Positions 1 to 64,000 of a stretch of 64,000 nucleotides of DNA are shown here, piece after piece. Within the stretch, counting starts at the first letter, position 1. Each line of letters opens with the position of its first letter. This DNA comes from Desulfovibrio gilichinskyi (GTDB lineage Bacteria > Desulfobacterota > Desulfovibrionia > Desulfovibrionales > Desulfovibrionaceae): NCBI RefSeq assembly GCF_900177375.1, contig NZ_FWZU01000002.1, forward strand, positions 372,001 to 436,000. The letters are read 5' to 3'. Made by a program: the position numbers and the translations under genes. The notes below the pieces were generated by a model. It was not told where the DNA came from, searched no databases, and worked only from the letters and a program-made list of their open reading frames with translations.

Positions 1-21
1 CGCCTTCGGGCGGCTTTTTTT
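1..21 (+). terminator. Right half of a rho-independent terminator cut by the window edge
   Basis: CGCC-TTCG-GGCG followed by GC and a run of seven T. The outer base pairs of the stem lie left of the window. It presumably ends a plus-strand gene upstream of this window. Confidence 0.7.
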
Positions 22-187
22 ATTGAATTGTAGCTAAAGCTGCATGTAATTAGTTCTTGTGATCAGGTAGATTTTTTTGTCTGTTTATTGCGATAATCGC
101 GGATGTTTATTAGGTATCAGTTCTGTGGTGTAATGAATGTGTAATAAGCCGTAACAAACATTAGTTTCCATATCAGGCAATTTATCT

Positions 188-1012
188 ATGACGCTACTTT
201 CGATCATTATACCAAATTATAATTACGGACGGTTTGCCGATCGATTTTTCCGCTCTGTCATAGCTCAAACTATGGATCTTCAAAGTGTAGAGATACTTTT
301 TGTAGATGACGGCAGTACAGATGACTCAATTAAACAAGCGCAGAAATGGGCTGAGAAGATTGAATGTGATAAGTTTGAAATATTGACCCCGCCAAGAACA
401 GGAAAACCGGGACTTGTCCGTAATTACGGTCTTGAGCGTGCGAAGGGTGATTCTTTAATCTGTATTGACCATGACGATATCCTCCATCCTGAATTTCTCT
501 CTACATGCCTTGAAACTCTCAATAATAATCCTGAAATAGGTTTTGTTTATACTGACTATCTTGAAAACTCCTTGGAAGGTGCGCGGGAAGTTCATCTTCC
601 TAAATTCTGCAAAGCTCATTTACGAACACAAAATACATTGTCACCTTCTGCTATGTATCGCCGCGAATTATGGGACAGCGGAATAAGATACCGAGCTAAT
701 ACAGCTTATGAAGACTGGGATTACTGGGTGCAATGTTTAATGACCGGAGCAGCGTTCCAGTTAATCCCGAAGGTTTTGTACAATTACGAAGTTCACGGAA
801 ATAATTTTTCTATCGGGGCCGTTAAAGATGACGGCGTAGCCAAGGCTCAGATTGTACTCAATAATCCATCTTTTTTTCATCCTATGGTTGTGCACTGGGC
901 AGAAGATCACTTGCGCGGCAGGGTATATGCTGCTGCATTTCAACGCGGATGCATCCCTAGACCGGAAGATATTAAGGCTCTTTTAAATAAAATTGAAGCC
1001 GGTATTCGTTGA
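188..1012 (+). CDS. Family 2 glycosyltransferase
   Basis: A 274-residue GT-A glycosyltransferase that moves a sugar from a nucleotide donor to an unknown acceptor. The first 60 residues carry the family 2 signature (SIIIPNYN, then VDDGSTDDS). A DHDD motif near residue 95 fits the metal/nucleotide-binding DXD site. YEDWDYWVQCL near residue 180 fits the ED-containing catalytic region of GT2 enzymes. There is no membrane segment, so it is probably cytosolic or peripheral. It stands alone: the next gene is about 230 bases away across very AT-rich DNA. The ATG at 188 has only a weak upstream AGG. The substrate cannot be read from the sequence; lipopolysaccharide, capsule or flagellin glycosylation are all possible. 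Confidence 0.85.
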   Translation: MTLLSIIIPNYNYGRFADRFFRSVIAQTMDLQSVEILFVDDGSTDDSIKQAQKWAEKIECDKFEILTPPRTGKPGLVRNYGLERAKGDSLICIDHDDILHPEFLSTCLETLNNNPEIGFVYTDYLENSLEGAREVHLPKFCKAHLRTQNTLSPSAMYRRELWDSGIRYRANTAYEDWDYWVQCLMTGAAFQLIPKVLYNYEVHGNNFSIGAVKDDGVAKAQIVLNNPSFFHPMVVHWAEDHLRGRVYAAAFQRGCIPRPEDIKALLNKIEAGIR

Positions 1013-1241
1013 TTTTGTTTTTATGTTTACGAATATATGAAAAATTTAGTAAAAATTATCCGATAAATTTAAAATTTGTAAAAATATTTAATAAAAGTTT
1101 AAAAATACCGCACAAAAATTATCTTTCATGTAATATTTGCAGCTACCTTGACACAATAATTCTCGCAGTGCAGTATTCTTGCAAGTTTTGGCCATATTAG
1201 TGACATTGCCGAAATTGTAAATTAAAATGCAGGAAGCTCAT

Positions 1242-2525
1242 ATGAAGATAGGATGCATCGGCCCTTCAGATTCGATTGAACTCATTAAAGAAGTTGTCGG
1301 TCGATGCTGCCCTGAGATCACCCTTTTAACATATGTAAGAGAACGCGCTGCGGATTCGTGGGAAGTTCTGGAAGAGTGTCAGCGAGAAACAAAAGGGATA
1401 CTTTTCAGCGGAATAGCTGTTCAAGAAGCGGCTAGAGCTCACGGTGGCTTAACACATCCTTATGAGCATATCCCGCGCGGTGGTTACAGCCTGCTGCGTG
1501 TCCTTTCCGAAATGCTTCGGCTGGGCATAAAGTCCGGTAAAGTCAGCATTGATGTCGTCAATGATGATATTCTTACCGAAGTTGTTAAAGAATTCGGTGT
1601 TGAATTTGAAAATATCCACTCTATGCCTTTCGCTCTTCATCACGGTGAACAGGATTATCTTGATCGCCACGTTGAACTTTATGAAACCGGGCAGACGGAC
1701 GCCATAGTAACCGGATTCGGATATATTTATAAAGAGCTGAAGGATAGGGGACTGCCTGTTTTCAGGCTCTATGCCAGTACTCTCCAGATTCGCGATTCTC
1801 TCGAAAAACTTGTAGATCGCATTAATTCCCGCAGCTTGCGTTCTGCCGGCATAGCTATTCAGCTTATCAAGCTTAAATCAATCACCCGCAATTCTATTAA
1901 TCAGTATGATGATATGAAAAACGGCGGGATATTCTATCTGGAACTGCTTGAGTATGTTCGAGCTATTCAAGGCAGCCTTTTTAATTTCGGCACCGAAGAA
2001 TACGTTATCTTTTCTACCCGCGGTATAATCGAAAGCCAGCTTCACCTGAATCATTTTAAGAATCTTCTCGACTGGGGAAGAGAGCGCAATATTATATTTT
2101 CTTCAGGCATCGGCATCGGTTCTACAGCGTTTCAAGCTGAAAAATCCGCCCGTAAGGCTCTCGATAATGCCGTTAAGCTGAATAAAGGCGGTTTTTATAT
2201 TGTTGAAGGAAAGCATATCCGTGGCCCTGTAGGCGAATGTGATGAGCTTAAATACAAGACTCACATTGTAGATTCTCAGTTTCTTAAAATGTCCAGAGAA
2301 ATAGGCATCAGCCCTAGTTACCTTGATAAAATTAAAGCGATCATTGCCGATAGTCATAAGGACACCTTTGATTCTGCTGATCTTGCTGCCTGTCTCGGTA
2401 TCGGAGAGCGCAGTGCCAGACGCGTGCTTAAAAAATTTTTGGACAGCGGCTATGGTGAGCTGAACGGAAAGGAAATGTCCACTCAGGTGGGGCGGCCTAA
2501 AAAAATGGTGCGTATTTTGATTTAA
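1242..2525 (+). CDS. Unusual transcriptional regulator: sensor domain, GGDEF-like middle, C-terminal winged helix
   Basis: A 427-residue protein that probably regulates the DUF3100/M20 genes just downstream. Three parts can be seen. Residues about 1-190 form an alpha/beta domain starting KIGCIGPSDS, loosely like PrpR-type ligand-sensing domains. Residues about 195-330 look like a degenerate nucleotide-cyclase/GGDEF fold, with GIGIGSTAFQAEKSARKAL but no GGDEF signature. Residues about 350-427 are a helix-turn-helix (DLAACLGIGERSARRVLKKF) with a basic C-terminal wing. I start at the ATG at 1242 because AGGAAG at 1231-1236 is well placed. The in-frame ATG at 1227 has no ribosome binding site. 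The domain reading is by eye and moderately sure. Confidence 0.7.
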   Translation: MKIGCIGPSDSIELIKEVVGRCCPEITLLTYVRERAADSWEVLEECQRETKGILFSGIAVQEAARAHGGLTHPYEHIPRGGYSLLRVLSEMLRLGIKSGKVSIDVVNDDILTEVVKEFGVEFENIHSMPFALHHGEQDYLDRHVELYETGQTDAIVTGFGYIYKELKDRGLPVFRLYASTLQIRDSLEKLVDRINSRSLRSAGIAIQLIKLKSITRNSINQYDDMKNGGIFYLELLEYVRAIQGSLFNFGTEEYVIFSTRGIIESQLHLNHFKNLLDWGRERNIIFSSGIGIGSTAFQAEKSARKALDNAVKLNKGGFYIVEGKHIRGPVGECDELKYKTHIVDSQFLKMSREIGISPSYLDKIKAIIADSHKDTFDSADLAACLGIGERSARRVLKKFLDSGYGELNGKEMSTQVGRPKKMVRILI

Positions 2526-2547
2526 GATACGGTTTTAATTTTGGCAT

Positions 2548-2580
2548 AATTACGGACATAATTATGTCGTGTCCGTAATT
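2548..2580. promoter_or_regulatory. Perfect 11-bp inverted repeat between the regulator and the DUF3100 operon
   Basis: AATTACGGACA at 2548-2558 and its exact reverse complement at 2570-2580, separated by 11 bases. It lies 23 bases after the regulator stop and about 125 bases before the carrier gene. The following bases (GTATGTAGTTTTT) are a poor T tract. It could be a weak terminator of the regulator gene or an operator for it. Confidence 0.5.
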
Positions 2581-2705
2581 GTATGTAGTTTTTGGATTTT
2601 ATTGTTTTATGGTGTGTAGAGGAACCGTTGTTAATTGACGGAGTGAGTCTAAGATACGCAAGTTGTTTAATTTTATTATGCAATTTGCCTTAATCGGAGT
2701 TAATT

Positions 2706-3506
2706 ATGAATGATGCTGTGAAAAATGTGAAACTGCACCTGCTTGTGTTGGCATTGGTGGTAGTTTCGGAGTTAATCGGAATTATTACATTCAAGGTCGG
2801 GCCGGGGAAACTCGTTCTTTTGCCTCTGTTGTATGCAATGTTTATGGGTATTTTTACGGGGCCTAAATTTTTAAAACTTGCCAAAGAAAAAGATATGTTT
2901 CAGGCAAGTACACTTGTCGGTCTTGCTTTGCTTTTGCTTATGGCAAAATACGGAACACTTGTCGGACCTAAGTTTTATGACATATTGGAAGCCGGTCCTG
3001 CGCTTATTTTGCAGGAATTCGGTAACTTGGCGACACTGTTTTTAGGTATTCCTTTAGCTATGTACCTCGGCCTTAAGCGTGAGGCTGTCGGTGCGGCGCA
3101 TTCGATTGCCCGTGAACCTAACGTTGCACTTATCGGCGATATTTATGGACTTGATTCAGCAGAAGGTCGCGGCGTAATGGGCGTTTATATCTGTGGTACA
3201 GTTTTCGGTACTATCTTCTTCGGACTGATGGCTTCTTTTCTAGCCGCATTTCAAATTTTCCATCCGTATGCGTTGGCGATGGCTTCCGGTGTAGGTAGTG
3301 CGAGTATGATGACAGCCGCAGTCGGAACTCTCAGTGCAACCTATCCTGCAATGGCCGGGCAGATTCAGGCCTTAGGCATAGCAAGTAACACCCTTTCCGG
3401 TCTTGACGGGGTGTATATGTCTCTTATTATTGCGCTCCCTCTCTCTAATAAGCTCTACCGCTATATCTACAAGCTTAAGTATAAAACCAGTCCGGAGAAT
3501 GTATAA
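2706..3506 (+). CDS. DUF3100 family integral membrane protein, carrier subunit
   Basis: A 266-residue membrane protein with about seven or eight hydrophobic segments across its whole length, matching what I know of the DUF3100 family. Conserved-looking loops include EFGNLATLFLGIPLAM, AHSIAREPN and a small-residue stretch ASGVGSASMM in the second half, of the kind seen in secondary carriers. A CGGAG ribosome binding site sits six bases before the ATG. Its stop codon overlaps the next start (TAATG), so the two products are probably made together and form one carrier. With an M20 amidohydrolase as third gene, uptake of a small peptide or N-acyl amino acid is a reasonable inference. The substrate is unknown. 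Confidence 0.8.
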   Translation: MNDAVKNVKLHLLVLALVVVSELIGIITFKVGPGKLVLLPLLYAMFMGIFTGPKFLKLAKEKDMFQASTLVGLALLLLMAKYGTLVGPKFYDILEAGPALILQEFGNLATLFLGIPLAMYLGLKREAVGAAHSIAREPNVALIGDIYGLDSAEGRGVMGVYICGTVFGTIFFGLMASFLAAFQIFHPYALAMASGVGSASMMTAAVGTLSATYPAMAGQIQALGIASNTLSGLDGVYMSLIIALPLSNKLYRYIYKLKYKTSPENV

Positions 3507-3961
3507 TGACTAAACATACACTTATAGAATCAGTTGTAGTGCTCATAATTGTGGCCATTATGACTCTTATCGGAAATTATGTCGGCTTTCATAACAATAT
3601 GGTTGAGGCACTGCCTGGTATGGTAATATTGTTGCTGCTTTGTATCGCTGGCGTTGCAACAAATATGTTCCTGATCAAAAAAATACCTTCAGTCTTATTT
3701 GTTATCACATATGGTGTAATTATCAGCCTTCCTTCCTTTCCGCTTTCAGTAGTGACTAATGCCTACCTCGCAAAAGTCAGTTTTCTTGCACTTACCACTC
3801 CTATTCTTGCTTACGCAGGTGTTGCTATCGGTAAGGACCTTGCTGCATTCAAGAAAAGCGGATGGCGTATTGTTATTGTAAGTTTGGTTGTTATGTTCTC
3901 AACATATATCGGTTCTGCTGCTATTGCTCAGGCCGTATTGAAGTACATGGGAGCAATCTAA
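3506..3961 (+). CDS. Small membrane partner of the DUF3100 protein
   Basis: A 151-residue hydrophobic protein with about four transmembrane segments. The third region, TPILAYAGVAIGKDL, recalls the GxxIG loops of LysO/2-hydroxycarboxylate-type carriers. The start codon shares a base with the stop of the DUF3100 gene, and its own stop directly precedes the M20 gene start, so all three are translated from one message. I cannot name a family with certainty. I infer that it completes a split carrier together with the DUF3100 subunit. Confidence 0.75.
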   Translation: MTKHTLIESVVVLIIVAIMTLIGNYVGFHNNMVEALPGMVILLLLCIAGVATNMFLIKKIPSVLFVITYGVIISLPSFPLSVVTNAYLAKVSFLALTTPILAYAGVAIGKDLAAFKKSGWRIVIVSLVVMFSTYIGSAAIAQAVLKYMGAI

Positions 3962-5107
3962 ATGGCATTAAATGCGGATGTGATTGCATTGCTGGATGAA
4001 TTTAAAGACATACGTCATAAGATTCATCAGCATCCTGAAGTTGGTCTTGAAACAGCTCAGACTGTAGTTTTGATTAAATCAAAACTGGATGAGTACGGTA
4101 TTTCTTATGAAAATATCGGAGTTAATTCTCTTGTTGCTGAAATCAAAGGCAAAGCAGGGGACACAACTGTAGCTTTCAGAGTGGACATGGACGGGCTTGA
4201 GATGAGCGAAGAAAACGACTTCTCTTATAAATCTCAGGTTGAAGGTCGCATGCATGCTTGCGGACACGACGGGCATTGCACCTCGCTGATTGCGCTTGCC
4301 GCTTATCTCTCTAAGCACAGAGATTTCAACGGTACGGTTCTGTTGCTTTTCCAGTCCGGAGAAGAAGGGTATGAAGGCGCGTTGCGCGTCATTGAAGATT
4401 CATTTTTCGACAAATATAAAGTCGATTATATGTTCGGTTTTCATGCATGGCCGGGGCTTGCTTCCGGTAAAATTGCTGTTCACAACGGCGCATGCATGGC
4501 TTCTGAAGACCGTTTTGAAATTATGGTGACCGGTAAAAGCGGTCATGCATCTATGCCTCATGTCTGCAACGAACCTTTTGCCGCAGTAGCGGATATTATT
4601 AAAGGTTTGCAGACAATAGTAGGACGCAAAGTTCCTTCGCATGAACGCGGAGTTGTCAGTATAACTCAGGTTCACGGCGGCAGTCTGCGTAATGGAATCC
4701 CCGATAACGTAATGGTTCAGGGTAACGTTCGTACTTGTAATGAAGATGTGCAGGATTTAATTGAAGAATCAATAGCACAGACAGTTGCAGGAGCATGTGC
4801 CATCTATGGAGTGAAAGGGGTGCTGGACTATGTCCGTAAACATCCTGTACTTATAAATTCCACTCCTGACGTTGCAAGAAAAGCGGCTGAGAAAGTAGTT
4901 GGCCCAGAAAATGTTGTAACAGATTTGGAATCATCAATGGCTGCCGAGGATTTTGCCTTCTTTATGAAGCATACCAAAGGCTGCTATGTGTGGATCGGAA
5001 ACGGCGTTGATTCGCCTCCGCTGCACAACAGTAAGTTTGACTTCAATGATGAAATACTGCCCGTTGCGGCAAGCTTTTTCATCGCAGTGATTGATGAACT
5101 TTTATAA
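3962..5107 (+). CDS. M20D family amidohydrolase (hippurate / N-acyl-amino-acid hydrolase type)
   Basis: A 381-residue cytoplasmic metallohydrolase that cleaves an amide bond in an N-acyl amino acid, dipeptide or similar compound. The binuclear metal site is intact: HACGHDGH with C100 and H102, E134/E135 in SGEEG, H161 in FGFHAWP, and a C-terminal His in PPLHNS. The length is normal for family M20D. It follows the two membrane genes with no gap, and GGGAG inside the preceding gene can serve as its ribosome binding site. The context suggests that it hydrolyses whatever the DUF3100 carrier brings in. The acyl group and amino acid cannot be told from the sequence. Confidence 0.88.
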   Translation: MALNADVIALLDEFKDIRHKIHQHPEVGLETAQTVVLIKSKLDEYGISYENIGVNSLVAEIKGKAGDTTVAFRVDMDGLEMSEENDFSYKSQVEGRMHACGHDGHCTSLIALAAYLSKHRDFNGTVLLLFQSGEEGYEGALRVIEDSFFDKYKVDYMFGFHAWPGLASGKIAVHNGACMASEDRFEIMVTGKSGHASMPHVCNEPFAAVADIIKGLQTIVGRKVPSHERGVVSITQVHGGSLRNGIPDNVMVQGNVRTCNEDVQDLIEESIAQTVAGACAIYGVKGVLDYVRKHPVLINSTPDVARKAAEKVVGPENVVTDLESSMAAEDFAFFMKHTKGCYVWIGNGVDSPPLHNSKFDFNDEILPVAASFFIAVIDELL

Positions 5108-5145
5108 GTCTCATTAATCGGGTTTGTGTAAATTGCCGGGATAAT

Positions 5146-5192
5146 CGTAAATCTCTGATTCTTTAACGAGAGTCAGGGATTTACGTATTTTA
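5146..5192 (+). terminator. Terminator of the DUF3100/M20 operon
   Basis: A 17-bp stem starting CGTAAATC at 5146 and ending GATTTACG at 5185. The two mismatches become G-U pairs in RNA. It is followed by TATTTTA and lies about 40 bases after the M20 stop. Confidence 0.65.
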
Positions 5193-5328
5193 GAGTCTAG
5201 GCATTTAAGTTACTGTATTCACATTGTTTGGCCTAGTACTGCGTAGACAAACACGCTCGCTATGCGTAACAATTTAGCCTTATTAAATAATAATATCAGA
5301 ATCGGTTACTGCAGATATGGAGCTTGGC

Positions 5329-6261
5329 ATGAGAATTATAATGATCGGCATTTTAGCCGCATTTTTTTTCAGTACAACTTTTGTTTTGAATCGGGCAATG
5401 AGCCTTGATGGCGGGCACTGGGTCTGGTCGGCAAGTCTGCGGTATTTCTGGATGCTTATATTTTTGTCTGCGGGGCTTTTGGCAGTAAGGCGGAAACTTT
5501 TCATTGAAACTTTGAAATTGTATTTCCGGCATTGGTTTTTCTGGACTATAGCCGGAGGAATCGGTTTCGGGCTGTTTTACGCTTTGCTATCCTTTAGTGC
5601 TTCTTACGCCCCCGGATGGGTGGTTGCCGCAACATGGCAGACAACTATTCTCGCCACCCCGATAGTACTACTGCTTTTCGGCAAAAGGATTCCGCTGCGG
5701 GCCATGCTTTTGACTTTAATAATTTTTGCAGGTGTCTTGCTCGTAAATGTTGAACAAGCCGGATCAAATCCAGTAAGTGAAATTCTGCTGGGAGCTATTC
5801 CCGTTTTTATCGCAGCTTTCGCCTATCCGTTCGGGAATCAGATGGTATGGGAAGCCCGGCAGAGTGGTTCGCGTTTTATTCCTCACCTTGAGAGTCCTGC
5901 CATGGATGACCCGTTTTGCAGAGTGCTGCTTTTGACATTAGGATCGCTTCCGTTATGGGCGGTGCTTATAGTCGTATTATCGCCACCTGCACCTGCTATG
6001 AATCAGATTCTCAACACTGCTCTAGTCGCGATTTTTTCCGGAGTTATTGCTACGAGTCTGTTTCTTTATGCCCGCAACAAAGCCACTTCTGCCGCAGAAC
6101 TGGCTGCGGCAGACTGCACTCAGTCCATGGAAGTGGTTTTTTCTTTGCTCGGTGAAGTCTTTCTGCTTGGCGGAGCATTGCCGGGGCCGATGGGCTGGGC
6201 TGGAATCGTGCTCACCATGCTCGGCTTAGCGCTTTATATCCGAGTGCAAAACGTCCGCTAA
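5329..6261 (+). CDS. DMT-superfamily (EamA-like) multidrug-type exporter
   Basis: A 310-residue inner-membrane protein with about ten hydrophobic helices in two EamA-like halves. It starts MRIIMIGILAAFFFSTTFVLNRAM and ends in a helix at VLTMLGLALYI. The family exports small molecules such as drugs or metabolites; the substrate here is unknown. The start at 5329 is preferred because GGAG at 5319-5322 precedes it at a good distance. The in-frame ATG at 5317 has no ribosome binding site. Its stop lies only two bases from the end of the convergent isochorismatase-like gene. Confidence 0.8.
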   Translation: MRIIMIGILAAFFFSTTFVLNRAMSLDGGHWVWSASLRYFWMLIFLSAGLLAVRRKLFIETLKLYFRHWFFWTIAGGIGFGLFYALLSFSASYAPGWVVAATWQTTILATPIVLLLFGKRIPLRAMLLTLIIFAGVLLVNVEQAGSNPVSEILLGAIPVFIAAFAYPFGNQMVWEARQSGSRFIPHLESPAMDDPFCRVLLLTLGSLPLWAVLIVVLSPPAPAMNQILNTALVAIFSGVIATSLFLYARNKATSAAELAAADCTQSMEVVFSLLGEVFLLGGALPGPMGWAGIVLTMLGLALYIRVQNVR

Positions 6262-6263
6262 TT

Positions 6264-6815
6264 TCAGCCTTCAGCTATAAGCTCTTCTGTAGAAACCATC
6301 TTTGCGTAGACAGAACCAAGAGCAGCCATGAACGATGCGTGTACTTTGTTTGATGATACTTTTACTCCGTCAAATTCAAGCACTGCCGCGGCGCAACCGT
6401 CGTGAACTACAGTGCAGGAATATCCTAAATCAAACGCGGCTCTGGTTGTTGCATCTACACACAGATTGCTCATCATGCCGACTATGGTTAAGTCTGTAAC
6501 CGCAAGCGAACTTAGCACTTCCCCCAGTTTTGTTTCACGAAAGCTGTTCGGAAAATGTTTCACAATTACATGTTCCCCTTCATCAGGTTTAACCAGCGAA
6601 TGAAATTCCATTCCATATGTGCCGGATATAAAAAATGTTGATCCTTCACGAATCGATTCATGTTGCACATGAATGATCGGAAGCTTTTTTTCTCTGAAAA
6701 AATTTAAAACTTTAGCTGCATTTTTTCCGGCAACTTTGCTCTTTTTAAGTTCCATTTTGCCACCGGGGAAATAATCATTTTGGATATCAATAAGGATAAG
6801 TGCTTTTTTACTCAT
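6264..6815 (-). CDS. Isochorismatase-family cysteine hydrolase
   Basis: A 183-residue cytosolic hydrolase. The catalytic triad of the family is present: D10 in LIDIQNDY, K86 in VKHFPNSF and C119 in SNLCVDATTRAAF. The non-prolyl cis-peptide region before the Cys also looks normal. Members hydrolyse nicotinamide, carbamoylsarcosine, isochorismate or unrelated amides, and I cannot tell which applies here. It is transcribed away from a GlxA-type AraC regulator across about 75 bases. Such pairs are common, and the regulator probably controls it. Confidence 0.85.
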   Translation of the reverse strand: MSKKALILIDIQNDYFPGGKMELKKSKVAGKNAAKVLNFFREKKLPIIHVQHESIREGSTFFISGTYGMEFHSLVKPDEGEHVIVKHFPNSFRETKLGEVLSSLAVTDLTIVGMMSNLCVDATTRAAFDLGYSCTVVHDGCAAAVLEFDGVKVSSNKVHASFMAALGSVYAKMVSTEELIAEG

Positions 6816-6889
6816 TTTGACTCTCTTTCAAGTTTATAAGGTGTTTTCTAAATGCGTCCTGAAAAATAGAATGCACTTTGGTTGCAAAA

Positions 6890-7936
6890 ATGAATAGTGT
6901 CGCTATTGACAATATACATGCTAAAAACGACAGTAACTCCATGCCATCAATTACAATACTGAACTTAAAGAATAGCCTGCTCTCAGGAGTCCTTGGACCG
7001 CTGGAAATATTCACGATTGCTAACACAATAGCACAGCAAGAGAATTTAAGCACTGCCGGGAATGTAGCGCTACTAGAACCGCTGGAATTAGCCTCCATTG
7101 ATGGAAATGCGGTCAGCGGATTTACAGGAGTTTCGCTCGCAGTTCATAAATCTATTTCACAAGTTAAAGCTGATATTGTAATAATTCCACCCATATTCGG
7201 TGAGCTTGAGTCCGCTAGAGAAAATAAATATCTCATACAACAGCTTGGTAGAATGAGCAGTGAAGGAACAATTATAGCAACTGTTTGTGCGGGATCATTT
7301 TTGCTGGCAGAGACAGGTTTTCTGGATGGGAAAATTGCAACAACTCATTGGAAGCTAACCCGTGAGTTTGAGAATTGCTACCCCAAAGTAGATTTACATT
7401 CAGAGCAAATGTTGATTGACGGCGGAAATTACATTTGCGCAGGAGGCGCAATGGCATGGCAGGATTTAGCCCTGCATATTGTTGCCAGGTTTATGAATAA
7501 GGAAATAGCCTCAAAGTGTGCTAAAACTTTAGTGATGGACAGTACCCGAAACGTGCAGACTCCTTACTTTATGTTCGATCAACACCTCAAGTCCGGTACT
7601 GGATTTACTGATCGCAATATTGAAATCGTGCAGAAATGGATGCAGCAAAATTATTATCGACACGTCGAACTTCTTGAGCTTGCTGAAATCGCTGAAATAG
7701 GAGTGCGCAGTTTTCTACGCAGGTTCAAACGGACGACAGGTCATACTCCTGTGCAATATTTACAGCAGTTGCGGATTGAATCGGCAAGGCATCTGCTGGA
7801 AGTCAGCAATATGAATATTGAAGAGATTACTGAAAGAGTCGGATACGAAAACGGGTCCTCATTTAGAAGATTGTTTAAAAAGAAAACAGGTCTGACTCCT
7901 CTTGAATACAGAAAGAAATTCAGTAGAATTGTTTAA
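6890..7936 (+). CDS. GlxA-type transcriptional regulator (DJ-1/PfpI domain plus AraC helix-turn-helix)
   Basis: A 348-residue regulator. Residues about 15-185 form a DJ-1/PfpI class I glutamine-amidotransferase-like domain with a Cys elbow (TVCAGSFLLAETG). In GlxA proteins this domain is thought to sense a ligand rather than catalyse. Residues about 245-345 carry the two AraC helix-turn-helix units (ELAEIAEIGVRSFLRRF and ITERVGYENGSSFRRLFKK). The ATG at 6890 is preferred over an in-frame TTG at 6878; neither has a clear ribosome binding site. It is divergent from the isochorismatase-like gene, which is its likely target. Confidence 0.85.
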   Translation: MNSVAIDNIHAKNDSNSMPSITILNLKNSLLSGVLGPLEIFTIANTIAQQENLSTAGNVALLEPLELASIDGNAVSGFTGVSLAVHKSISQVKADIVIIPPIFGELESARENKYLIQQLGRMSSEGTIIATVCAGSFLLAETGFLDGKIATTHWKLTREFENCYPKVDLHSEQMLIDGGNYICAGGAMAWQDLALHIVARFMNKEIASKCAKTLVMDSTRNVQTPYFMFDQHLKSGTGFTDRNIEIVQKWMQQNYYRHVELLELAEIAEIGVRSFLRRFKRTTGHTPVQYLQQLRIESARHLLEVSNMNIEEITERVGYENGSSFRRLFKKKTGLTPLEYRKKFSRIV

Positions 7937-8146
7937 GTGGTGTTTTGAAAATTTTTTGTACGGGAAAATGATTTGTCCTTATATTTCACAGAATTTCTTA
8001 TAACTCATCGTGATTTATTTAGAAAAGGGTGATTAAAAAGTTGGTGCATTAACGCTTTAATATATGTACATTTTTTTCAATTATATAATTCACTGTTCTT
8101 AACAGTAAGTATGGGCCGATTAAGTCATAATCCGGAGTACAAAGGA

Positions 8147-9325
8147 ATGAAGATCAATTTACTTAGTAAAAAGGTTACATGGATGGTTGTGATCGTTATC
8201 GCTCTACTTCCATTGCCTTCTATTGCTAATTATATGCAACGGTTTGTCGTTCGCAATGGAATCGTCACTGCATTTCGGTATGAAGTTCATGCTCCCATTG
8301 ACGGAGTCGTTGAAAATTTATCGGTCAGACCGGGGTCTGTTCCGGGAGTTAAGCCTGTTCTGCTGCTGGGCAACAGGCGAATGACAGGGCAACATGAAGC
8401 TTTGGAGCAAGAACTTACTTCTCTTGAGCAAAGCCTTAAACAAAGCATAGAGATTCGCGTAGAATATTTGGATAGAATCTCAAGGGATCTTGATCAGAGC
8501 CTTGGCATATTACGGGCCCGTTTGATTGGAGAAAAAGCCGCGCAGGAAGAATCTGAACATCGTCGTGACAGGACACTGAAACTTGTCAAATCATCTGTTG
8601 CAACTAAGGAAGATGCAGACAGGGTTGAATCTGAATATCGAAAAGATGAAGCAAAGGTAAAAACTACTCAACTGGAAATAATACAACTTAAGGAGCGTCG
8701 GCAGATGCTTGATAAGGGGATGATTCCACAAGATTTGTCTGATGGAGTACTTCAGGTTCAGAGTAGAATTAATATATTGCAACAGTCTATTCTTGCATGC
8801 AAAAGGCGGATGAGTGAAACCGAGACCGGCATTATCGATAATTCAGTTCCTTCTAAAGATTCTAAGCAGAATATAAACAATCGATCTGCCAGAGCCTCTG
8901 TTATGATACCTGACACATCCGTTATATGGGAAGTGGATGTGCAAAATGGTATGGAGGTCTCCAAAGGAGACCGGATTTTGTCTTATATTGATCGCAGCAG
9001 ACTTATGGTTGAAGTTTCGGTTGATGATGCTGTTTTGGAGCTTCTTAAACCGGGGCATCCTGTTAAAATACGTTTGTTCGGTAAAACAAATTTTATTGAA
9101 GGAAAGGTCAGCAGGATAATGGGTTCAGCTGGGATTTGGCATTCCAGTTTGCTGGCTGCAAGCATCAAGCAGAGGGCTGTCCGTGACGGTCGTGTTCTTG
9201 TTCAGATTGAAGATAAAGAGCTTTATAATGATGTTGAGAAATTTTGCGGTGTCGGGCGTACCGCTTATGCTGAGTTTGAGGGAATAGGACTTCTGGAACA
9301 GTATTTCGGAGTATTTCTGCGATGA
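8147..9325 (+). CDS. HlyD-like membrane fusion (periplasmic adaptor) protein
   Basis: A 392-residue protein with one N-terminal membrane anchor (VTWMVVIVIALLPLPSI). It has a split biotinyl-lipoyl-like domain (APIDGVVENLSVRPG near residue 50, matching half VIWEVDVQNGMEVSKGD near 265). A long coiled-coil hairpin lies between about residues 80 and 230, and a beta-barrel segment follows (VDDAVLELLKPGHPVKIRLFG). This is the architecture of adaptors that link inner-membrane exporters to the outer membrane. GGAG at 8134-8137 supports the ATG at 8147 over the one at 8111. It overlaps the next gene by four bases (ATGA). No ABC, RND or outer-membrane partner is nearby; the only partner is the CDF-like protein. 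Confidence 0.75.
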   Translation: MKINLLSKKVTWMVVIVIALLPLPSIANYMQRFVVRNGIVTAFRYEVHAPIDGVVENLSVRPGSVPGVKPVLLLGNRRMTGQHEALEQELTSLEQSLKQSIEIRVEYLDRISRDLDQSLGILRARLIGEKAAQEESEHRRDRTLKLVKSSVATKEDADRVESEYRKDEAKVKTTQLEIIQLKERRQMLDKGMIPQDLSDGVLQVQSRINILQQSILACKRRMSETETGIIDNSVPSKDSKQNINNRSARASVMIPDTSVIWEVDVQNGMEVSKGDRILSYIDRSRLMVEVSVDDAVLELLKPGHPVKIRLFGKTNFIEGKVSRIMGSAGIWHSSLLAASIKQRAVRDGRVLVQIEDKELYNDVEKFCGVGRTAYAEFEGIGLLEQYFGVFLR

Positions 9326-10233
9326 GCCGCAAAGTCTACACACTGTCTCAGCAACAGCTGGATAAAGAAAGTGCTGTATTCTGGGCAATTATTCTGGATA
9401 CGACAATTCTGACTTTTTTAACGATTGTCGGAACTCTCTCCGGATCAATGACAGCATTATCGGAGATTGTACGGTTCGCATTGCTGCTCTCAATAGAATA
9501 TATTTCTTATGTAGTGCTGAGGCGGGCCCACAGAGGTAAATTCAGTGAATTTGAATTCGGAATAGGTAAGATAGAACGGATTACTAATTTAGTAGTTGCT
9601 TTCGGGTTGCTACTGAGCAGTATGTATATTTTTTCAAAAGTAATCTCAATGACTGAAAGTGCTCCTATATCCACAAATAATCTGATGCTTACAATTGTCG
9701 GAGCAGATCTTAACCTTCTGGTTAATTACTATTTTTCTATCATGTTCATCCGCTCCAATCAGACTGAAAGTTCGGTCATCATTTCATCTCAAATTTCTGC
9801 GCGTATTGCCAAAACAGTTGCCTCATTTGTTGTTTTAGGTGTTTTGATGCTCACACTGTGGATTCCTGATCCTAAGATGGCTAGAATGGTTGATTTGTGC
9901 GGATCATTATTTCTGACAGTGTATATGGTAATCATCGCCTACGGCCTGATCAAAGAAAGTCTTCCTGAAATTCTTGACCGCACTATTCCGGAGCCTGATC
10001 ATTATCAAATACTCAGAATACTAGCTGAAAATTTTGATCAGTATGACGGCTTTTCCGGATACAAAGCCCGCAGAGCAGGTAAGGATTTATTTATACTTTT
10101 AAAATTGTGCTTTTTCTCAACACAGACCCTTGAGCAGATCGAGGCTCGTCTTCAGCCGGTACGAAAAGCTTTTGAAGCTGAAATGCCCGGATCAAGTATC
10201 ACCATAGAAACTGAAATGATGTGTAAAAAGTAA
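9322..10233 (+). CDS. CDF-like membrane protein lacking the usual metal ligands
   Basis: A 303-residue protein with the layout of cation diffusion facilitators: about six transmembrane helices to residue 205 and a C-terminal cytoplasmic domain of about 95 residues. The helix 2-3 loop FEFGIGKIERITNL is the CDF counterpart of the usual YGYGRAE-type motif. By eye alignment the zinc site has gone: the two Asp of helix 2 fall on E48 and F52, and the HxxxD of helix 5 falls in SSQISARIAKT with no His or Asp. It is translationally coupled to the HlyD-like gene upstream. It may move something other than a divalent metal, or be a structural or regulatory partner. Confidence 0.7.
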   Translation: MSRKVYTLSQQQLDKESAVFWAIILDTTILTFLTIVGTLSGSMTALSEIVRFALLLSIEYISYVVLRRAHRGKFSEFEFGIGKIERITNLVVAFGLLLSSMYIFSKVISMTESAPISTNNLMLTIVGADLNLLVNYYFSIMFIRSNQTESSVIISSQISARIAKTVASFVVLGVLMLTLWIPDPKMARMVDLCGSLFLTVYMVIIAYGLIKESLPEILDRTIPEPDHYQILRILAENFDQYDGFSGYKARRAGKDLFILLKLCFFSTQTLEQIEARLQPVRKAFEAEMPGSSITIETEMMCKK

Positions 10234-10317
10234 TTTGTCAGATTAAAATAATCTTACGCGATTACGCTTGAACATATAAATAAATTCAGCAGGACTTATA
10301 AGGAGATATTAAAACCT

Positions 10318-11124
10318 TCAGTCCTTTTCAATATCCAGCTTACGCTTGGTGGAATAGAGGAAGCGTATAAGGTCATATTCGAATGGTGAACCTGTCTGAT
10401 AGTACTTGAAAGGAGTGTTGGCTCGTAAGTTCAGTCCGCGTATGGTAGTATCAACAGCCCCGATAAGAGTTCTTCCGTCTTTTATTTGGAGCAGATTGTA
10501 GAGTTGCACCGTTTCCACCCAGAGTAGAGCAGAGTCTGCAGCAAGCCCTACGGAGTCACGCACATTGGAAGGTCCGAACAACGGCAGAACTACATACGGT
10601 CCGTCGCCGATTCCCCATACTCCAAGTGTGTCAGCTGTACTTGTCACAACTCTTTCAATTCCCCAGCCGGTAGCCACATCAAATATTCCTAAAATACCGA
10701 ATGTTGAATTTATAATCACTCTGTAGCAGGACCTTAAAGCTTTTTCGCCTCGCCCTTGCAGGGAACTGTTCAGAATAGCATTAAGTTCATTCATATTATT
10801 AATGGTGTTGCTGACTCCCTTGCGAACAGGGGTAGGCAAAACCGTGGTATATAAATCTGTGGCAGGAAGGAAAATGATTCTGTCAAATATGGCATTGAAC
10901 GCGTATATATTGCGGTTCATCGGCCCCCATGGATCGTAAACATCAAGGAAACCCAGATCGGCCTCTTCGCGCGCTATGTTTGCAGATGTAGGAGAGTGTG
11001 ACACTGGTGTCATAAAGCGTGTCGGCGGCAGTGTCATCATAGGATCGTCTTTTTGAATAGTCGCGCAGGCAGGGAGAAGCGCGAGAACCACGGTCAATAA
11101 TAGCAATTTTATGCGGGTAGTCAT
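10318..11124 (-). CDS. mlaA: MlaA (VacJ) family outer-membrane lipoprotein
   Basis: A 268-residue lipoprotein of the system that keeps the outer membrane asymmetric by removing phospholipids from the outer leaflet. The signal sequence ends in a lipobox with C20 (ALLPAC). The MlaA core is clear: YDPWGPMNRNIYAFN, then the long MNELNAILNSSLQGRGE helix region, STFGILGIFDVATGWG and GVWGIGDGPYVVLPLFGPSN. Its start overlaps the stop of the upstream exported hydrolase (ATGA), so the two are coupled. The partner genes mlaB-F are not in the window. Its length is close to that of E. coli MlaA. Confidence 0.92.
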   Translation of the reverse strand: MTTRIKLLLLTVVLALLPACATIQKDDPMMTLPPTRFMTPVSHSPTSANIAREEADLGFLDVYDPWGPMNRNIYAFNAIFDRIIFLPATDLYTTVLPTPVRKGVSNTINNMNELNAILNSSLQGRGEKALRSCYRVIINSTFGILGIFDVATGWGIERVVTSTADTLGVWGIGDGPYVVLPLFGPSNVRDSVGLAADSALLWVETVQLYNLLQIKDGRTLIGAVDTTIRGLNLRANTPFKYYQTGSPFEYDLIRFLYSTKRKLDIEKD

Positions 11125-12431
11125 AATTTCAACATCTCCTGCGCCTTAGCCGCAAAAGGCTTGAACATGATGTTCCCGCAATGCCCGCCGTGAGCGAAAA
11201 ATACAGCTCTGCTGCCGAATGTTTTTTGCAGAAAACCGACTTCACTTTTATCCAGAATAACATCGTCCAGATTTCCCAGTACAAAAATTTTATTTGAAGT
11301 TTTAAGATACTCTTCAATGCTCTCCAGACTGCAGCGACGGATGAGTTCTTCTTTTGTTATGCCGGGCGTAATAAATTGCTGATACGGCAGCAAATATTCA
11401 TCTACGTATCTTTCAAAAGTGATTGCCGCGGCGATTTTTGTGTAAGGCAGCAGGTCGTCTCCGGTGGACAGGGTTTTGCTTACAGGGACAATATACCCGG
11501 CATTGATGCACACATCAGAGGTGAAAATCATATTTGCAGAACTAAGTCTGAAGGATGCGGCAATAACGGCTTTGAGATCCATTTTTGAAAAGTTGTTATG
11601 ATTAGATAACGCATAAAGAAAGTTATCATCAAAGTCTGTTACATCTGTATTCAGATACATTTCTGAAAAAGAATGAATCAATTCATCAATAACCTGGCGC
11701 GGTTCTTTGCCGCCGAGATTTTCAGGGGTCAGCCATGAATCAAAACGCAGCGCAGAGTTATAAAGATTTACAGGCGGATTGATCATAAGTACTTTTTTGA
11801 AAGAGAAATCTTTACGAGTTTCATCAAGGTGAGCAATAAAAGCTGAGTGCATAGCTCCTAGACTGTAACCTGTGATTTCGTAACCGTTTATTTCGTATTC
11901 ATCTTCAAGTTCGGTTTTGATCCATTTCATAACGCGGTATAAATCTTCAACATCGTTTGGAACATAACCCGGCGCAGCGTATCTTGATGCGCTGACTACA
12001 AAATTCATATGAGTTGGAGATGAAAGCGCAACAACATGAAATCCGGCCGCGTAAAAAAGCTGAACTAAAAATTTCATTTTCGTGGAGTTATGCTCTGATC
12101 CGGTTCCGGCTATTATAAATAGAAGCGGAGCTTTTTCTTTCTGCATAGCTGTAGTGTAATTAAATTCTTTACTATACCAAAAAATCCCCGGGATTCTACG
12201 GTCTTCTATTTCTATTTGGCATTTTTTAGTTTCGGCAGGTTCAGAAAAAGTCTGCATAAGATCTGGAGGAGTTCCAAAGATGGTAGCCTTGTATGGATCA
12301 ACTATAGGGAACTCTGTCGTAGAGTTTGAGCTGGAAGCAAAAGCTGTGCTGTAAAAAAACAGCACAGATAAAAATATTAAAAAATAAGCGGCGATGCTTT
12401 TTTTTTCTATACTATGTTTTAAAATTATCAT
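11121..12431 (-). CDS. Exported alpha/beta hydrolase coupled to mlaA
   Basis: A 436-residue protein with a signal peptide (hydrophobic residues 13-30, cleavage likely after AFA at 32) and an alpha/beta-hydrolase domain. The nucleophile elbow is TGYSLGAMH with S190. IIAGTGSEHN near residue 107 fits the oxyanion region, and GHCGN near the C-terminus is a likely catalytic His. It overlaps mlaA by four bases, so the two are expressed together. An esterase or lipase acting on envelope lipids is therefore a fair inference. The substrate is not shown by the sequence. Confidence 0.8.
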   Translation of the reverse strand: MIILKHSIEKKSIAAYFLIFLSVLFFYSTAFASSSNSTTEFPIVDPYKATIFGTPPDLMQTFSEPAETKKCQIEIEDRRIPGIFWYSKEFNYTTAMQKEKAPLLFIIAGTGSEHNSTKMKFLVQLFYAAGFHVVALSSPTHMNFVVSASRYAAPGYVPNDVEDLYRVMKWIKTELEDEYEINGYEITGYSLGAMHSAFIAHLDETRKDFSFKKVLMINPPVNLYNSALRFDSWLTPENLGGKEPRQVIDELIHSFSEMYLNTDVTDFDDNFLYALSNHNNFSKMDLKAVIAASFRLSSANMIFTSDVCINAGYIVPVSKTLSTGDDLLPYTKIAAAITFERYVDEYLLPYQQFITPGITKEELIRRCSLESIEEYLKTSNKIFVLGNLDDVILDKSEVGFLQKTFGSRAVFFAHGGHCGNIMFKPFAAKAQEMLKL

Positions 12432-12693
12432 CTTTGTTTGATATCATTTTGCATTAAATTTGTAAATGTAATGATAAAAGTAGCTGTAAAGTACTTTATG
12501 TGAATTCATTTTTACAGTTTTTTAAATCAAAATATATAGAATTAATATTCGCATTGCAGTGTAATCACTTTATTGAATTGTTTATTAAAGTTGCAGGCAG
12601 GAAGTAAATTGCAATATTCATATAAGTGTAATAACTTATGTTGCTGAAATTATTCACTCTCAGAGTCCTGTTCATTATCAAGCGGAGTTCTTT
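12432..12693. other. Divergent intergenic region, no gene seen
   Basis: 262 AT-rich bases between the minus-strand exported hydrolase and the plus-strand sensor kinase. It must hold promoters for both. I looked for a sigma-54 -24/-12 pair: a GG and a GC occur near 12599-12614, but their spacing is wrong. No strong hairpin or short ORF was found. Confidence 0.5.
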
Positions 12694-14319
12694 ATGCCTA
12701 AATTAAAATTTCTAGATTATATAAAACCGAAAACGATTCAGGCTTATCTTGTTTATATGGTAACCGGTATGGTCCTGGTCCAGATCGGTATTACCTGGTT
12801 TCTGGTTTCAGATCTTACATCGAATACTCTTAAGGAGCAGATCGGGCTTCGTGCAATGCAGACTTCGCAAACAATAGCCGAAGTTCCCATGATTCGCGAA
12901 GCTTTGCTGGCGGAAGATCCGGGCGGAAATATTCAAGTGATGGCTGAAAATATCCGGAAAAAAATAGGGGCGACATATGTTGTTGTCGGTGACGCTACAG
13001 GTAAACGTTACTCTCATCCTGTTCAGGAACTGGTGGGGAAGTATTTTGTAGGTGGTGATACTGGGCCTGTCTTAAAGGAAGGAAAGTCATATGTTTCGGA
13101 GGCGGTCGGAACTCTCGGACCTTCTATGCGCAGTTTTGTTCCTGTTTTAGGGGATAATTCTAAAATATTGGGTTTTGTCTCAGTTGGATATCTGACAGAA
13201 AATGTACAGAAAAACATTACCGATCATCTGAATAGACCCTTGTGGTTCATTTTCGGGCTTACTTTGATCGGCCTTTTCAGTACTGCATATATTGCCCGCC
13301 ATTTGAAAAGGGTTACGCTAAACCTTGAGCCTGCCGAAATTACTAACCTTTATCTGGAACGCGGAGCTGTATTGGAAACTATCCGCGAGGGTGTAATCGC
13401 AACTGATGATAAGGGTGAAATCAGGCTGGCAAATAAAGCCGCACTCAACTACACCTGCTTTAATTCAGCTGAACTTGTCGGCAAAATGATGGGGGATGTG
13501 ATTCCCTGTGCAGGTCTTGATCATGCCCTTACGACAGGGGAAAGTGAATATGATCAGGAGCGGATTGTTAACGGTCAGGAACTGATTTTTAACATAGTTC
13601 CGGTATTGCAGGGCGGCGAGGTAAAAGGGTTGGTTGCCAGTTTCCGGCGTAAAGATGAGCTTGATAGAGTCTCGCATGAATTATCGAGTATTCAGGCATA
13701 TTCTGAGCTTTTGCGTGGTCAGACCCACGAATACTCTAACAAACTGCACACTATCGCCGGACTTATCCAGATAGAAGCGTATCAGGAAGCTCTTGATCTC
13801 GTTAAATGCGAATCGTCCGGGTATGAAGACCTGATTATGTTTCTTAATAAAGCTGTTCCGCATCCAGTAATTGCGGCAATTGTGCTGGGAAAATTCAATA
13901 GAGCTAAAGAACTGAAAGTACCGTTTGATGTTGATCGCGAAGGAACTATGGTAGATGTTCCGGATTGGATTAAACAGGAAAAAATTGTTACTATTGTAGG
14001 CAACTTACTGGATAATGCTTTTGAGGCCGTGGTCGGGTGCGGGAAAAAAGATTGCAAAGTGCAACTTTCTTTTACAGATCTCGGAAATGATATTGTATTT
14101 GAAGTTGAAGATTCAGGCCCCGGCATACCTCCTGACAGGATCGATCATGTTTTTGAGAAAGGTGTTTCTTCTAAAGGGACAGGGCGGCGCGGATTGGGTC
14201 TTTATCTGGTTAAGCAGAGACTTGATGAGCTTGGAGGTTTTGTCTCGGTTTCATCTGACGGGGCGGAAGGAACTTTGTTTTCTGTAATCATTCCTAAAAT
14301 AAAGCGTAGTGGAATATGA
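12694..14319 (+). CDS. CitA/DcuS-type sensor histidine kinase
   Basis: A 541-residue inner-membrane kinase that probably senses a carboxylate in the periplasm. Transmembrane helix 1 spans about residues 18-38. A periplasmic PDC/CACHE-like domain covers 40-180, including GDATGKRYSHPVQELVGK, typical of CitA/DcuS sensors. Helix 2 is about 183-200, and a PAS domain spans about 222-320. The phosphoacceptor helix holds H345 in THEYSNKLH, the CitA/DcuS form. A HATPase domain follows (DNAFEAV, DSGPGIP, GRRGLGLYLV). A GGAG ribosome binding site is well placed. It overlaps the response regulator by four bases, and TRAP transporter genes follow, which it probably controls. Confidence 0.9.
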   Translation: MPKLKFLDYIKPKTIQAYLVYMVTGMVLVQIGITWFLVSDLTSNTLKEQIGLRAMQTSQTIAEVPMIREALLAEDPGGNIQVMAENIRKKIGATYVVVGDATGKRYSHPVQELVGKYFVGGDTGPVLKEGKSYVSEAVGTLGPSMRSFVPVLGDNSKILGFVSVGYLTENVQKNITDHLNRPLWFIFGLTLIGLFSTAYIARHLKRVTLNLEPAEITNLYLERGAVLETIREGVIATDDKGEIRLANKAALNYTCFNSAELVGKMMGDVIPCAGLDHALTTGESEYDQERIVNGQELIFNIVPVLQGGEVKGLVASFRRKDELDRVSHELSSIQAYSELLRGQTHEYSNKLHTIAGLIQIEAYQEALDLVKCESSGYEDLIMFLNKAVPHPVIAAIVLGKFNRAKELKVPFDVDREGTMVDVPDWIKQEKIVTIVGNLLDNAFEAVVGCGKKDCKVQLSFTDLGNDIVFEVEDSGPGIPPDRIDHVFEKGVSSKGTGRRGLGLYLVKQRLDELGGFVSVSSDGAEGTLFSVIIPKIKRSGI

Positions 14320-15008
14320 ATCCGATCAAAGTCATGGTTGTAGAAGATGATGCCAAAATAGCGGATCTTCATCGTAGGTTTACTGAAAAAGTAGAAGGTT
14401 TTGAAGTTGTTGCCATTGCGCAGGGTCTTGATGATGCGAAAGAAATGATCGAATTATTCGAGCCTGACCTGATCTTGCTGGACCTCTATTTTCCGGAAGG
14501 TACAAGCCTTGATATGCTGCGCGAAATTCGCACAAAAGGGCTTGAAACTGATGTTATACTAATTACTGCCGCGCGCGAAATGGGGCCGCTTAAAGAAGCT
14601 CTTCGTGGTGGAGTTTTCGATTATATTATAAAGCCGGTTATTCTGGAAAGATTTAAAGCCTGTCTTACAAAGTTTCGCGAGTATTACAGCCGTTTGCATA
14701 ATTCAGAAACATTGGAGCAGAAAGATGTCGATAATATGCGGCATCCCTCCGCGGCAGCTTCTACGCCGCCTCTGTCTGTAGATCTGCCGAAAGGTATAGA
14801 TCCTCTCACTTTGAAGAAGGTAAAGAACGTTTTTAAAGACCCTGATACCGTGAGCGGTTTAAGTGCCGAAAATGTCGGAGAGCTTATCGGAGCAAGCAGG
14901 TCGACTACCCGTCGTTATCTTGAATACCTTGTCTCAATCGGTTTTATTTATCCTGACTTAGTTTATGGAACAGTCGGGCGACCTGAGCGCAGGTATTTCC
15001 GCAATTAA
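14316..15008 (+). CDS. CitB/DcuR-type response regulator
   Basis: A 230-residue partner of the kinase that precedes it. The receiver domain (residues 1-120) has the acidic triad E10/D11/D12, phosphorylation site D56 in LLLDLYFP, and the conserved Lys in IIKP. The C-terminal part (about 165-230) is a winged helix-turn-helix ending VGRPERRYF, as in CitB/DcuR regulators. A linker of about 30 residues rich in Pro, Ser and Ala lies between them. It is coupled to the kinase by an ATGA overlap. The dctPQM genes start 170 bases downstream, and their leader is the likely binding region. Confidence 0.9.
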   Translation: MNPIKVMVVEDDAKIADLHRRFTEKVEGFEVVAIAQGLDDAKEMIELFEPDLILLDLYFPEGTSLDMLREIRTKGLETDVILITAAREMGPLKEALRGGVFDYIIKPVILERFKACLTKFREYYSRLHNSETLEQKDVDNMRHPSAAASTPPLSVDLPKGIDPLTLKKVKNVFKDPDTVSGLSAENVGELIGASRSTTRRYLEYLVSIGFIYPDLVYGTVGRPERRYFRN

Positions 15009-15178
15009 TTCTTACGTGAACATTATGAACAAAATCACCGTAAAAAATTAAAAAGTCATTAAACCCTCAATAAGTTTTTTAATTGTTTTTTCTATAAAGT
15101 CCGGTTCATAGCCAGATTTTATTTTAAAATGTTCCGTTAATTAAAGAACTTAACATCTGTTCAGTCAGAGGAGGGTCC

Positions 15179-16156
15179 ATGAAACGTTTGATCACAATCA
15201 TGTTTGTTGCTTTTTTAGTAGTAACAATGTCAGTTCCCGCATTTGCAGGAAAAGTTGTCCTTAAACTCGGTCACATTGCTGAGCCTGTTCATCCTTACGG
15301 ACAGGGTGCTGAAAAATTCGCTGAACTGGTTAAAGAAAAATCAGGCGGCGATATCATTGTCAAAGTATTCCCCTCCTCACAGCTCGGCGGACAGAAAGAC
15401 CTTATTGAAGGTCTGATCTACGGAACCATAGATATGGCTCTGGTCGGTACTGCCGTTTTAGGTCAATTCCAGCCGCAAATTTCTCTTTTTGATATGCCTT
15501 TCCTTTTCGAAAACAGAGAACATGCTTACAAATCACTCGATACTGTCGGTATGGAAATAGGTAAGCCTCTTGAATCAAAAGGCATCAAATTGCTCGGTTA
15601 TATGGAAAACGGTATCCGCCACGTCACCAATAATGTTCGCGAGGTAAAAACACCTGCGGATATGCAAGGGCTCAAAATCAGAGTCATGACCAATAAAATC
15701 TACATTGAAATGATGAAGTCACTCGGCGCATCTCCTACACCCATGGCATTCGGAGAACTTTACTCTGCAATGCAGCAGGGAACTGTTGACGGTCAGGAAA
15801 ATCCAAGTGCACACATCTGGACCAAACGGTTTTTTGAAGTTCAGAAATACGCTTCCAAAACAGCACATTCCTACGCACCGGAGCCTCTCGTAATGTCTAT
15901 GATCAGCTGGGGAAGGCTCGATGCAAAACAGCAGCAGGTTATCATGGACGCAGCTAAAGAAGCCGTTGCATGGCAGCGCGACCTCTCAACCCAAAAAGAT
16001 GAAGAATACTGGAAGCTCATCGAAGCAACCGGGAAAATCAAAGTTATTGAAGTTGATCGTTCACTCTTTGTGGAAGCAACCAAGCCTGTTTATGAAAAGT
16101 TTGCACCTATCGTAGGGCAGGATAATATTGATAAGGTTAACGCCCTTAAAAAATAG
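15179..16156 (+). CDS. dctP: TRAP transporter periplasmic solute-binding protein
   Basis: A 325-residue exported binding protein of a tripartite ATP-independent periplasmic transporter. The signal peptide ends SVPAFA at about residue 23. Family hallmarks are the KVFPSSQLGGQKDLIEG stretch, a helix at GTAVLGQFQPQIS, the ligand-contacting Arg in GLKIRVM, and GELYSAMQQGTVDGQENP. Together these fit the DctP subfamily, which binds organic acids through that Arg. A strong GGAGG site precedes the ATG. A hairpin terminator between this gene and dctQ should give more binding protein than permease. The exact substrate (C4-dicarboxylate or other acid) is inferred from the CitA-type kinase upstream. Confidence 0.92.
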   Translation: MKRLITIMFVAFLVVTMSVPAFAGKVVLKLGHIAEPVHPYGQGAEKFAELVKEKSGGDIIVKVFPSSQLGGQKDLIEGLIYGTIDMALVGTAVLGQFQPQISLFDMPFLFENREHAYKSLDTVGMEIGKPLESKGIKLLGYMENGIRHVTNNVREVKTPADMQGLKIRVMTNKIYIEMMKSLGASPTPMAFGELYSAMQQGTVDGQENPSAHIWTKRFFEVQKYASKTAHSYAPEPLVMSMISWGRLDAKQQQVIMDAAKEAVAWQRDLSTQKDEEYWKLIEATGKIKVIEVDRSLFVEATKPVYEKFAPIVGQDNIDKVNALKK

Positions 16157-16167
16157 TCATCATAATT

Positions 16168-16200
16168 CAGGGCCGGAAGTGCTTTTCGGCCCTGTTTTTT
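16168..16200 (+). terminator. Intercistronic terminator/attenuator between dctP and dctQ
   Basis: CAGGGCCGGAA / TTTCGGCCCTG stem (16168-16194) with a short loop, followed directly by a T run to 16200. The strong AAGGAGG of dctQ begins at 16201. Partial read-through would make binding protein in excess over the membrane subunits. Confidence 0.8.
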
Positions 16201-16214
16201 AAGGAGGGGGTCTG

Positions 16215-16697
16215 ATGGATAAATTATTTGATAGATTGCGCGCAGTTCTTTACTGGATTTCAGTATCCTCAATGACCATCATGCTGGGGTTGATTTTTTT
16301 TCAGGTTGTATCCCGTTATTTCTTCGGGCACACATTTGAATGGTCTGAAGAACTTGCAAGATTCTTGTTCGTATGGGTCGTCTTCCTGGGGTCAGCGCTG
16401 ATCATGGGTGAAAGCGGGCATCTGGCAGTACAGATTCTGCCTAATAAATTTAAGGGTACAGGGGTAGGCGTCGCTATAGAGATTCTTATTAATCTTTGCA
16501 GTTATGCTTTTACATTGCTTCTCCTTATACAGGGAGCGAAAATGACCTCGGTAATGACATTTCAGATGGCCCCCGGGCTTGGGATTTCAATGAGCGTAGT
16601 CTATTCAATTATCCCGATCAGTGCCTCACTTATGATGCTCTACCTGTTTAAAGATACAGTGCGAATTGTCAAAGAAATCTCAGCACGGAAAAACTAG
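16215..16697 (+). CDS. dctQ: TRAP transporter small membrane subunit
   Basis: A 160-residue inner-membrane protein with four hydrophobic helices, the DctQ layout. The family motif region FEWSEELARFLFVWVVFLGSA is present near residues 40-60. It forms the permease with DctM, and together they use an ion gradient to import the solute captured by DctP. A very strong ribosome binding site (AAGGAGGGGG) abuts the upstream terminator's T run. The next gene begins ten bases after its stop. Confidence 0.9.
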   Translation: MDKLFDRLRAVLYWISVSSMTIMLGLIFFQVVSRYFFGHTFEWSEELARFLFVWVVFLGSALIMGESGHLAVQILPNKFKGTGVGVAIEILINLCSYAFTLLLLIQGAKMTSVMTFQMAPGLGISMSVVYSIIPISASLMMLYLFKDTVRIVKEISARKN

Positions 16698-16706
16698 GAG
16701 CGCATC

Positions 16707-17981
16707 ATGGAAGCAGTATTATTATGCACTTTCTTAGGATTGACTTTCCTCGGAGTTCCGGTCGCTTACGCACTGGGACTTTCCGTTTCAGTAATTTTAT
16801 ATCAATATCTTAATATTCCGCAGGTCATGATTACTCAGGTCATGTATTCCGGAATTGATTCTTTCTCCTTTATGGCTGTTCCTTTTTTTATGCTTGCAGG
16901 GGCATTCATGTCAGCCGGTGGTGTAACTAAGAGACTGGTAAACTTTGCTCAGTCGCTGGTCGGCTCCTTTACCGGAGGTTTGGCTCAGGTTGTTGCTGTT
17001 TCCGGTATGTTCTTTGCGGCTATTTCAGGATCATCAGCAGCAACAACTGCTGCAATCGGTTCAACGATGGTCGATGAAATGGAAAAGAAAGGATATCGCC
17101 GTGAACTTGCAACAGGGATTGTTGCCGCCGGAGGAACTGTAGGGATTGTTATTCCGCCTTCTATCACATTGGTCGTTTTCGGTGTTATTGCCGGAACATC
17201 AATCGGTGATCTCTTTGTAGGCGGTTTGGTTCCCGGACTGCTCATGGGTTTTACCATGTGTATAGTCAGTTATTTTATTGCGAAAAAAGAAGGAATTCCT
17301 GCTGAAGGTTCATTTTCAGTTATGAATGTTCTCAGGTCTTTCAAAGAATCTTTCTGGGCACTTATGACTCCGGTAATTATTATCGGAGGAATTTATGGCG
17401 GTATTTTTACACCGACTGAGGCTGCTGCGGTTGCAGCCGTTTACGGCATCTTCGTCGGATTCTTTATCTATAAAGAACTTACGCTGAAACAATTCCCTAA
17501 AATTATCTTTCAGGCTGTAATGGGAACGACAATGATTATGTTTATTGTCGGAGCAGCAAAAGTTTTCGGGTGGATGCTCACCAATCTGGAAATACCTCAT
17601 CATATCGGTGAATATATTGTTTCCCTTACAAGTTCTCCGATTGTGTTCCTTTTATTGATGAACGTATTGTTGCTGTTCATCGGAACGCTCATCAATGCTT
17701 CGGCAGCTATCGTTATTCTTACTCCTATCTTCCTGCCGGTAGCAATAAAACTTGGAATTGATCCTTTGTTCTTCGGAGTGTTGATGGTTGTCAACCTTGC
17801 AATCGGGTGTATTACTCCTCCGGTCGGATTGGATTTATTTGTTGCCAGTGCAATAACAAAAGTTCCACTGGAAAAAGTAATGAAGGCCTCAACCCCTTAC
17901 CTTATTGCTTTGCTTGCCTCATTGCTTTTGATGACATTTTGTCCTGCAATTATCACTACTCTCCCTAATCTCTTACGCTAG
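16707..17981 (+). CDS. dctM: TRAP transporter large membrane subunit
   Basis: A 424-residue permease with about twelve transmembrane helices. Typical DctM signatures are seen: MAVPFFMLAGAFM, the SGSSAATTAAIGS segment, AAGGTVGIVIPPSI, FTPTEAAAVAAVYG, and the C-terminal NLAIGCITPPVGLDLFV. It is the ion-coupled transport channel of the system, sitting with DctQ in the inner membrane. AGGAG precedes the ATG. A strong terminator follows the stop, so kinase, regulator and transporter form one self-contained block. Confidence 0.93.
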   Translation: MEAVLLCTFLGLTFLGVPVAYALGLSVSVILYQYLNIPQVMITQVMYSGIDSFSFMAVPFFMLAGAFMSAGGVTKRLVNFAQSLVGSFTGGLAQVVAVSGMFFAAISGSSAATTAAIGSTMVDEMEKKGYRRELATGIVAAGGTVGIVIPPSITLVVFGVIAGTSIGDLFVGGLVPGLLMGFTMCIVSYFIAKKEGIPAEGSFSVMNVLRSFKESFWALMTPVIIIGGIYGGIFTPTEAAAVAAVYGIFVGFFIYKELTLKQFPKIIFQAVMGTTMIMFIVGAAKVFGWMLTNLEIPHHIGEYIVSLTSSPIVFLLLMNVLLLFIGTLINASAAIVILTPIFLPVAIKLGIDPLFFGVLMVVNLAIGCITPPVGLDLFVASAITKVPLEKVMKASTPYLIALLASLLLMTFCPAIITTLPNLLR

Positions 17982-18000
17982 AGTAAAAAGATTAGAATCA

Positions 18001-18039
18001 AAAAAAGGCGTTTCGGTATTACACCGGAACGCCTTTTTT
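18001..18039. terminator. Bidirectional terminator after dctM
   Basis: AAAAAAGGCGTTTCGGT pairs with ACCGGAACGCCTTTTTT across a five-base loop; the one mismatch is a G-U pair in RNA. It has T runs on both strands and serves dctM (plus) and the convergent 139-residue gene (minus). Confidence 0.88.
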
Positions 18040-18060
18040 AAGTTTAAGTGAAGTTATAAG

Positions 18061-18480
18061 CTATAGAATTACGTGAGGCTCAGGCAGGTATTCCACAATC
18101 CATTTGGTCCACTTTTCCGGTTTAACTATTTCGAGAATTTTAGCGGAAATTTCAAACGGTTCAAACGGATCTTTATAATCATCTAGAATTACAGGCCCCT
18201 TAAAAACAGGCGAAAAATCACCGCGGCAAAATGGCTCTATCGTGAAATCAAACATATCAATTAAGTAGCCGTCAAGGTTGCCCTTAGCTATCCAGTCAAA
18301 ACAAATTTCAAACCCCGGCTTGCTGTGCCGTGAAAATCCGATAACATAAGCCTCTTTTTCAATTTCTCTATCTTCGTCTTCCATTTTAAATGATGATTCA
18401 GTCACTTCAACATAAGGCTGTAATGATATCACTTCTAAAACTATGTCTTGAAATTGCTTAAGCGTTAAAACCTTTTTCAT
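18061..18480 (-). CDS. Hypothetical protein, 139 residues
   Basis: I do not recognise this protein. It is acidic and soluble-looking, with no signal peptide or membrane helix. It is rich in Asp, Glu, Phe and Pro, with stretches such as KMEDEDREIEKEAYVIGF and FDFTIEPFCRGDFSPVF. Aromatic and charged residues alternate in beta-like strands, so a small alpha/beta or beta-sandwich fold is plausible. It lies alone between the dctM terminator and a chemoreceptor on the other strand. AAGG upstream of the ATG is a modest ribosome binding site. It is probably a real gene because codon use matches its neighbours. Confidence 0.6.
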   Translation of the reverse strand: MKKVLTLKQFQDIVLEVISLQPYVEVTESSFKMEDEDREIEKEAYVIGFSRHSKPGFEICFDWIAKGNLDGYLIDMFDFTIEPFCRGDFSPVFKGPVILDDYKDPFEPFEISAKILEIVKPEKWTKWIVEYLPEPHVIL

Positions 18481-18736
18481 ATATGGAAACCTTAGCTTTT
18501 GTCTTGTTGTTGTAAAAATCTGTGTAAGTTGAATACAGTTTTATACAGCGCATGCCAATCAGCAAGTTGAGTATAAAAGTCAAGTTAATGATCCTCTTTT
18601 CAAAATTGTATTTGTTCTTGTAGACATATTAGCTCATGAATAATAAAGATATTACTAGTTATATTTCTTAGGGGTCGAGCTGTGCCAGTCTTCAATAATA
18701 ATAAGATGAATGACTAGTAAGTCTAGTGGAGGATTT

Positions 18737-20617
18737 ATGCTCAATTGGATTTCGAAAAGTCTTTTAAGAGTTATTTTAGTTCCGATCATATTCTTAATAG
18801 CCATAGGAATAAGTGTACTGATTTTTTACGTACAAAGTTCTTCGTATAAAATGGTTTTGAAAAATGAAGTTCGGTCGGCAACAAGTCAAGCTGAATTAGT
18901 GACTTCTGCATTGGGATTGTTCATAAATGACTCTGTCTCTGCTGTTAAAAGTTTGGCAAGTCGTGAAGAAGTGATAGCTCTACTTAATGGTGATTCTAGT
19001 TCGGCGAAGTTTTTTTTCAAAGAGAAAGTAAGAACAAACCCTGAAATATGGGGCATTGTCGCATTCGATAAAAATGGTAAAATCGTTGCCAGCGCTGATA
19101 AAGACGGCGAAGATTTAACTGGTTTTGATATAAGGTCCAGAGATTACGTCAAATCAATATTAAACGGTCAAAAAACGTATATTACCAAGTCTATTATTAA
19201 ATCAAAATCAAATGGTGATCTCCTTTTTGGCGTAAGTTCAGGCGTGTACACTGCAGAAGGTTCTTTGTCTGGCGGGGTCGCCGTCTTTGGCGACTGGACA
19301 AAATTCACATCAACTTTTGTGACTCCTGTTGTTATAGGAACGGAAGGTTATGCCGCTGTTTTAAATGAATCAGGCATAATGCTGGCCCATCCGTCAAAGG
19401 ATTTGATTTTGACAGATTTAAGCAGTGCTTCTTTTATAAGTGAAGCTTTGAGCAAAAAAAATGGAGAGAGCTTCTATGATTGGAAAGGTCGCTCCAAACT
19501 AATGACTTTTAGAACAGATCCATCCACAGGATGGGTGGTATGCCTCACTGCGTATGAATCAGATCTTGCCTCTGCAGCATTGCAGCAGCGTAATGTTCTC
19601 TTGTTTATGGGGATAGGAATTATTTTACTCGTTTCCATATTAGTTATCTATTCTTTACGGAAATTAGTGGTTGGACCGGTAAAGGATGCGGTAGAAGCTT
19701 CTGGTTCAATGGCTAAAGGAGATTTGACTCAATCAGTCTCCAGTTCTGCGCAAAATGAAATAGGATTGTTGATGCGTTCTTTGGGGAGCATGGTATCTTC
19801 ACTGCGAAGAGTTGTTGCTGATGTTCAAACGGCTACTTATCAGGTTTCCGGCGGAAGTGAAGAAATAGCCGCAGCTTCACAGGATCTGTCTAGCGGTAGT
19901 TCAGAACAGGCCGCTTCTGTCGAGGAAGTTTCTGCTGCAATAACCCAGATGAACGGGAATCTTGAGCGAAGTACAGTTCTAGCTGAGAAAACACGTAAAG
20001 TAGCTGTTAAAACAGCCAAAGATGCAGTTGAAGGTGGTAAGGCTGTTACTCAAACGGTTGCAGCCATGCGTGATATTGCAGAGCGGACATCCATCATTGA
20101 GGAAATAGCCAGACAGACAAATTTATTGGCACTTAATGCTGCTATTGAAGCCGCAAGGGCAGGTGAGCATGGCAAAGGTTTTGCTGTAGTTGCTTCAGAA
20201 GTAAGGAAGCTTGCAGAACGAAGCGGTGTTGCAGCCGGAGAGATTAGAGAGCTTACCGGCTCAAGTCTGGAAGTTGCTGAGAAAGCAAGACTTATGCTTG
20301 ATGGAATTATCGTTGATATTCGCAGCAATGAAGAGATGGTTGCAGAAGTCGTTGCTGCCAGCCGTGAGCAGCATGAGGGAGGGGAGCAGATTTCTGTGTC
20401 AGTGCGCCAGCTTGATGAAGTTATTCAGAGAAATGCTTCATTTGCAGAACAGCTTTCGTCAACTGCTCAGGAGCTATCGGCTCAGGCTGTTAAGTTGCAG
20501 GAAACAATGCAGTTTTTTGATGTTGATGGAACAAAGAGAGTTTATTCAGGTGAGGTCGAGAGCGATGATCGTTACAATCACATAGCACTACCGGGGTCTG
20601 ATGAAGACGGGTTTTAG
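18737..20617 (+). CDS. Methyl-accepting chemotaxis protein with periplasmic double-CACHE sensor
   Basis: A 626-residue chemoreceptor. Transmembrane helix 1 is residues about 8-30. A dCACHE domain follows to about 285 ([14 protein letters not shown] and [13 protein letters not shown]), then helix 2 ([19 protein letters not shown]) and a HAMP domain. The signalling hairpin tip is near residues 455-495 ([33 protein letters not shown]). The receptor binds a small ligand outside and controls CheA inside. It ends in DEDGF and has no CheR/CheB tether pentapeptide. GGAGGA at 18728-18733 decides the start at 18737 rather than 18710. The sensor domain is closely similar to that of the receptor at 25.2 kb. 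Confidence 0.9.
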
Positions 20618-20669
20618 CAAATGTAATTTATTAGCATAGTTGGCAAATTGTTTGAGTAAATTTTATTTT

Positions 20670-21473
20670 ATGAATCTCTGGGTTGATTTAAAACCAATAT
20701 TTAAGATCAGATTTTTCTTAACTTCTTTTAGTAAGTTTTGCGTCTGTTTTATGCTGTGTTTTATTATTTTTCCTGGATATGCACTGGCTGATGCTGATAA
20801 AAAAGTTGTTCTAAGCACGCTTGAATGGCCTCCTTATACTGGAGAAAAATTACCTGATAAGGGCAGAATTTCAAAATTGGTAAAGGCTGCTTTTAACGCT
20901 ATGGGATATAAGGTAGAATTCAGATTTACCCCATGGAAGCGAGCCATCCGCAATGTGCAGAAGAGTCAAGATATACTTGGGTATTTTCCAGAGTATTATT
21001 CAGCAGCGCGGGCTCAGGACTTCATATTTTCTGACAGCATAGGATGCAGCCCCATAGGGGTCCTGATGAGGGTGGAAAAACCTGTCCTATGGGACAGTGT
21101 TGCTGATCTCAGTAAATATAGAATTGGTCTTGTTTCCGGATACGTTAATACTGCTGATCTTGATGAACTGGTTGTAAAGGGTAAAATGGATATTGACTAT
21201 GCGCCAAGTGATGACAGCAATATAAAGAAAGTAATAAGAAACCGGATTCACGGTGCTGTAGTCGATGTTAATGTTTATAATTATATTTCTCTTGCAGATT
21301 CAGATGTTACCAAGTTTCGAACTAAGCTAACTTTTTTTAATAAATTGCTCGGGATTAACAGGCTGTATGTGTGTTTCAGAAATAATAAAAAAGGGCAAAG
21401 ATTGACCCGTATTTTTAACGAAGGTTTGAAGAAAATAGGTTCTGCAAACCCAAATTATGACAAGTGTAACTAA
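20670..21473 (+). CDS. Orphan periplasmic solute-binding protein (SBP family 3)
   Basis: About 267 residues: a signal peptide (hydrophobic core ending PGYALA) followed by a two-lobed family 3 binding domain. The opening VVLSTLEWPPYTGEKLPDKG, FRFTPWKRAIRNVQ and LGYFPEYYSAARAQDFIFS are typical of this group, which often lacks permease genes and is used for sensing. The start is uncertain: ATG at 20670 and an in-frame TTG at 20640 both lack a ribosome binding site. It follows a chemoreceptor by about 50 bases, so it may present a ligand to that receptor, though this is only inference. Its stop is two bases from the convergent hydrolase gene. Confidence 0.78.
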   Translation: MNLWVDLKPIFKIRFFLTSFSKFCVCFMLCFIIFPGYALADADKKVVLSTLEWPPYTGEKLPDKGRISKLVKAAFNAMGYKVEFRFTPWKRAIRNVQKSQDILGYFPEYYSAARAQDFIFSDSIGCSPIGVLMRVEKPVLWDSVADLSKYRIGLVSGYVNTADLDELVVKGKMDIDYAPSDDSNIKKVIRNRIHGAVVDVNVYNYISLADSDVTKFRTKLTFFNKLLGINRLYVCFRNNKKGQRLTRIFNEGLKKIGSANPNYDKCN

Positions 21474-21475
21474 AA

Positions 21476-22282
21476 TTATAATTCTAGTTTTCCGCTGATT
21501 TTTTGTGCTGAAACGTATGCAATATTTTCAGCGTGTGTTTCTTTGTAAAAAGAAGTCAGCGATTCAGTTATTTCAATTTCTTTTTCATTTATAAGATCGT
21601 TCAGATATTTTAAATTCTGAGTAATTATTTCAGGTCCGCCGGTCGCTCCATGAGCAGGTATAACTGTTTTAAGTTTTGTATTGTCTTCCCATTTTTCAAG
21701 TTCAGTTATCCAATTTGTAATGGGTGAATTTTTGTTGATACACGGAAAAGGTGTTTCCACACTGTCGCCGGCTAGAAGAATCCCTTTTTCAGGAATAAAG
21801 CAGACAATTGAATCCTCAGTATGCCCTGCAAGACGGTTAATTTGAAGTGTCATCCCGCCTAAATCTATTTCCAGTTCATAATCAAAAACAACATCAGGTG
21901 GAATCAGTTTGACTGAGTTATATAGTTCAGGTTGATTTTTTTGATATTCTTTTAATGTTTCGGGAACGTCATGTGAAAACCTTTTGAAACATAAACGATG
22001 AGCAATGATTGATTTGATAGGTCTGGTAACACCCGCAGTTCCCCATATATGATCCCAATCAGCATGGCTGTAGATGATGGAAAGTTCCCGGTTACCGATA
22101 ATTTTTTCATACTCAACCATGTCATACGGTCTGGATAGAGTATCGAAGATTACTGCTTTTTCCGTTCCTAAAATTAAAGCTCCGCGGACGGCATAGCCTT
22201 CGAGCTGAACAATCTTGAAATAAATTTCATCATCAAATCGGTTAAGCAAATTGAGTACCCCATCATGGCGTGTAGATAACAT
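21476..22282 (-). CDS. Metallo-beta-lactamase-fold hydrolase
   Basis: A 268-residue cytosolic metallohydrolase. Metal-binding motifs of the fold are visible: HADWDH (H73 to H78), the conserved His in LAGHTEDSIV, the bridging Asp in LLAGDSVE, and a late His in VIPAHGATGG. The first motif reads HxDxDH rather than the usual HxHxDH, so one zinc ligand is Asp. This occurs in some subfamilies and may alter metal choice. The substrate is unknown; quinol, thioester or lactone hydrolysis are all options. The ribosome binding site is weak. It is divergent from the 211-residue hypothetical gene. Confidence 0.8.
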   Translation of the reverse strand: MLSTRHDGVLNLLNRFDDEIYFKIVQLEGYAVRGALILGTEKAVIFDTLSRPYDMVEYEKIIGNRELSIIYSHADWDHIWGTAGVTRPIKSIIAHRLCFKRFSHDVPETLKEYQKNQPELYNSVKLIPPDVVFDYELEIDLGGMTLQINRLAGHTEDSIVCFIPEKGILLAGDSVETPFPCINKNSPITNWITELEKWEDNTKLKTVIPAHGATGGPEIITQNLKYLNDLINEKEIEITESLTSFYKETHAENIAYVSAQKISGKLEL

Positions 22283-22474
22283 TTTTTACTACGGTAATTT
22301 CTAAAAGGAATAAGCGCAATTGAAACTGAATCAATGGTTGCACGGTTGATTTAAGAAATTCAGTATTGAGTTTGATTCATTCTTTCATTTGTGCTGGCAA
22401 CAGGGTAAGTCCTAAGTAAAAGATAATGCGTTATGCACTGATAACATTAGGAAACTGAAATAAGGATGTTGCAA

Positions 22475-23107
22475 ATGTATTCAGCCGGATTGACCTCACT
22501 TAGTTACGAAAAACCTGCTCTATATCTTCTCTCAGTTTTGCTAGGTAGCGGATTTCAGCTTGGTACAAAGTTGACAATTCCATCAGATATGGGGGAACTG
22601 ATTTTTAAATCCATCGATTTGATTCAGGTGCGGGGAAAAATCCCGTTGCTTAAAATTGATTTTGAAGAGGCAATGGATCAAACCTCATTTGAGTTTCAAT
22701 ATTTCGGTCATGTCGCACCGCAAAAGTTCCATTCAGTAAAAGTTGAGAAAAGTGATAATGAATTGATCGAATATACTTTTGCAGATGTGAACAAAATTTA
22801 TGGAAAGCTTGAAGCTGATTATGATCAAAAGATAAGTATTGATTCAATAGATATTAAGCTTTTATGCGGCAGTCTTTATCTGTGGAGATCATGTGTTGCA
22901 TTGCCTAAAATCTGTGAGGAATCTTTATCTAAATATTTTAAAAAAATGAAATCAGTTTCACGGTATGAATGGAATCTTGAATTATATTTTGTTGATGTAA
23001 ATAAGATTATTGAGAAATGGTCGTGCGTTGTTCCGACTGAAAGCCATGGTGATAAATGGGTTTCAGTAGAGCTTTGTAACGGTATCGTTGAGAATGTTTG
23101 TGTTTAG
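22475..23107 (+). CDS. Hypothetical protein with possible PilZ-like folds
   Basis: A 210-residue protein I do not recognise. It has no signal peptide. Alternating beta-like segments (GFQLGTKLTIPSDM, FEFQYFGHVAPQKFHSVKVE, KWVSVELCNGIVENVCV) suggest a mostly beta protein. A PilZ-type fold is conceivable, but the RxxxR signature that binds c-di-GMP is absent. AAGGA at about 22460 sits eight bases before the ATG at 22475, which I prefer to 22466. A terminator follows directly. No functional partner is adjacent. Confidence 0.6.
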   Translation: MYSAGLTSLSYEKPALYLLSVLLGSGFQLGTKLTIPSDMGELIFKSIDLIQVRGKIPLLKIDFEEAMDQTSFEFQYFGHVAPQKFHSVKVEKSDNELIEYTFADVNKIYGKLEADYDQKISIDSIDIKLLCGSLYLWRSCVALPKICEESLSKYFKKMKSVSRYEWNLELYFVDVNKIIEKWSCVVPTESHGDKWVSVELCNGIVENVCV

Positions 23108-23122
23108 AAGACTTAGCCGCAA

Positions 23123-23156
23123 AAAAAGCCCTCATAAATTTTATGAGGGCTTTTCT
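23123..23156. terminator. Bidirectional terminator between the hypothetical gene and ettA
   Basis: AAAAAGCCCTCATAAA / TTTATGAGGGCTTTT forms a near-perfect hairpin with T runs on both strands. Confidence 0.88.
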
Positions 23157-23178
23157 ATTTTAAGCAAAGAGCAAATAC

Positions 23179-24861
23179 TTAACGGGTAAGTTTGCGGTAC
23201 TTGATGCGGTGAGGCTGGTCAGCTTCTTTACCAAGTCTTTTCTTCTTATCTTCTTCATATTCAGAATATGATCCTTCAAACCAATATGTCGTAGAATCCC
23301 CTTCAAAAGCGAGAATATGGGTAGCTATGCGGTCGAGGAACCAACGGTCATGGCTGATTACCAGTACACAGCCGCTGAAGTTGTTCAGTCCTTCTTCAAG
23401 GGAGCGCATGGTGTTGACATCAAGGTCGTTGGTAGGTTCATCGAGCAGAAGCACGTTTCCGCCTTCCTGCAACATCAGCGCAAGATGTACGCGGCTTCTT
23501 TCCCCGCCGGACAGGACAGAACATTTTTTCTGCTGTTCAGATCCGGTCAGGTTGAATTTTCCTACATATGCGCGTGCGTTAATTTCCCGGTCACCAAGTT
23601 TGATGAATTCATTACCGCCGGAAATAATTTCATAAACAGTTTTGTCAGGATCAAGAGCGTCACGGTGCTGGTCTACATGAGTGACCTGTACTGTTTCACC
23701 AACTGATATTTCACCTGCATCAGGCTTATCCTGTCCTGAGATCATTTTGAAAAGCGTAGTTTTACCGGCTCCGTTAGGGCCGATAATACCGACAATAGCT
23801 CCGGCAGGGATCATGAAGTTTACGTTATCGAGAAGCAGCTTGTCTCCGGCCTGTTTACGGATTCCTTTTGCTTCGATAACTTTTTTACCAAGACGCGGTC
23901 CCGGTGGAATGTAAAGTTCAAGATCTTTTGCCCGTTCGTTGGATTCTTGATTAGCCAGTTCTTCGTAGGCCTTAACTCTGGCCTTGCTCTTAGCATGGCG
24001 TCCTTTGGGAGACATGCGTATCCATTCAAGTTCGCTGGAAAGTGCTTTGATTCTTTTTTCGTCAGTTTTAGCTTCGTTTGAAAGTCTTTTCTCTTTCTGC
24101 TCAAGCCATGAAGAGTAATTACCTTTCCATGGAATGCCGCGGCCGCGGTCCAGTTCCAGAATCCATCCCGCAACATTGTCGAGGAAGTAGCGGTCATGTG
24201 TCACGGCAATGATTGTTCCTGCATAGGTTTGCAGATGTCTTTCAAGCCATGCAACTGATTCAGCGTCAAGATGGTTTGTAGGTTCATCAAGAAGGAGGAT
24301 GTCCGGTTCTTGAAGTAGTAAACGGCAGAGAGCTACGCGGCGTTTTTCACCACCGGAAATAACGGATACCGGAGTATCTCCGGGAGGACACCGCAGAGCA
24401 TCCATGGCCATTTCTAATCTGGAATCAAGATCCCATGCGCCGTTTGCATCCATTTGTTCCTGAACGTTTGCCTGCCTTTCAAGCAGTGCATCCATTTCTT
24501 CAGGTTCCATCGGCTCAGCAAACTTGGCGTTGATTTCATTAAATTCGTTAACAATTGCAGCAATATTAGCAACGCCTTCTTCGACTACCTCACGGACAGT
24601 ACGGTTTTCGTCAACCAGTGGTTCCTGTTCAAGGAAACCGATTGTGTAACCGGATGAAACATGAGTTTCACCTTCAAAGCTTTCGTCGATTCCTGCTAAA
24701 ATTTTAAGAAGCGAACTTTTACCGGACCCGTTAAGGCCGAGTACTCCGATTTTAGCTCCATAAAAATAGGAAAGAGATATGTCTTTAAGGATCGGCTTCT
24801 TGTCATAATATTTGCTGACCCTGACCATTGAATAAATGATCTTATCAGGTTCGTTACTCAT
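23179..24861 (-). CDS. ettA: Energy-dependent translational throttle protein EttA (ABC-F)
   Basis: A 560-residue soluble ABC-F ATPase that binds the ribosomal E site and gates the first elongation steps according to energy status. Two ATPase domains are complete: Walker A GLNGSGKSS and GPNGAGKTT; signatures SGGEKRR and LSGGERSR; Walker B LLLDEPTNHLD and LLLDEPTNDLD. The linker has the EttA-type P-site interaction region (WIRMSPKGRHAKSKARVKAYEEL). Its length matches EttA (about 555) rather than Uup or YheS. GAGG upstream of the ATG supports the start. It stands alone between a terminator and a long divergent spacer. Confidence 0.95.
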   Translation of the reverse strand: MSNEPDKIIYSMVRVSKYYDKKPILKDISLSYFYGAKIGVLGLNGSGKSSLLKILAGIDESFEGETHVSSGYTIGFLEQEPLVDENRTVREVVEEGVANIAAIVNEFNEINAKFAEPMEPEEMDALLERQANVQEQMDANGAWDLDSRLEMAMDALRCPPGDTPVSVISGGEKRRVALCRLLLQEPDILLLDEPTNHLDAESVAWLERHLQTYAGTIIAVTHDRYFLDNVAGWILELDRGRGIPWKGNYSSWLEQKEKRLSNEAKTDEKRIKALSSELEWIRMSPKGRHAKSKARVKAYEELANQESNERAKDLELYIPPGPRLGKKVIEAKGIRKQAGDKLLLDNVNFMIPAGAIVGIIGPNGAGKTTLFKMISGQDKPDAGEISVGETVQVTHVDQHRDALDPDKTVYEIISGGNEFIKLGDREINARAYVGKFNLTGSEQQKKCSVLSGGERSRVHLALMLQEGGNVLLLDEPTNDLDVNTMRSLEEGLNNFSGCVLVISHDRWFLDRIATHILAFEGDSTTYWFEGSYSEYEEDKKKRLGKEADQPHRIKYRKLTR

Positions 24862-25194
24862 TTTTAATTACCTCTTTAAAATACGTTTTGAAGAATACAC
24901 TTGTGGCAGAAAAACACTTTGTAAGCAATGGAGGATTGTCTCGCCGATTTGTTCGGCAACTAATTTTTGTTTTATATCATTTAAATTTTTTTCCTTAATA
25001 TCTTTTAAAAAAAAATACTGGAAATTAATTATGCTGTGTTGTAGTTTTATTTAAATTATAGTTTTAATATTTAATAGTTATACGAAGGCTAAGTAAGAAT
25101 GTTATCTTGAACAGGGCTTTTGCCGTTGTGCAAGTTGAAATAATAAGTGGAAAATACGGGCAATTTAACTGGAAAGCCACAAATGGGAGATTTT
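24862..25194. other. 333-base divergent spacer, no gene seen
   Basis: Very AT-rich DNA between ettA (minus) and a chemoreceptor (plus), presumably holding both promoters. A small hairpin GCCGA/TCGGC lies at 24943-24957 and is followed by a T-rich stretch. No convincing short coding region, sigma-28 promoter or riboswitch was found. Confidence 0.5.
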
Positions 25195-27510
25195 ATGAAA
25201 ATTAAAAGCATCAACACTGTGATAACTATTGTAATATTCGTACTGGTTGCAACAACTTTTTCCGTTTGTGTGTGGTGGGTTGCAGGCGATACTTATGATG
25301 CACTTTTTAAAGAGCAAAAAAAGTCGATGGCTAGTATGGTTGATGAGTCAATGAACGCCCTTGAAATGTATATAGGACAAGGACAAGATCTTGCAAATGT
25401 TATTGCAAATGATCCGAGGACTGTTTCAGCTCTCAGCGGGGGCAGCCTTAATGAAGCTGACAGTTTTTTGAAATCTTTGATGGGGGTTTCAAGAGATTAC
25501 GCGGTTGCAATGATTTTTGATAAAAAAGGTATTATTGTTTCCGGGTACACTAATACAGGTAAGAGTGCAGCTGGCGGGGACAGGTCTTCACGTGAATATG
25601 TAAAGAAAATTCTTTCCGGTGATGACCAATATGTTTCGCATGAAATTTTAAAATCAATGAGTGCCGGCGGAATTCTTATTTTTTCCATTGCGAACAGTGT
25701 CCGTGATGCAAACGGAAATATTGTCGGAGGTGTTGCGGTATTTCCAAAGTGGGAAAAGTTTACCAGTACTTTTGTAGATCCTTTCCGCGTTGGTAAAGAT
25801 GGATACTGTTTAATGATTGATGGCAAAGGGCAGATTATTGCCCATGCTACGGATAAAAGTTTGTATTTGAAGAATTTTTCCGATTTGCCTTTCATGAAAA
25901 GTGTTATGTCAAAAAAGAACGGTGGTGAATATTATGAATGGCAAGGGCGTGAAAAGTATATGGAGTACAAAACTATTCCACTCACAGGTTGGACTTTTAT
26001 TGTAAGTGCTTATGAATCTGATTTAACTGCTGCAGCTACCAATCAGCGAAATGTTTTGATTGTTGCAGGAGCTGCAGTTGTTCTTTTGCTTAGTGGATTA
26101 ATGGTTACACTTTTAAGATTTCTTATTATTAAACCTGTTTCAAATATTCTTGAATTTTCCGGTGAAGTAGCCGGCGGCAATCTCCAAGCTGAGCTTCATG
26201 GGACTTACAGATATGAATTTAATGCGCTGGCTGAAAAAATAAGCCATATGGTTTATGAGCTAAAAGAAAAACTGGGCTTTTCCGAGGGAGTTCTTAAGGG
26301 ACTGGTTCTTCCATGCGGTCTTATAGGACCGGATGGTAAAATTCTGTGGACTAATAAAGAGTTGTGCGAACTCGTTGACAGTCCGCACACTCCGGAAGGG
26401 GCTGTCGGTCTTTCTGCCGGCGAGTTTGTGTTCGGTGATCCAAACAGAGAAACTCTGGCGCAGGCCGCATTTAGAACGCAGGAGAAACAGGAAGGAGAGA
26501 TTGAACTTAAAACTTTCTCCGGTAAGCTTAAGAATATAAAAATCTCAACGACTCCTTTCTATGATATGGACAAGAAGCTGCTTGGTGCGATCGCTATCTG
26601 GATTGATATGACAGATCTAAAACAGCAGGCTAAGAAGGTAGCTGAGCAGAATGCGAGAATGACCCGTGCTGCTAAGGAAGCGGAATCTATTTCACAAAAT
26701 CTTTCAAGTGCATCCGAAGAGCTTTCTGCCCAGATTGAACAGTCAAGCCGAGGTGCTGAAGATCAGCGAGATAGAGTAGGCGAGACTTCTGCCGCAATGG
26801 AAGAGATGAACGCTACAGTTCTTGAAGTTGCGCGTAACGCCGGAACTGCTGCGGAAGATGCCGACAGTGCAAAAGAGAAAGCTCAAAACGGGGCTAAAAT
26901 CGTAAGCAGTGTTATTGAGGCTGTAGAAGGTGTTAAGAAACAGGCCGATGCCCTTAAAAGTTCAATGGAGCTCCTTGGGGTGGAAGCTGCTGAAATAGGC
27001 ACCATTTTGAGAGTTATTAATGATATCGCCGACCAGACGAACCTGCTTGCTCTTAATGCGGCTATTGAAGCTGCAAGAGCCGGTGAAGCCGGGCGCGGAT
27101 TTGCCGTCGTTGCGGATGAAGTCCGTAAACTTGCCGAAAATACTATGGCGGCAACCAGTGAAGTCGGTGGAGCTATCAATAAAATACAAGGTATGACTAC
27201 TGAAAATATTAAAGCTACTGAAGAAGCTGCCAAGTCAGCTCATCGCAGCAGTGAACTTGCTAATGAATCCGGCAAAACTCTTACTGAGATTGTTCACCTT
27301 GTAGAGAGCGCCGCTGATCAGGTAAGAAGTATCGCTACTGCCGCTGAACAACAGTCTGCAACCAGTGATGAAATCAACAGAGCTACAGAAGATATCAGCA
27401 GAATCTCCATGGAAACATCGCAGGTTCTGGACGAATCCGCTAAAGCTATTCAAGAAGTTGCTTCCATGGCATCAAGGCTGAATTCGGTGATTGAAGACAT
27501 TCAGTCTTAG
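25195..27510 (+). CDS. Methyl-accepting chemotaxis protein: double CACHE, HAMP, PAS
   Basis: A 771-residue chemoreceptor. Helix 1 spans residues about 8-30. The periplasmic dCACHE domain runs to about 280 ([34 protein letters not shown]). Then come helix 2, a HAMP domain ([21 protein letters not shown]), a cytoplasmic PAS domain (about 360-470, [14 protein letters not shown]) and the signalling hairpin with tip [23 protein letters not shown]. The PAS domain adds an internal signal, such as redox state or a small ligand. GGGAGA at 25185-25190 favours ATG 25195 over GTG 25147. The outer domain is a clear paralogue of that at 18.7 kb. A terminator follows. Confidence 0.9.
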
Positions 27511-27542
27511 TAATAGTTCAAGTTTAAATTGTTTTAAGGATG

Positions 27543-27580
27543 AGAAAACCCTCCTGCTGATGCGGGAGGGTTTTCTTTAT
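27543..27580 (+). terminator. Terminator after the PAS chemoreceptor
   Basis: GAAAACCCTCC / GGGAGGGTTTTC stem around a TGCTGATGC loop, followed by TTTAT. Confidence 0.88.
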
Positions 27581-27699
27581 ATAAAAGCATTTCTTGCAAC
27601 TATACTGTAGAATATATAAATTAAACTTAATCGAATCGGCTGTTTTTATCGGCTTAAATTTTTCACGCTATTTCCGAGAGTATAGTTCAGGAGTTTAAT

Positions 27700-29685
27700 T
27701 TGGGAATCGCCTCTGATCTTGTAATACTTATTTTAGCCGGGTTACTCGGTGGATTCGCGGCTCGCTTACTACGCCAGCCGCTATTGCTTGGCTATATTGT
27801 CGCCGGAGTTATTGTAGGCCCGTATACAGGCGGAATAACAGTCTCAGGTGTTCATGATATAGAGTTGCTCGCGGAAATAGGGGTTGCGCTGCTTCTGTTT
27901 ACCCTCGGCATTGAATTCTCTATCAAAGAATTAAAACCTGTCAAAGCTGTGGCGTTGCTCGGTACACCGTTGCAGATAGTTTTAACGATGGCTTTCGGGT
28001 GGGGAATAGGGTCGCTTATGGGTTGGGATTCGCACCTCTCGCTGTGGTTCGGTGCTTTTATATCCCTTTCAAGTACGATGGTTGTCTTAAAAACCCTTGA
28101 AAGCCGTGGGCTGGTGGGAACTCTTTCCAGCAGGGTAATGATCGGAATGCTTGTTGTTCAGGATCTGGTTGTGGTCCCGATGCTTATCCTCATGCCTCAG
28201 TTAGGCTCAGACGCTTTCGGACTGGGGCAGGTTGGTTTTGCCGCGCTTAAAACGGTCTTGTTTCTGGCTTCAATGTTTTTATTGGGAACGCGTATTATTC
28301 CTCACGTTATGAAAATTGTTGCAAGCTGGAATTCCCGTGAAACATTTATGCTTACTTGCAGCGGTATCGGTCTAGGGATCGGATATGCTACACACATGCT
28401 GGGATTGTCCTTCGCTTTCGGGGCATTTGTCGCGGGCATGGTACTTAGTGAATCTAAATATGCTTACCAGGCTTTAAGCGATATTCTTCCTCTCCGTGAC
28501 GTATTCAGTCTGATATTTTTTGCATCAATAGGGATGCTTATAAATCCTGTATTTATTTGGCATAACTTAACTACCATTCTTTTGCTGACATTTTGTATTT
28601 TTATAGGCAAGGGGATTATTTTCGGATGTATCTCGTACTTATTCAATTATAAGAATGTGATACCTTTAGCCCTTGGTCTTGGCATGTTTCAGGTCGGTGA
28701 GCTCTCTTTTCTGCTGTTGCAGCAAGGGGCTGAATCAGGTTCATTTCCCAGAGAATATTTTCCGCTGTTTATGGGGACAGGAATTCTCACCATGATGCTG
28801 ACTCCGATTCTCTCATCACTTACTTCGCCGCTATATTCTTTTTTTAAAAAACGTACTGGGTGGAACCCGTTACAAACAGTGCATATTCCCATAGAAGGTT
28901 TGGAGCAGCATGTAGTTATTCTAGGCGGTGGAAGATTCGGTTCTTATGTTGCTGGAGTTCTGGAGACAGTCGATATCCCTTATGTCATTATTGAGCTTAA
29001 TTCCAACAAAGTTGAGGAGGCAGTTGAGAGGGGGCAGGATGTTATTTACGGAGATGCCGCACAGGAGATAGTATTAAATGCTGCGGAAGTTTCGCGTGCA
29101 CGTATGGTGCTTATGACAATACCCTCTATTAACGGGTCCGGTGCTGTTTTTGAAAAATTGAAAAAGCTCGCTCCTGGAACGCCTGTTGTGGCTCTGTCCA
29201 GAAATCAGGAGCAGTTAGAGGTTCTTAATAGTTTAGGAGTGCATAATATTATTATGCCTGAATTTGAAACCAGTCTCGAAATGATTCGTCAGATACTGCG
29301 CCATTTCAGTCTGCCTGCAGCAGAAGTTCAGAATGTAATGGATTCCATGCGCAGAGACAGGTATACAACAGATGTTGAACGGCAGAACCCCGAGCATGAG
29401 CTGCTGTCTACTCTACGAGCAGCATCTGACTCTATTGAGCTTACTTGGGTGCAAGTAGGAGATAAGTCGTGTCTAGCAGGGCAGACTTTGGCCGAAAGCA
29501 GGATAAGAACTGTTACAGGCGTTTCCGTTGCCGGTGTTCTCAGGGGGGAAAAGTTCAGTATTAATCCTGATGGACATTTTGAGTTACACGCTGGAGATTT
29601 TGTCGGAATTATGGGGTCAAAGAATAATATTATTAAATTTAATGAATTTGCAGCTGTTGCGGGAGTAAGCTCTGTTTCTGAGTAA
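27700..29685 (+). CDS. Kef/CPA2-type monovalent cation:proton antiporter with TrkA-N and TrkA-C domains
   Basis: A 661-residue inner-membrane antiporter. Residues about 1-385 are the Na+/H+ exchanger domain with about twelve helices ([41 protein letters not shown]). Residues about 405-525 are a TrkA-N/RCK domain with a Rossmann motif ([15 protein letters not shown]). Residues about 570-655 are TrkA-C ([16 protein letters not shown]). It probably moves K+ or Na+ against protons and is gated by nucleotide binding to the RCK part. The start is TTG at 27700, supported by CAGGAG six bases upstream; no nearby ATG fits better. No KefF/KefG-type oxidoreductase is adjacent. Confidence 0.88.
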
Positions 29686-29713
29686 GTTACTATAATAATA
29701 TTAAAAGGTATTT

Positions 29714-30502
29714 ATGAATAATTTAAAAAAGAGTTTTTTGAAGGCATTTGTCGGACTTAGTTTTTTAGTCTCTATGGGGTGTGCTGTAGTAAATATTCCA
29801 ACTCCGCACGGCATGACGGATGGTCCTGATTCCGGAGCCTCCGCTGAAAAAGTTTTATCTTTTTTCGACTCCATTCCTTATCGCGAAGATGGTGCTATCA
29901 ATAAAGCAGGGGACTTTACTCTTTTTGCGGATCAGCAGGCACGTTTTGACACTTCAGGGCTTAATTGCAGCGGCTTCACTGTGGCTGCTTCCCGTTATTT
30001 TTTTAAGCGTGACTACGTGCTGAATGATGTTATGATTGACCGGCTTGCAGACAGTGGTCCTGATGCTGAAAATGGCGAAGACTGGGATTTCGGCTATGAT
30101 GTTATTTTGAACCTGACCGAGGGAATGGACCGTAAAGTAATGCTTCCTTTCGGCAAAAATGCGGATATTTCCAGCAGTAACGGGATGACCCTGCGTGGTT
30201 TTGATTTGCATGATCTAAAGGCATGGACCGACGTGATTTCTAAGATGAAAAAAGGCAGTGTTTACCTGTTTTCTATGAGTAAGCCTGTCAGTTTTAAGAA
30301 TTACAAGCTGCTTCATTACCACGTAGGAGTGATTGTTCCTGATGGAGAAGGACATGTCTGGCTGTGTCATGCTACTCATAAAGCAGGTGTTAACAAGGTG
30401 GATATAACTTCACTAGAGAATCTTAAACGTGTTGTTGATGCGAACCCTGACAGTAAGCTTGGGAAACGCATGATTCTTATTGTTGAGGCTCCCTTGAAAT
30501 AA
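29714..30502 (+). CDS. Lipoprotein with an NlpC/P60-like cysteine peptidase domain
   Basis: A 262-residue lipoprotein. The signal sequence ends in a lipobox (LVSMGC, Cys near residue 23). The catalytic core looks like the papain-like NlpC/P60 group: a nucleophile Cys in GLNCSGFTVAAS near residue 81, and a His in HYHVGVIVPDG near residue 202, with a second His in LCHATHKAG. Such enzymes usually cut cell-wall peptides. AAAGG precedes the ATG. It follows the Kef-type gene by 28 bases and may be cotranscribed with it and with zupT. The family assignment is by motif spacing only, so moderate confidence. Confidence 0.7.
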   Translation: MNNLKKSFLKAFVGLSFLVSMGCAVVNIPTPHGMTDGPDSGASAEKVLSFFDSIPYREDGAINKAGDFTLFADQQARFDTSGLNCSGFTVAASRYFFKRDYVLNDVMIDRLADSGPDAENGEDWDFGYDVILNLTEGMDRKVMLPFGKNADISSSNGMTLRGFDLHDLKAWTDVISKMKKGSVYLFSMSKPVSFKNYKLLHYHVGVIVPDGEGHVWLCHATHKAGVNKVDITSLENLKRVVDANPDSKLGKRMILIVEAPLK

Positions 30503-30554
30503 GAGATCTTTTTTCTAGCAATTGGTATCGGTATTTTTGTGAGGAACTGAAACT

Positions 30555-31373
30555 ATGTTTTCGGAAAATGTCAGCTTTGCATTAGGACTCACTCTGTTTG
30601 CGGGGCTTTCTACAGGGATTGGTTCTGCTTTGGCTTTTTTTGCCAAAAAGACAAACACCCGTTTTTTATCTATTTCGTTAGGATTTTCAGCCGGAGTAAT
30701 GATCTACGTCTCTTTTATGGAGATTATGAATAAAGCTAAAACAGCTTTACAGGCTGATCTGGGAAATATTGTTGGAACATGGGTGGCAGTCGGAGCTTTT
30801 TTTGGCGGTATATTGTTTATTGCCTTAATTGATAAACTAGTTCCAAGTTACGAAAATCCTCATGAAATGCACCGCGTTGAGGAAATGAACGAGAACGATC
30901 CGTTTGCCGGAAAGAGTAAGAAAAAACTTTTACGAATGGGAATGATGTCGGCTCTTGCAATCGGTATTCATAATTTCCCGGAAGGTCTTGCCACGTTCAC
31001 AGCAGCTCTGAAAGACCCGCACCTCGGCGTAGCTATCGCAGTTGCAATTGCGATCCATAATATTCCTGAAGGAATTGCTGTCTCCGTTCCCATCTATTAT
31101 GCAACCGGCAGTAAGAAAAAAGCTTTTGCTTATTCATTCTTGTCCGGCATTGCAGAGCCGGTAGGAGCTCTTGTCGGGTATGTGCTGCTTATGCCTTTCA
31201 TGTCTGATACTGTCTTCGGGGTGATTTTCGCCGGGGTTGCCGGTATTATGGTTTTTATTTCCTTTGATGAACTCTTGCCTGCGGCTGAAGAATACGGGGA
31301 GCATCACCTTTCAATTTATGGATTGATTGCCGGTATGGTGGTAATGGCTATCTCGTTGCTGTTATTCTTGTAG
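30555..31373 (+). CDS. zupT: ZIP-family zinc transporter ZupT
   Basis: A 272-residue inner-membrane transporter importing Zn2+ and probably other divalent metals. About eight helices are visible. The metal-binding helices are intact: HNFPEG near residue 140 and HNIPEG near residue 170, with the matching Glu in [12 protein letters not shown] short cytoplasmic loop is rich in Glu, Asp, His and Met ([14 protein letters not shown]). The length is slightly above that of E. coli ZupT (257). It has a GAGG ribosome binding site. No Zur-type site was recognised upstream. Confidence 0.92.
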
Positions 31374-31433
31374 TAGAATATGATAGGTATAATTTCTAAG
31401 GTAAACATGAACCAATAGATATAAGGAGTAGCA

Positions 31434-31994
31434 ATGGGGAAAATAAATATTGGAATTCAAGGCTTCACCATGCCTATGCCTCAGACCATTTTGGGATGCC
31501 GTCAAGGTGGGCGTAGCAATTTTATGGCTTTGGCCTGGACTACAAGGGTTAACTATAATCCTGCTTTAATTATGGCCGCAGTAGGCAAAAAACATTTTTC
31601 CAATTCCGCCATTAAAGAGTCAGGTGAGTTCAGTGTGAATATCCCTTCCTCAGATATGGTCGAAATTACAGATTTTGTTGGATTAGTCTCCGGCAGTCAG
31701 CTTGATAAATCTGAATTGTTCACAATTCATAAGGGTGAACTTGAAAATGCCCCTATCATTGTTGAATGCCCTATGGGGATAGAGTGCAAGGTTCTTGACT
31801 CCATGGAGTTGCCTAACGACACTCTCTTTGTCGGAGAGGTTATTGCTACATGGTGTAACGAAGGAGTGCTAACTGACGGAATGCCTGATATTAAAAAGGT
31901 CAATCCTTTCACTCTGACAATGCCTGACAATCGTTATTGGGCGGTTGGAGAATGCATCGGTCGGGCGTGGCATGAAGGAAAGAGTTTAAAGTAA
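31434..31994 (+). CDS. Flavin reductase-like FMN-binding protein
   Basis: A 186-residue protein of the flavin reductase/DIM6 split-barrel group, which binds FMN and often transfers electrons to oxygen or to partner oxidoreductases. Typical features are the early GRSNFMALAWTTRVNYNPALIMAAV segment, FSVNIPS, and the FVGEVIATWCNEGVL strand. AAGGAG precedes the ATG by six bases. In sulfate reducers such proteins are usually small single-domain electron carriers. No obvious partner gene is adjacent. A terminator follows. Confidence 0.85.
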   Translation: MGKINIGIQGFTMPMPQTILGCRQGGRSNFMALAWTTRVNYNPALIMAAVGKKHFSNSAIKESGEFSVNIPSSDMVEITDFVGLVSGSQLDKSELFTIHKGELENAPIIVECPMGIECKVLDSMELPNDTLFVGEVIATWCNEGVLTDGMPDIKKVNPFTLTMPDNRYWAVGECIGRAWHEGKSLK

Positions 31995-32033
31995 CAACAC
32001 TAAATCATTTTGTAAGATGAATTTACTGCTAAC

Positions 32034-32073
32034 AAAAATACCCCTGAAACATATGTTTCAGGGGTATTTTTGT
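32034..32073. terminator. Bidirectional terminator
   Basis: AAAAATACCCCTGAAAC / GTTTCAGGGGTATTTTT perfect hairpin with an ATAT loop. It serves the flavin reductase (plus) and the hemerythrin chemoreceptor (minus). Confidence 0.92.
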
Positions 32074-32094
32074 TAGTTCTGTTTAGCGGATATT

Positions 32095-33819
32095 CTAGTG
32101 GATGCCGTGCTCATTCATAAACTGTGAGTACTTGTGGTCGACAATCATGATGTGTTTAACCAGCCAGTCTTTTAAGAATCTTATGACCTCACTGGAAACG
32201 ATTGCCTTACCTGAAGCCAGTCCTTTTCCGAATTCTTCAATCTTGCCTTCAAAGGTGCGGTGAAGTTTTTTATGGGAAACTGCATCAGGGTATTTGTACT
32301 TGTCAAAAATCTTTTCTTCGTATCCGAAGTGATATTTAGTGTACTCAAGCAGTTTGTCCACAATTTCTTTGACTGCAGCATTTGCTTTGCGTTGGCGCAT
32401 TGCCTGATAGAGCTCGTTAATCATGTTGATCAAAGTCATGTGGTGCTCATCAATTGTTCTGACATTTACAGAAAGGTCGTCAAACCATTCAACTATCTTG
32501 CCGGAACTTGTATCCACAATTTTACCGGTTGAAATACCCTGAACAATTGAGTCGAGCTCTTCAATTACACCTGCAATTTCCGCAAGAGCTCTGGCTGAAT
32601 CAGTCATCCCTTCTGACGTTTCCTGTGAAATTCTGGCTACATCACTGATTGCCATATTGATTTCTTCTGAAGCTGCCGACTGTTCTTCGCTGGCTGCTGC
32701 GATTGATTCAACCTGAGAGTTGGTGTCATCAACCATTCCGACAATAGCATTCATCAGGTTGCCGGATTTAGCTGCTGATTCTGTGGAGTGAACAATTTCT
32801 TCGGCCGCAGCCTCTACAGCAGTTATGTTTTCGCGTGCGTTGGCTTGGATTGTTGATACAGCGTTACCGACATCTTTTGTTGCGTTCATGGTTTTTTCTG
32901 CCAGCTTGCGAACTTCGTCAGCAACAACTGCAAATCCGCGTCCTGCATCCCCTGCTCTGGCTGCTTCAATCGCTGCGTTGAGGGCCAGCAGGTTAGTCTG
33001 GTCGGCAATATCGGTTATGACGGTCATAATTTTGCCGATGTTATCTGCTTGCTGACCAAGAGAGCCCATGGTTGTTTTTAAATTAAGGATAGTTCCTTTA
33101 ATCTGTTCAAATGATTTAATAGCACCGATTACGCCTTCAGCGCCTTGCTGTGCATTCTCTTTAGATTGACTTGAGCTTTTGGCGGCCATGGAAGCGTTTT
33201 GCGCAACTTCAAGTACTGTGCTGTTCATTTCTTCCATAGCAGTGGCTGTTTCAGTTATTCTGTCGCGTTGTATAATCATTCCAGTGCTGACTTGATTTAT
33301 CTGAGCACTGAGTTCTTCAATCCCTGAAAACAGTTTTCCTGAAATACCCTGAGCGTTGGAAGCTGATTTGAGAATAGTCTCCATAGCGGTTTTTACATCT
33401 TTCAGTTCCGTTTGCGAAACTTTAAGTCTCTGTTCAAAATTTTCAGCTTTAGTTTCAAGTTCTTTGTTGCGTTTATTGCTTTCCTCTGTTTTTAAACTGA
33501 GAGCTTCGAATGCTGCATGCAGATTATTCCCGACTTCAAGCACTTCATTATCAAGTTCTTGCGGCAGAATTGATTTTGCTATGCCTTTCTTTATGTCTTT
33601 TGCATACTTGCTAAGTAAAACAAGCTGGTCGAAGATGTTAGAATTAATAGTAATTAATGAAAAAACAGTACCGATGATGGCGATGACTAGAAATGAAATC
33701 TGCCATATGATCATTGATCCGCCTGATGATGCAGCAGGCGAGAAAGTGGAAGCAAATAAAGCTGCAGTCATAATGAGCACTACAGTGAGTGAGAGGCTAA
33801 GCCTCGTTTTAGATGTCAT
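32095..33819 (-). CDS. Chemotaxis receptor with C-terminal bacteriohemerythrin domain (DcrH-like)
   Basis: A 574-residue receptor for oxygen or redox. Two hydrophobic helices lie at about residues 7-28 and 36-55 with almost nothing between them, so there is no periplasmic sensor. The coiled signalling hairpin follows (tip [23 protein letters not shown]). The last 130 residues are a hemerythrin domain with the di-iron ligands in order: HH in DEHHMTL, H and E in HFGYEE, H in SHKKLH, and H/D in KHIMIVDH. In D. vulgaris DcrH this domain binds oxygen; here it probably signals aerotaxis. AAGGAG supports the start. Confidence 0.92.
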
Positions 33820-33965
33820 ATATACTCCTTGGAGGTGTGAAAATTTAATATTCTAAGTGCTTTTGCAAACTATAAAAAATACCTAGAATAAGCAAGGGAA
33901 TAAATAATAATAATTCTTGTTAAGATTATATCTGTATTAAATTATTAAATAATATAAAAAAGTTA

Positions 33966-34895
33966 TTACTCACTTAATTTGGGTAACGAGTCTGCAACAT
34001 GTTTTATCACCGCTCGCATCCAAATATGTGCCGGATCGTTGTTATTAACAGCATGCCAGTGTTGATAAATTTCAAAAATTGTATTTTCAAGCGGGAGTTT
34101 GATAATACGAAGCGGCATGATTTCAGTATATACCTGAGCCAGCCTCTCGGCAAGCGACCCGATAAGGTTGGACGAACTGACAAGAGAAGGAATTACTACT
34201 TCCTGCTGTACAACAACTTTTATTTTTCGCTGAACCCCTTTGTGATATAAATAGTCCTCAAGAAATCCCAAACCTGATTCAGATAGAGAAAGGGCTACAA
34301 ATTCTGCTTTTGACAACTCTTCCTCTGTCATTACTTCTCCTGTTACAGGATGATCTTTGCGCAGAACACAAACTTCTCTGTCTTGAAAAAGTTGTTCCTT
34401 AAACACTCCCGCGCCATAATCTCTTGAACAACCGATAAAAATATCCAGTTTCCCGTTTTGCAGCATTGCAGTGCGCTGTTCGTATGTTGCCTGAACAATT
34501 CGCAGTGTGATATTTGGGGCTTCATTCTGAATTTTAGAAATTATTTCCGGTAGTAACAGGTTGCAAAGATAATCACTTAACCCCAGGCAGAAAGTCCTGT
34601 TGGAAGATTTCGGGGAAAATTCACCTCGGTCGTCAAGAGATTCAAGAATTTTCTTTAAGGACGGAGCCAGCGTTTTATGAAGCTCTACGCAGAGCGGAGT
34701 CGGGTCCATGCTATTTCCACGGCGGATGAAAAGACGGTCCTCGAAGTGATCCCTGAGCTTTGAAAGAGCGTGGCTGATTGCGGATTGAGTCATAAACAGT
34801 TTTTTCCCGGCAAGCGTAAGGCTGCGTTCGCAAAAAACCGTATCGAGTATTACAAGTAGGTTAAGATCAAAATTTGCTGGATTAGTTTTGCTCAT
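33966..34895 (-). CDS. LysR-family transcriptional regulator
   Basis: A 309-residue regulator. The N-terminal winged helix (residues about 8-66, with TLAGKKLFMTQSAISHALSKLRDHF) binds DNA. The rest is the periplasmic-binding-protein-like effector domain (TFCLGLSDYLCNLLLPEI onward). It is transcribed away from a small EamA-type membrane gene across about 105 bases, which makes that gene the likeliest target. The spacer is too AT-rich for me to single out a T-N11-A box. The effector is unknown. Confidence 0.88.
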   Translation of the reverse strand: MSKTNPANFDLNLLVILDTVFCERSLTLAGKKLFMTQSAISHALSKLRDHFEDRLFIRRGNSMDPTPLCVELHKTLAPSLKKILESLDDRGEFSPKSSNRTFCLGLSDYLCNLLLPEIISKIQNEAPNITLRIVQATYEQRTAMLQNGKLDIFIGCSRDYGAGVFKEQLFQDREVCVLRKDHPVTGEVMTEEELSKAEFVALSLSESGLGFLEDYLYHKGVQRKIKVVVQQEVVIPSLVSSSNLIGSLAERLAQVYTEIMPLRIIKLPLENTIFEIYQHWHAVNNNDPAHIWMRAVIKHVADSLPKLSE

Positions 34896-34999
34896 ACGGG
34901 GAATGAATACCTTTCAGTGGTAATAATAAGTTAAGCAGAGTAGCTGTTGAATCTAAAAAGTTGCTGATGTCTTACTACTTCATTTAAAAGGAAATTAGA

Positions 35000-35437
35000 A
35001 TGCTAGCTGTTTATGGTTCAATCGCAATTGTAGTTGCCTCATCTGTTACATATCATCTTGCTCAAAAAAGTATATCCGGCGGCAGTTCTCTGTTTGCTTC
35101 TCTGGCATCTGCGTATGCTATGGCCATGCTGCTCAGTCTTGTCGGGATGTATTTTCAAACAGGGCGTATAGACATTACGGAAATCTTCAGTACTCGAAAT
35201 TGGCAGGTTTTACTTCTTGGTTTGGCTATTTTCGGGATTGAGGTCGGCGTTCTGCTTACTTACAGGGCCGGGGCCAGTATCAGTACCCTTCCTATTATAG
35301 TAAACGGAGTGGTCATGGCCTGCCTCATACCTCTAGGAATGTTGCTTTATCGTGAACATTTAACCATAAATTCAGTGATTGGTATCATACTTATCGCCTC
35401 CGGAATGTGGGTTCTGTGTGTTTCCGGACATGCATAA
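35000..35437 (+). CDS. Small EamA-like (single-domain DMT) membrane protein
   Basis: A 145-residue protein with about five hydrophobic helices, equal to one half of a ten-helix EamA transporter. The final part (NSVIGIILIASGMWVL) is the usual end of an EamA unit. Such half-size members work as dimers, like the small multidrug resistance group, but the substrate is unknown. AAGGA precedes the ATG. It is divergent from the LysR gene and probably under its control. It is not a truncated remnant as far as I can see, because no matching second half or frameshift follows. Confidence 0.78.
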   Translation: MLAVYGSIAIVVASSVTYHLAQKSISGGSSLFASLASAYAMAMLLSLVGMYFQTGRIDITEIFSTRNWQVLLLGLAIFGIEVGVLLTYRAGASISTLPIIVNGVVMACLIPLGMLLYREHLTINSVIGIILIASGMWVLCVSGHA

Positions 35438-35475
35438 TTTTCATTAATAATAAAGTAGTTGCATCGTCTGGAATT

Positions 35476-36213
35476 TTAATTAAGTTCTGCTTTTTTAAAT
35501 AGTTCCTGGGCAGCTTCTGTATTCTTAATTTTTCTGAGAGTCTGGCTGAATTCTTCAGCTAACTGTTCATAACCAGGTTTTTTGGAAAAAGCTAAATATA
35601 GAGCTGCGCGGTGGACTGGTAGTGAACTGTAAGAAAATTGATCAGTAAGATTTAAGCTTTGCAGTGTGTATAGGGCTACATTTTTGTACGCAATGACAAG
35701 ATCGATTCTTTTGGCCTGAAGCTTAAGGAAATTAAGTTTTAAAGAGCTTACTTTTTCTTTGCTGAATAAGTTGCTTTGGTCGAATTCCTTTCCATATGAA
35801 TATCCATCAATTGTGCCGATTCTTTTACCGGCCAGTGAAGAAATACCATCAAATTTAAAAGTATCATCTTTGCGGTGAAATACTACTATATCAATTACTG
35901 ATATGGGTTCATCGGGAAAAATTAGAAATCGGTCTCGTTCTTTGGTTTTTGCTGTTCCTGGGATTCCGTCTGACCGCTGAGTTTCCGCCATTCGTAATGC
36001 TCTTTCCCATGGAACAAAAGCAAGTGTATATGGAATTTTCATCTCTTTGAAAGTTAGATCTAATATTTCGCAGTAAATACCTTTGTTTTCGCCGTCTACT
36101 TGATAATAGAGCGGGGGAAAAGGATCGGTGATAAGGGTAAGGAGTTCTCTGGCTATCGAAGGTGTCGGTATGAATAAAGCGATTAACATGATGGCAGTGA
36201 TCAATGTTTTCAT
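35476..36213 (-). CDS. Periplasmic solute-binding protein (SBP family 3), no permease nearby
   Basis: A 245-residue exported protein. The signal peptide is short (ITAIMLIALFIPTPSIA), then a family 3 binding domain begins LLTLITDPFPPLYYQVDGENKG. IPYTLAFVPWERALRMAE matches the same region of the orphan binding protein at 20.7 kb, so the two belong to one group. AAGGAAAA before the ATG at 36213 supports this start over 36252. It is the last of three minus-strand genes (ilvN, ptb-like, this), 41 bases after the second. No ABC permease is present, so a sensing role or use by distant genes is possible. Confidence 0.8.
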   Translation of the reverse strand: MKTLITAIMLIALFIPTPSIARELLTLITDPFPPLYYQVDGENKGIYCEILDLTFKEMKIPYTLAFVPWERALRMAETQRSDGIPGTAKTKERDRFLIFPDEPISVIDIVVFHRKDDTFKFDGISSLAGKRIGTIDGYSYGKEFDQSNLFSKEKVSSLKLNFLKLQAKRIDLVIAYKNVALYTLQSLNLTDQFSYSSLPVHRAALYLAFSKKPGYEQLAEEFSQTLRKIKNTEAAQELFKKAELN

Positions 36214-36254
36214 ACTGATTTTCCTTTTAGTTGGATACATGCTTTTATGCAACG

Positions 36255-37166
36255 CTAACAGTATGTTAAGTAACTGGCTAAAGCTATTGATACAAATTTA
36301 GATCTGTCTGAATCACCGCGGGAAGGAACAACCACCGGGATATCACTTCCTACCACAACACTTGCCATGCATTTACCTGCGATTGTACTTAATGCTTTGT
36401 AGAGGATGTTACCACTTTCGATGTCAGGTGTGCAGAGTATATCAGCATGTCCGGCAACAAGGTTTGTTACTCCTTTACGAGCCGCAGCTGAAGGAGAGAT
36501 CGCAATATCAAGAGCCAGCGGCCCGGCAACAAATGCATCCCCGAAAGCTCCCTCAACAGACATTTTTGCAAGTATGTCTGCGTCAAGAGTTGCCGGCATT
36601 GCCGGATAATTCACTTTTTCAATTGCAGCCAGGACCGCAACCTTAGGGTTTTGTATTCCAAGCTTACGGGCCACTTGCAGTGCATTGCGGATAATATCCG
36701 CTTTTCGCTGTAAGTTAGGCTTAATATTAACTCCGGCATCAGTTATTAAAATAAGCCTTTCAGATTCAGATGATTCAAATACCGCAACATGGCTGATGAT
36801 ACCTTTGGTCGGTACTCCGGTTTCCTTATTCAAAATTGCTTTTAATACAACACTGGTACTGACAAGACCCTTCATAATGAGTGCGGCTTTGCCGTCTTTA
36901 AAAAGTTGAACAGCTTTTGCTACGGCCGCTGCATCATCATTTTCTTCGTAAAAATCGAATCCGTCTATGTTCAGACCGTATTCTTTTGATACCGCAGCGG
37001 CTTTTTCACGATTCCCTATAAATATCGGCTCGGCAATTCCTGCTTCATTGGCCTCAATGGCGGATCTTATTACGAATTCTTCTGCGCAAGGAGCTATTGC
37101 CACTTTAGGTTTTCCGCCGCATCGGCGTACATTTTTAATGAGTTCGTCCAGTGAAGTTATAGTCAT
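36255..37166 (-). CDS. ptb: Phosphate acyltransferase (phosphate butyryl/acetyltransferase family)
   Basis: A 303-residue cytosolic enzyme that exchanges CoA and phosphate on an acyl group. Family features are VAIAPCAEEFVIRSA, GKAALIMKGLVSTS near residue 95, LITDAGVNIKPN near 140, and the late VVGSDIPVVVPSRGDSDRSK that forms the phosphate/CoA site. Its length and sequence fit Ptb rather than the larger Pta. No butyrate kinase is adjacent, which would be usual for a butyrate pathway. It follows an ilvN-like gene by 54 bases, which suggests branched-chain acyl-CoA use (isobutyryl or isovaleryl). Confidence 0.85.
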   Translation of the reverse strand: MTITSLDELIKNVRRCGGKPKVAIAPCAEEFVIRSAIEANEAGIAEPIFIGNREKAAAVSKEYGLNIDGFDFYEENDDAAAVAKAVQLFKDGKAALIMKGLVSTSVVLKAILNKETGVPTKGIISHVAVFESSESERLILITDAGVNIKPNLQRKADIIRNALQVARKLGIQNPKVAVLAAIEKVNYPAMPATLDADILAKMSVEGAFGDAFVAGPLALDIAISPSAAARKGVTNLVAGHADILCTPDIESGNILYKALSTIAGKCMASVVVGSDIPVVVPSRGDSDRSKFVSIALASYLTYC

Positions 37167-37220
37167 GGGCGCACCTTTATAAAATTATTCATGTGTCTGA
37201 GATGTGACTAAACGGGAAAG

Positions 37221-37700
37221 TTAATCATCGCCTCTTTTAAGCGCGATCATTCCTGTGCGGCACATACTTTTGATTCCGATAGGCTGGAGCATTTTGATAA
37301 GTCCTTCGACTCGTTCCTGATCTCCGCTGAGCTCAACCGTAATAGTTTTTTGTCCCATGCCTACTACGTCCGCCCTGAAAACTTCAAAAATCTGCATAAG
37401 CTGGCACATGGAATCTTTCGTGACATCAACTTTTAATAAGACAAGTTCACGGTCGACAAAATCTTTACGTGCCAGATCATCCAATTTTATCACAAAATCC
37501 ATCGCCTGTAGATCTTTTGTTACCTTTGCAATGTCTTCGTCACTTCCCTGCGCACAGATAACCATTCTTGATACGTCCATATTTTCGGTTTCACCGCAGG
37601 ATATGGATGTAATGTTAATACCGTTTTTTTGAAAAGCAGCTGAAGATTCTGCCAGAACTCCGGCTCTGTTTCTCACCAGTGCTGAGATTGTATGTTGCAT
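37221..37700 (-). CDS. ilvN: Acetolactate synthase small (regulatory) subunit without an adjacent large subunit
   Basis: A 159-residue protein with an N-terminal ACT domain (ISALVRNRAGVLAESSAAFQKNGINI) and the C-terminal IlvN/IlvH domain (RELVLLKVDVTKDSM, FRADVVGMGQKTITVELSG). The family binds valine and controls the catalytic subunit IlvB. AAGGAG precedes the ATG at 37700, so the longer frame to 37760 is not used. No ilvB lies on either side; the next genes downstream are ptb-like and a binding protein. It either regulates a distant IlvB or is a repurposed ACT regulator. Confidence 0.85.
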   Translation of the reverse strand: MQHTISALVRNRAGVLAESSAAFQKNGINITSISCGETENMDVSRMVICAQGSDEDIAKVTKDLQAMDFVIKLDDLARKDFVDRELVLLKVDVTKDSMCQLMQIFEVFRADVVGMGQKTITVELSGDQERVEGLIKMLQPIGIKSMCRTGMIALKRGDD

Positions 37701-37878
37701 TCGGTACTCCTTATATTTGGTAAGGTCTGAAAGTCTATTACAGGATGAATGTACACTCAATTTCGGACGCTAACAAGCCGATCAGCTTGTTGAACGGGGT
37801 AAAAAAAGGATAATTTATATGCGGAAGGGCTGAATAATTATGTTCTACCAAGTGGAAAATAGAGATGAAAAAGCGGAG

Positions 37879-40800
37879 TTAAATAGAAGTCAGACCTGGC
37901 GGACAGAATCCGTCTGATCTCATTTTGATAAGTTGCAATGCCACCGCTGCCGGTTGCGGTTTATCAAAATAGAATCCCTGCACACAGTCGCAACCGATTT
38001 CTTTAAGCAGAGTCAGCTGCTGTCTGGTTTCAACTCCTTCAGCAATAACATCCATGCTGAGGCTGTGTCCCAGAGCATTTACTGCGCGGACAATTTCAAG
38101 CGACTCGTGATCTATTGCCATACGGCTGATGAACGATCTGTCAATTTTTACTGTTGAGGCAGGGAATCTTTGTAATTGCGACAGGGATGAGTAGCCTGTT
38201 CCGAAATCGTCAACCGCAAGTCTGATGCCCATCTCGACGATCTTTTTAAGATTTAAAGTGGATGCGGCGTTTCTTTCCATGATTGCGGATTCGGTAATTT
38301 CAAGTTTCAACATATCTGAGGGGAAATTTGTGTCGCTGAGTGTTTTTGAAATTGAATCAGCAAGATCAGGGCGGGAAAGTTGGCCTGATGATAAATTGAC
38401 AGTGAGGAACATGTCTCTGGATGAAGGATATTCAGATAACCATGCAGCAAATTCGTGACAGGATTTTTGCAGCATTAATCTGTCCAGTTTTACAATCAGC
38501 CCTGTTTCCTCTGCAATAGGAATTATTTGGTCAGGGGTTATGAAACCTCTTTCAGGGTGATTCCAGCGTATAAGGGCTTCAAATCCGGCCAGTCTTTTAG
38601 TGTGTAAACAGTAAATAGGCTGGAAATAAGGAATAAACTCATCTTCAGGAAGACCTTGTCTGATTTCTGTCTCAATAAGCATATTTTCAAGTGCTTTTTC
38701 ATGCATAGCTTTATTGAAAACTTTGAACTTATTAACACCCTGTTTTTTTGCTTTATACATGCTTATGTCTGCATCACGCAGAATATGCTCAGGGTGTTCA
38801 TATGCCGCAGTTTTAAAGACAATTCCAATACTTGTACTGATAACAACTTCTTTTTCGGCAACAGTTATCGGCTTACGTATTTTATTTCTAATACTCCTGA
38901 TTATTTGTATTACCTGCTGAGGGGTTCTGAAATATTCGATAAGTATTGCATATTCGTCCCCGCCCATTCTGGCGATTGTATCTACGGGGCGAAGACAGCT
39001 TTTAATCCTTTCACCGACTTTAATTAAAAGAGAGTCGCCTGCCTGATGCCCAAGACTGTCGTTTATGCGTTTGAACATATCAATATCAAGCATAAGAACC
39101 GCAAAATTATGATCAGGCTGTTTCTGTGAGCGGTAAAGGGCCTGCTCAAGGCGTTCAAGAAATAGAGTGCGGTTAGGCAGACCTGTCAGAGAATCATGCA
39201 GTGATTGGTGAGAGAGTTTGCGCTCAAATTCTTTGCGGTGCGAAATGTCATCGTAGATAATGAATGTTCCGGAGATTTTATCATCATAAACAAAAGGGTA
39301 CCCGAGAATAGAGACCGGAATTAATCTGCCGTTCTTATGCTTGCGCAGGTCTTCGGTCCTAAATGTCATGCCTGATAAAATCTTCTTGAAATTTTCTTTA
39401 ATCGCACCTTCACCGCTAGGACAGAGATTCTCACAGCAAGGGGCCATCTGTTCTGTTGTGTATCCGAAAAGCCCGGTAAAGGCTTTATTGGTTGACATTA
39501 TATTTCCCTCTGAATCAGTCAGAGCAATGGCCTGTGGTGAGCTTTCAAAAAGCTGCATGAAGCGTGCTTTATGTTTGAAAGCATTTCTTTCTGCCACTAT
39601 TCTCGGCGTAGAATCAAAGGCGGTTCCTGAATATAAAACGGGCTTTCCTTCATCATCATACATCGTTGAAATATTGATGGAGCACCATTTTTCTATATTA
39701 TCTTTATGTTTGATGCGAATGCGTTTTCCGCTGACAGCACCATTTCTGAGCAGCTCTTTCAGCAGGTTTACCCAGTCTCGCGTGCTATGGAAATAATCAG
39801 AAGCATTGGGGCATTGCTCCTTCATCTGTGTGGCAGAATCATAGCCCATGATTCTCTCCATTGCGGGGTTGGCCATGAGTATCTCACCGTCAATCGATGT
39901 CTGAAAAATTGCAACAGTGGCATTTTCAAATATTGAGCGGAATTTTTTTTCACTTGCCAGCAGGGCCTTTTCAGTCTGCCTGCGTTTAATTGCAGACGCT
40001 ATCTGGTCGGAAATTGCGACCATTAAATCAACGTCTTGTTCTGTATATGTATTATCAGATTTGTAAGACTGAATTGTCATCACACCAACGACTTGATTAC
40101 CGTGGATAAGCGGCACTCCAAGCCATGATTTTGCTGATGACCCGAGAGTCGGCAATCCCTCTTGGCGATACTGAGTAATATTTTTTTCTTCTATCAGAAG
40201 AGGTTTTCGGCGTTTAATAACTTCTGCGCTGAGGCTGTTGATATTTTTGATAACAATTCGTTCGTTTGGTGAAATACATTTCTTCTCGTCAGAATAATAA
40301 GGAAATGAAAGGGTTTCATCTTTATCGTCATAAAGAGCAACATAGAAATTTTCAGCCTCGGTAAATGGCTTAAGAGTTTCATGTATGAATTGGAATAAAC
40401 TGAAATTGTCAGTAGTTGATTTAGCGGCTGATGAAATTTTGTAAAGGATAAGATTAATGTTTTCAGTTTGTTTGCGGGCAGAAACATCCCGCAGTGTTTC
40501 GATCGCGCCTATTATTTCGCCGGTATTATCAGTAATCGGTGCGGCTTGAACCCAAAGGTGTGTATTTTTTCTATGGGCGAGGTTTTGAACTATGATTTCA
40601 GCGGCTAAAGACTTCCCTTGTCGCCTGATAGATTGATATTTAATAAGATCGGTCGCCTCGCAGCCCCGAACGATGTCAATTAATCCCGGTTTTCTTGTGC
40701 CGTGAACAAGATTTATGTATTCAAAATCGCCTTTACCTATAACTTTTTCTGCCGCTACTCCTGTTAGTTTTTCAAGTGCCGGATTCCATGCTATTATAAT

Positions 40801-41001
40801 ACCGTTTTTATCAATAACAAATGAAGGGTCCGGCAGAAAATGGAGTATTTTGATGAAGAAAGATTCCGGAGTAATCATGGATGCATCAAGGCTGGAATAT
40901 GTTTTGTCTACGAGCATCAGAAAAGAGTTCATTTTCTCAAGTGAATACGCCGTAGAGATCCCGATTGTCTCTTCTAATTGTTTTAGTAGTAACTTGTGCA
41001 T
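37879..41001 (-). CDS. PAS-GAF-PAS-PAS-GGDEF-EAL cyclic-di-GMP protein
   Basis: About 1,040 residues, soluble, with no transmembrane segment. In order: a short N-terminal coiled region, PAS (PDPSFVIDKNGIIIAWNPALEKLTG), GAF (about residues 185-340, WLGVPLIHGNQVVGVMTIQS), two further PAS domains, then GGDEF and EAL. The GGDEF site reads MGGDEYA, an active form. EAL has EALIRW, NLSSGQLS, DDFGTGYSS, KIDRSF and AEGVET, so all phosphodiesterase residues look intact. It can therefore make or break c-di-GMP in response to internal signals. The start is unsure: ATG at 41001 or TTG at 41040, neither with a ribosome binding site. Confidence 0.9.
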   Translation of the reverse strand: MHKLLLKQLEETIGISTAYSLEKMNSFLMLVDKTYSSLDASMITPESFFIKILHFLPDPSFVIDKNGIIIAWNPALEKLTGVAAEKVIGKGDFEYINLVHGTRKPGLIDIVRGCEATDLIKYQSIRRQGKSLAAEIIVQNLAHRKNTHLWVQAAPITDNTGEIIGAIETLRDVSARKQTENINLILYKISSAAKSTTDNFSLFQFIHETLKPFTEAENFYVALYDDKDETLSFPYYSDEKKCISPNERIVIKNINSLSAEVIKRRKPLLIEEKNITQYRQEGLPTLGSSAKSWLGVPLIHGNQVVGVMTIQSYKSDNTYTEQDVDLMVAISDQIASAIKRRQTEKALLASEKKFRSIFENATVAIFQTSIDGEILMANPAMERIMGYDSATQMKEQCPNASDYFHSTRDWVNLLKELLRNGAVSGKRIRIKHKDNIEKWCSINISTMYDDEGKPVLYSGTAFDSTPRIVAERNAFKHKARFMQLFESSPQAIALTDSEGNIMSTNKAFTGLFGYTTEQMAPCCENLCPSGEGAIKENFKKILSGMTFRTEDLRKHKNGRLIPVSILGYPFVYDDKISGTFIIYDDISHRKEFERKLSHQSLHDSLTGLPNRTLFLERLEQALYRSQKQPDHNFAVLMLDIDMFKRINDSLGHQAGDSLLIKVGERIKSCLRPVDTIARMGGDEYAILIEYFRTPQQVIQIIRSIRNKIRKPITVAEKEVVISTSIGIVFKTAAYEHPEHILRDADISMYKAKKQGVNKFKVFNKAMHEKALENMLIETEIRQGLPEDEFIPYFQPIYCLHTKRLAGFEALIRWNHPERGFITPDQIIPIAEETGLIVKLDRLMLQKSCHEFAAWLSEYPSSRDMFLTVNLSSGQLSRPDLADSISKTLSDTNFPSDMLKLEITESAIMERNAASTLNLKKIVEMGIRLAVDDFGTGYSSLSQLQRFPASTVKIDRSFISRMAIDHESLEIVRAVNALGHSLSMDVIAEGVETRQQLTLLKEIGCDCVQGFYFDKPQPAAVALQLIKMRSDGFCPPGLTSI

Positions 41002-41098
41002 CTGATTATTTTGATTACTGTATAAATCTTTGCTCTGCAAGGTTTCTGTTTGTTTTGTCAGGAAATAATGCAGTTATCCTGATGGATTATAAAATCTA

Positions 41099-43312
41099 TC
41101 ATTGCCCTTGTTTTATGGGAATGAGGGAAACAGTTGGCTCGCCATTAGCATTGCGCGTCCCGCTTATAAGATAATATTCCCCATTAGGAATACTGATTTC
41201 CCATATATTTTCATTACATGATCCGGAAATTGTTTTCTCCACTATTTGAAAAAATGAATCATTTTCTAACTTTGAAATTGTGAAGTCTTTAAAATATTGA
41301 GGAGGCTTACTTCCTTTTGGAAATCCGTTTAAACCGAACTTGATAGTTCTCCAGTTTGAATAATAAGCGGTGCTTTCAGCCGTTGCATTCTGCTTCCCTG
41401 TCATGGAACTTTTTTCAGGGTAAAACGGGGTCCATTTCTGTCCGTCGAATAGCTCTGCCCAGCCTTGCTCATCAAGATATCTGGCAGGGATGCCTGCTGA
41501 ACGCAGAGCTGCAACCGCAAAAATATTTATCTCGTCATCATTTGATGCCCTGTTGGAAGTGAATACTCCTAAGGGAGTTAAGCTGTTTCCCAGAGGACCG
41601 CGGGTGACCGTTGATAAGCTTTGAACGAATCGACTTACAGAGTTTATTTTGTCTGAAATTTTATCACCTTTTTTCAGTCTGAAGAAAGGGTATAAACTAC
41701 TCCGCCATGGTTGAAGTTGCTCATACATGATCCGCGGACTTAAGACGTATTGCGTGAATATTTTGTCGTCATATTTAAGCCCGGCTTTGCCGGCATCTTC
41801 TCTGGCTTTAAGAGCTAAATCTGCATTCGATATCAGTTCATTGGAACTGATTTTTATGAGGTCGGCAGTTTCCATCTGGCGAATAGTTTCAGCCATAAAC
41901 TCGCTTTCTTTTTCAGAACAGCTATTTAAGGCCTCAAGTATTTCCGGAGTGTTCAGTCCCGCTTTTGCAATGGAGGAAGACAAAGCTGTATCAAATATCT
42001 CAGCCCCTTTTTTCATACCTTCAAATTTTGCAAGTCGGTCTTTTTTTAAGGAATCGAATTCAATTTTTTTAGCTCCTTCTGAATTTTTTGCAGGAGCGGA
42101 TTGCGCAAGTTTATCACTGTAGTTAAAGCGGAAAAGAATTGTTCCTTCAGGTTTATTGTTCGGGGAAAGTTTCAGCTGAATATCTTTACGTGAAGTTTCT
42201 TCTCCTGGAATCCATGTTGAGGCTGCGTATGCGGTTGCATTTTCATATGCGGCAGAGACAAAGACAGATCCCGGACCAAGAATAATGCTTGTTTTCCCGT
42301 TTTCATCGGTTTGTTTAGCCGCAACAGGGCGCAATGATGCATAGTTGAAAACTGAAAAATAAACTGTGACTTTGTTAAGCGGTTTGTTGTCACTATCAGT
42401 TACAAGAATTTCAGCGCGGCTGGCTGGAGCATACATGGAAGTCGTATTTAAAAGAGTACAACCTACTCTGCGTCCCAAGACCGGAAACTCAGGTTGCTTA
42501 ACGTTGCCGTATGCATAAGATTCAACAAGCGGAGCTTTGCGTACAGATCCGCTGAACCAAGCGTAATCGAGTCCGTAGTCAGGATTTGCAGATTCCAGAT
42601 AATGCCATTTCCCATCAATTAAAACTTCGGTCCATGTATGATTATCGTTTGAGTGCTGCCATGCAGGAACCATTGCCTGACGGGCCGGAATCCCTACACT
42701 TCTCAACGCGCAGACTGTAAAAATAACGGCTTCTTCGCATCGGCCGTATCCTCTGTTTATAGTCATCAGAGGATTTTGGTCCCAACGTTGTGTGGATTCG
42801 AATCCCGTCTTTGAAAAGCACCACAGGTTTACCGCAAGAACAGCTTCCCGCATGGTTTTGCACTTTGATACAATGGGCAAAAGTTCCTGATAGAAAATTT
42901 TACGCCACTTAACTGCTTCTTCCTGACTGACTCTGTGCGGCAGAACATAATTTAAAAAATCTGCCCATGAAACATCCTTTCCCCATAATGTGGATTCTCT
43001 GGCAAGAAATGCATAATCCAGATTCTCGATGAGTAATTCGCTTGGAAGCGTGGCACTGTCGCAGGGTGGAAGGTTGGCGGTTAGAAACTCCGCCGCTTGC
43101 ATTTTCTCGTGATTATTATTGAATTTATACAAAAAAGTTTCAATCTGCGCGCGATTTCCGCCAGCGGTATCAAGTACTGATTCAATGTTTTTTTTGTATG
43201 GGGAATACAGTGTTTTACTTTGGTGCATGGTGGAGCACCCTGAAGTGAAGAGGATCAGACAAACGCAGAAAGAGATAATTGCGGGGAGTGTTAATTTATT
43301 ACAATTTTGCAT
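41099..43312 (-). CDS. Lipoprotein with one intact and one degenerate transglutaminase-like domain
   Basis: A 737-residue lipoprotein (lipobox LFTSGC, Cys 26 from the ATG at 43312). Residues about 180-250 are a transglutaminase-like core with C192 (GRCEEAVIF), H225 (NHTWTEVLIDGKW) and a following Asp (SANPD). A carboxypeptidase-regulatory-like beta domain follows near 310-370 (ILVTDSDNKPLNKVTVYF). Near 588-632 the same pattern recurs (DDEINIFAVAALRSAGIPARY, GWAELFDGQKW), but the Cys and His positions are lost. It faces the periplasm. Such proteins are thought to act on peptides or protein crosslinks, but the substrate here is unknown. Confidence 0.78.
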   Translation of the reverse strand: MQNCNKLTLPAIISFCVCLILFTSGCSTMHQSKTLYSPYKKNIESVLDTAGGNRAQIETFLYKFNNNHEKMQAAEFLTANLPPCDSATLPSELLIENLDYAFLARESTLWGKDVSWADFLNYVLPHRVSQEEAVKWRKIFYQELLPIVSKCKTMREAVLAVNLWCFSKTGFESTQRWDQNPLMTINRGYGRCEEAVIFTVCALRSVGIPARQAMVPAWQHSNDNHTWTEVLIDGKWHYLESANPDYGLDYAWFSGSVRKAPLVESYAYGNVKQPEFPVLGRRVGCTLLNTTSMYAPASRAEILVTDSDNKPLNKVTVYFSVFNYASLRPVAAKQTDENGKTSIILGPGSVFVSAAYENATAYAASTWIPGEETSRKDIQLKLSPNNKPEGTILFRFNYSDKLAQSAPAKNSEGAKKIEFDSLKKDRLAKFEGMKKGAEIFDTALSSSIAKAGLNTPEILEALNSCSEKESEFMAETIRQMETADLIKISSNELISNADLALKAREDAGKAGLKYDDKIFTQYVLSPRIMYEQLQPWRSSLYPFFRLKKGDKISDKINSVSRFVQSLSTVTRGPLGNSLTPLGVFTSNRASNDDEINIFAVAALRSAGIPARYLDEQGWAELFDGQKWTPFYPEKSSMTGKQNATAESTAYYSNWRTIKFGLNGFPKGSKPPQYFKDFTISKLENDSFFQIVEKTISGSCNENIWEISIPNGEYYLISGTRNANGEPTVSLIPIKQGQ

Positions 43313-43400
43313 AGCGCAGACGTAGCACAGAGGGAGTCTACCTGTCATTGCGTAAACTGCGGTCTGCTTACGCGGTAATATGATAAAAAGCGGAAAATGA

Positions 43401-43440
43401 GATAAGGGTTCACAATATTAAAATTGTAAACCCTTATTTT
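43401..43440. terminator. Probable terminator downstream of the nitroreductase
   Basis: AAGGGTTCACAAT / ATTGTAAACCCTT, a 13-bp stem with one mismatch, lies between two minus-strand genes. The T run is better on the plus strand (ATTTTT) than on the minus strand, so its strength for the minus-strand gene is uncertain. Confidence 0.5.
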
Positions 43441-43477
43441 TAAGATCTATTAAATTATAAATGCTTAAAATAAAGTG

Positions 43478-44314
43478 CTATTGCTTCTTGAGTTTTGGAA
43501 AGTTCACACGGTCAGAAGTTATTTGCACGGTGCGATGATAGGTTACAGTCGGTTCTCCGAAAAGCATCATATATCCTACTTCGTGATCATCAGGGATACC
43601 AAGCTCTGTTAACAGCTCAGGAGCGAATTCGTTCAATGACATTATGGCCAGGCCGCACCATGTTGTTCCAAGTCCCATAGTTGCGGATTGCAGTTCAAAG
43701 TAGCTGAGGGCTATGACACAGTCAGCAAGCGGAGTACCTATGCCGCGCGGAGCTGAAGCTATGATCATATGAGGTGCGTGACGGTAGATATAGTCAGCTC
43801 CGTTCTGCCAGCCGTGAATATAGCCGACCAGCCATTTTTGTTTATCTGAAAGAGGCTCATTGCGGTTAATTTTATCCTGAATAGCAGTGTAGGTCCGCTG
43901 GCGGAGTGTATCCATGGTCTCGATATCGTTTATTACTGTCAGCAAAACCTTTTGTCTGTTCATACCTGTCGGAGCGTAGGCGATAATTTTAAGCAGTTTG
44001 TCCAGAGTTTCTGCGTCAACATTTTCCTGACGGTATTGCCTTGTTGATCGGCGGCTTTTGATAAGGTTTTCCATTTGTAATGATGACGGGACATCTGCCG
44101 GAAGCTGGAGGCTGTCTTGGGGGTCAAGACCCATGATGCTTAATGCTCCGGTGGGGCAGACTGCAAGACAGTGCTGGCACTGGAGACAATTATTCTCCCC
44201 ACCTGAAATTATGGAGGGAATGCCGTCTGAAAGTTCTATAATTTGATGAATGCAGTCCGCTGCGCAATCTCCGCACCCTATACACAACTCTTCGTCAATT
44301 TTCAGCTGAATCAT
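43478..44314 (-). CDS. Nitroreductase-family protein with N-terminal 2[4Fe-4S] ferredoxin domain
   Basis: A 278-residue flavoprotein. Residues about 5-60 hold two iron-sulfur cluster motifs (CIGCGDCAADC and CLQCQHCLAVCP). The rest is an FMN-binding nitroreductase fold starting RRSTRQYRQENVD and including IAYAPTGMNRQKV. The ferredoxin part should feed electrons to FMN, for reduction of quinones, nitro compounds or similar. AGGAG seven bases before the ATG at 44314 decides the start over 44335. It is divergent from an HxlR regulator, as in B. subtilis where HypR controls the nitroreductase HypO. I infer the same logic here. Confidence 0.88.
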   Translation of the reverse strand: MIQLKIDEELCIGCGDCAADCIHQIIELSDGIPSIISGGENNCLQCQHCLAVCPTGALSIMGLDPQDSLQLPADVPSSLQMENLIKSRRSTRQYRQENVDAETLDKLLKIIAYAPTGMNRQKVLLTVINDIETMDTLRQRTYTAIQDKINRNEPLSDKQKWLVGYIHGWQNGADYIYRHAPHMIIASAPRGIGTPLADCVIALSYFELQSATMGLGTTWCGLAIMSLNEFAPELLTELGIPDDHEVGYMMLFGEPTVTYHRTVQITSDRVNFPKLKKQ

Positions 44315-44412
44315 TTTTTTCTCCTGATATGCCATGATTTTTTATTTTATTTATTTTAACCGCTTAAACAACATGCTTGTCTTATTAGCACTCTTACAGT
44401 ATAAAAGGAAAG

Positions 44413-44440
44413 TAGATACCTTTTTGTGCTGTAGTATCTA
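44413..44440. promoter_or_regulatory. Inverted repeat in the nitroreductase/HxlR divergent spacer
   Basis: TAGATAC at 44413-44419 and GTATCTA at 44434-44440, perfect 7-bp arms whose starts are 21 bases apart (two helical turns). It lies 34 bases before the hxlR-type ATG. It is a plausible operator for the HxlR-family dimer. Confidence 0.5.
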
Positions 44441-44473
44441 AATGGAAACTATAGAGTTAAGACTGGAGAAATT

Positions 44474-44848
44474 ATGGCTGAATGCCCGTTTAAAAAAAGC
44501 GGACGGCATGAATATCATTGCAGCATGGAGTTGACAGTGCATGTTATCGGCGGCAAATGGAAAATGATTATCCTTCATCAGCTGGAGCGGAGCGAAACAC
44601 TTCGTTTTGGGGAGCTTAAGCAGATAATTCCTAATATTACTCAGAAAATGCTGACTCAGCAATTGAGAGAACTTGAAGATGACGGTCTTATCAATCGCGT
44701 TGTATACGCGGTAGTTCCGCCGAAAGTGGAATATTCACTGACGGAGCTGGGACAGACTGTTATTCCTGTGTTGCAACACTTGACTAAGTGGGGGCAGCAG
44801 TACGCCGAAATACGCAAGGTAGATGAATTCTGCGAAGAAGCTGTATAG
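44474..44848 (+). CDS. HxlR-family transcriptional regulator
   Basis: A 124-residue winged-helix regulator. The core is VIGGKWKMIILHQLERSETLRFGELKQIIPNITQKMLTQQL, the standard HxlR DNA-binding region, followed by the wing and a C-terminal dimer helix. Two Cys lie near the N-terminus (C4 and C16). HxlR members such as HypR and YodB sense quinones or disulfide stress through an N-terminal Cys, so thiol sensing is plausible. GGAG precedes the ATG. It is divergent from the ferredoxin-nitroreductase, its likely target. Confidence 0.88.
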   Translation: MAECPFKKSGRHEYHCSMELTVHVIGGKWKMIILHQLERSETLRFGELKQIIPNITQKMLTQQLRELEDDGLINRVVYAVVPPKVEYSLTELGQTVIPVLQHLTKWGQQYAEIRKVDEFCEEAV

Positions 44849-44865
44849 CCTGAACTAAAAAACAA

Positions 44866-44894
44866 AAGACCGGAATGTTGACATTCCGGTCTTT
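44866..44894. terminator. Bidirectional terminator
   Basis: AAAGACCGGAATGT / ACATTCCGGTCTTT perfect hairpin with a two-base core loop, between the convergent hxlR-type and IscA-like genes. Confidence 0.9.
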
Positions 44895-44946
44895 CATTAT
44901 CTCTTAAAGCAATTAAGCAATCGTTTTTCAGAGGATTCTAACTCTA

Positions 44947-45258
44947 TTAACCGCAGCTTCCGCAACTTCCGCAGCAACCGCCTTCAGATGTTTCGAAAAC
45001 GAGAGAAGAAGAAACTTCAATACCCATAGGGGTCAGATTAATTTCCATCGGTTTAGCCTGATCTAGCAAATCTTTATCCACTACGAAATCATAACCTTCT
45101 AGAGTAATGGTTTCATCGCCTTCTTTTGCTGCGTCAAGGCCTAATGCAAGGCGACTTCCGCTACAAGCAGATGCAATATATATACGGATAGGTTCTTTGT
45201 CTTTGCCTTCAAAATGCTGGTCAAGAACTTCTTTCGCTTCGGTTGTAATTTTGAGCAT
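44947..45258 (-). CDS. IscA/HesB-like protein with Cys-rich C-terminal tail
   Basis: A 103-residue member of the HesB/IscA fold. The usual A-type carrier has three Cys (one mid-protein, then CGCG near the end). Here the mid Cys is in IASACSGSRLALGLD and the C-terminus ends GGCCGSCGSCG, with four Cys in the last ten residues. The fold is therefore kept but the tail differs from classical IscA, ErpA or SufA. Roles in Fe-S or metal handling are possible. AGGAG precedes the ATG. No isc or suf genes are nearby. Confidence 0.8.
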   Translation of the reverse strand: MLKITTEAKEVLDQHFEGKDKEPIRIYIASACSGSRLALGLDAAKEGDETITLEGYDFVVDKDLLDQAKPMEINLTPMGIEVSSSLVFETSEGGCCGSCGSCG

Positions 45259-45392
45259 TTATATTCTCCTAATTTGGTTTAGTTGTTTAGAAGGATAGCC
45301 TTCATTTTGTGTATGTCAACAGGATAGGCAGAAAAAATTTCATACTATTTATGTATGTAAAGTTTTCAGTGTAGATCTATCAATAAAATCTA

Positions 45393-46253
45393 TCACTCAG
45401 GTAGCTTTGTTTCTGGTTTGTTTTCAGAAAGAAACCTTCCCGGAGAAATTCCTATTACACGCTTAAAGTTCCGTGAAAAATGACTTTGGTCAAAAAAACC
45501 TGAATAAAGTGCCGCTTCAGCAAGTGTTATCCCCATTTTTATTAAATGCTCAGATTCACGCACTCTGCAATGGATCAGGTATTCCTGCGGAGATATTCCG
45601 TATTTTTTTACAAAAAGTTTTTGAAGATGAAATGAGCTGATGCATGCGATATCGGACAGATTATTAAGTGTCAGATTGTTTCGGAAATTTTCAGCTATAA
45701 AAGATTTAACTCGTGCAAGAGCTTCGTTCTGCTGTCCGCCGTCTTCTTCAACAGGAGGGGACGTGCTTAAATTTTGAATTGCATGGTAAAGAAAGGTGTT
45801 TAAGCTTATCTGCCGTTCTAAGCTTGCGCCGGGTGTTCCAAGCAGTTTAAAAAAAATATTAAACGATTCTATGTCAGCATTGCGATAAATCAGATGCGGG
45901 TTGAATGCCGGAGCCGAATAGTGTTTTCCGCAAATATCTTCAGCCAGTTTTTGCAGGAAGTATTTTTCGACACATAAAGATCGATATGAGTGCGGACCGT
46001 TTGTCCCCTTGGAAAAGGATTCACAGCTGTGAGAAGTGCCGGGGGGGAGTATGCTCATTTCCCCGGCACTGAATTCGACTGCTTGTGAATGAAACTTAAT
46101 TTTGCGACTGCCGGAATCAATCAGGCTGAAAATGTAACCTGAATGAACGTGGCGGGGGAATTTATTGGCAATGTTTACAGCCTCCACAGCTGTTGCATAA
46201 GCCATTCCCTCGAGTTCATGGAATATGAGTTTTTCATTCTTATTCGGGATCAT
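45393..46253 (-). CDS. AraC-family regulator with N-terminal cupin-like domain
   Basis: A 286-residue regulator. Residues about 25-110 form the AraC-type ligand-binding cupin (HVHSGYIFSLIDSG, MSILPPGTSHSCES). Residues about 185-280 carry two helix-turn-helix units (LNNLSDIACISSFHLQKLFVKKYG and AALYSGFFDQSHFSRNFKRVIG), ending with the family's C-terminal Pro/Gly turn. The ATG has no clear ribosome binding site. The gene upstream on the same strand encodes a free-standing cupin 77 bases away, perhaps cotranscribed. The ligand is unknown. Confidence 0.87.
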   Translation of the reverse strand: MIPNKNEKLIFHELEGMAYATAVEAVNIANKFPRHVHSGYIFSLIDSGSRKIKFHSQAVEFSAGEMSILPPGTSHSCESFSKGTNGPHSYRSLCVEKYFLQKLAEDICGKHYSAPAFNPHLIYRNADIESFNIFFKLLGTPGASLERQISLNTFLYHAIQNLSTSPPVEEDGGQQNEALARVKSFIAENFRNNLTLNNLSDIACISSFHLQKLFVKKYGISPQEYLIHCRVRESEHLIKMGITLAEAALYSGFFDQSHFSRNFKRVIGISPGRFLSENKPETKLPE

Positions 46254-46330
46254 CTGTTCACGACTGTATCAAGAGGATGATTCAAAATCTACTTAGTTCA
46301 GTTCTGCCGAGTGCATTTTCAACGGTCTAT

Positions 46331-46723
46331 TTAGACAAGAGCAGGAAAGAACTTTGCAAGCAGAACCAGACCTTCACTTCCGGCCTTAACACTGTGTGTC
46401 TTTCCTTTGGGGATAATTGTTGTCCGCCCCGGATGATAGCTAACATTTTTTTCTGCCAGCTTAGCCTCGCCGCTTCCTTTGATTACTTCATGCAGTTCCC
46501 ACTGGTTTTCATGAGTATGCGTTTCAAGTGTGCATCCAGGGTCGATGCGGACTATGTGGCAGCTTAGCTGTCCGTCTGTCTTTGATCCGGTGATAAGATG
46601 TTTCAGGGAAACTCCTTCAAATGCCGGATGCGGATTCCAATTTAAATCTGAGCAGTTGGTGGAATCATTAAGGTATTCGATAGATCCATTTGAAATGAGA
46701 GCGGATATTTCTTCGGGCTGCAT
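46331..46723 (-). CDS. Single-domain cupin protein
   Basis: A 130-residue protein dominated by a cupin beta-barrel. The metal-binding first motif is visible as THTHENQWELHEVIKG, with the second motif at RTTIIPKGKTHSVKAGS. It probably binds a metal and a small ligand. Function is not told by sequence, since cupins include enzymes and pure binding proteins. AAGGAG precedes the ATG. It sits directly upstream of the AraC/cupin regulator on the same strand. Confidence 0.82.
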   Translation of the reverse strand: MQPEEISALISNGSIEYLNDSTNCSDLNWNPHPAFEGVSLKHLITGSKTDGQLSCHIVRIDPGCTLETHTHENQWELHEVIKGSGEAKLAEKNVSYHPGRTTIIPKGKTHSVKAGSEGLVLLAKFFPALV

Positions 46724-46891
46724 GGTGATGCTCCTTACGCTGAAGGTTTTGCTGTTTTTATTTAAACAGCGGTTGATGTTCAGCAGGTAATAGCCGGAAA
46801 AAATTGGCGCGGGATTGTATGATCTTGTGAAATTAAGAATGTTTTTGCGGGGAGTAAATTAAGTATGCGGCAGGGGCGCGGTGTATATATT

Positions 46892-46923
46892 AAAGAGGCT
46901 GTGCTGAAGCACAGCCTCTTTTA
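46892..46923. terminator. Terminator downstream of the OsmC-like gene
   Basis: AAAGAGGCTGTGCT / AGCACAGCCTCTTT perfect stem with a two-base GA core loop, eight bases after the minus-strand OsmC-like stop. Confidence 0.88.
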
Positions 46924-46930
46924 AGAAAAA

Positions 46931-47326
46931 CTAAACTAATTCAAGTTCAAATGCCGGAGGATTGATCAAATGTTTTTTTACAGTGCAGAGGTCAATGGTC
47001 CTTAGCAGAGCCGCTTTGTACTTTTCCGGAAAACCTTCCGGCAAAGTAAGCAGGTAATTAACTTTTGATATGTGAGATGTTTCTGGATTCTGAACGTATT
47101 CAACGTTAAGCGCGATGCCGTTCATTGTGATTGCTTTGGATTCACAGAAATTGCGTGCATAGTAAGCTGCGCAGGTTGCAAGAGATGTTATAAACAAATC
47201 AAGCGGGCTGGGTGCTGAGCCTTCTCCGCCTTTATCAACCGGTAAATCTGTACCGGCAGTAAAGCCGTCACCGGTTGCATTAAGTTTCTTTCCCTCACCA
47301 AATTCTACTTTTATTTTTTTAAGCAT
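46931..47326 (-). CDS. OsmC/Ohr-family protein
   Basis: A 131-residue OsmC-fold protein. Peroxidase members of this group have two catalytic Cys. Here one lies in SLATCAAYYARNFCESK (two Cys, ten residues apart) and another in IDLCTVKKHL near the end. The central SPLDLFITSLATC motif is the OsmC signature. It may reduce organic peroxides or be a non-peroxidase YhfA-type member; the spacing fits the latter better. GGGG before the ATG is a weak ribosome binding site. A terminator follows. Confidence 0.85.
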   Translation of the reverse strand: MLKKIKVEFGEGKKLNATGDGFTAGTDLPVDKGGEGSAPSPLDLFITSLATCAAYYARNFCESKAITMNGIALNVEYVQNPETSHISKVNYLLTLPEGFPEKYKAALLRTIDLCTVKKHLINPPAFELELV

Positions 47327-47455
47327 AATTACCCCGAATTAAGTTGCTTGGGTTTTGGAATGCGATATTCGTGGGGGAAATTTGCTTCACTTACGGATAA
47401 AAATCAATGGGTGAAGCTCTTAAAAAAAGTGTTTTATGTTAATTGGTATATGATT

Positions 47456-47914
47456 TTAAAAATACTTTCTTTTGGACGATTTTATACATGCTTTTCCGTT
47501 GCATGTGTCTTCAAGCACCTTTTCAAAATCAATTTCAGTAGACATTCTGAATCCGCACCCTTCAGGGAGCTGTCCGTGCTGTAAAAAAATAGATGGGGAT
47601 GGGAAAGTTCTGCAAAGCGTCGGGCGATTTTCGTAGTCCGTGCACAGTCCGTCTTCTCCTAAATGCGTGCAGGCAAATTTCAGAAAACCGTCTTCGGTTT
47701 TCCCTATAATTTTAAAAAAATTGAGATGCGGATTTTTAATTGATGCCTTGCGGACCTGCTTTTCACTGCGCAGCCATGTGGAGTCAACATAAAGTGAAAT
47801 CTCACGACAGCATTTTCCGCACATGTTGCACGAGCCGCGGATAACCACGACTTGTTTTCGTTTTTTCAGCCGCCACAGGCGAAATAGAGAAGCCATATTG
47901 TGTAAAAAGGACAT
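47456..47914 (-). CDS. YkgJ-family cysteine-cluster protein
   Basis: A 152-residue protein of the CxxCxxCC family thought to bind an Fe-S or zinc cluster. The cluster is CNMCGKCC near residue 30, followed by ACTHLGEDGLCTDYENRPTLCRTFP and a late GCGF, the ordered Cys set of the family. The function of the family is not established. The start could be the ATG at 47914 or at 47896; neither has a good ribosome binding site. The C-terminus is basic (KACIKSSKRKYF). Confidence 0.83.
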   Translation of the reverse strand: MSFLHNMASLFRLWRLKKRKQVVVIRGSCNMCGKCCREISLYVDSTWLRSEKQVRKASIKNPHLNFFKIIGKTEDGFLKFACTHLGEDGLCTDYENRPTLCRTFPSPSIFLQHGQLPEGCGFRMSTEIDFEKVLEDTCNGKACIKSSKRKYF

Positions 47915-48005
47915 TGGTATCTATTGGGTTTAAGGTCACTTGAATTAGTAATTAATATTAGCAAAGAATTGTGATTGCAAGGATATGATAGCAGGAACCG
48001 AGAAT

Positions 48006-48055
48006 AAAAGAAAAACCCCGATGATACGTGAGTGGAATCCGCATCATCGGGGTTT
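48006..48055 (-). terminator. Terminator downstream of the GNAT gene
   Basis: Perfect 13-bp stem AAACCCCGATGAT (48013-48025) / ATCATCGGGGTTT (48043-48055) with a 17-base loop. The T run is on the minus strand only, so it ends transcription coming from the GNAT side, about 90 bases after that gene's stop. Confidence 0.85.
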
Positions 48056-48091
48056 GCAGGAGTGGAGGCCCGCGCCTGAGCCTCCGTCTGC
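48056..48091 (-). ncRNA. GC-rich structured element in the 3' region of the GNAT transcript
   Basis: A two-part stem: GCAG (48056-48059) pairs with CTGC (48088-48091), and GGAGGC (48064-48069) pairs with GCCTCC (48080-48085), enclosing a ten-base loop. It abuts the terminator stem. Its GC content stands out against the AT-rich surroundings. This could be the 3' part of a small RNA running from about 48140 down to 48006, or just a 3' untranslated structure. No known RNA family was recognised. Confidence 0.35.
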
Positions 48092-48144
48092 TACAATATT
48101 GTTCCGGGGACTGAACAAAGGAAGTGGAGGTAGGATGTATTTTA

Positions 48145-48543
48145 TTAAAGAGTACTTACAAACATAGGTGCCTTATCTGCGTGGTGAGTGAATCCGCAGT
48201 GTTTGTAGAATTCTACTTTTTCATTCATGGAAATCAAAATCTTGCGTGGAATATCACTGTATGTGTCCAGCATTGTATCTACTAGCTTTTTGCCAATGCC
48301 GTGGCCCTGATAAGCTGGATGCACAAGCAGGTATTGAAAATATACGGTGAGCACTGTGTCAGTCATTGAATTAATCAGACCTACCAAAGTGGTGCCATCC
48401 CATGCCGAATAAACTTTATGTGAGTTGAACATGGCTTTTTGCAGCTTCTGCGGATAATTTCCTGATTCCCAATTAACGGAAAGAAAGAGCTTTTCGAGTT
48501 CTTCGGGACTTAAGTCTTTTGTCCAGCTGTAAGTAATAGCCAT
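48145..48543 (-). CDS. GNAT-family N-acetyltransferase
   Basis: A 132-residue single-domain acetyltransferase using acetyl-CoA. The pyrophosphate-binding motif A is VHPAYQGHGIGKKLVDTML near residue 75, with FYKHCGFTHHADKAPMF as the C-terminal motif B. The N-terminal TKDLSPEELEKLFLSVNW is typical of a large group of uncharacterised small GNATs. AAAGGAG precedes the ATG. The acceptor is unknown. It is monocistronic, with a structured 3' region and terminator downstream. Confidence 0.88.
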   Translation of the reverse strand: MAITYSWTKDLSPEELEKLFLSVNWESGNYPQKLQKAMFNSHKVYSAWDGTTLVGLINSMTDTVLTVYFQYLLVHPAYQGHGIGKKLVDTMLDTYSDIPRKILISMNEKVEFYKHCGFTHHADKAPMFVSTL

Positions 48544-48728
48544 GATTTTACTCCTTTCTTGTTGTCGTTGAGATAGGTGTAAATTAGCTGATATCTATAT
48601 GTCTAATATATAATGTACTACATATTGATACTTAAAAAGTCTTGATATGGTCAGATGAATGGCATTAACTTATGATGGCAGTATGTTGAGATAATATTTA
48701 GCAGTTAGCTTCGGCGGTGCTGAGTATA

Positions 48729-48768
48729 AAATAAACGGGATTAAGTCAGTTTAATCCCGTTTATTTTA
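48729..48768. terminator. Terminator downstream of the 602-residue gene
   Basis: AAATAAACGGGATTAA / TTAATCCCGTTTATTT stem with a short GTCAGT loop and T runs on both strands, just after the minus-strand stop. Confidence 0.88.
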
Positions 48769-48773
48769 TTTAA

Positions 48774-50582
48774 TCACATTTTTAAATATCTTTTGTAGCA
48801 GGCGATTGCATTCATAATGAAAAGTGAAGTCGTCACTTCGCTTCCGACAATTATACGGGTCGGATGGCGGACCATTGTCCATTCGTATGCTTTATAAGGA
48901 TGTTTCTTGCGTCCTTCTCCTAGATGGTCATGCAGAATGCGGATTCCGCGTTCGATCAGTCCGTCTCCGCGAGTTTCATATTGCAGCAGACAAAGTGTTG
49001 CCACGGCAAGGGAAGCGTCAAACGGATTGAGTGTTGCTCCCAGCATGTCATATTTGCAGTAGTTTATGGCAAGTTGGCGGATAACTTCCACTTTGCCGTC
49101 AGGGTCGATTATCCGGCGTTCATTTTCAGGAATGGTAAGCCATGTATCATATAATCTTCCTGCATAGCTGACGTATATTTCAGGCAGGTAGAATCTTACC
49201 GCACTGTCTTGTTTAAAATTTCCGCTTACAAACGCATTATAATGGAATGTGAGAAATCTTTTCACTGTTTCCAGATTATCTCCTTCAAGAGCATTCCATT
49301 GCTTGCGGTTGGTCAGAATTGATTCGAGAATATCCATGTTGTGCCCCGGGCATACTTCGTTGCCGAGAGTTTCACGGATTATTCTTCCGTTTTCTTTTTC
49401 AAACGGTTTATCAAACCATAAAGGGACTGCTCCGTAATAATCAAGCGGACGGGTCATGGTTATGGTCGGCAGATTGGTTTTGTTACCTCCGCCTATCTGA
49501 TATTCGTTTATAATTTCCACCCATGGAAAATCCAGAAACTCTTCACAGTGCTTAAGAAGCTGCACGTCACAGTTAAGATTTTTTTTTGCTACCAGATCAA
49601 GCCACTTGCGGCTCATGGCAAGGGCAAGGAAGGTTGTGTCCACATCCGGCACGTAATCATCAAAACCAAGCTCTTTTTTAGCTTTCCAGTCTTTAGGTTT
49701 GAGGTTGCAGAGCGGTTCACCTTTTTCGTTTTTAGGAAGACAGGTTATAGCCGGATGTTTAATTCCTGAACTTGGACCCTTAAGCCATTCCATACTTGTG
49801 ACGATAAGAAAATTCAGAATGGATTCAAGCATTTCCTTAAGCTTGCTCTGTTCATTTTGAGGCAGCTCTTCCAGAATATACAGGTTGTAAATCTGCTCAA
49901 AAAAGATGTCGTCATAAAAGGCGGTGCGGTGCGTAATCCATGAAGCAGGCATGCTGAGCGGTTCGGCAATCCCCTTCCACGGACGGCGGAATATTTTCAT
50001 GACAAGCGGATTGGCGTGCAGAAAACAGCGCATCAATCCGAACAGCAGGTTGATGTTCTGAAATTCAAAGGAACCGAGTCCGTTCAAGATATTCATGAAG
50101 TTTTCGCCGTCGCAAATTGAATCGCCGGGCATAATAACCTGCGCGGAAACAGGAAAATATGGATCAGCGGGATTTTTGTCCCATACTTTGTATATGTCAT
50201 CCAGCACGGCCCTGAGAACTTCGTTCACCTCAGCATCTTTTATGCGCGGTGGCTTGGTATCGGCCGCATGGCGGATTCTCCACTGCGGGTCTTTTACTTT
50301 GCTTAGAAGTGCGGCCAGCGGAGCAAAGGTTTTTTGGGTCCACTGCGGATTTTGCCAGTCGTCGTAAGTTGCGATCATGGCTTGCGACATCATGTTGCGG
50401 TAGATTTCTACTTTTTGCATGGGAATATCAGGATGTGAACACCAGCGCAAAAGAAAGTGTTTAAGCAGAGGATTACCGAAAAGTTTGCGATAGAGTTTGC
50501 GCAGATTTTTTCCCGGACCGCTGATGGTCCGGCTTTTCAGTATCGGGTCATCACATATATCATATATTGTGGCGTGCTTCAC
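48774..50582 (-). CDS. Unrecognised 602-residue protein with DVDT motif, possible alpha-alpha toroid
   Basis: I cannot name this protein. It is soluble, without signal peptide or membrane helix, and rich in Trp, Tyr and Pro. Residues 313-316 read DVDT followed by T, resembling the DxDD motif of squalene-hopene and class II diterpene cyclases with the last Asp replaced. The C-terminal third has helix pairs (ASLAVATLCLLQYETRGDGLIERG, then SEVTTSLFIMNAIACYKRYL) like repeats of the alpha-alpha toroid fold. Early residues are Arg/Lys-rich. The start is GTG at 50582 with GGAGA upstream. It is monocistronic and divergent from the EndoQ-helicase gene. A prenyl or terpenoid role is speculation. Confidence 0.65.
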   Translation of the reverse strand: MKHATIYDICDDPILKSRTISGPGKNLRKLYRKLFGNPLLKHFLLRWCSHPDIPMQKVEIYRNMMSQAMIATYDDWQNPQWTQKTFAPLAALLSKVKDPQWRIRHAADTKPPRIKDAEVNEVLRAVLDDIYKVWDKNPADPYFPVSAQVIMPGDSICDGENFMNILNGLGSFEFQNINLLFGLMRCFLHANPLVMKIFRRPWKGIAEPLSMPASWITHRTAFYDDIFFEQIYNLYILEELPQNEQSKLKEMLESILNFLIVTSMEWLKGPSSGIKHPAITCLPKNEKGEPLCNLKPKDWKAKKELGFDDYVPDVDTTFLALAMSRKWLDLVAKKNLNCDVQLLKHCEEFLDFPWVEIINEYQIGGGNKTNLPTITMTRPLDYYGAVPLWFDKPFEKENGRIIRETLGNEVCPGHNMDILESILTNRKQWNALEGDNLETVKRFLTFHYNAFVSGNFKQDSAVRFYLPEIYVSYAGRLYDTWLTIPENERRIIDPDGKVEVIRQLAINYCKYDMLGATLNPFDASLAVATLCLLQYETRGDGLIERGIRILHDHLGEGRKKHPYKAYEWTMVRHPTRIIVGSEVTTSLFIMNAIACYKRYLKM

Positions 50583-50683
50583 GCTGTGTTCTCCATGTTG
50601 TATTTCTGAGTTTTATTGCAAAATCGGTGTAACAAAGCCGCGCTTGTCTTGCAATCCACCTTTGCAGAGGTTAGTGTCTCTGT

Positions 50684-50706
50684 GAATCTATAGAAGTAGT
50701 AGATTC
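50684..50706. promoter_or_regulatory. Inverted repeat in the divergent spacer before the EndoQ-helicase gene
   Basis: GAATCTA at 50684-50690 and TAGATTC at 50700-50706, perfect 7-bp arms separated by nine bases. It lies between the divergent 602-residue gene and the helicase gene, where it could be a shared operator. It could also be chance in AT-rich DNA. Confidence 0.3.
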
Positions 50707-50758
50707 TGAGTCGCTTTCATTGAAATTGTTATTAATTATTGGGATATTATGGTATAAT

Positions 50759-53700
50759 ATGGAACGATTTACAGCTGACCTTCACATACATTCCAGATTT
50801 TCCCGTGCCACAAGCAAAGGACTTACTCCGCGTCTGCTTGCAGCTTGGGCACGGATTAAAGGAATAGATGTAATAGGAACAGGCGACTTCACACATCCTG
50901 AATGGTTGCAGGAGATAGAAGAACTGCTTGTAGAGGACGGTTCCGGATTGCTTTCACTTCGTTCTCCGCAAGGGCTTGAAAATGAAGTTGACTGGGTGAG
51001 CGGCCCGCTTGCCGGACAGACCCGCTTCATGCTGCAAACCGAAATCAGTTCCATATATAAACGATTCGGTAAAACCAGAAAAGTTCACAATCTAGTTTAT
51101 ATGCCAGATCTTGAATCAGTCCACAAATTTAATGCTAAACTCGGTGCCATCGGCAATTTAAAATCAGACGGCAGACCCATTCTAGGCTTAGACAGTAAAG
51201 ACCTCCTTGAAATTGTTCTCGAAACCAGCAACCGCGCTTTCCTTGTTCCCGCACACATCTGGACTCCTTGGTTTTCCCTTTTCGGTTCTAAATCCGGCTT
51301 TGACAGTGTAGAAGAATGTTACGGAGATCTCTCTCCTGAAATTTTTGCCATGGAAACAGGGCTTTCTTCTGATCCTGAAATGAACTGGCTTATCTCCGCC
51401 CTTGATAAATATCGTCTCATCTCCAATTCAGATGCTCATTCCGGTGAAAATTTAGGCCGTGAAGTCAATATTTTCAGAGGAGATATGTCGTATGAAGGCA
51501 TTTATCGCGCTTTGCGCGGAGAAGGTCTGGGGCATAAATTCTTGGGGACTATTGAATTTTTTCCTGAAGAAGGAAAATATCACATGGACGGGCATCGTAA
51601 TTGCGGAGTTATGCTAGATCCGCACGAATCAAAGATGCGGGGGGGGATTTGTCCCGTTTGCGGAAAACCTCTGACCATCGGTGTTTATTCCAGAGTTCTT
51701 GAACTTGCTGACCGGGAAAATCCCGTTCAGCCGAAGGGACAACCGGGATTTTCTTCGCTTGTACCGCTGCGCGAATTAATTTCAGAAGTAGTCGGGGCCG
51801 GTCCTAAATCCAAAAAAGTGCTGAGTGTGTACTCTCCTTTAATTAAGGAGTTCGGTTCTGAATTTTCAGTTTTACAGCAAATTCCGCTGGAAGATTTGAA
51901 GCACCATAATGTGCATCTTGCAGAAGGCATCAGAAGGATGCGTGAAGGGCAGGTTATACGCAACCCCGGTTTTGACGGACAGTATGGAACCATTTCCGTT
52001 TATTCCGCACATGAGCGTGATGAAATCTTAAACGGCGTAAGACTTGTAGATGTGCCCAAAAAAATTTGCAATCTTGATGACGGTAAATGTTACACTGATG
52101 TTGTTAAGGCCAGTGAGCAGGTCGAGTCACCAGTTGAAGACTCAAATGTTATAAAATTTAATGCTGCCCAGAAAAGTGCGATTGAAGCCGGGCCTGGGCC
52201 GGTTCTTGTTATCGCCGGACCGGGAACAGGAAAAACTCAAACTCTGATGGGGCGCATAGCGTATCTGCTTGAACGCGGAACTCGCGCACGGCGTATTCTG
52301 GCTCTGACCTTTACACGTAAAGCCGCGCAGGGAATGAATGAGCGTATGAAATCTATGCTCGGTGAAGATGAAGTCCTTCCGCGTGCTGACACAATCCATG
52401 CTCTTGCTTTTGATTACTGGGCTTCAATGTTTGAACTTTCTCCTATCATCCTTAATGAAGAGACTGCCCGCAGGGTGTTTGCCAGAGCGAACCCTGAACT
52501 AACAGGATTGCGCCTTAAAGCAGCATGGGACAATTTATGTTTGCGCCGTGAAACTCTTGAACCGTTATCCGATGAACTGAAAAAATATAATTCAAATTAT
52601 TCCACTCAGAAAGATCAATACAGTCTGGTTGACTATACCGATCTGCTTGAGTTTTGGCTGGGCGATCTCAGTTGCGGAAAATATATCAGGACATTTACTC
52701 ATTTTCTGGTGGATGAAGTTCAGGATCTTTCACCTTTGCAACTCGAAATTATTCACAGACTCGCCGATGCTGATGATAAAAATAAAAGTGAAGGCGGCGG
52801 AGAAGGTCTTTTCGCCATAGGTGATCCTGATCAGTCGATTTATGGTTTTCGAGGCGCGGCAGGTAACATAGCACAAAAATTCAAAACGTATTGGCCTGAT
52901 CTTATCGAGATAACTCTTGAAGATAATTATCGTTCAGCGCAGGCTGTGCTGGATGTTTCAGCGTCAGTACTTGAAAATCCTCCAATGCTGATTGCTCATA
53001 AAAATTATGAAGCCGATCTGCATCTTTTTTCCGCTCCGGACGGTGTTCGCGAGGCGTCATGGATTGCTGACCGCATAAAGCATCTACTAGGTGCGACAAG
53101 TCACAGCCTTGGTGATTCCTTCGGGCACGGTACACTCAGTCCCGGGGATATAGCGATACTTGTCCGTTTTAAAGCTCTAATGGGCCCGATTGAAAGTATG
53201 CTCAGGAGGCAGGGAATTCCTTGCAGTGTGCCTGAAACGGAAATGTTCTGGCATGATCCGCGAGTAGAAATTTTGCTCGGTGCTGCCCGCAGAATGCTCG
53301 GATTTGCGGAATCATCTGACGATGAAGCTCCTGAAGTCCCGGAGAAGATTATCGCGCGTGGACCGCTTGGGCTTTCCGCCTATCTCAGTGAGATGCCGCC
53401 GTTTGATCAGTTGTTCTGGGAAAGTGCACCGTTTAGAAAAATGGTCAAAGGATTTGACGAATACGGAGGATGGACTGGGCTTATCAACTGGATTCATATG
53501 CAAAATGATCTTGACCAAGTCCGCAATAAAGCTGAAAAAGTGCGCATAATGTCCATGCATGCAGCTAAAGGTCTTGAGTTTGAGGCTGTGTTTTTAGCAG
53601 GTCTTGATGACGGAATAGTTCCTTTTGTCGGTATTGATGTGCTGACCGGTAATTTCTCCGGCGGGGCAGGGACGGGTATTGAAGATGTGGAAGAAGAGCG

Positions 53701-53902
53701 CAGGCTTTTATATGTGGGTATGACCAGAGCTAAGAAAAACTTATATCTTTCGCATGCTGTGATGCGGCCGCTTTATGGAAGGACTCTGCGGTTGCCGATC
53801 TCAAGGTTTTTGAAGAACATCCCTGAAAATCTGGTGAAGAAGTCAGCAATGATTGCCAAGGTGATGCAGAAAGAAAAAAAGATAAGCCTTTTGGACATGT
53901 AG
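50759..53902 (+). CDS. EndoQ-like PHP nuclease fused to a UvrD-type DNA helicase
   Basis: A 1,047-residue fusion. Residues 1-430 match the EndoQ/TIGR00375 group of PHP-domain endonucleases that nick DNA at deaminated bases. H9/H11 (ADLHIHSRFS), D43 and H46 (GTGDFTHP), E95, H166 and D225/H227 (SNSDAHS) supply the metal site, and C282, C298 and C301 fit the zinc finger. Residues 465-1040 are a superfamily 1 helicase: Q471 motif, Walker A GPGTGKT (487-493), DEVQDLS, GDPDQSIYGFRGA, EDNYRS, HAAKGLEFEAVFLAG and YVGMTRAKK. ATG 50759 is chosen over TTG 50720. The fusion implies nicking at a lesion coupled to unwinding. Confidence 0.85.
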   Translation: MERFTADLHIHSRFSRATSKGLTPRLLAAWARIKGIDVIGTGDFTHPEWLQEIEELLVEDGSGLLSLRSPQGLENEVDWVSGPLAGQTRFMLQTEISSIYKRFGKTRKVHNLVYMPDLESVHKFNAKLGAIGNLKSDGRPILGLDSKDLLEIVLETSNRAFLVPAHIWTPWFSLFGSKSGFDSVEECYGDLSPEIFAMETGLSSDPEMNWLISALDKYRLISNSDAHSGENLGREVNIFRGDMSYEGIYRALRGEGLGHKFLGTIEFFPEEGKYHMDGHRNCGVMLDPHESKMRGGICPVCGKPLTIGVYSRVLELADRENPVQPKGQPGFSSLVPLRELISEVVGAGPKSKKVLSVYSPLIKEFGSEFSVLQQIPLEDLKHHNVHLAEGIRRMREGQVIRNPGFDGQYGTISVYSAHERDEILNGVRLVDVPKKICNLDDGKCYTDVVKASEQVESPVEDSNVIKFNAAQKSAIEAGPGPVLVIAGPGTGKTQTLMGRIAYLLERGTRARRILALTFTRKAAQGMNERMKSMLGEDEVLPRADTIHALAFDYWASMFELSPIILNEETARRVFARANPELTGLRLKAAWDNLCLRRETLEPLSDELKKYNSNYSTQKDQYSLVDYTDLLEFWLGDLSCGKYIRTFTHFLVDEVQDLSPLQLEIIHRLADADDKNKSEGGGEGLFAIGDPDQSIYGFRGAAGNIAQKFKTYWPDLIEITLEDNYRSAQAVLDVSASVLENPPMLIAHKNYEADLHLFSAPDGVREASWIADRIKHLLGATSHSLGDSFGHGTLSPGDIAILVRFKALMGPIESMLRRQGIPCSVPETEMFWHDPRVEILLGAARRMLGFAESSDDEAPEVPEKIIARGPLGLSAYLSEMPPFDQLFWESAPFRKMVKGFDEYGGWTGLINWIHMQNDLDQVRNKAEKVRIMSMHAAKGLEFEAVFLAGLDDGIVPFVGIDVLTGNFSGGAGTGIEDVEEERRLLYVGMTRAKKNLYLSHAVMRPLYGRTLRLPISRFLKNIPENLVKKSAMIAKVMQKEKKISLLDM

Positions 53903-53945
53903 GCTGTAGTTTCTTCTTTTTCATCGTATATTGCCTGTAAGAATT

Positions 53946-54092
53946 TTATAACAGAAACATGCGATAAAGCAGTTTTTCATAAACGGTTGACATTCTTCTT
54001 GCTACGATGGCACTAAGCCCGACTTCACGCAGTCTGCAAAATATATGCAGCGGGTTGAGGTAATGTTGAAAAAACATTCTACAGCGTTTCAT
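53946..54092 (-). CDS. Small basic protein, 48 residues
   Basis: A short gene with a strong ribosome binding site: AGGGAGA (minus strand, 54104 to 54098), five bases before the ATG. The product starts MKRCRMFFQHYLNPLHIFCRL and ends VYEKLLYRMFLL. It is clearly basic (about nine Arg/Lys against two Glu) with amphipathic character and two Cys. I do not recognise a family with certainty. Nothing overlaps it: it is convergent with the helicase gene and divergent from cbiR. A small membrane-associated or RNA-binding protein are both possible. Confidence 0.6.
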   Translation of the reverse strand: MKRCRMFFQHYLNPLHIFCRLREVGLSAIVARRMSTVYEKLLYRMFLL

Positions 54093-54143
54093 TTCAGTCT
54101 CCCTGCGTAATAAATGGATTACGGCTAATACCTAGCAAAAATT

Positions 54144-55016
54144 ATGCCTGACACTAAAAATGTTTTTAGCTTATGCTCTTGCGGAGCAACTACTCGCTCA
54201 AATCTAAGGGCGGAAGGTTGTGAACAGGAAAAAAAATCCATTTTTACTGATGGACTTAGTGTTCTTGACATCTTCGGCAGTAATGATTTTCCTTATGTTA
54301 TCGCGGCCCCGTCGTGGGTTATTCCGGGAACTGTTGCTGAAAATTGCAGATATCTTAAAGGACGGGTTCACGAGGTAGGTCTGCTGTTTTTTGAAACAGC
54401 AGGAAGTCTTGCATATACTGAAGAGGATCTGCCTGCTGATCTGGCGGAAACAGGACTATCTTTTCATATTCATCATCCCTTGGATCTTCCGTGGCATGAG
54501 GGAGCCGATAAGATCGCTCAAATAATGAATGTTCTTTCAAATAAGGCGGCCCATTTAAATCCTGCCGCGCATATTCTGCATCCTCCGAAAGCCGGACCGC
54601 AAGCTGGTCATCTTCTGTCCGATTTAGCTGAAAAATTGCGTGAAACAGCTATTGATCCTGAAACCGTTTTTATTGAAAACATAAAAGAAAACAGCCTTGA
54701 AAATAATATCAAAGTTATCCGGGATTGCGGCTTTAAAGTCTGTCTGGATCTAGGTCATATGCAGGCATACAGCCAGCAAAAATTATTGGATACAGAAGGT
54801 ATTTGGGATTTGGTAAAGATGCTCCATCTTAATGCGCCGGGAATGGGCGGTCGGCACGAAAGTCTTGAAAAACTGGATAAACAGGGTGTTAAGCTGCTCG
54901 ATTGTTTTTTTGAAAATTTTATCAAGGGCGGAACTGTTACGGTTGAAGTCTTTGAGCAGGAAGGTTTTTTTAATTCTTTGCAATACTTAGCTTGTAGATA
55001 CTGCGTAAAGTGTTAA
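54144..55016 (+). CDS. cbiR: Cobamide-remodelling phosphodiesterase CbiR
   Basis: A 290-residue protein of the AP endonuclease 2/TIM-barrel group. CbiR hydrolyses the phosphoribosyl part of an imported cobamide so that the cell can rebuild it with its own lower ligand. Family-like stretches are APSWVIPGTVAENCRYLKG, EVGLLFFETAGSLAYTEEDLP, and the metal-site residues in HIHHPLDLPWHEG, VFIENIKENS, CLDLGHMQAY, LHLNAPG and VEVFE. The N-terminal 50 residues are extra and weakly conserved-looking. The ATG lacks a ribosome binding site, but an in-frame stop lies just upstream. cobU follows by about 100 bases, which supports cobinamide salvage. Confidence 0.8.
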   Translation: MPDTKNVFSLCSCGATTRSNLRAEGCEQEKKSIFTDGLSVLDIFGSNDFPYVIAAPSWVIPGTVAENCRYLKGRVHEVGLLFFETAGSLAYTEEDLPADLAETGLSFHIHHPLDLPWHEGADKIAQIMNVLSNKAAHLNPAAHILHPPKAGPQAGHLLSDLAEKLRETAIDPETVFIENIKENSLENNIKVIRDCGFKVCLDLGHMQAYSQQKLLDTEGIWDLVKMLHLNAPGMGGRHESLEKLDKQGVKLLDCFFENFIKGGTVTVEVFEQEGFFNSLQYLACRYCVKC

Positions 55017-55120
55017 GTAGGCCGTCATATAATGTCGCCTTGTGGTTGCAGTTGATGGTATAAATAGAGTATGCTGAGTTGAATCTGTTCGAGATTCATT
55101 TAATAGTGTGAGGATGCTTT

Positions 55121-55627
55121 TTGATTACATTTATACTTGGGGGCAATAAATCGGGTAAATCCGATTACGCGCTTGAAATCTTCTCAAAATATTCCGGAAC
55201 CAAGTGCTTTATTGCTACCGGAAAAGCCCGGGATATGGCCTTTCGTGAACAGATTATGGTGCATAGGAAAGAACGGGATCCATCTATTCCGGTTTTTGAA
55301 GCGGGAACGGACTTGCATCAGGTTCTTGTTAAGGCTAGAAAAGATTACGAACATCTGCTGGTGGACAGTTTAGATTTCTGGTTGTTCTCCTGTAGCGAGC
55401 TTGCGAACGGGGAACAGATTGTCGGGGAGGTTGTCCGGCTTTTATCTGAATGGAAGGGGCCGGATCTTATTTTGGTGTCTTGCGAAGTGGGTCTCGGCCC
55501 GTTGGCAATGTCACGCGAAGTCCGTGAGTTTGTGAGAGGGCTCGGAGGACTTAACCGTAGAATCGCTGCAATTGCCGATGAGGCTTATCTTGTGGCAGCC
55601 GGGTTGCCTCTGACCCTGAAGAAATAA
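55121..55627 (+). CDS. cobU: Adenosylcobinamide kinase / cobinamide-phosphate guanylyltransferase
   Basis: A 168-residue bifunctional enzyme of corrinoid salvage: it phosphorylates adenosylcobinamide and then activates it with GMP. The P-loop is GGNKSGKSDYA (residues 7-17). H48 in IMVHRKERD matches the guanylylated His region, and LVDSLDFWLFS and VSCEVGLGPLAMSREVREF are family motifs. The start is TTG at 55121, with AGGA six bases upstream; an ATG at 55114 is out of frame. The next gene starts two bases after the stop, so these are probably cotranscribed. Confidence 0.9.
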   Translation: MITFILGGNKSGKSDYALEIFSKYSGTKCFIATGKARDMAFREQIMVHRKERDPSIPVFEAGTDLHQVLVKARKDYEHLLVDSLDFWLFSCSELANGEQIVGEVVRLLSEWKGPDLILVSCEVGLGPLAMSREVREFVRGLGGLNRRIAAIADEAYLVAAGLPLTLKK

Positions 55628-55629
55628 TT

Positions 55630-56625
55630 ATGGCTTATTTTAAAAAATTTGATGAAGAGCTTCAGAAATTACTTTCTCTTTTTAAAAAAGATGAACGTTG
55701 GTTGATTGTGGTTAATGCCGACCCTGATTCGTTAGCTTCTGCTATGGCTCTTAAACGTATCATGGGGCGTAAAGTCCAAGCTGTCGGTATTGCTCATATC
55801 AATGAAGTCAAACGGCTTGATAACCTTGCAATGATTCATTATTTGCGAATCCCTGCCCAAAGGCTTATTCCAACTTTAGTTGCTCAGTATGATAAATTCG
55901 CAATTGTAGACTCCCAGCCGCATCATCATCCTGATTTTGATAAAATTAAATTTTCAGTGATTATTGATCACCATCCGCGTGCAGGGGAACCTTATGCTGG
56001 CGCAGAGTATACAGATATTCGCCCTGAATACGGTTCAAACAGCTCAATGCTGACTGAATATCTTTATAATCTTAAAATCCGTCCTGCAAAATTGCTTGCG
56101 ACAGCACTGGTTTACGGTATCAAAACAGATACGCAAAGTTTTGAGCGTCCTTTTATCGATGCAGATATTAAGGCGTTTAGATACTTAACTAAATCAGCTG
56201 ATATGGATATCATTAAGCGGATTATGCGCAGTGAAATTCATCCTGACTGGCTCAAGTATTTTTCACGGGCATTTTATAATTTGCGCAGAATTGATAAAGG
56301 TCTTTATTCTCATCTTGGTAAGGTTGAGAATCCTGATATTCTGGTTATTCTTGCAGACTTTTTTATGCGCGTTCACGATGTTTCGTGGGACGTTGTTTCC
56401 GGCGTGTATAATGATACTCTTGTCGTTATTTTCAGAGGTGACGCTTTACGCAAAGATATGGGCAAGTTAGCTAGTAATTTATTTAATGATATAGGCTCCG
56501 CCGGCGGTCATAAAGCTGCTGCCAGAGCTGAAATTCCTCTTGCAGCTCTTGATGGAGCTGATCCTGAAATATATGTAGTCAAAAAACTGACCAAAGGTAA
56601 GCGTCAGGGCATAAAGCGCATTTAA
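55630..56625 (+). CDS. DHH-family phosphoesterase (NrnA-like)
   Basis: A 331-residue protein of the DHH/DHHA1 group, whose members degrade short oligonucleotides or cyclic dinucleotide products. The DHH motif is exact (IIDHHPR, residues 112-117), with D94 in AIVDSQPHHH. The first motif reads NADPDSLASA instead of HxxPDxDA, so two usual metal ligands (His and Asp) are replaced by Asn and Leu. The C-terminal DHHA1 part (GGHKAAARAEIPLA) looks intact, but the variant first motif may mean altered activity. It follows cobU by two bases and precedes polA by about 46. Confidence 0.82.
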   Translation: MAYFKKFDEELQKLLSLFKKDERWLIVVNADPDSLASAMALKRIMGRKVQAVGIAHINEVKRLDNLAMIHYLRIPAQRLIPTLVAQYDKFAIVDSQPHHHPDFDKIKFSVIIDHHPRAGEPYAGAEYTDIRPEYGSNSSMLTEYLYNLKIRPAKLLATALVYGIKTDTQSFERPFIDADIKAFRYLTKSADMDIIKRIMRSEIHPDWLKYFSRAFYNLRRIDKGLYSHLGKVENPDILVILADFFMRVHDVSWDVVSGVYNDTLVVIFRGDALRKDMGKLASNLFNDIGSAGGHKAAARAEIPLAALDGADPEIYVVKKLTKGKRQGIKRI

Positions 56626-56671
56626 TTCTATTTTTTAATAATCCTCTGGAACAAATCCCCGAAGGCCATAA

Positions 56672-59359
56672 ATGTCACTCAGCGAAAAATTGAACTTTGA
56701 AAAAAGTCCTCTGTATCTTATAGACGGTTCCGCTTTTTTTTACCGCGGGTTCCATGCATATCCTGACCTTAAGCGTTCGGACGGATTCCCTACCAACGCT
56801 TTATACATTGTACTGCGGGTGCTGCTGAAAGTTCTCAAAGAAGAAAAACCTGAATATCTGGTCTTTATGCTTGATGGTAAGGGGAAGAATTTCCGACATG
56901 AACTGTTCGGGGATTATAAAGCCCAGCGTCCACCTATGCCTGACGATTTAAGAGTTCAGGTTGAGCCGTTGAAAGAAGCTGTCAGAGCACTAGGTGTGCC
57001 TTTGATCGTTTCCGAAGGCGAAGAAGCAGACGATTGCATCGCTTCTCTTACCGCAAGATTTAAGAGTGAACGTCCGGTTGTTATTCTCGGCGCGGATAAA
57101 GATCTTAAGCAGTGCCTGGATGATAACGTCTTTATGTGGGACCCTGCCGGACGCGCTGAAAAAATAACTTCACTTGCCGATTTTAAAGAAGATACAGGGC
57201 TTAATCCTGACCAGTGGGCGGATTTCCAAGCTTTAATAGGTGACTCGGCCGATAATATCCCGGGAGTGCCCGGAATAGGCAAGGTGACGGCTTCCAAGCT
57301 CATGGCTAAATATCCTACACTTGAAGAAATCCGCGATAATTTTAAATTTCTCCAGCCGAACATTAAGAAAAAAATGGACGGTTATTTAGATACTATTTTT
57401 ACCTATAGACAGCTGACACGTCTTAGAACAAACAGTTGCAGCAATCTCGAACTTGCTGATCTCAAAATTTCTCAGGTCGAAAAGGCTGATGTTATAGCAT
57501 ATCTTAATGAATATGAATTCCGCTCAATGATCAGAGATGTGAACGGAGCATTTCCAGATAGTAATGGTTCATCTCCTGCTAAAGATCTTTCCAGCATGGG
57601 GTCAGAGAAAGAGACAATTAAATCTGCACCTGCTGCCAAAGCGAAGAAAGCAAATTCCAACCAGTTTTCCCTGTTCGGTGACGCCGCTCCTGCTCCGGTT
57701 GCAAGTAAGCTTGAATTTAAGAAAATTCAGTCTGTTTCCGATTTACCAGATTTTTCCGGTAAAGATGTTGGACTTGTGCGTGACGGTAAAGACTTTTATG
57801 TCGGAGTTGACGGTGACGAGTGGCTTTGCAGGGTTGCCGCGGCAGATCTTGCGAAAAAACTCCAAACTGCAAAGAGAATAGCAACCGCAGATGTTAAATC
57901 TATTTTCAGATCTGATTCAGCATGGCGTAAAATTTCTCTTTCGCGCTGGTTTGACCTGAGTTTATCGGCTTATCTGCTTAATCCTGAAGACCGCAATTAT
58001 CAGTGGGACAGACTTAGATCTATGCTTTTTGCCGGAGACGAACTTCCCGACGCAGTAGATGAAGTCCATCCTGATGCACAGGGTATGGCTGCTCTTGCTT
58101 TAATGCATGTTCTTGCTCCGCGGATTGAATCGGCAGGGCTGGCTACTCTTGTCAGTGAACTCGAAATCCCGCTGATTCCCGTCCTTGCAGATATGGAAGA
58201 GGCTGGAATTTCGATTGATTTAACGTCGTTTGCGGAATTTCTAAAAGAGGTCAGCAATCGCATTCAGGAGCTTACCAAGGTTATCCATGAAACCGCTGAA
58301 GAGGATTTTAATATCCGCTCCAGCCAGCAGATGAGTAATATCCTTTTTGAGAAGCTGGGTCTTAAGCCGAGTGGTAAAACGGATAAAGGCGCGCTTTCGA
58401 CAGCTAACGCCGTGCTCGAAAAATTGGTGGGACAGCACGAAATAATCACCGATATTTTAGAGTACAGAAAAATGGAAAAGCTCAGATCCACTTATCTTGA
58501 ACCGCTTCCTAAACTTGTCGGTCCCGATGGTAGGATTCATACGAATTTCAATCAGCTTGCAACTGCTACAGGCCGCCTTTCAAGTTCCGGGCCTAATTTG
58601 CAGAATATTCCCATCCGCGGGGATATGGGCAAACGCATGAGGGCTTGCTTTACTGCCGGCAGTGGATTGCGTTTGGCAGCAGCGGATTATTCTCAAGTCG
58701 AACTTAGAGTTCTGGCTCATTTTTCCGGTGATCCTACTTTGATCTCCGCATTTGAAAATGATGAAGATATTCACTCACGCACAGCTGCTTTGCTTTTTGA
58801 TAAAGAAACTTCAGAAATTACCAGAGAAGAGCGGAGTAATGCCAAGACAATTAACTTCGGGTTGATTTACGGAATGGGGCCGCAGAAGTTGTCACGCGAG
58901 CTTGGAATTTCGTTGAATGAAGCTAAAGATTTTATTGCTAAATATTTTGAAAAACTTGGAGTGCTCAGAGATTTTTATGATTCTGTAGTCGAGCAGGGAC
59001 GTGATAAAGGGTACGTAACAACTCTTTCCGGCCGTAGACGACTTCTGCCGGAACTACACTCGACCAATCCTCAGGTTATATCTCAGGCTCGCAGACAGGC
59101 CATTAATACCGTTATTCAGGGGAGTGCCGCAGATATTATTAAAATGGCAATGATCAAAGTTGCAGACAATTCAGCTATTGCACATTTAGGCGGCAGACTT
59201 ATTTTACAGATACACGATGAACTGCTTGTAGAAGGACCGGAGGAATCGATTGAAGAGATCGGCAGCTTGTTGCAGGAGGATATGCAGCTTGTTACTTCTC
59301 TGGCAGTTCCATTGAAAGTTGATTTGGGGTTAGGAAAGAATTGGGCGCAGGCTCATTAA
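56672..59359 (+). CDS. polA: DNA polymerase I
   Basis: An 895-residue family A polymerase for repair and Okazaki fragment processing. Residues about 10-290 are the 5' nuclease (LIDGSAFFYRGFHAYP, GEEADDCIASL, ADKDLKQCLDD, GDSADNIPGVPGIG). The middle 350-480 occupies the place of the 3'-5' exonuclease, but its DxE motif is missing. Residues about 500-895 are the polymerase (AADYSQVELRVLAHFSGD, SNAKTINFGLIYGMG, QIHDELLVE). Active-site residues of nuclease and polymerase look intact. A linker rich in Ser, Lys and Ala lies at about 300-345. It is followed after 13 bases by the DUF1844 gene. Confidence 0.95.
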   Translation: MSLSEKLNFEKSPLYLIDGSAFFYRGFHAYPDLKRSDGFPTNALYIVLRVLLKVLKEEKPEYLVFMLDGKGKNFRHELFGDYKAQRPPMPDDLRVQVEPLKEAVRALGVPLIVSEGEEADDCIASLTARFKSERPVVILGADKDLKQCLDDNVFMWDPAGRAEKITSLADFKEDTGLNPDQWADFQALIGDSADNIPGVPGIGKVTASKLMAKYPTLEEIRDNFKFLQPNIKKKMDGYLDTIFTYRQLTRLRTNSCSNLELADLKISQVEKADVIAYLNEYEFRSMIRDVNGAFPDSNGSSPAKDLSSMGSEKETIKSAPAAKAKKANSNQFSLFGDAAPAPVASKLEFKKIQSVSDLPDFSGKDVGLVRDGKDFYVGVDGDEWLCRVAAADLAKKLQTAKRIATADVKSIFRSDSAWRKISLSRWFDLSLSAYLLNPEDRNYQWDRLRSMLFAGDELPDAVDEVHPDAQGMAALALMHVLAPRIESAGLATLVSELEIPLIPVLADMEEAGISIDLTSFAEFLKEVSNRIQELTKVIHETAEEDFNIRSSQQMSNILFEKLGLKPSGKTDKGALSTANAVLEKLVGQHEIITDILEYRKMEKLRSTYLEPLPKLVGPDGRIHTNFNQLATATGRLSSSGPNLQNIPIRGDMGKRMRACFTAGSGLRLAAADYSQVELRVLAHFSGDPTLISAFENDEDIHSRTAALLFDKETSEITREERSNAKTINFGLIYGMGPQKLSRELGISLNEAKDFIAKYFEKLGVLRDFYDSVVEQGRDKGYVTTLSGRRRLLPELHSTNPQVISQARRQAINTVIQGSAADIIKMAMIKVADNSAIAHLGGRLILQIHDELLVEGPEESIEEIGSLLQEDMQLVTSLAVPLKVDLGLGKNWAQAH

Positions 59360-59372
59360 AAGGAGTTATGTT

Positions 59373-59669
59373 ATGTCTGATGATAAATGTAAGTGTGGAT
59401 CATGTTTTTCTAAAGATATGCCTCTGCCTGAGGTAAATTTTTCTACATTCGTAATGTCTCTTAGCTCATCTGCTCTGGTGCACCTTGGCGAAGTTGCTGA
59501 TCCTTCAACCGGCTCAGTCGGGTTTTCTCCGGTTCTTGCAAAACATTCTATCGATCTCCTGGCAATATTGCAGGATAAAGTTAAAAATGGTGCAACCCCT
59601 GAGGAAGAAAAACTTCTTTGCGATCTGTTGTATAATCTTCGCATGAAGTACGTTTCCAAAACTAAATAG
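59373..59669 (+). CDS. DUF1844 family protein
   Basis: A 98-residue small cytosolic protein of the DUF1844 family. The conserved core is FSTFVMSLSSSALVHLGEV, then AKHSIDLLAILQDKVKNGATPEEEKLL, two helical regions. An N-terminal Cys set (CKCGSC) looks like a possible metal site and is not part of the typical core. Function is unknown. A strong AGGAG precedes the ATG, 13 bases after polA, so it is probably cotranscribed with polA. Confidence 0.88.
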   Translation: MSDDKCKCGSCFSKDMPLPEVNFSTFVMSLSSSALVHLGEVADPSTGSVGFSPVLAKHSIDLLAILQDKVKNGATPEEEKLLCDLLYNLRMKYVSKTK

Positions 59670-59775
59670 CCGGCAATGGTTTTGATATAGAAGTTGTCAG
59701 TATAATTATTATTTGTTCCTGCCTGCATTTTTTGCGGTCACGGTCTGTTTTATTTAATTTAAAGGAAGGATTGAG

Positions 59776-60831
59776 ATGAGTACCGGAATACCTGTCGGAT
59801 TGGTCGGAGTTACAGGATACACAGGAATGGAATTAGCCCGTATTTTAAGCGGGCACGATGCTATGAATCTTGTACGTGTGACTTCCCGCGCAGAAGCCGG
59901 AAAAAAACTTTCAGAAATCTATCCCTTTATGACAGGGCTTGAGCTTGGTGAACTTGCTATTACAGCTCCTGATGTCGATGATCTGGCGAAATCATGCAAA
60001 CTTGTCTTTCTTGCCGTTCCTCACAAAACAGCCATGGATATCGGCGGAAAGCTTTATGACAAGGGCGTAAAAGTCGTTGACTTAAGTGCTGACTTCAGGA
60101 TCAGAGATCGCGCGACATACGAAGAATGGTATAAAGTTGATCACACCCGTGAAGACTTATTGCCGAAAGCAGTATACGGTTTACCTGAATTTTATCGCGA
60201 CCAGATCAAAACTGCTTCATTAGTCGCTAATCCCGGATGTTATCCAACTTCTTCGATTATCGGATTAACTCCTGCTCTTTCGCAGAAACTTATTGATACA
60301 ACAGATATTGTTATTGATTCTAAATCCGGTGCAACCGGGGCAGGAAGAAAAGCAGTTGTCGGATCATTGTTTTGTGAAGTTTCTGACTCCTTCAAGGCTT
60401 ACGGTCTTGGAAAGCACAGGCATACTCCGGAGATTGAACAGGAGCTTTCAGTTGTCGCTGATGAGAACATTACCGTTTCTTTTAATACTCATCTTCTTCC
60501 GATTAATCGCGGAATTTTGTCGACTATTTATACAAAACTTCGTGCAAATGTTACCGCTGAGGATGTTAGAACTGTGTACGAGAAAGCTTACGGTTCTGAA
60601 AAATGGATCAGGGTTCTTCCTGAAGGTATGCTTCCGGAGACTCGCTGGGTGCGCGGTACGATGTTCTGCGATGTCGGTTTAGTTGTTGATCCGAGAACAG
60701 GCCGACTGATAATTGTGACTGCTATCGACAACGTTTGCAGAGGCGCATCAGGTCAGGCCGTGGCAAATGCAAACCTGATGATGGGGCTAGCCGAAGGACA
60801 TGGACTGAATCTGGCTCCTCTCATGCCATAG
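59776..60831 (+). CDS. argC: N-acetyl-gamma-glutamyl-phosphate reductase
   Basis: A 351-residue enzyme for the third step of arginine synthesis, reducing N-acetylglutamyl phosphate with NADPH. It begins with a Rossmann motif (GLVGVTGYTGMELARIL). The catalytic Cys lies in VANPGCYPTSSI near residue 155, with the catalytic His in LGKHRHTPEIEQEL. It ends with the dimer region (GASGQAVANANLMMGL). The length is normal for ArgC. GGAAGGA precedes the ATG. No other arg genes are adjacent. Confidence 0.95.
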   Translation: MSTGIPVGLVGVTGYTGMELARILSGHDAMNLVRVTSRAEAGKKLSEIYPFMTGLELGELAITAPDVDDLAKSCKLVFLAVPHKTAMDIGGKLYDKGVKVVDLSADFRIRDRATYEEWYKVDHTREDLLPKAVYGLPEFYRDQIKTASLVANPGCYPTSSIIGLTPALSQKLIDTTDIVIDSKSGATGAGRKAVVGSLFCEVSDSFKAYGLGKHRHTPEIEQELSVVADENITVSFNTHLLPINRGILSTIYTKLRANVTAEDVRTVYEKAYGSEKWIRVLPEGMLPETRWVRGTMFCDVGLVVDPRTGRLIIVTAIDNVCRGASGQAVANANLMMGLAEGHGLNLAPLMP

Positions 60832-60965
60832 GTGTTATTTTTTTTAAAATTTCTATTAAACTCATTGTTTTGAGTGTTGATACATGTTCATCCTTAAGGT
60901 ACGTTAAAAATGAACTAACGTAGAATTTAAAAATTAAGCGGATGGGGTAACAACAGGATCTATAG

Positions 60966-62216
60966 ATGAGTGACTCAGAATTGTTTCTGGATTCTTTTTT
61001 TGTAGCTAGACAGCCGGTATTTACACGAGAGCGTGCTGTCTGGGGATATGAACTTTTATTTCGCAATTCAGAATTCAGTGCAATTGCTGAAGTTGGAGAT
61101 GCTGATGCAGCTACCTCGCAGGTCATAGCTGACGGCTTCGGTTTGATTCAGGAAGATATTTCCAAGGGGCAAAGACTTTTAGTAAATTTCCCTTACAATA
61201 TGCTTCTTGAAAATGCCGCAGATTTACTTCCTCCTGAGATTTGTGTTGTCGAAATTTTAGAAACAGTAGATCCGGACCCAGAGGTCCTTGACGCCCTTAG
61301 CTTGTTAAAAAAACAAGGCTATACAATAGCCTTGGACGATTATATCGGGCAGGAGGGGTTTGAGCCTTTTGTTGAGATTGCAGACATCATTAAAGTTGAT
61401 TGTCTAGAGCTTTCAGTTGAAGAATTAAAGAAGCTCGTCGCAGATTTAAAAAAATATCGAAAGACTCTTCTTGCTGAAAAGGTTGAAGATACCGAAATGT
61501 TTGATCTGTGCATGAATCTGGGTTTTAACCTGTTTCAGGGATTCTTTTTCAGTCGTCCGGAAATAGTGCCGGGCAAGAAAATGTCTTCCAATAATTTGAA
61601 TCGCATGCAGCTTTTGCGTTCCATCAGCGGTCCTGAATTCAATGTGGACGATCTTTCAAAAGCTATTAATTCCGATGTATCAATCAGTTACCGGCTTCTC
61701 AGGTTTATGAACTCTCCTTATTTCGGCTTGCCGCATGTTGTAAGTTCTATTCAGCAGGCTGTGGTGCTGATCGGGTATAAGAAGCTGGCAAGCTGGTTGC
61801 GCGTAATTCTTTTGTCAGACATGTGCAGCGCGGCTGCATCTAGCGAGCTTGCATTTCTTTCAATAAAGCGAGCAAAATTTCTTGAGTTGCTGTCCCTTGA
61901 ATTGGAAGGCCCGAAAATGTCTTCTGATTCGATGTTTCTACTTGGATTATTTTCTCTTTTAGATGTTCTTCTTGGTAAACCTATGAAAAGTCTTCTTGCT
62001 GAATTGCCCATTGAGAAAGAGTTGATGGCTGCTCTTTGCGGAGAGTCAAGCGTAGCGTCGGTTTGGCTTGATCTTGTGGTAGCTTTTGAAAAAGCAAAAT
62101 GGGAATCAGTCGGCTCAATCATTTTCTCGCAAAAATTATCTCCTGCATCCGTTGCTCGTAATCATTTGGCCGCTATGCAATGGGCAAATGAAATTACCTT
62201 GCTAAGCAAGCACTAG
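60966..62216 (+). CDS. Degenerate EAL plus HDOD domain signalling protein
   Basis: A 416-residue soluble protein of the YuxH type. Residues about 10-200 resemble EAL domains, but the EAL triplet reads YELLF and several catalytic acids are missing (ALDDYIGQEG is kept, the others are not). Phosphodiesterase activity is therefore unlikely, though c-di-GMP binding may persist. Residues about 210-400 are an HDOD domain (LSKAINSDVSISYRLLRFMNSPYFGL, SSIQQAVVLIGYKKLASWL), used in protein signalling. The ATG has a weak GGATC upstream. CheR follows 90 bases later, in line with a chemotaxis or motility role. Confidence 0.87.
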   Translation: MSDSELFLDSFFVARQPVFTRERAVWGYELLFRNSEFSAIAEVGDADAATSQVIADGFGLIQEDISKGQRLLVNFPYNMLLENAADLLPPEICVVEILETVDPDPEVLDALSLLKKQGYTIALDDYIGQEGFEPFVEIADIIKVDCLELSVEELKKLVADLKKYRKTLLAEKVEDTEMFDLCMNLGFNLFQGFFFSRPEIVPGKKMSSNNLNRMQLLRSISGPEFNVDDLSKAINSDVSISYRLLRFMNSPYFGLPHVVSSIQQAVVLIGYKKLASWLRVILLSDMCSAAASSELAFLSIKRAKFLELLSLELEGPKMSSDSMFLLGLFSLLDVLLGKPMKSLLAELPIEKELMAALCGESSVASVWLDLVVAFEKAKWESVGSIIFSQKLSPASVARNHLAAMQWANEITLLSKH

Positions 62217-62307
62217 AGTTTTATCTGAAATGAACTTTTTAAACAGTAATATATTTAGAATACTGTTATTTTTAGCGGGTGGCTCAGTTTAATTTGCCGG
62301 GGGTGGT

Positions 62308-63153
62308 ATGGAGCTCAGTAGTACTGAATTTGATCTTCTCCGCAAGCACATTTACAGCGTGTGCGGGTTGATAATAGGAGACGGCAAAGAATATCTTATT
62401 GTGCATCGTCTACAGCATCTTCTTAACGAACACAGCTGTAAATCATGGACTGAGTTTTATAATCTTCTTTGTAAAAAAAAAGGGTTGTTACACGACGAAG
62501 TTATAACCGCTATTAATACCCATGAAACTAGTTTTTTCAGAGATCTTCATCCGTTTAATTTAATACGTGATAACATATTACCTGACCTGATAAAAAATAA
62601 AAAAAAGAACAAGAAGATTCGTATCTGGTGTGCAGCTGCGTCTACTGGGCAGGAACCTTACACACTCTCCATGGTTATTCATGATCTGCTCGAATCTACA
62701 CCGTTTAATACCGTGAAGCATGATGATTTCTCAATATTAGCAACAGATATCTCTGAAAAAATAATTGAGAAAGCCAAGGAAGGTTTGTTCAGTAATCTTG
62801 AGTTATCGCGAGGACTGCCTGCTAAGTATAAAAAGTATTTCAGTCAGGACAACAGTCAATGGAAGGTCAGCCCTTTGATCAGTTCAATAGTAACCTTCAA
62901 AAGATTTAATTTACTTGAATCTTTTAGAATTCTTGGACAGTTCGATTTTGTTTTGTGCAGAAATGTTTTGATATATTTTGATGATAAAACAAAATTAGAT
63001 ATAGTTCACAAAATACATTCTGTACTGCCGGAAGATGGGTGTTTGATCCTAGGTGCAACGGAGTCATTAGCCGGTCAGACTGATAAATTCGCTTCTGAAC
63101 ATAAAGGGGTAGCTGTTCTTTATCGGCGGAAAAATAAATGTAACTTTCGCTAA
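62308..63153 (+). CDS. cheR: Chemotaxis protein methyltransferase CheR
   Basis: A 281-residue enzyme that methylates glutamates of chemoreceptors using S-adenosylmethionine. The N-terminal helical domain (about 1-85) is followed by the methyltransferase core (IRIWCAAASTGQEPYTLSM, ATDISEKIIEKAKEG, FDFVLCRNVLIYFDD, LGATESLAGQ). It lacks a TPR extension. None of the three receptors in this window has a C-terminal tether pentapeptide, so it may act on others, or without a tether. Its stop overlaps the stop of the convergent receiver gene. Confidence 0.93.
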   Translation: MELSSTEFDLLRKHIYSVCGLIIGDGKEYLIVHRLQHLLNEHSCKSWTEFYNLLCKKKGLLHDEVITAINTHETSFFRDLHPFNLIRDNILPDLIKNKKKNKKIRIWCAAASTGQEPYTLSMVIHDLLESTPFNTVKHDDFSILATDISEKIIEKAKEGLFSNLELSRGLPAKYKKYFSQDNSQWKVSPLISSIVTFKRFNLLESFRILGQFDFVLCRNVLIYFDDKTKLDIVHKIHSVLPEDGCLILGATESLAGQTDKFASEHKGVAVLYRRKNKCNFR

Positions 63154-63527
63154 ATATTATATTTATTTCCAAATAGTGATTTTATTTTTTGGATAAAAAT
63201 ATTCATATCCGCTACAGGTTTAAGCAATACATTATCAGATGAGATCCCAAGGTTTCGTACATCGGGCGGAACTGCGTAGTCTACTGAACCTGTATGGATA
63301 ATGAAATCCATTTCCGGACGTATTTTTTTAAGATTAATAATCAGATCGTTGCCGTGCATCACCGGCAGCCGCATGTCTACGATTGCAACTTCGGCATTTT
63401 CAGTTTCCATCAGCTTCAAAGCTTCTTCTGCGCTACCTACGGATATGACATCTATTCCTTCATCTTCGAGATAGTCTACCAGATTTTCCCTGACCATCTG
63501 CTCATCATCTACTACTAAAATGCGCAT
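63150..63527 (-). CDS. Stand-alone CheY-like response regulator
   Basis: A 125-residue single receiver domain. The acidic pair (DDEQ near residues 6-9), the phosphorylated Asp (VDMRLPVMHG, near residue 51), the Thr/Ser (HTGS) and the Lys (LLKP) are all present, so it should be phosphorylated. It has no output domain, which suits a CheY-type or phosphorelay role. GGAG lies five bases before the ATG. The gene is convergent with cheR, and the two stops overlap by a few bases. Confidence 0.88.
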   Translation of the reverse strand: MRILVVDDEQMVRENLVDYLEDEGIDVISVGSAEEALKLMETENAEVAIVDMRLPVMHGNDLIINLKKIRPEMDFIIHTGSVDYAVPPDVRNLGISSDNVLLKPVADMNIFIQKIKSLFGNKYNI

Positions 63528-63708
63528 ATCTCACTCCGCTTTATATCAAAAGACGTTCTGACTTAAAAAGTATTCAGCCTGCTGCTGTTTAATTAATTCA
63601 AATAATTATTAAGAGCATAAGATATTGTATTTTTATACGCAATAAAAATGATTAGAAGATATAAACCTCCGCAATAAAATTAAAAAGAAGGCATAATATA
63701 ATGCAAAA

Positions 63709-64000
63709 TTATAAGCACTTGAATGTGCTGTATTCCTGCCTGTCGTTGTACTCGGCTTTTTTACCCGCATTCCAGCGGGCTACCGGTCTGTAATATCCGA
63801 CTATACGTGTATATACTTCTGACTCTTCACCGCATTCGGGACATTCATAATGTTCGCCGTGAATATATCCATGTTTTTTACAAATGGAAAATGTCGGAGT
63901 TATCGACAGATACGGTATCTTCGTTTGCTTAAAGGCTTTGATAATAAAGTTCTTAAGAGCATCAAGATCAGATACTGATTCACCTAGGAACGTATGGAAA
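63709..64000 (-). CDS. nrdD: Anaerobic ribonucleoside-triphosphate reductase, C-terminal part (truncated by window edge)
   Basis: The last 97 codons of nrdD, entering from the right edge. The enzyme makes deoxyribonucleotides without oxygen, using a glycyl radical. The zinc-binding Cys pair is visible as CPECG, preceded by ICKKHGYIHG where a third Cys lies. The radical-loop region follows: VYTRIVGYYRPVARWNAGKKAEYNDRQEY, in which the second Gly of the RIVGYYRPV segment is in the glycyl-radical neighbourhood. The stop is TAA at 63709-63711. The start lies outside the window. Confidence 0.9.
   Translation of the reverse strand, partial: FHTFLGESVSDLDALKNFIIKAFKQTKIPYLSITPTFSICKKHGYIHGEHYECPECGEESEVYTRIVGYYRPVARWNAGKKAEYNDRQEYSTFKCL

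Follow-up and report, generated by a model that had tools for sequence, protein, structure and literature searches.

A conserved gene pair of a periplasmic adaptor and a CDF-fold membrane protein lacking metal ligands in Desulfovibrio gilichinskyi

Described adaptors and CDF proteins in comparison with the new locus

Periplasmic adaptors of the EmrA, MacA and HlyD type have MFS, ABC or RND transporters as their known partners. The hairpin tip of HlyD, MacA and AcrA carries an RxxxLxxxxxxS/T motif which is described to bind TolC (PMC3391258). In the CDF protein YiiP/FieF, site A is reported to consist of D45, D49, H153 and D157 and site B of D68, H71 and H75 (PMC6465983). A CDF relative with an altered quartet has a precedent, since MceT, a Na+(Li+,K+)/H+ antiporter with the quartet YS-QD, moves Na+ and uses D41 and D184 (PMC6440370). 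Furthermore, for the CDF clades 13, 14, 17 and 18 an alignment of the clades is reported to have given at first no second pair suited to metal (PMC5703985), and ZnT6 is described as an auxiliary subunit within the ZnT5-ZnT6 heterodimer (PMC5666860).

The stretch of DNA analysed here, called the window, comprises 64,000 nucleotides of Desulfovibrio gilichinskyi, and all coordinates refer to it. On its plus strand it encodes a periplasmic adaptor of the HlyD/EmrA type (392 aa, 8147 to 9325), assigned by a HlyD_3 match, a start taken from relatives and a predicted model matching EmrA, and a membrane protein of the CDF fold that lacks metal ligands (303 aa, 9322 to 10233), assigned by a Cation_efflux match and a predicted model matching YiiP. 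The adaptor shares with EmrA, MacA and HlyD the domain order, the N-terminal membrane helix, the long alpha-hairpin and a tip of the RLS/RLT type, but the gene coupled to it encodes a CDF-fold protein. The latter has in common with FieF/YiiP the predicted fold of six helices and a cytoplasmic domain, the residues of the dimer lock, the acid in TM6 and R237, whereas the ligands of sites A to C are all replaced, site A reading R/L/A/K, and an adaptor gene overlaps. MceT likewise deviates from the usual site A quartet, in three of its residues, and the counterparts of its D41 and D184 are kept here; however, its YS-QD stands against R-L-A-K, and its D154 corresponds to a lysine. The charge inversion together with the linked adaptor seems to be new. 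In the literature covered (titles and abstract openings, with few subscription journals) no pair of a CDF protein and a HlyD or other periplasmic adaptor is described, nor is there anything on CDF proteins lacking ligands in such a pair. To our knowledge, the CDF-type transporter fold has not been reported to work with periplasmic adaptors.

Predicted folds and replaced metal sites

The adaptor matches Pfam HlyD_3 with 48.7 bits (cut-off 22.2). Its predicted model is of modest confidence (pLDDT 69.8, pTM 0.42) and contains N-terminal helices at residues 3-20 and 22-30, a hairpin helix at 82-148 followed by helices at 154-189 and 199-231, and flanking beta strands. EmrA and MacA are the best structural matches, EmrA being first: the top match in Foldseek is EmrAB-TolC (8zal_A, E 5.9e-17, TM 0.34/0.39), and VIA-align gives EmrA (4tko) a Z of 13.6 with 270 aligned residues and an rmsd of 40.4, many unrelated coiled coils following little below at Z 10-11. 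A sequence search of the PDB with the adaptor profile gave no match. The tip motif is present as R142-L146-T153-D158 (RLT type, 8570 to 8620, plus strand) and lies on the turn of the modelled hairpin. Together with the following acid it is found in 13 of the 15 adaptors from the gene pairs treated below, although the pattern is a short one; the adaptors of G015 and L071 keep the arginine and the leucine and have alanine in the third place. The adaptor of L070 includes a short run of unknown residues.

The second protein reaches 71.5 bits with Pfam Cation_efflux (cut-off 26.6) and stays under the cut-off of the NCBI CDF superfamily model TIGR01297 (76.9 versus 82.35 bits). Its predicted model (pLDDT 81.7, pTM 0.66) matches YiiP and ZnT structures. 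The alignment with YiiP (8f6k_B) covers 279 residues at Z 21.7 and an rmsd of 9.8, a high value which probably reflects domain orientation, and that with the cytoplasmic domain of CzrB (3byp) covers 81 residues at Z 12.4 and an rmsd of 1.7. The layout of six helices and a cytoplasmic tail, proposed in a sequence-only reading of the window, is thus also that of the predicted model. The charge lock K77-D207 of the FieF/YiiP dimer is kept as K83/D219; the lysine is present in 15/15 paired and 6/7 unpaired rows of the alignment and the aspartate in 15/15 and 7/7, respectively. The CDF-like protein is probably a homodimer like YiiP.

The same reading had stated that the metal ligands of CDF proteins are lost, which was confirmed for all three sites on alignment to FieF/YiiP. 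The site A columns D45, D49, H153 and D157 hold R51, L55, A160 and K164 in profile-profile comparison (HHalign) as well as in MAFFT alignment with 20 ordinary CDF rows; the site B ligands D68, H71 and H75 fall on F74, F77 and I81 in the joint alignment, and the histidine ligands of site C on S245, K261 and E296. The reading had, however, placed the Asp pair of helix 2 on E48 and F52, about one helix turn away from the correct columns. This register was rejected, HMMER against FieF, the joint MAFFT alignments and HHalign all putting D45 and D49 on R51 and L55. The absence of HxxxD from helix 5 was stated correctly, although HMMER alone, in our own reading of its alignment, slides TM5 by four residues and sets H153 and D157 on K164 and S168. 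No site A ligand is left on either register of TM5, whereas H153 and D157 are kept in 20/20 ordinary rows.

The replacing residues lie in TM2 (E48-R51-L55, 9463 to 9486), in TM5 (A160-R161-K164, 9799 to 9813) and in TM6 (D191, 9892 to 9894), all on the plus strand. In the R/K clade, which comprises 22 rows, R51, R161 and D26 are present in all of them and K164 in 21, the exception being a methionine in L127; positions 48 and 191 are D or E throughout. Two of these residues have equivalents in ordinary CDF proteins: E48 corresponds to an acid which precedes the first ligand by three positions (D or E in 17/20 ordinary rows) and D191 is aspartate in 20/20. By contrast, position 26 is A, N or S in ordinary rows or falls in a gap, and position 161 is L, Y or F. 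Since R51 is found in 22/22 and K164 in 21/22 rows, site A looks charge-inverted and not eroded. The metal site is, judged by these alignments, replaced by a conserved charged set of D26, E48, R51, R161, K164 and D191, and these residues may form salt bridges. The 22 rows do not stand for 22 independent events, because the profiles used to gather them derive from the paired proteins and near copies (L121, L123, L124) are among them. Two further rows, dist_L021+ and dist_L023+, had been taken from the wrong strand and were excluded from the later alignments.

Occurrence and descent of the gene pair

The overlap of the two genes by ATGA (9322 to 9325, plus strand), noticed already in the sequence-only reading, is borne out by the sequence, and an overlap of four bases occurs in 11/15 pairs. 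The adaptor start at 8147 was likewise well chosen: a longer open reading frame begins at 8111, but 8147 is favoured since the relatives begin at the equivalent methionine. Counts of promoter-like sites (12, where shuffled sequences give 6.9 on average, sd 3.0) and of terminator-like sites (3 versus 2.1) were not used as evidence. Downstream in the window, on the minus strand (10318 to 12431), a gene for an MlaA lipoprotein overlaps an alpha/beta-hydrolase-like gene, the Pfam match of the latter being slightly below the cut-off.

The pair was found in 15 genomes, always in the order adaptor and CDF-like gene. The spacing is -4 in 11 pairs and +1 in two, while single pairs have -1 and +15, so that 14/15 overlap or lie at most one base apart. 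In L071 (9065-9457) an ORF of 130 aa without a Pfam match touches the end of the CDF-like gene. Besides members of the window's family, the hosts comprise further deltaproteobacterial MAGs, a single gammaproteobacterial MAG and one genome of an Acetobacteraceae class, several of the genomes carrying the pair being MAGs. They include Desulfovibrio (L067), Pseudodesulfovibrio (L068), Desulfobacteraceae (L069, L071), Deltaproteobacteria (L070) and Gammaproteobacteria (L072), and G747 falls in the class of an Acetobacteraceae genome. Among 98 relatives, seven genomes possess both orthologues and none possesses one alone (E <= 8e-127 for the CDF-like protein and E <= 4e-151 for the adaptor); all seven belong to the window's genus, where they make up 7/17 genomes searched, the window's own included, and three other genomes of the 98 gave weak adaptor matches only (3e-4 to 8e-4). 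Further pairs are those of G389, L068, L070, L071, L072, G1357, G1266 and G747/L127, with L069, G389 and G1052 counted once as the same place and L067 and G007 likewise.

The wider searches each covered a sample of the taxonomic group concerned. In the phylum the adaptor profile matched 9/297 genomes at 1e-6, strongly only the window genome (G000) and G389, and the CDF-like profile 3/297 at 1e-20, strongly the same two. With the CDF-like protein 10/199 genomes of the family were matched at 1e-30, among them G028 (1.5e-43), which belongs to another ligand-poor group. Two classes gave 6/274 and 57/289 at 1e-20, where the seeds and a handful of others are strong and the rest lie between 1e-20 and 1e-34, ligands having been read for a minority of these weaker matches. 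Two orders gave 3/146 and 1/141 at 1e-30; the order-level search around G394 found no second member in its 141 genomes, and the sample around G747 was one genome only. Scans of viral contigs, tblastn against plasmids and a single-protein scan of genome contigs led nowhere.

The gene right after the adaptor is CDF-like in 15/15 pairs, such pairs being the target of the search, so that no MFS, ABC or RND transporter occupies this position, although one may be encoded elsewhere. Adaptor identity and CDF-like identity are correlated (0.97 over 105 genome pairs), a value to which common descent by itself contributes. A scan of 59 other CDF-type loci with the adaptor profile gave a neighbour only in L098, the locus of the pair L127; these controls mix ordinary, ligand-poor and unread CDF-type loci, unpaired R/K loci included, their flanks reach at most 1.5 kb and are in part cut by contig ends, and the profile (A6) may miss remote adaptors. 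Chance adjacency was rejected on the grounds of the both-or-neither distribution in the 98 relatives, the unshared flanks in the genus, the 15 pairs and the control loci, where the only adaptor neighbour is that of L127. The adjacency noticed in the window is therefore conserved in other genomes; the absence of such pairing elsewhere, named in the earlier reading as a ground for refutation, was not observed. Pairing and ligand loss, taken jointly, can be stated with high confidence. As a rule for the CDF-like protein the pairing holds in part: seven relatives with the R/K signature (L073, L121-L126) have no detected adaptor within the 17-18 kb read, and the CDF-like protein may therefore act without one. 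For L073, the closest adaptor relative encoded in the same genome is on a different contig, where it adjoins a glycosyltransferase-PilZ gene. An adaptor relative in L084 (7702-10916) adjoins a PilZ-domain glycosyltransferase as in loci of the cellulose-synthase type.

A quick tree of 52 rows separates 20 ordinary CDF rows (support 100) from 32 ligand-poor ones. The R/K clade forms 22 of the latter (support 96). Of the 15 paired rows, 14 are one group (98); L127, on a long branch, joins the unpaired rows (84), a placement which is unsure. The row closest to that of the window, G1357 (76 percent), comes from a different genus, G015 of the same genus being more distant, and the immediate flanking genes of the window had no match in six same-genus pair loci, of which 20 kb were read. 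The nearest row being from another genus and the flanks not being shared, the two genes seem to be passed between genomes together, as one unit. Between G007 and G013 dN and dS are 0.048 and 0.80 for the adaptor and 0.046 and 0.66 for the CDF-like gene; in all five row pairs compared dN is well below dS, which is saturated in some. Internal stop codons are missing from both frames in the 15 pairs. A decayed pseudogene was rejected for these reasons, and the open frames, the low dN and the invariant replacement residues speak for repurposing and not decay, as the earlier reading had it.

Two other groups of CDF-like proteins are poor in ligands. One with altered site A (L008, L009, L010, L011, L012, L130, L133, L148) keeps the histidine of FieF position 232 in 8/8, and 5/8 of its members combine G/V in TM2 with V in TM5 and the sequence QWRVPMS; no adaptor was detected in the available flanks of its eight loci. 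The other, from genomes of an Acetobacteraceae class (L128, 8411-9361, and L129, 8391-9344), has L, D, L and K in the site A columns.

Possible functions of the pair

The pair is real, conserved and unexplained. The explanation which we prefer, at a probability just short of even, is that the adaptor and the CDF-like dimer form a trans-envelope unit, the inner part of a TolC-type tripartite exporter; the reason lies in the anatomy of the adaptor and its tip motif. The first gene would provide the periplasmic adaptor, which combines beta domains with an N-terminal membrane helix and a long alpha-hairpin whose tip is of the RLT type, and the second a CDF-fold dimer in the inner membrane with a charged set in place of the divalent-metal site. 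As inner-membrane component this dimer would change its conformation without a bound transition metal and pass on to the adaptor a substrate other than a metal, possibly an anion; the adaptor in turn would dock on a TolC-type channel encoded elsewhere. An outer-membrane channel gene was not found among the flanking genes scanned with Pfam, and we know of no precedent for a dimeric CDF protein working with a hexameric adaptor. That the pair stands for a new class of tripartite exporters, combining a CDF-fold engine, a charge-inverted site, the handling of anions or organic acids and a TolC-docking adaptor, is rather doubtful. If true, a new transporter fold would be added to those served by periplasmic adaptors, and a CDF scaffold would be shown to stay under selection after the loss of all its metal sites. 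As the Arg/Lys pair is invariant, this question is open to ordinary mutagenesis.

As an alternative, the CDF-like protein could be a transporter for monovalent cations or coupled to protons which, like MceT, uses E48 and D191 in place of the lost ligands; both are positional counterparts of D41 and D184 of MceT and D or E in 22/22 clade rows. MceT, however, keeps D154 in TM5 where K164 stands here, conserved basic residues in the site disfavour a cation and no adaptor is mentioned with MceT in the accessible part of the paper (PMC6440370), so that this explanation appears quite improbable. Very improbable is an auxiliary subunit after the model of ZnT6 in its complex with ZnT5, the partner here being an ordinary CDF protein from another locus. 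The auxiliary role of a CDF-fold subunit would be the same in both cases (PMC5666860), the dimer-lock residues are retained, and besides the CDF-like gene the window genome contains a distant match of CDF type (G000:C4:33268-34038, 21 percent). Yet such a distant match is present in 16/17 genomes of the genus, with or without the pair, and the linked partner here is an adaptor and not a CDF protein, which would be left unexplained. The distant matches read for ligands (G006, G009 and G014 only) are all ordinary.

It is also conceivable, although unlikely, that the pair is a sensing unit in which the periplasmic part of the adaptor responds to a solute-binding protein or to envelope conditions, while the CDF-like protein relays the signal across the membrane through its cytoplasmic domain. 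An SBP_bac_3-GGDEF gene overlaps the adaptor start in G007 and G013, SBP_bac_3 genes flank the pair on both sides in G003 and lie at a distance of about 1 kb (G008) or 2.4 kb (L068), DctP adjoins the pair in L127, and Peripla_BP_6 together with SpoIIE or kinase genes is found no more than about 5 kb away in both L072 and L146. SBP_bac_3 lies within 4 kb of at least 5/14 pairs, against about 0.64 expected by chance from whole-genome counts of 3 to 44, both figures referring to the matches listed. These five pairs, however, represent about three lineages, G007 being the sister row of G013 and G003 that of G008, the types of neighbour vary, and solute-binding genes are plentiful in these genomes. 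Moreover, the six flanking genes scanned in the window include no solute-binding protein, and the adaptor retains a tip of the TolC-docking type. The link to solute-binding proteins is left as weak because the flanking genes were scanned with Pfam in part and the counts are those of the matches listed. The solute-binding GGDEF proteins whose genes overlap an adaptor start are encoded in L042 (7234-9450) and L043 (11245-14946), that of L043 containing four solute-binding stretches.
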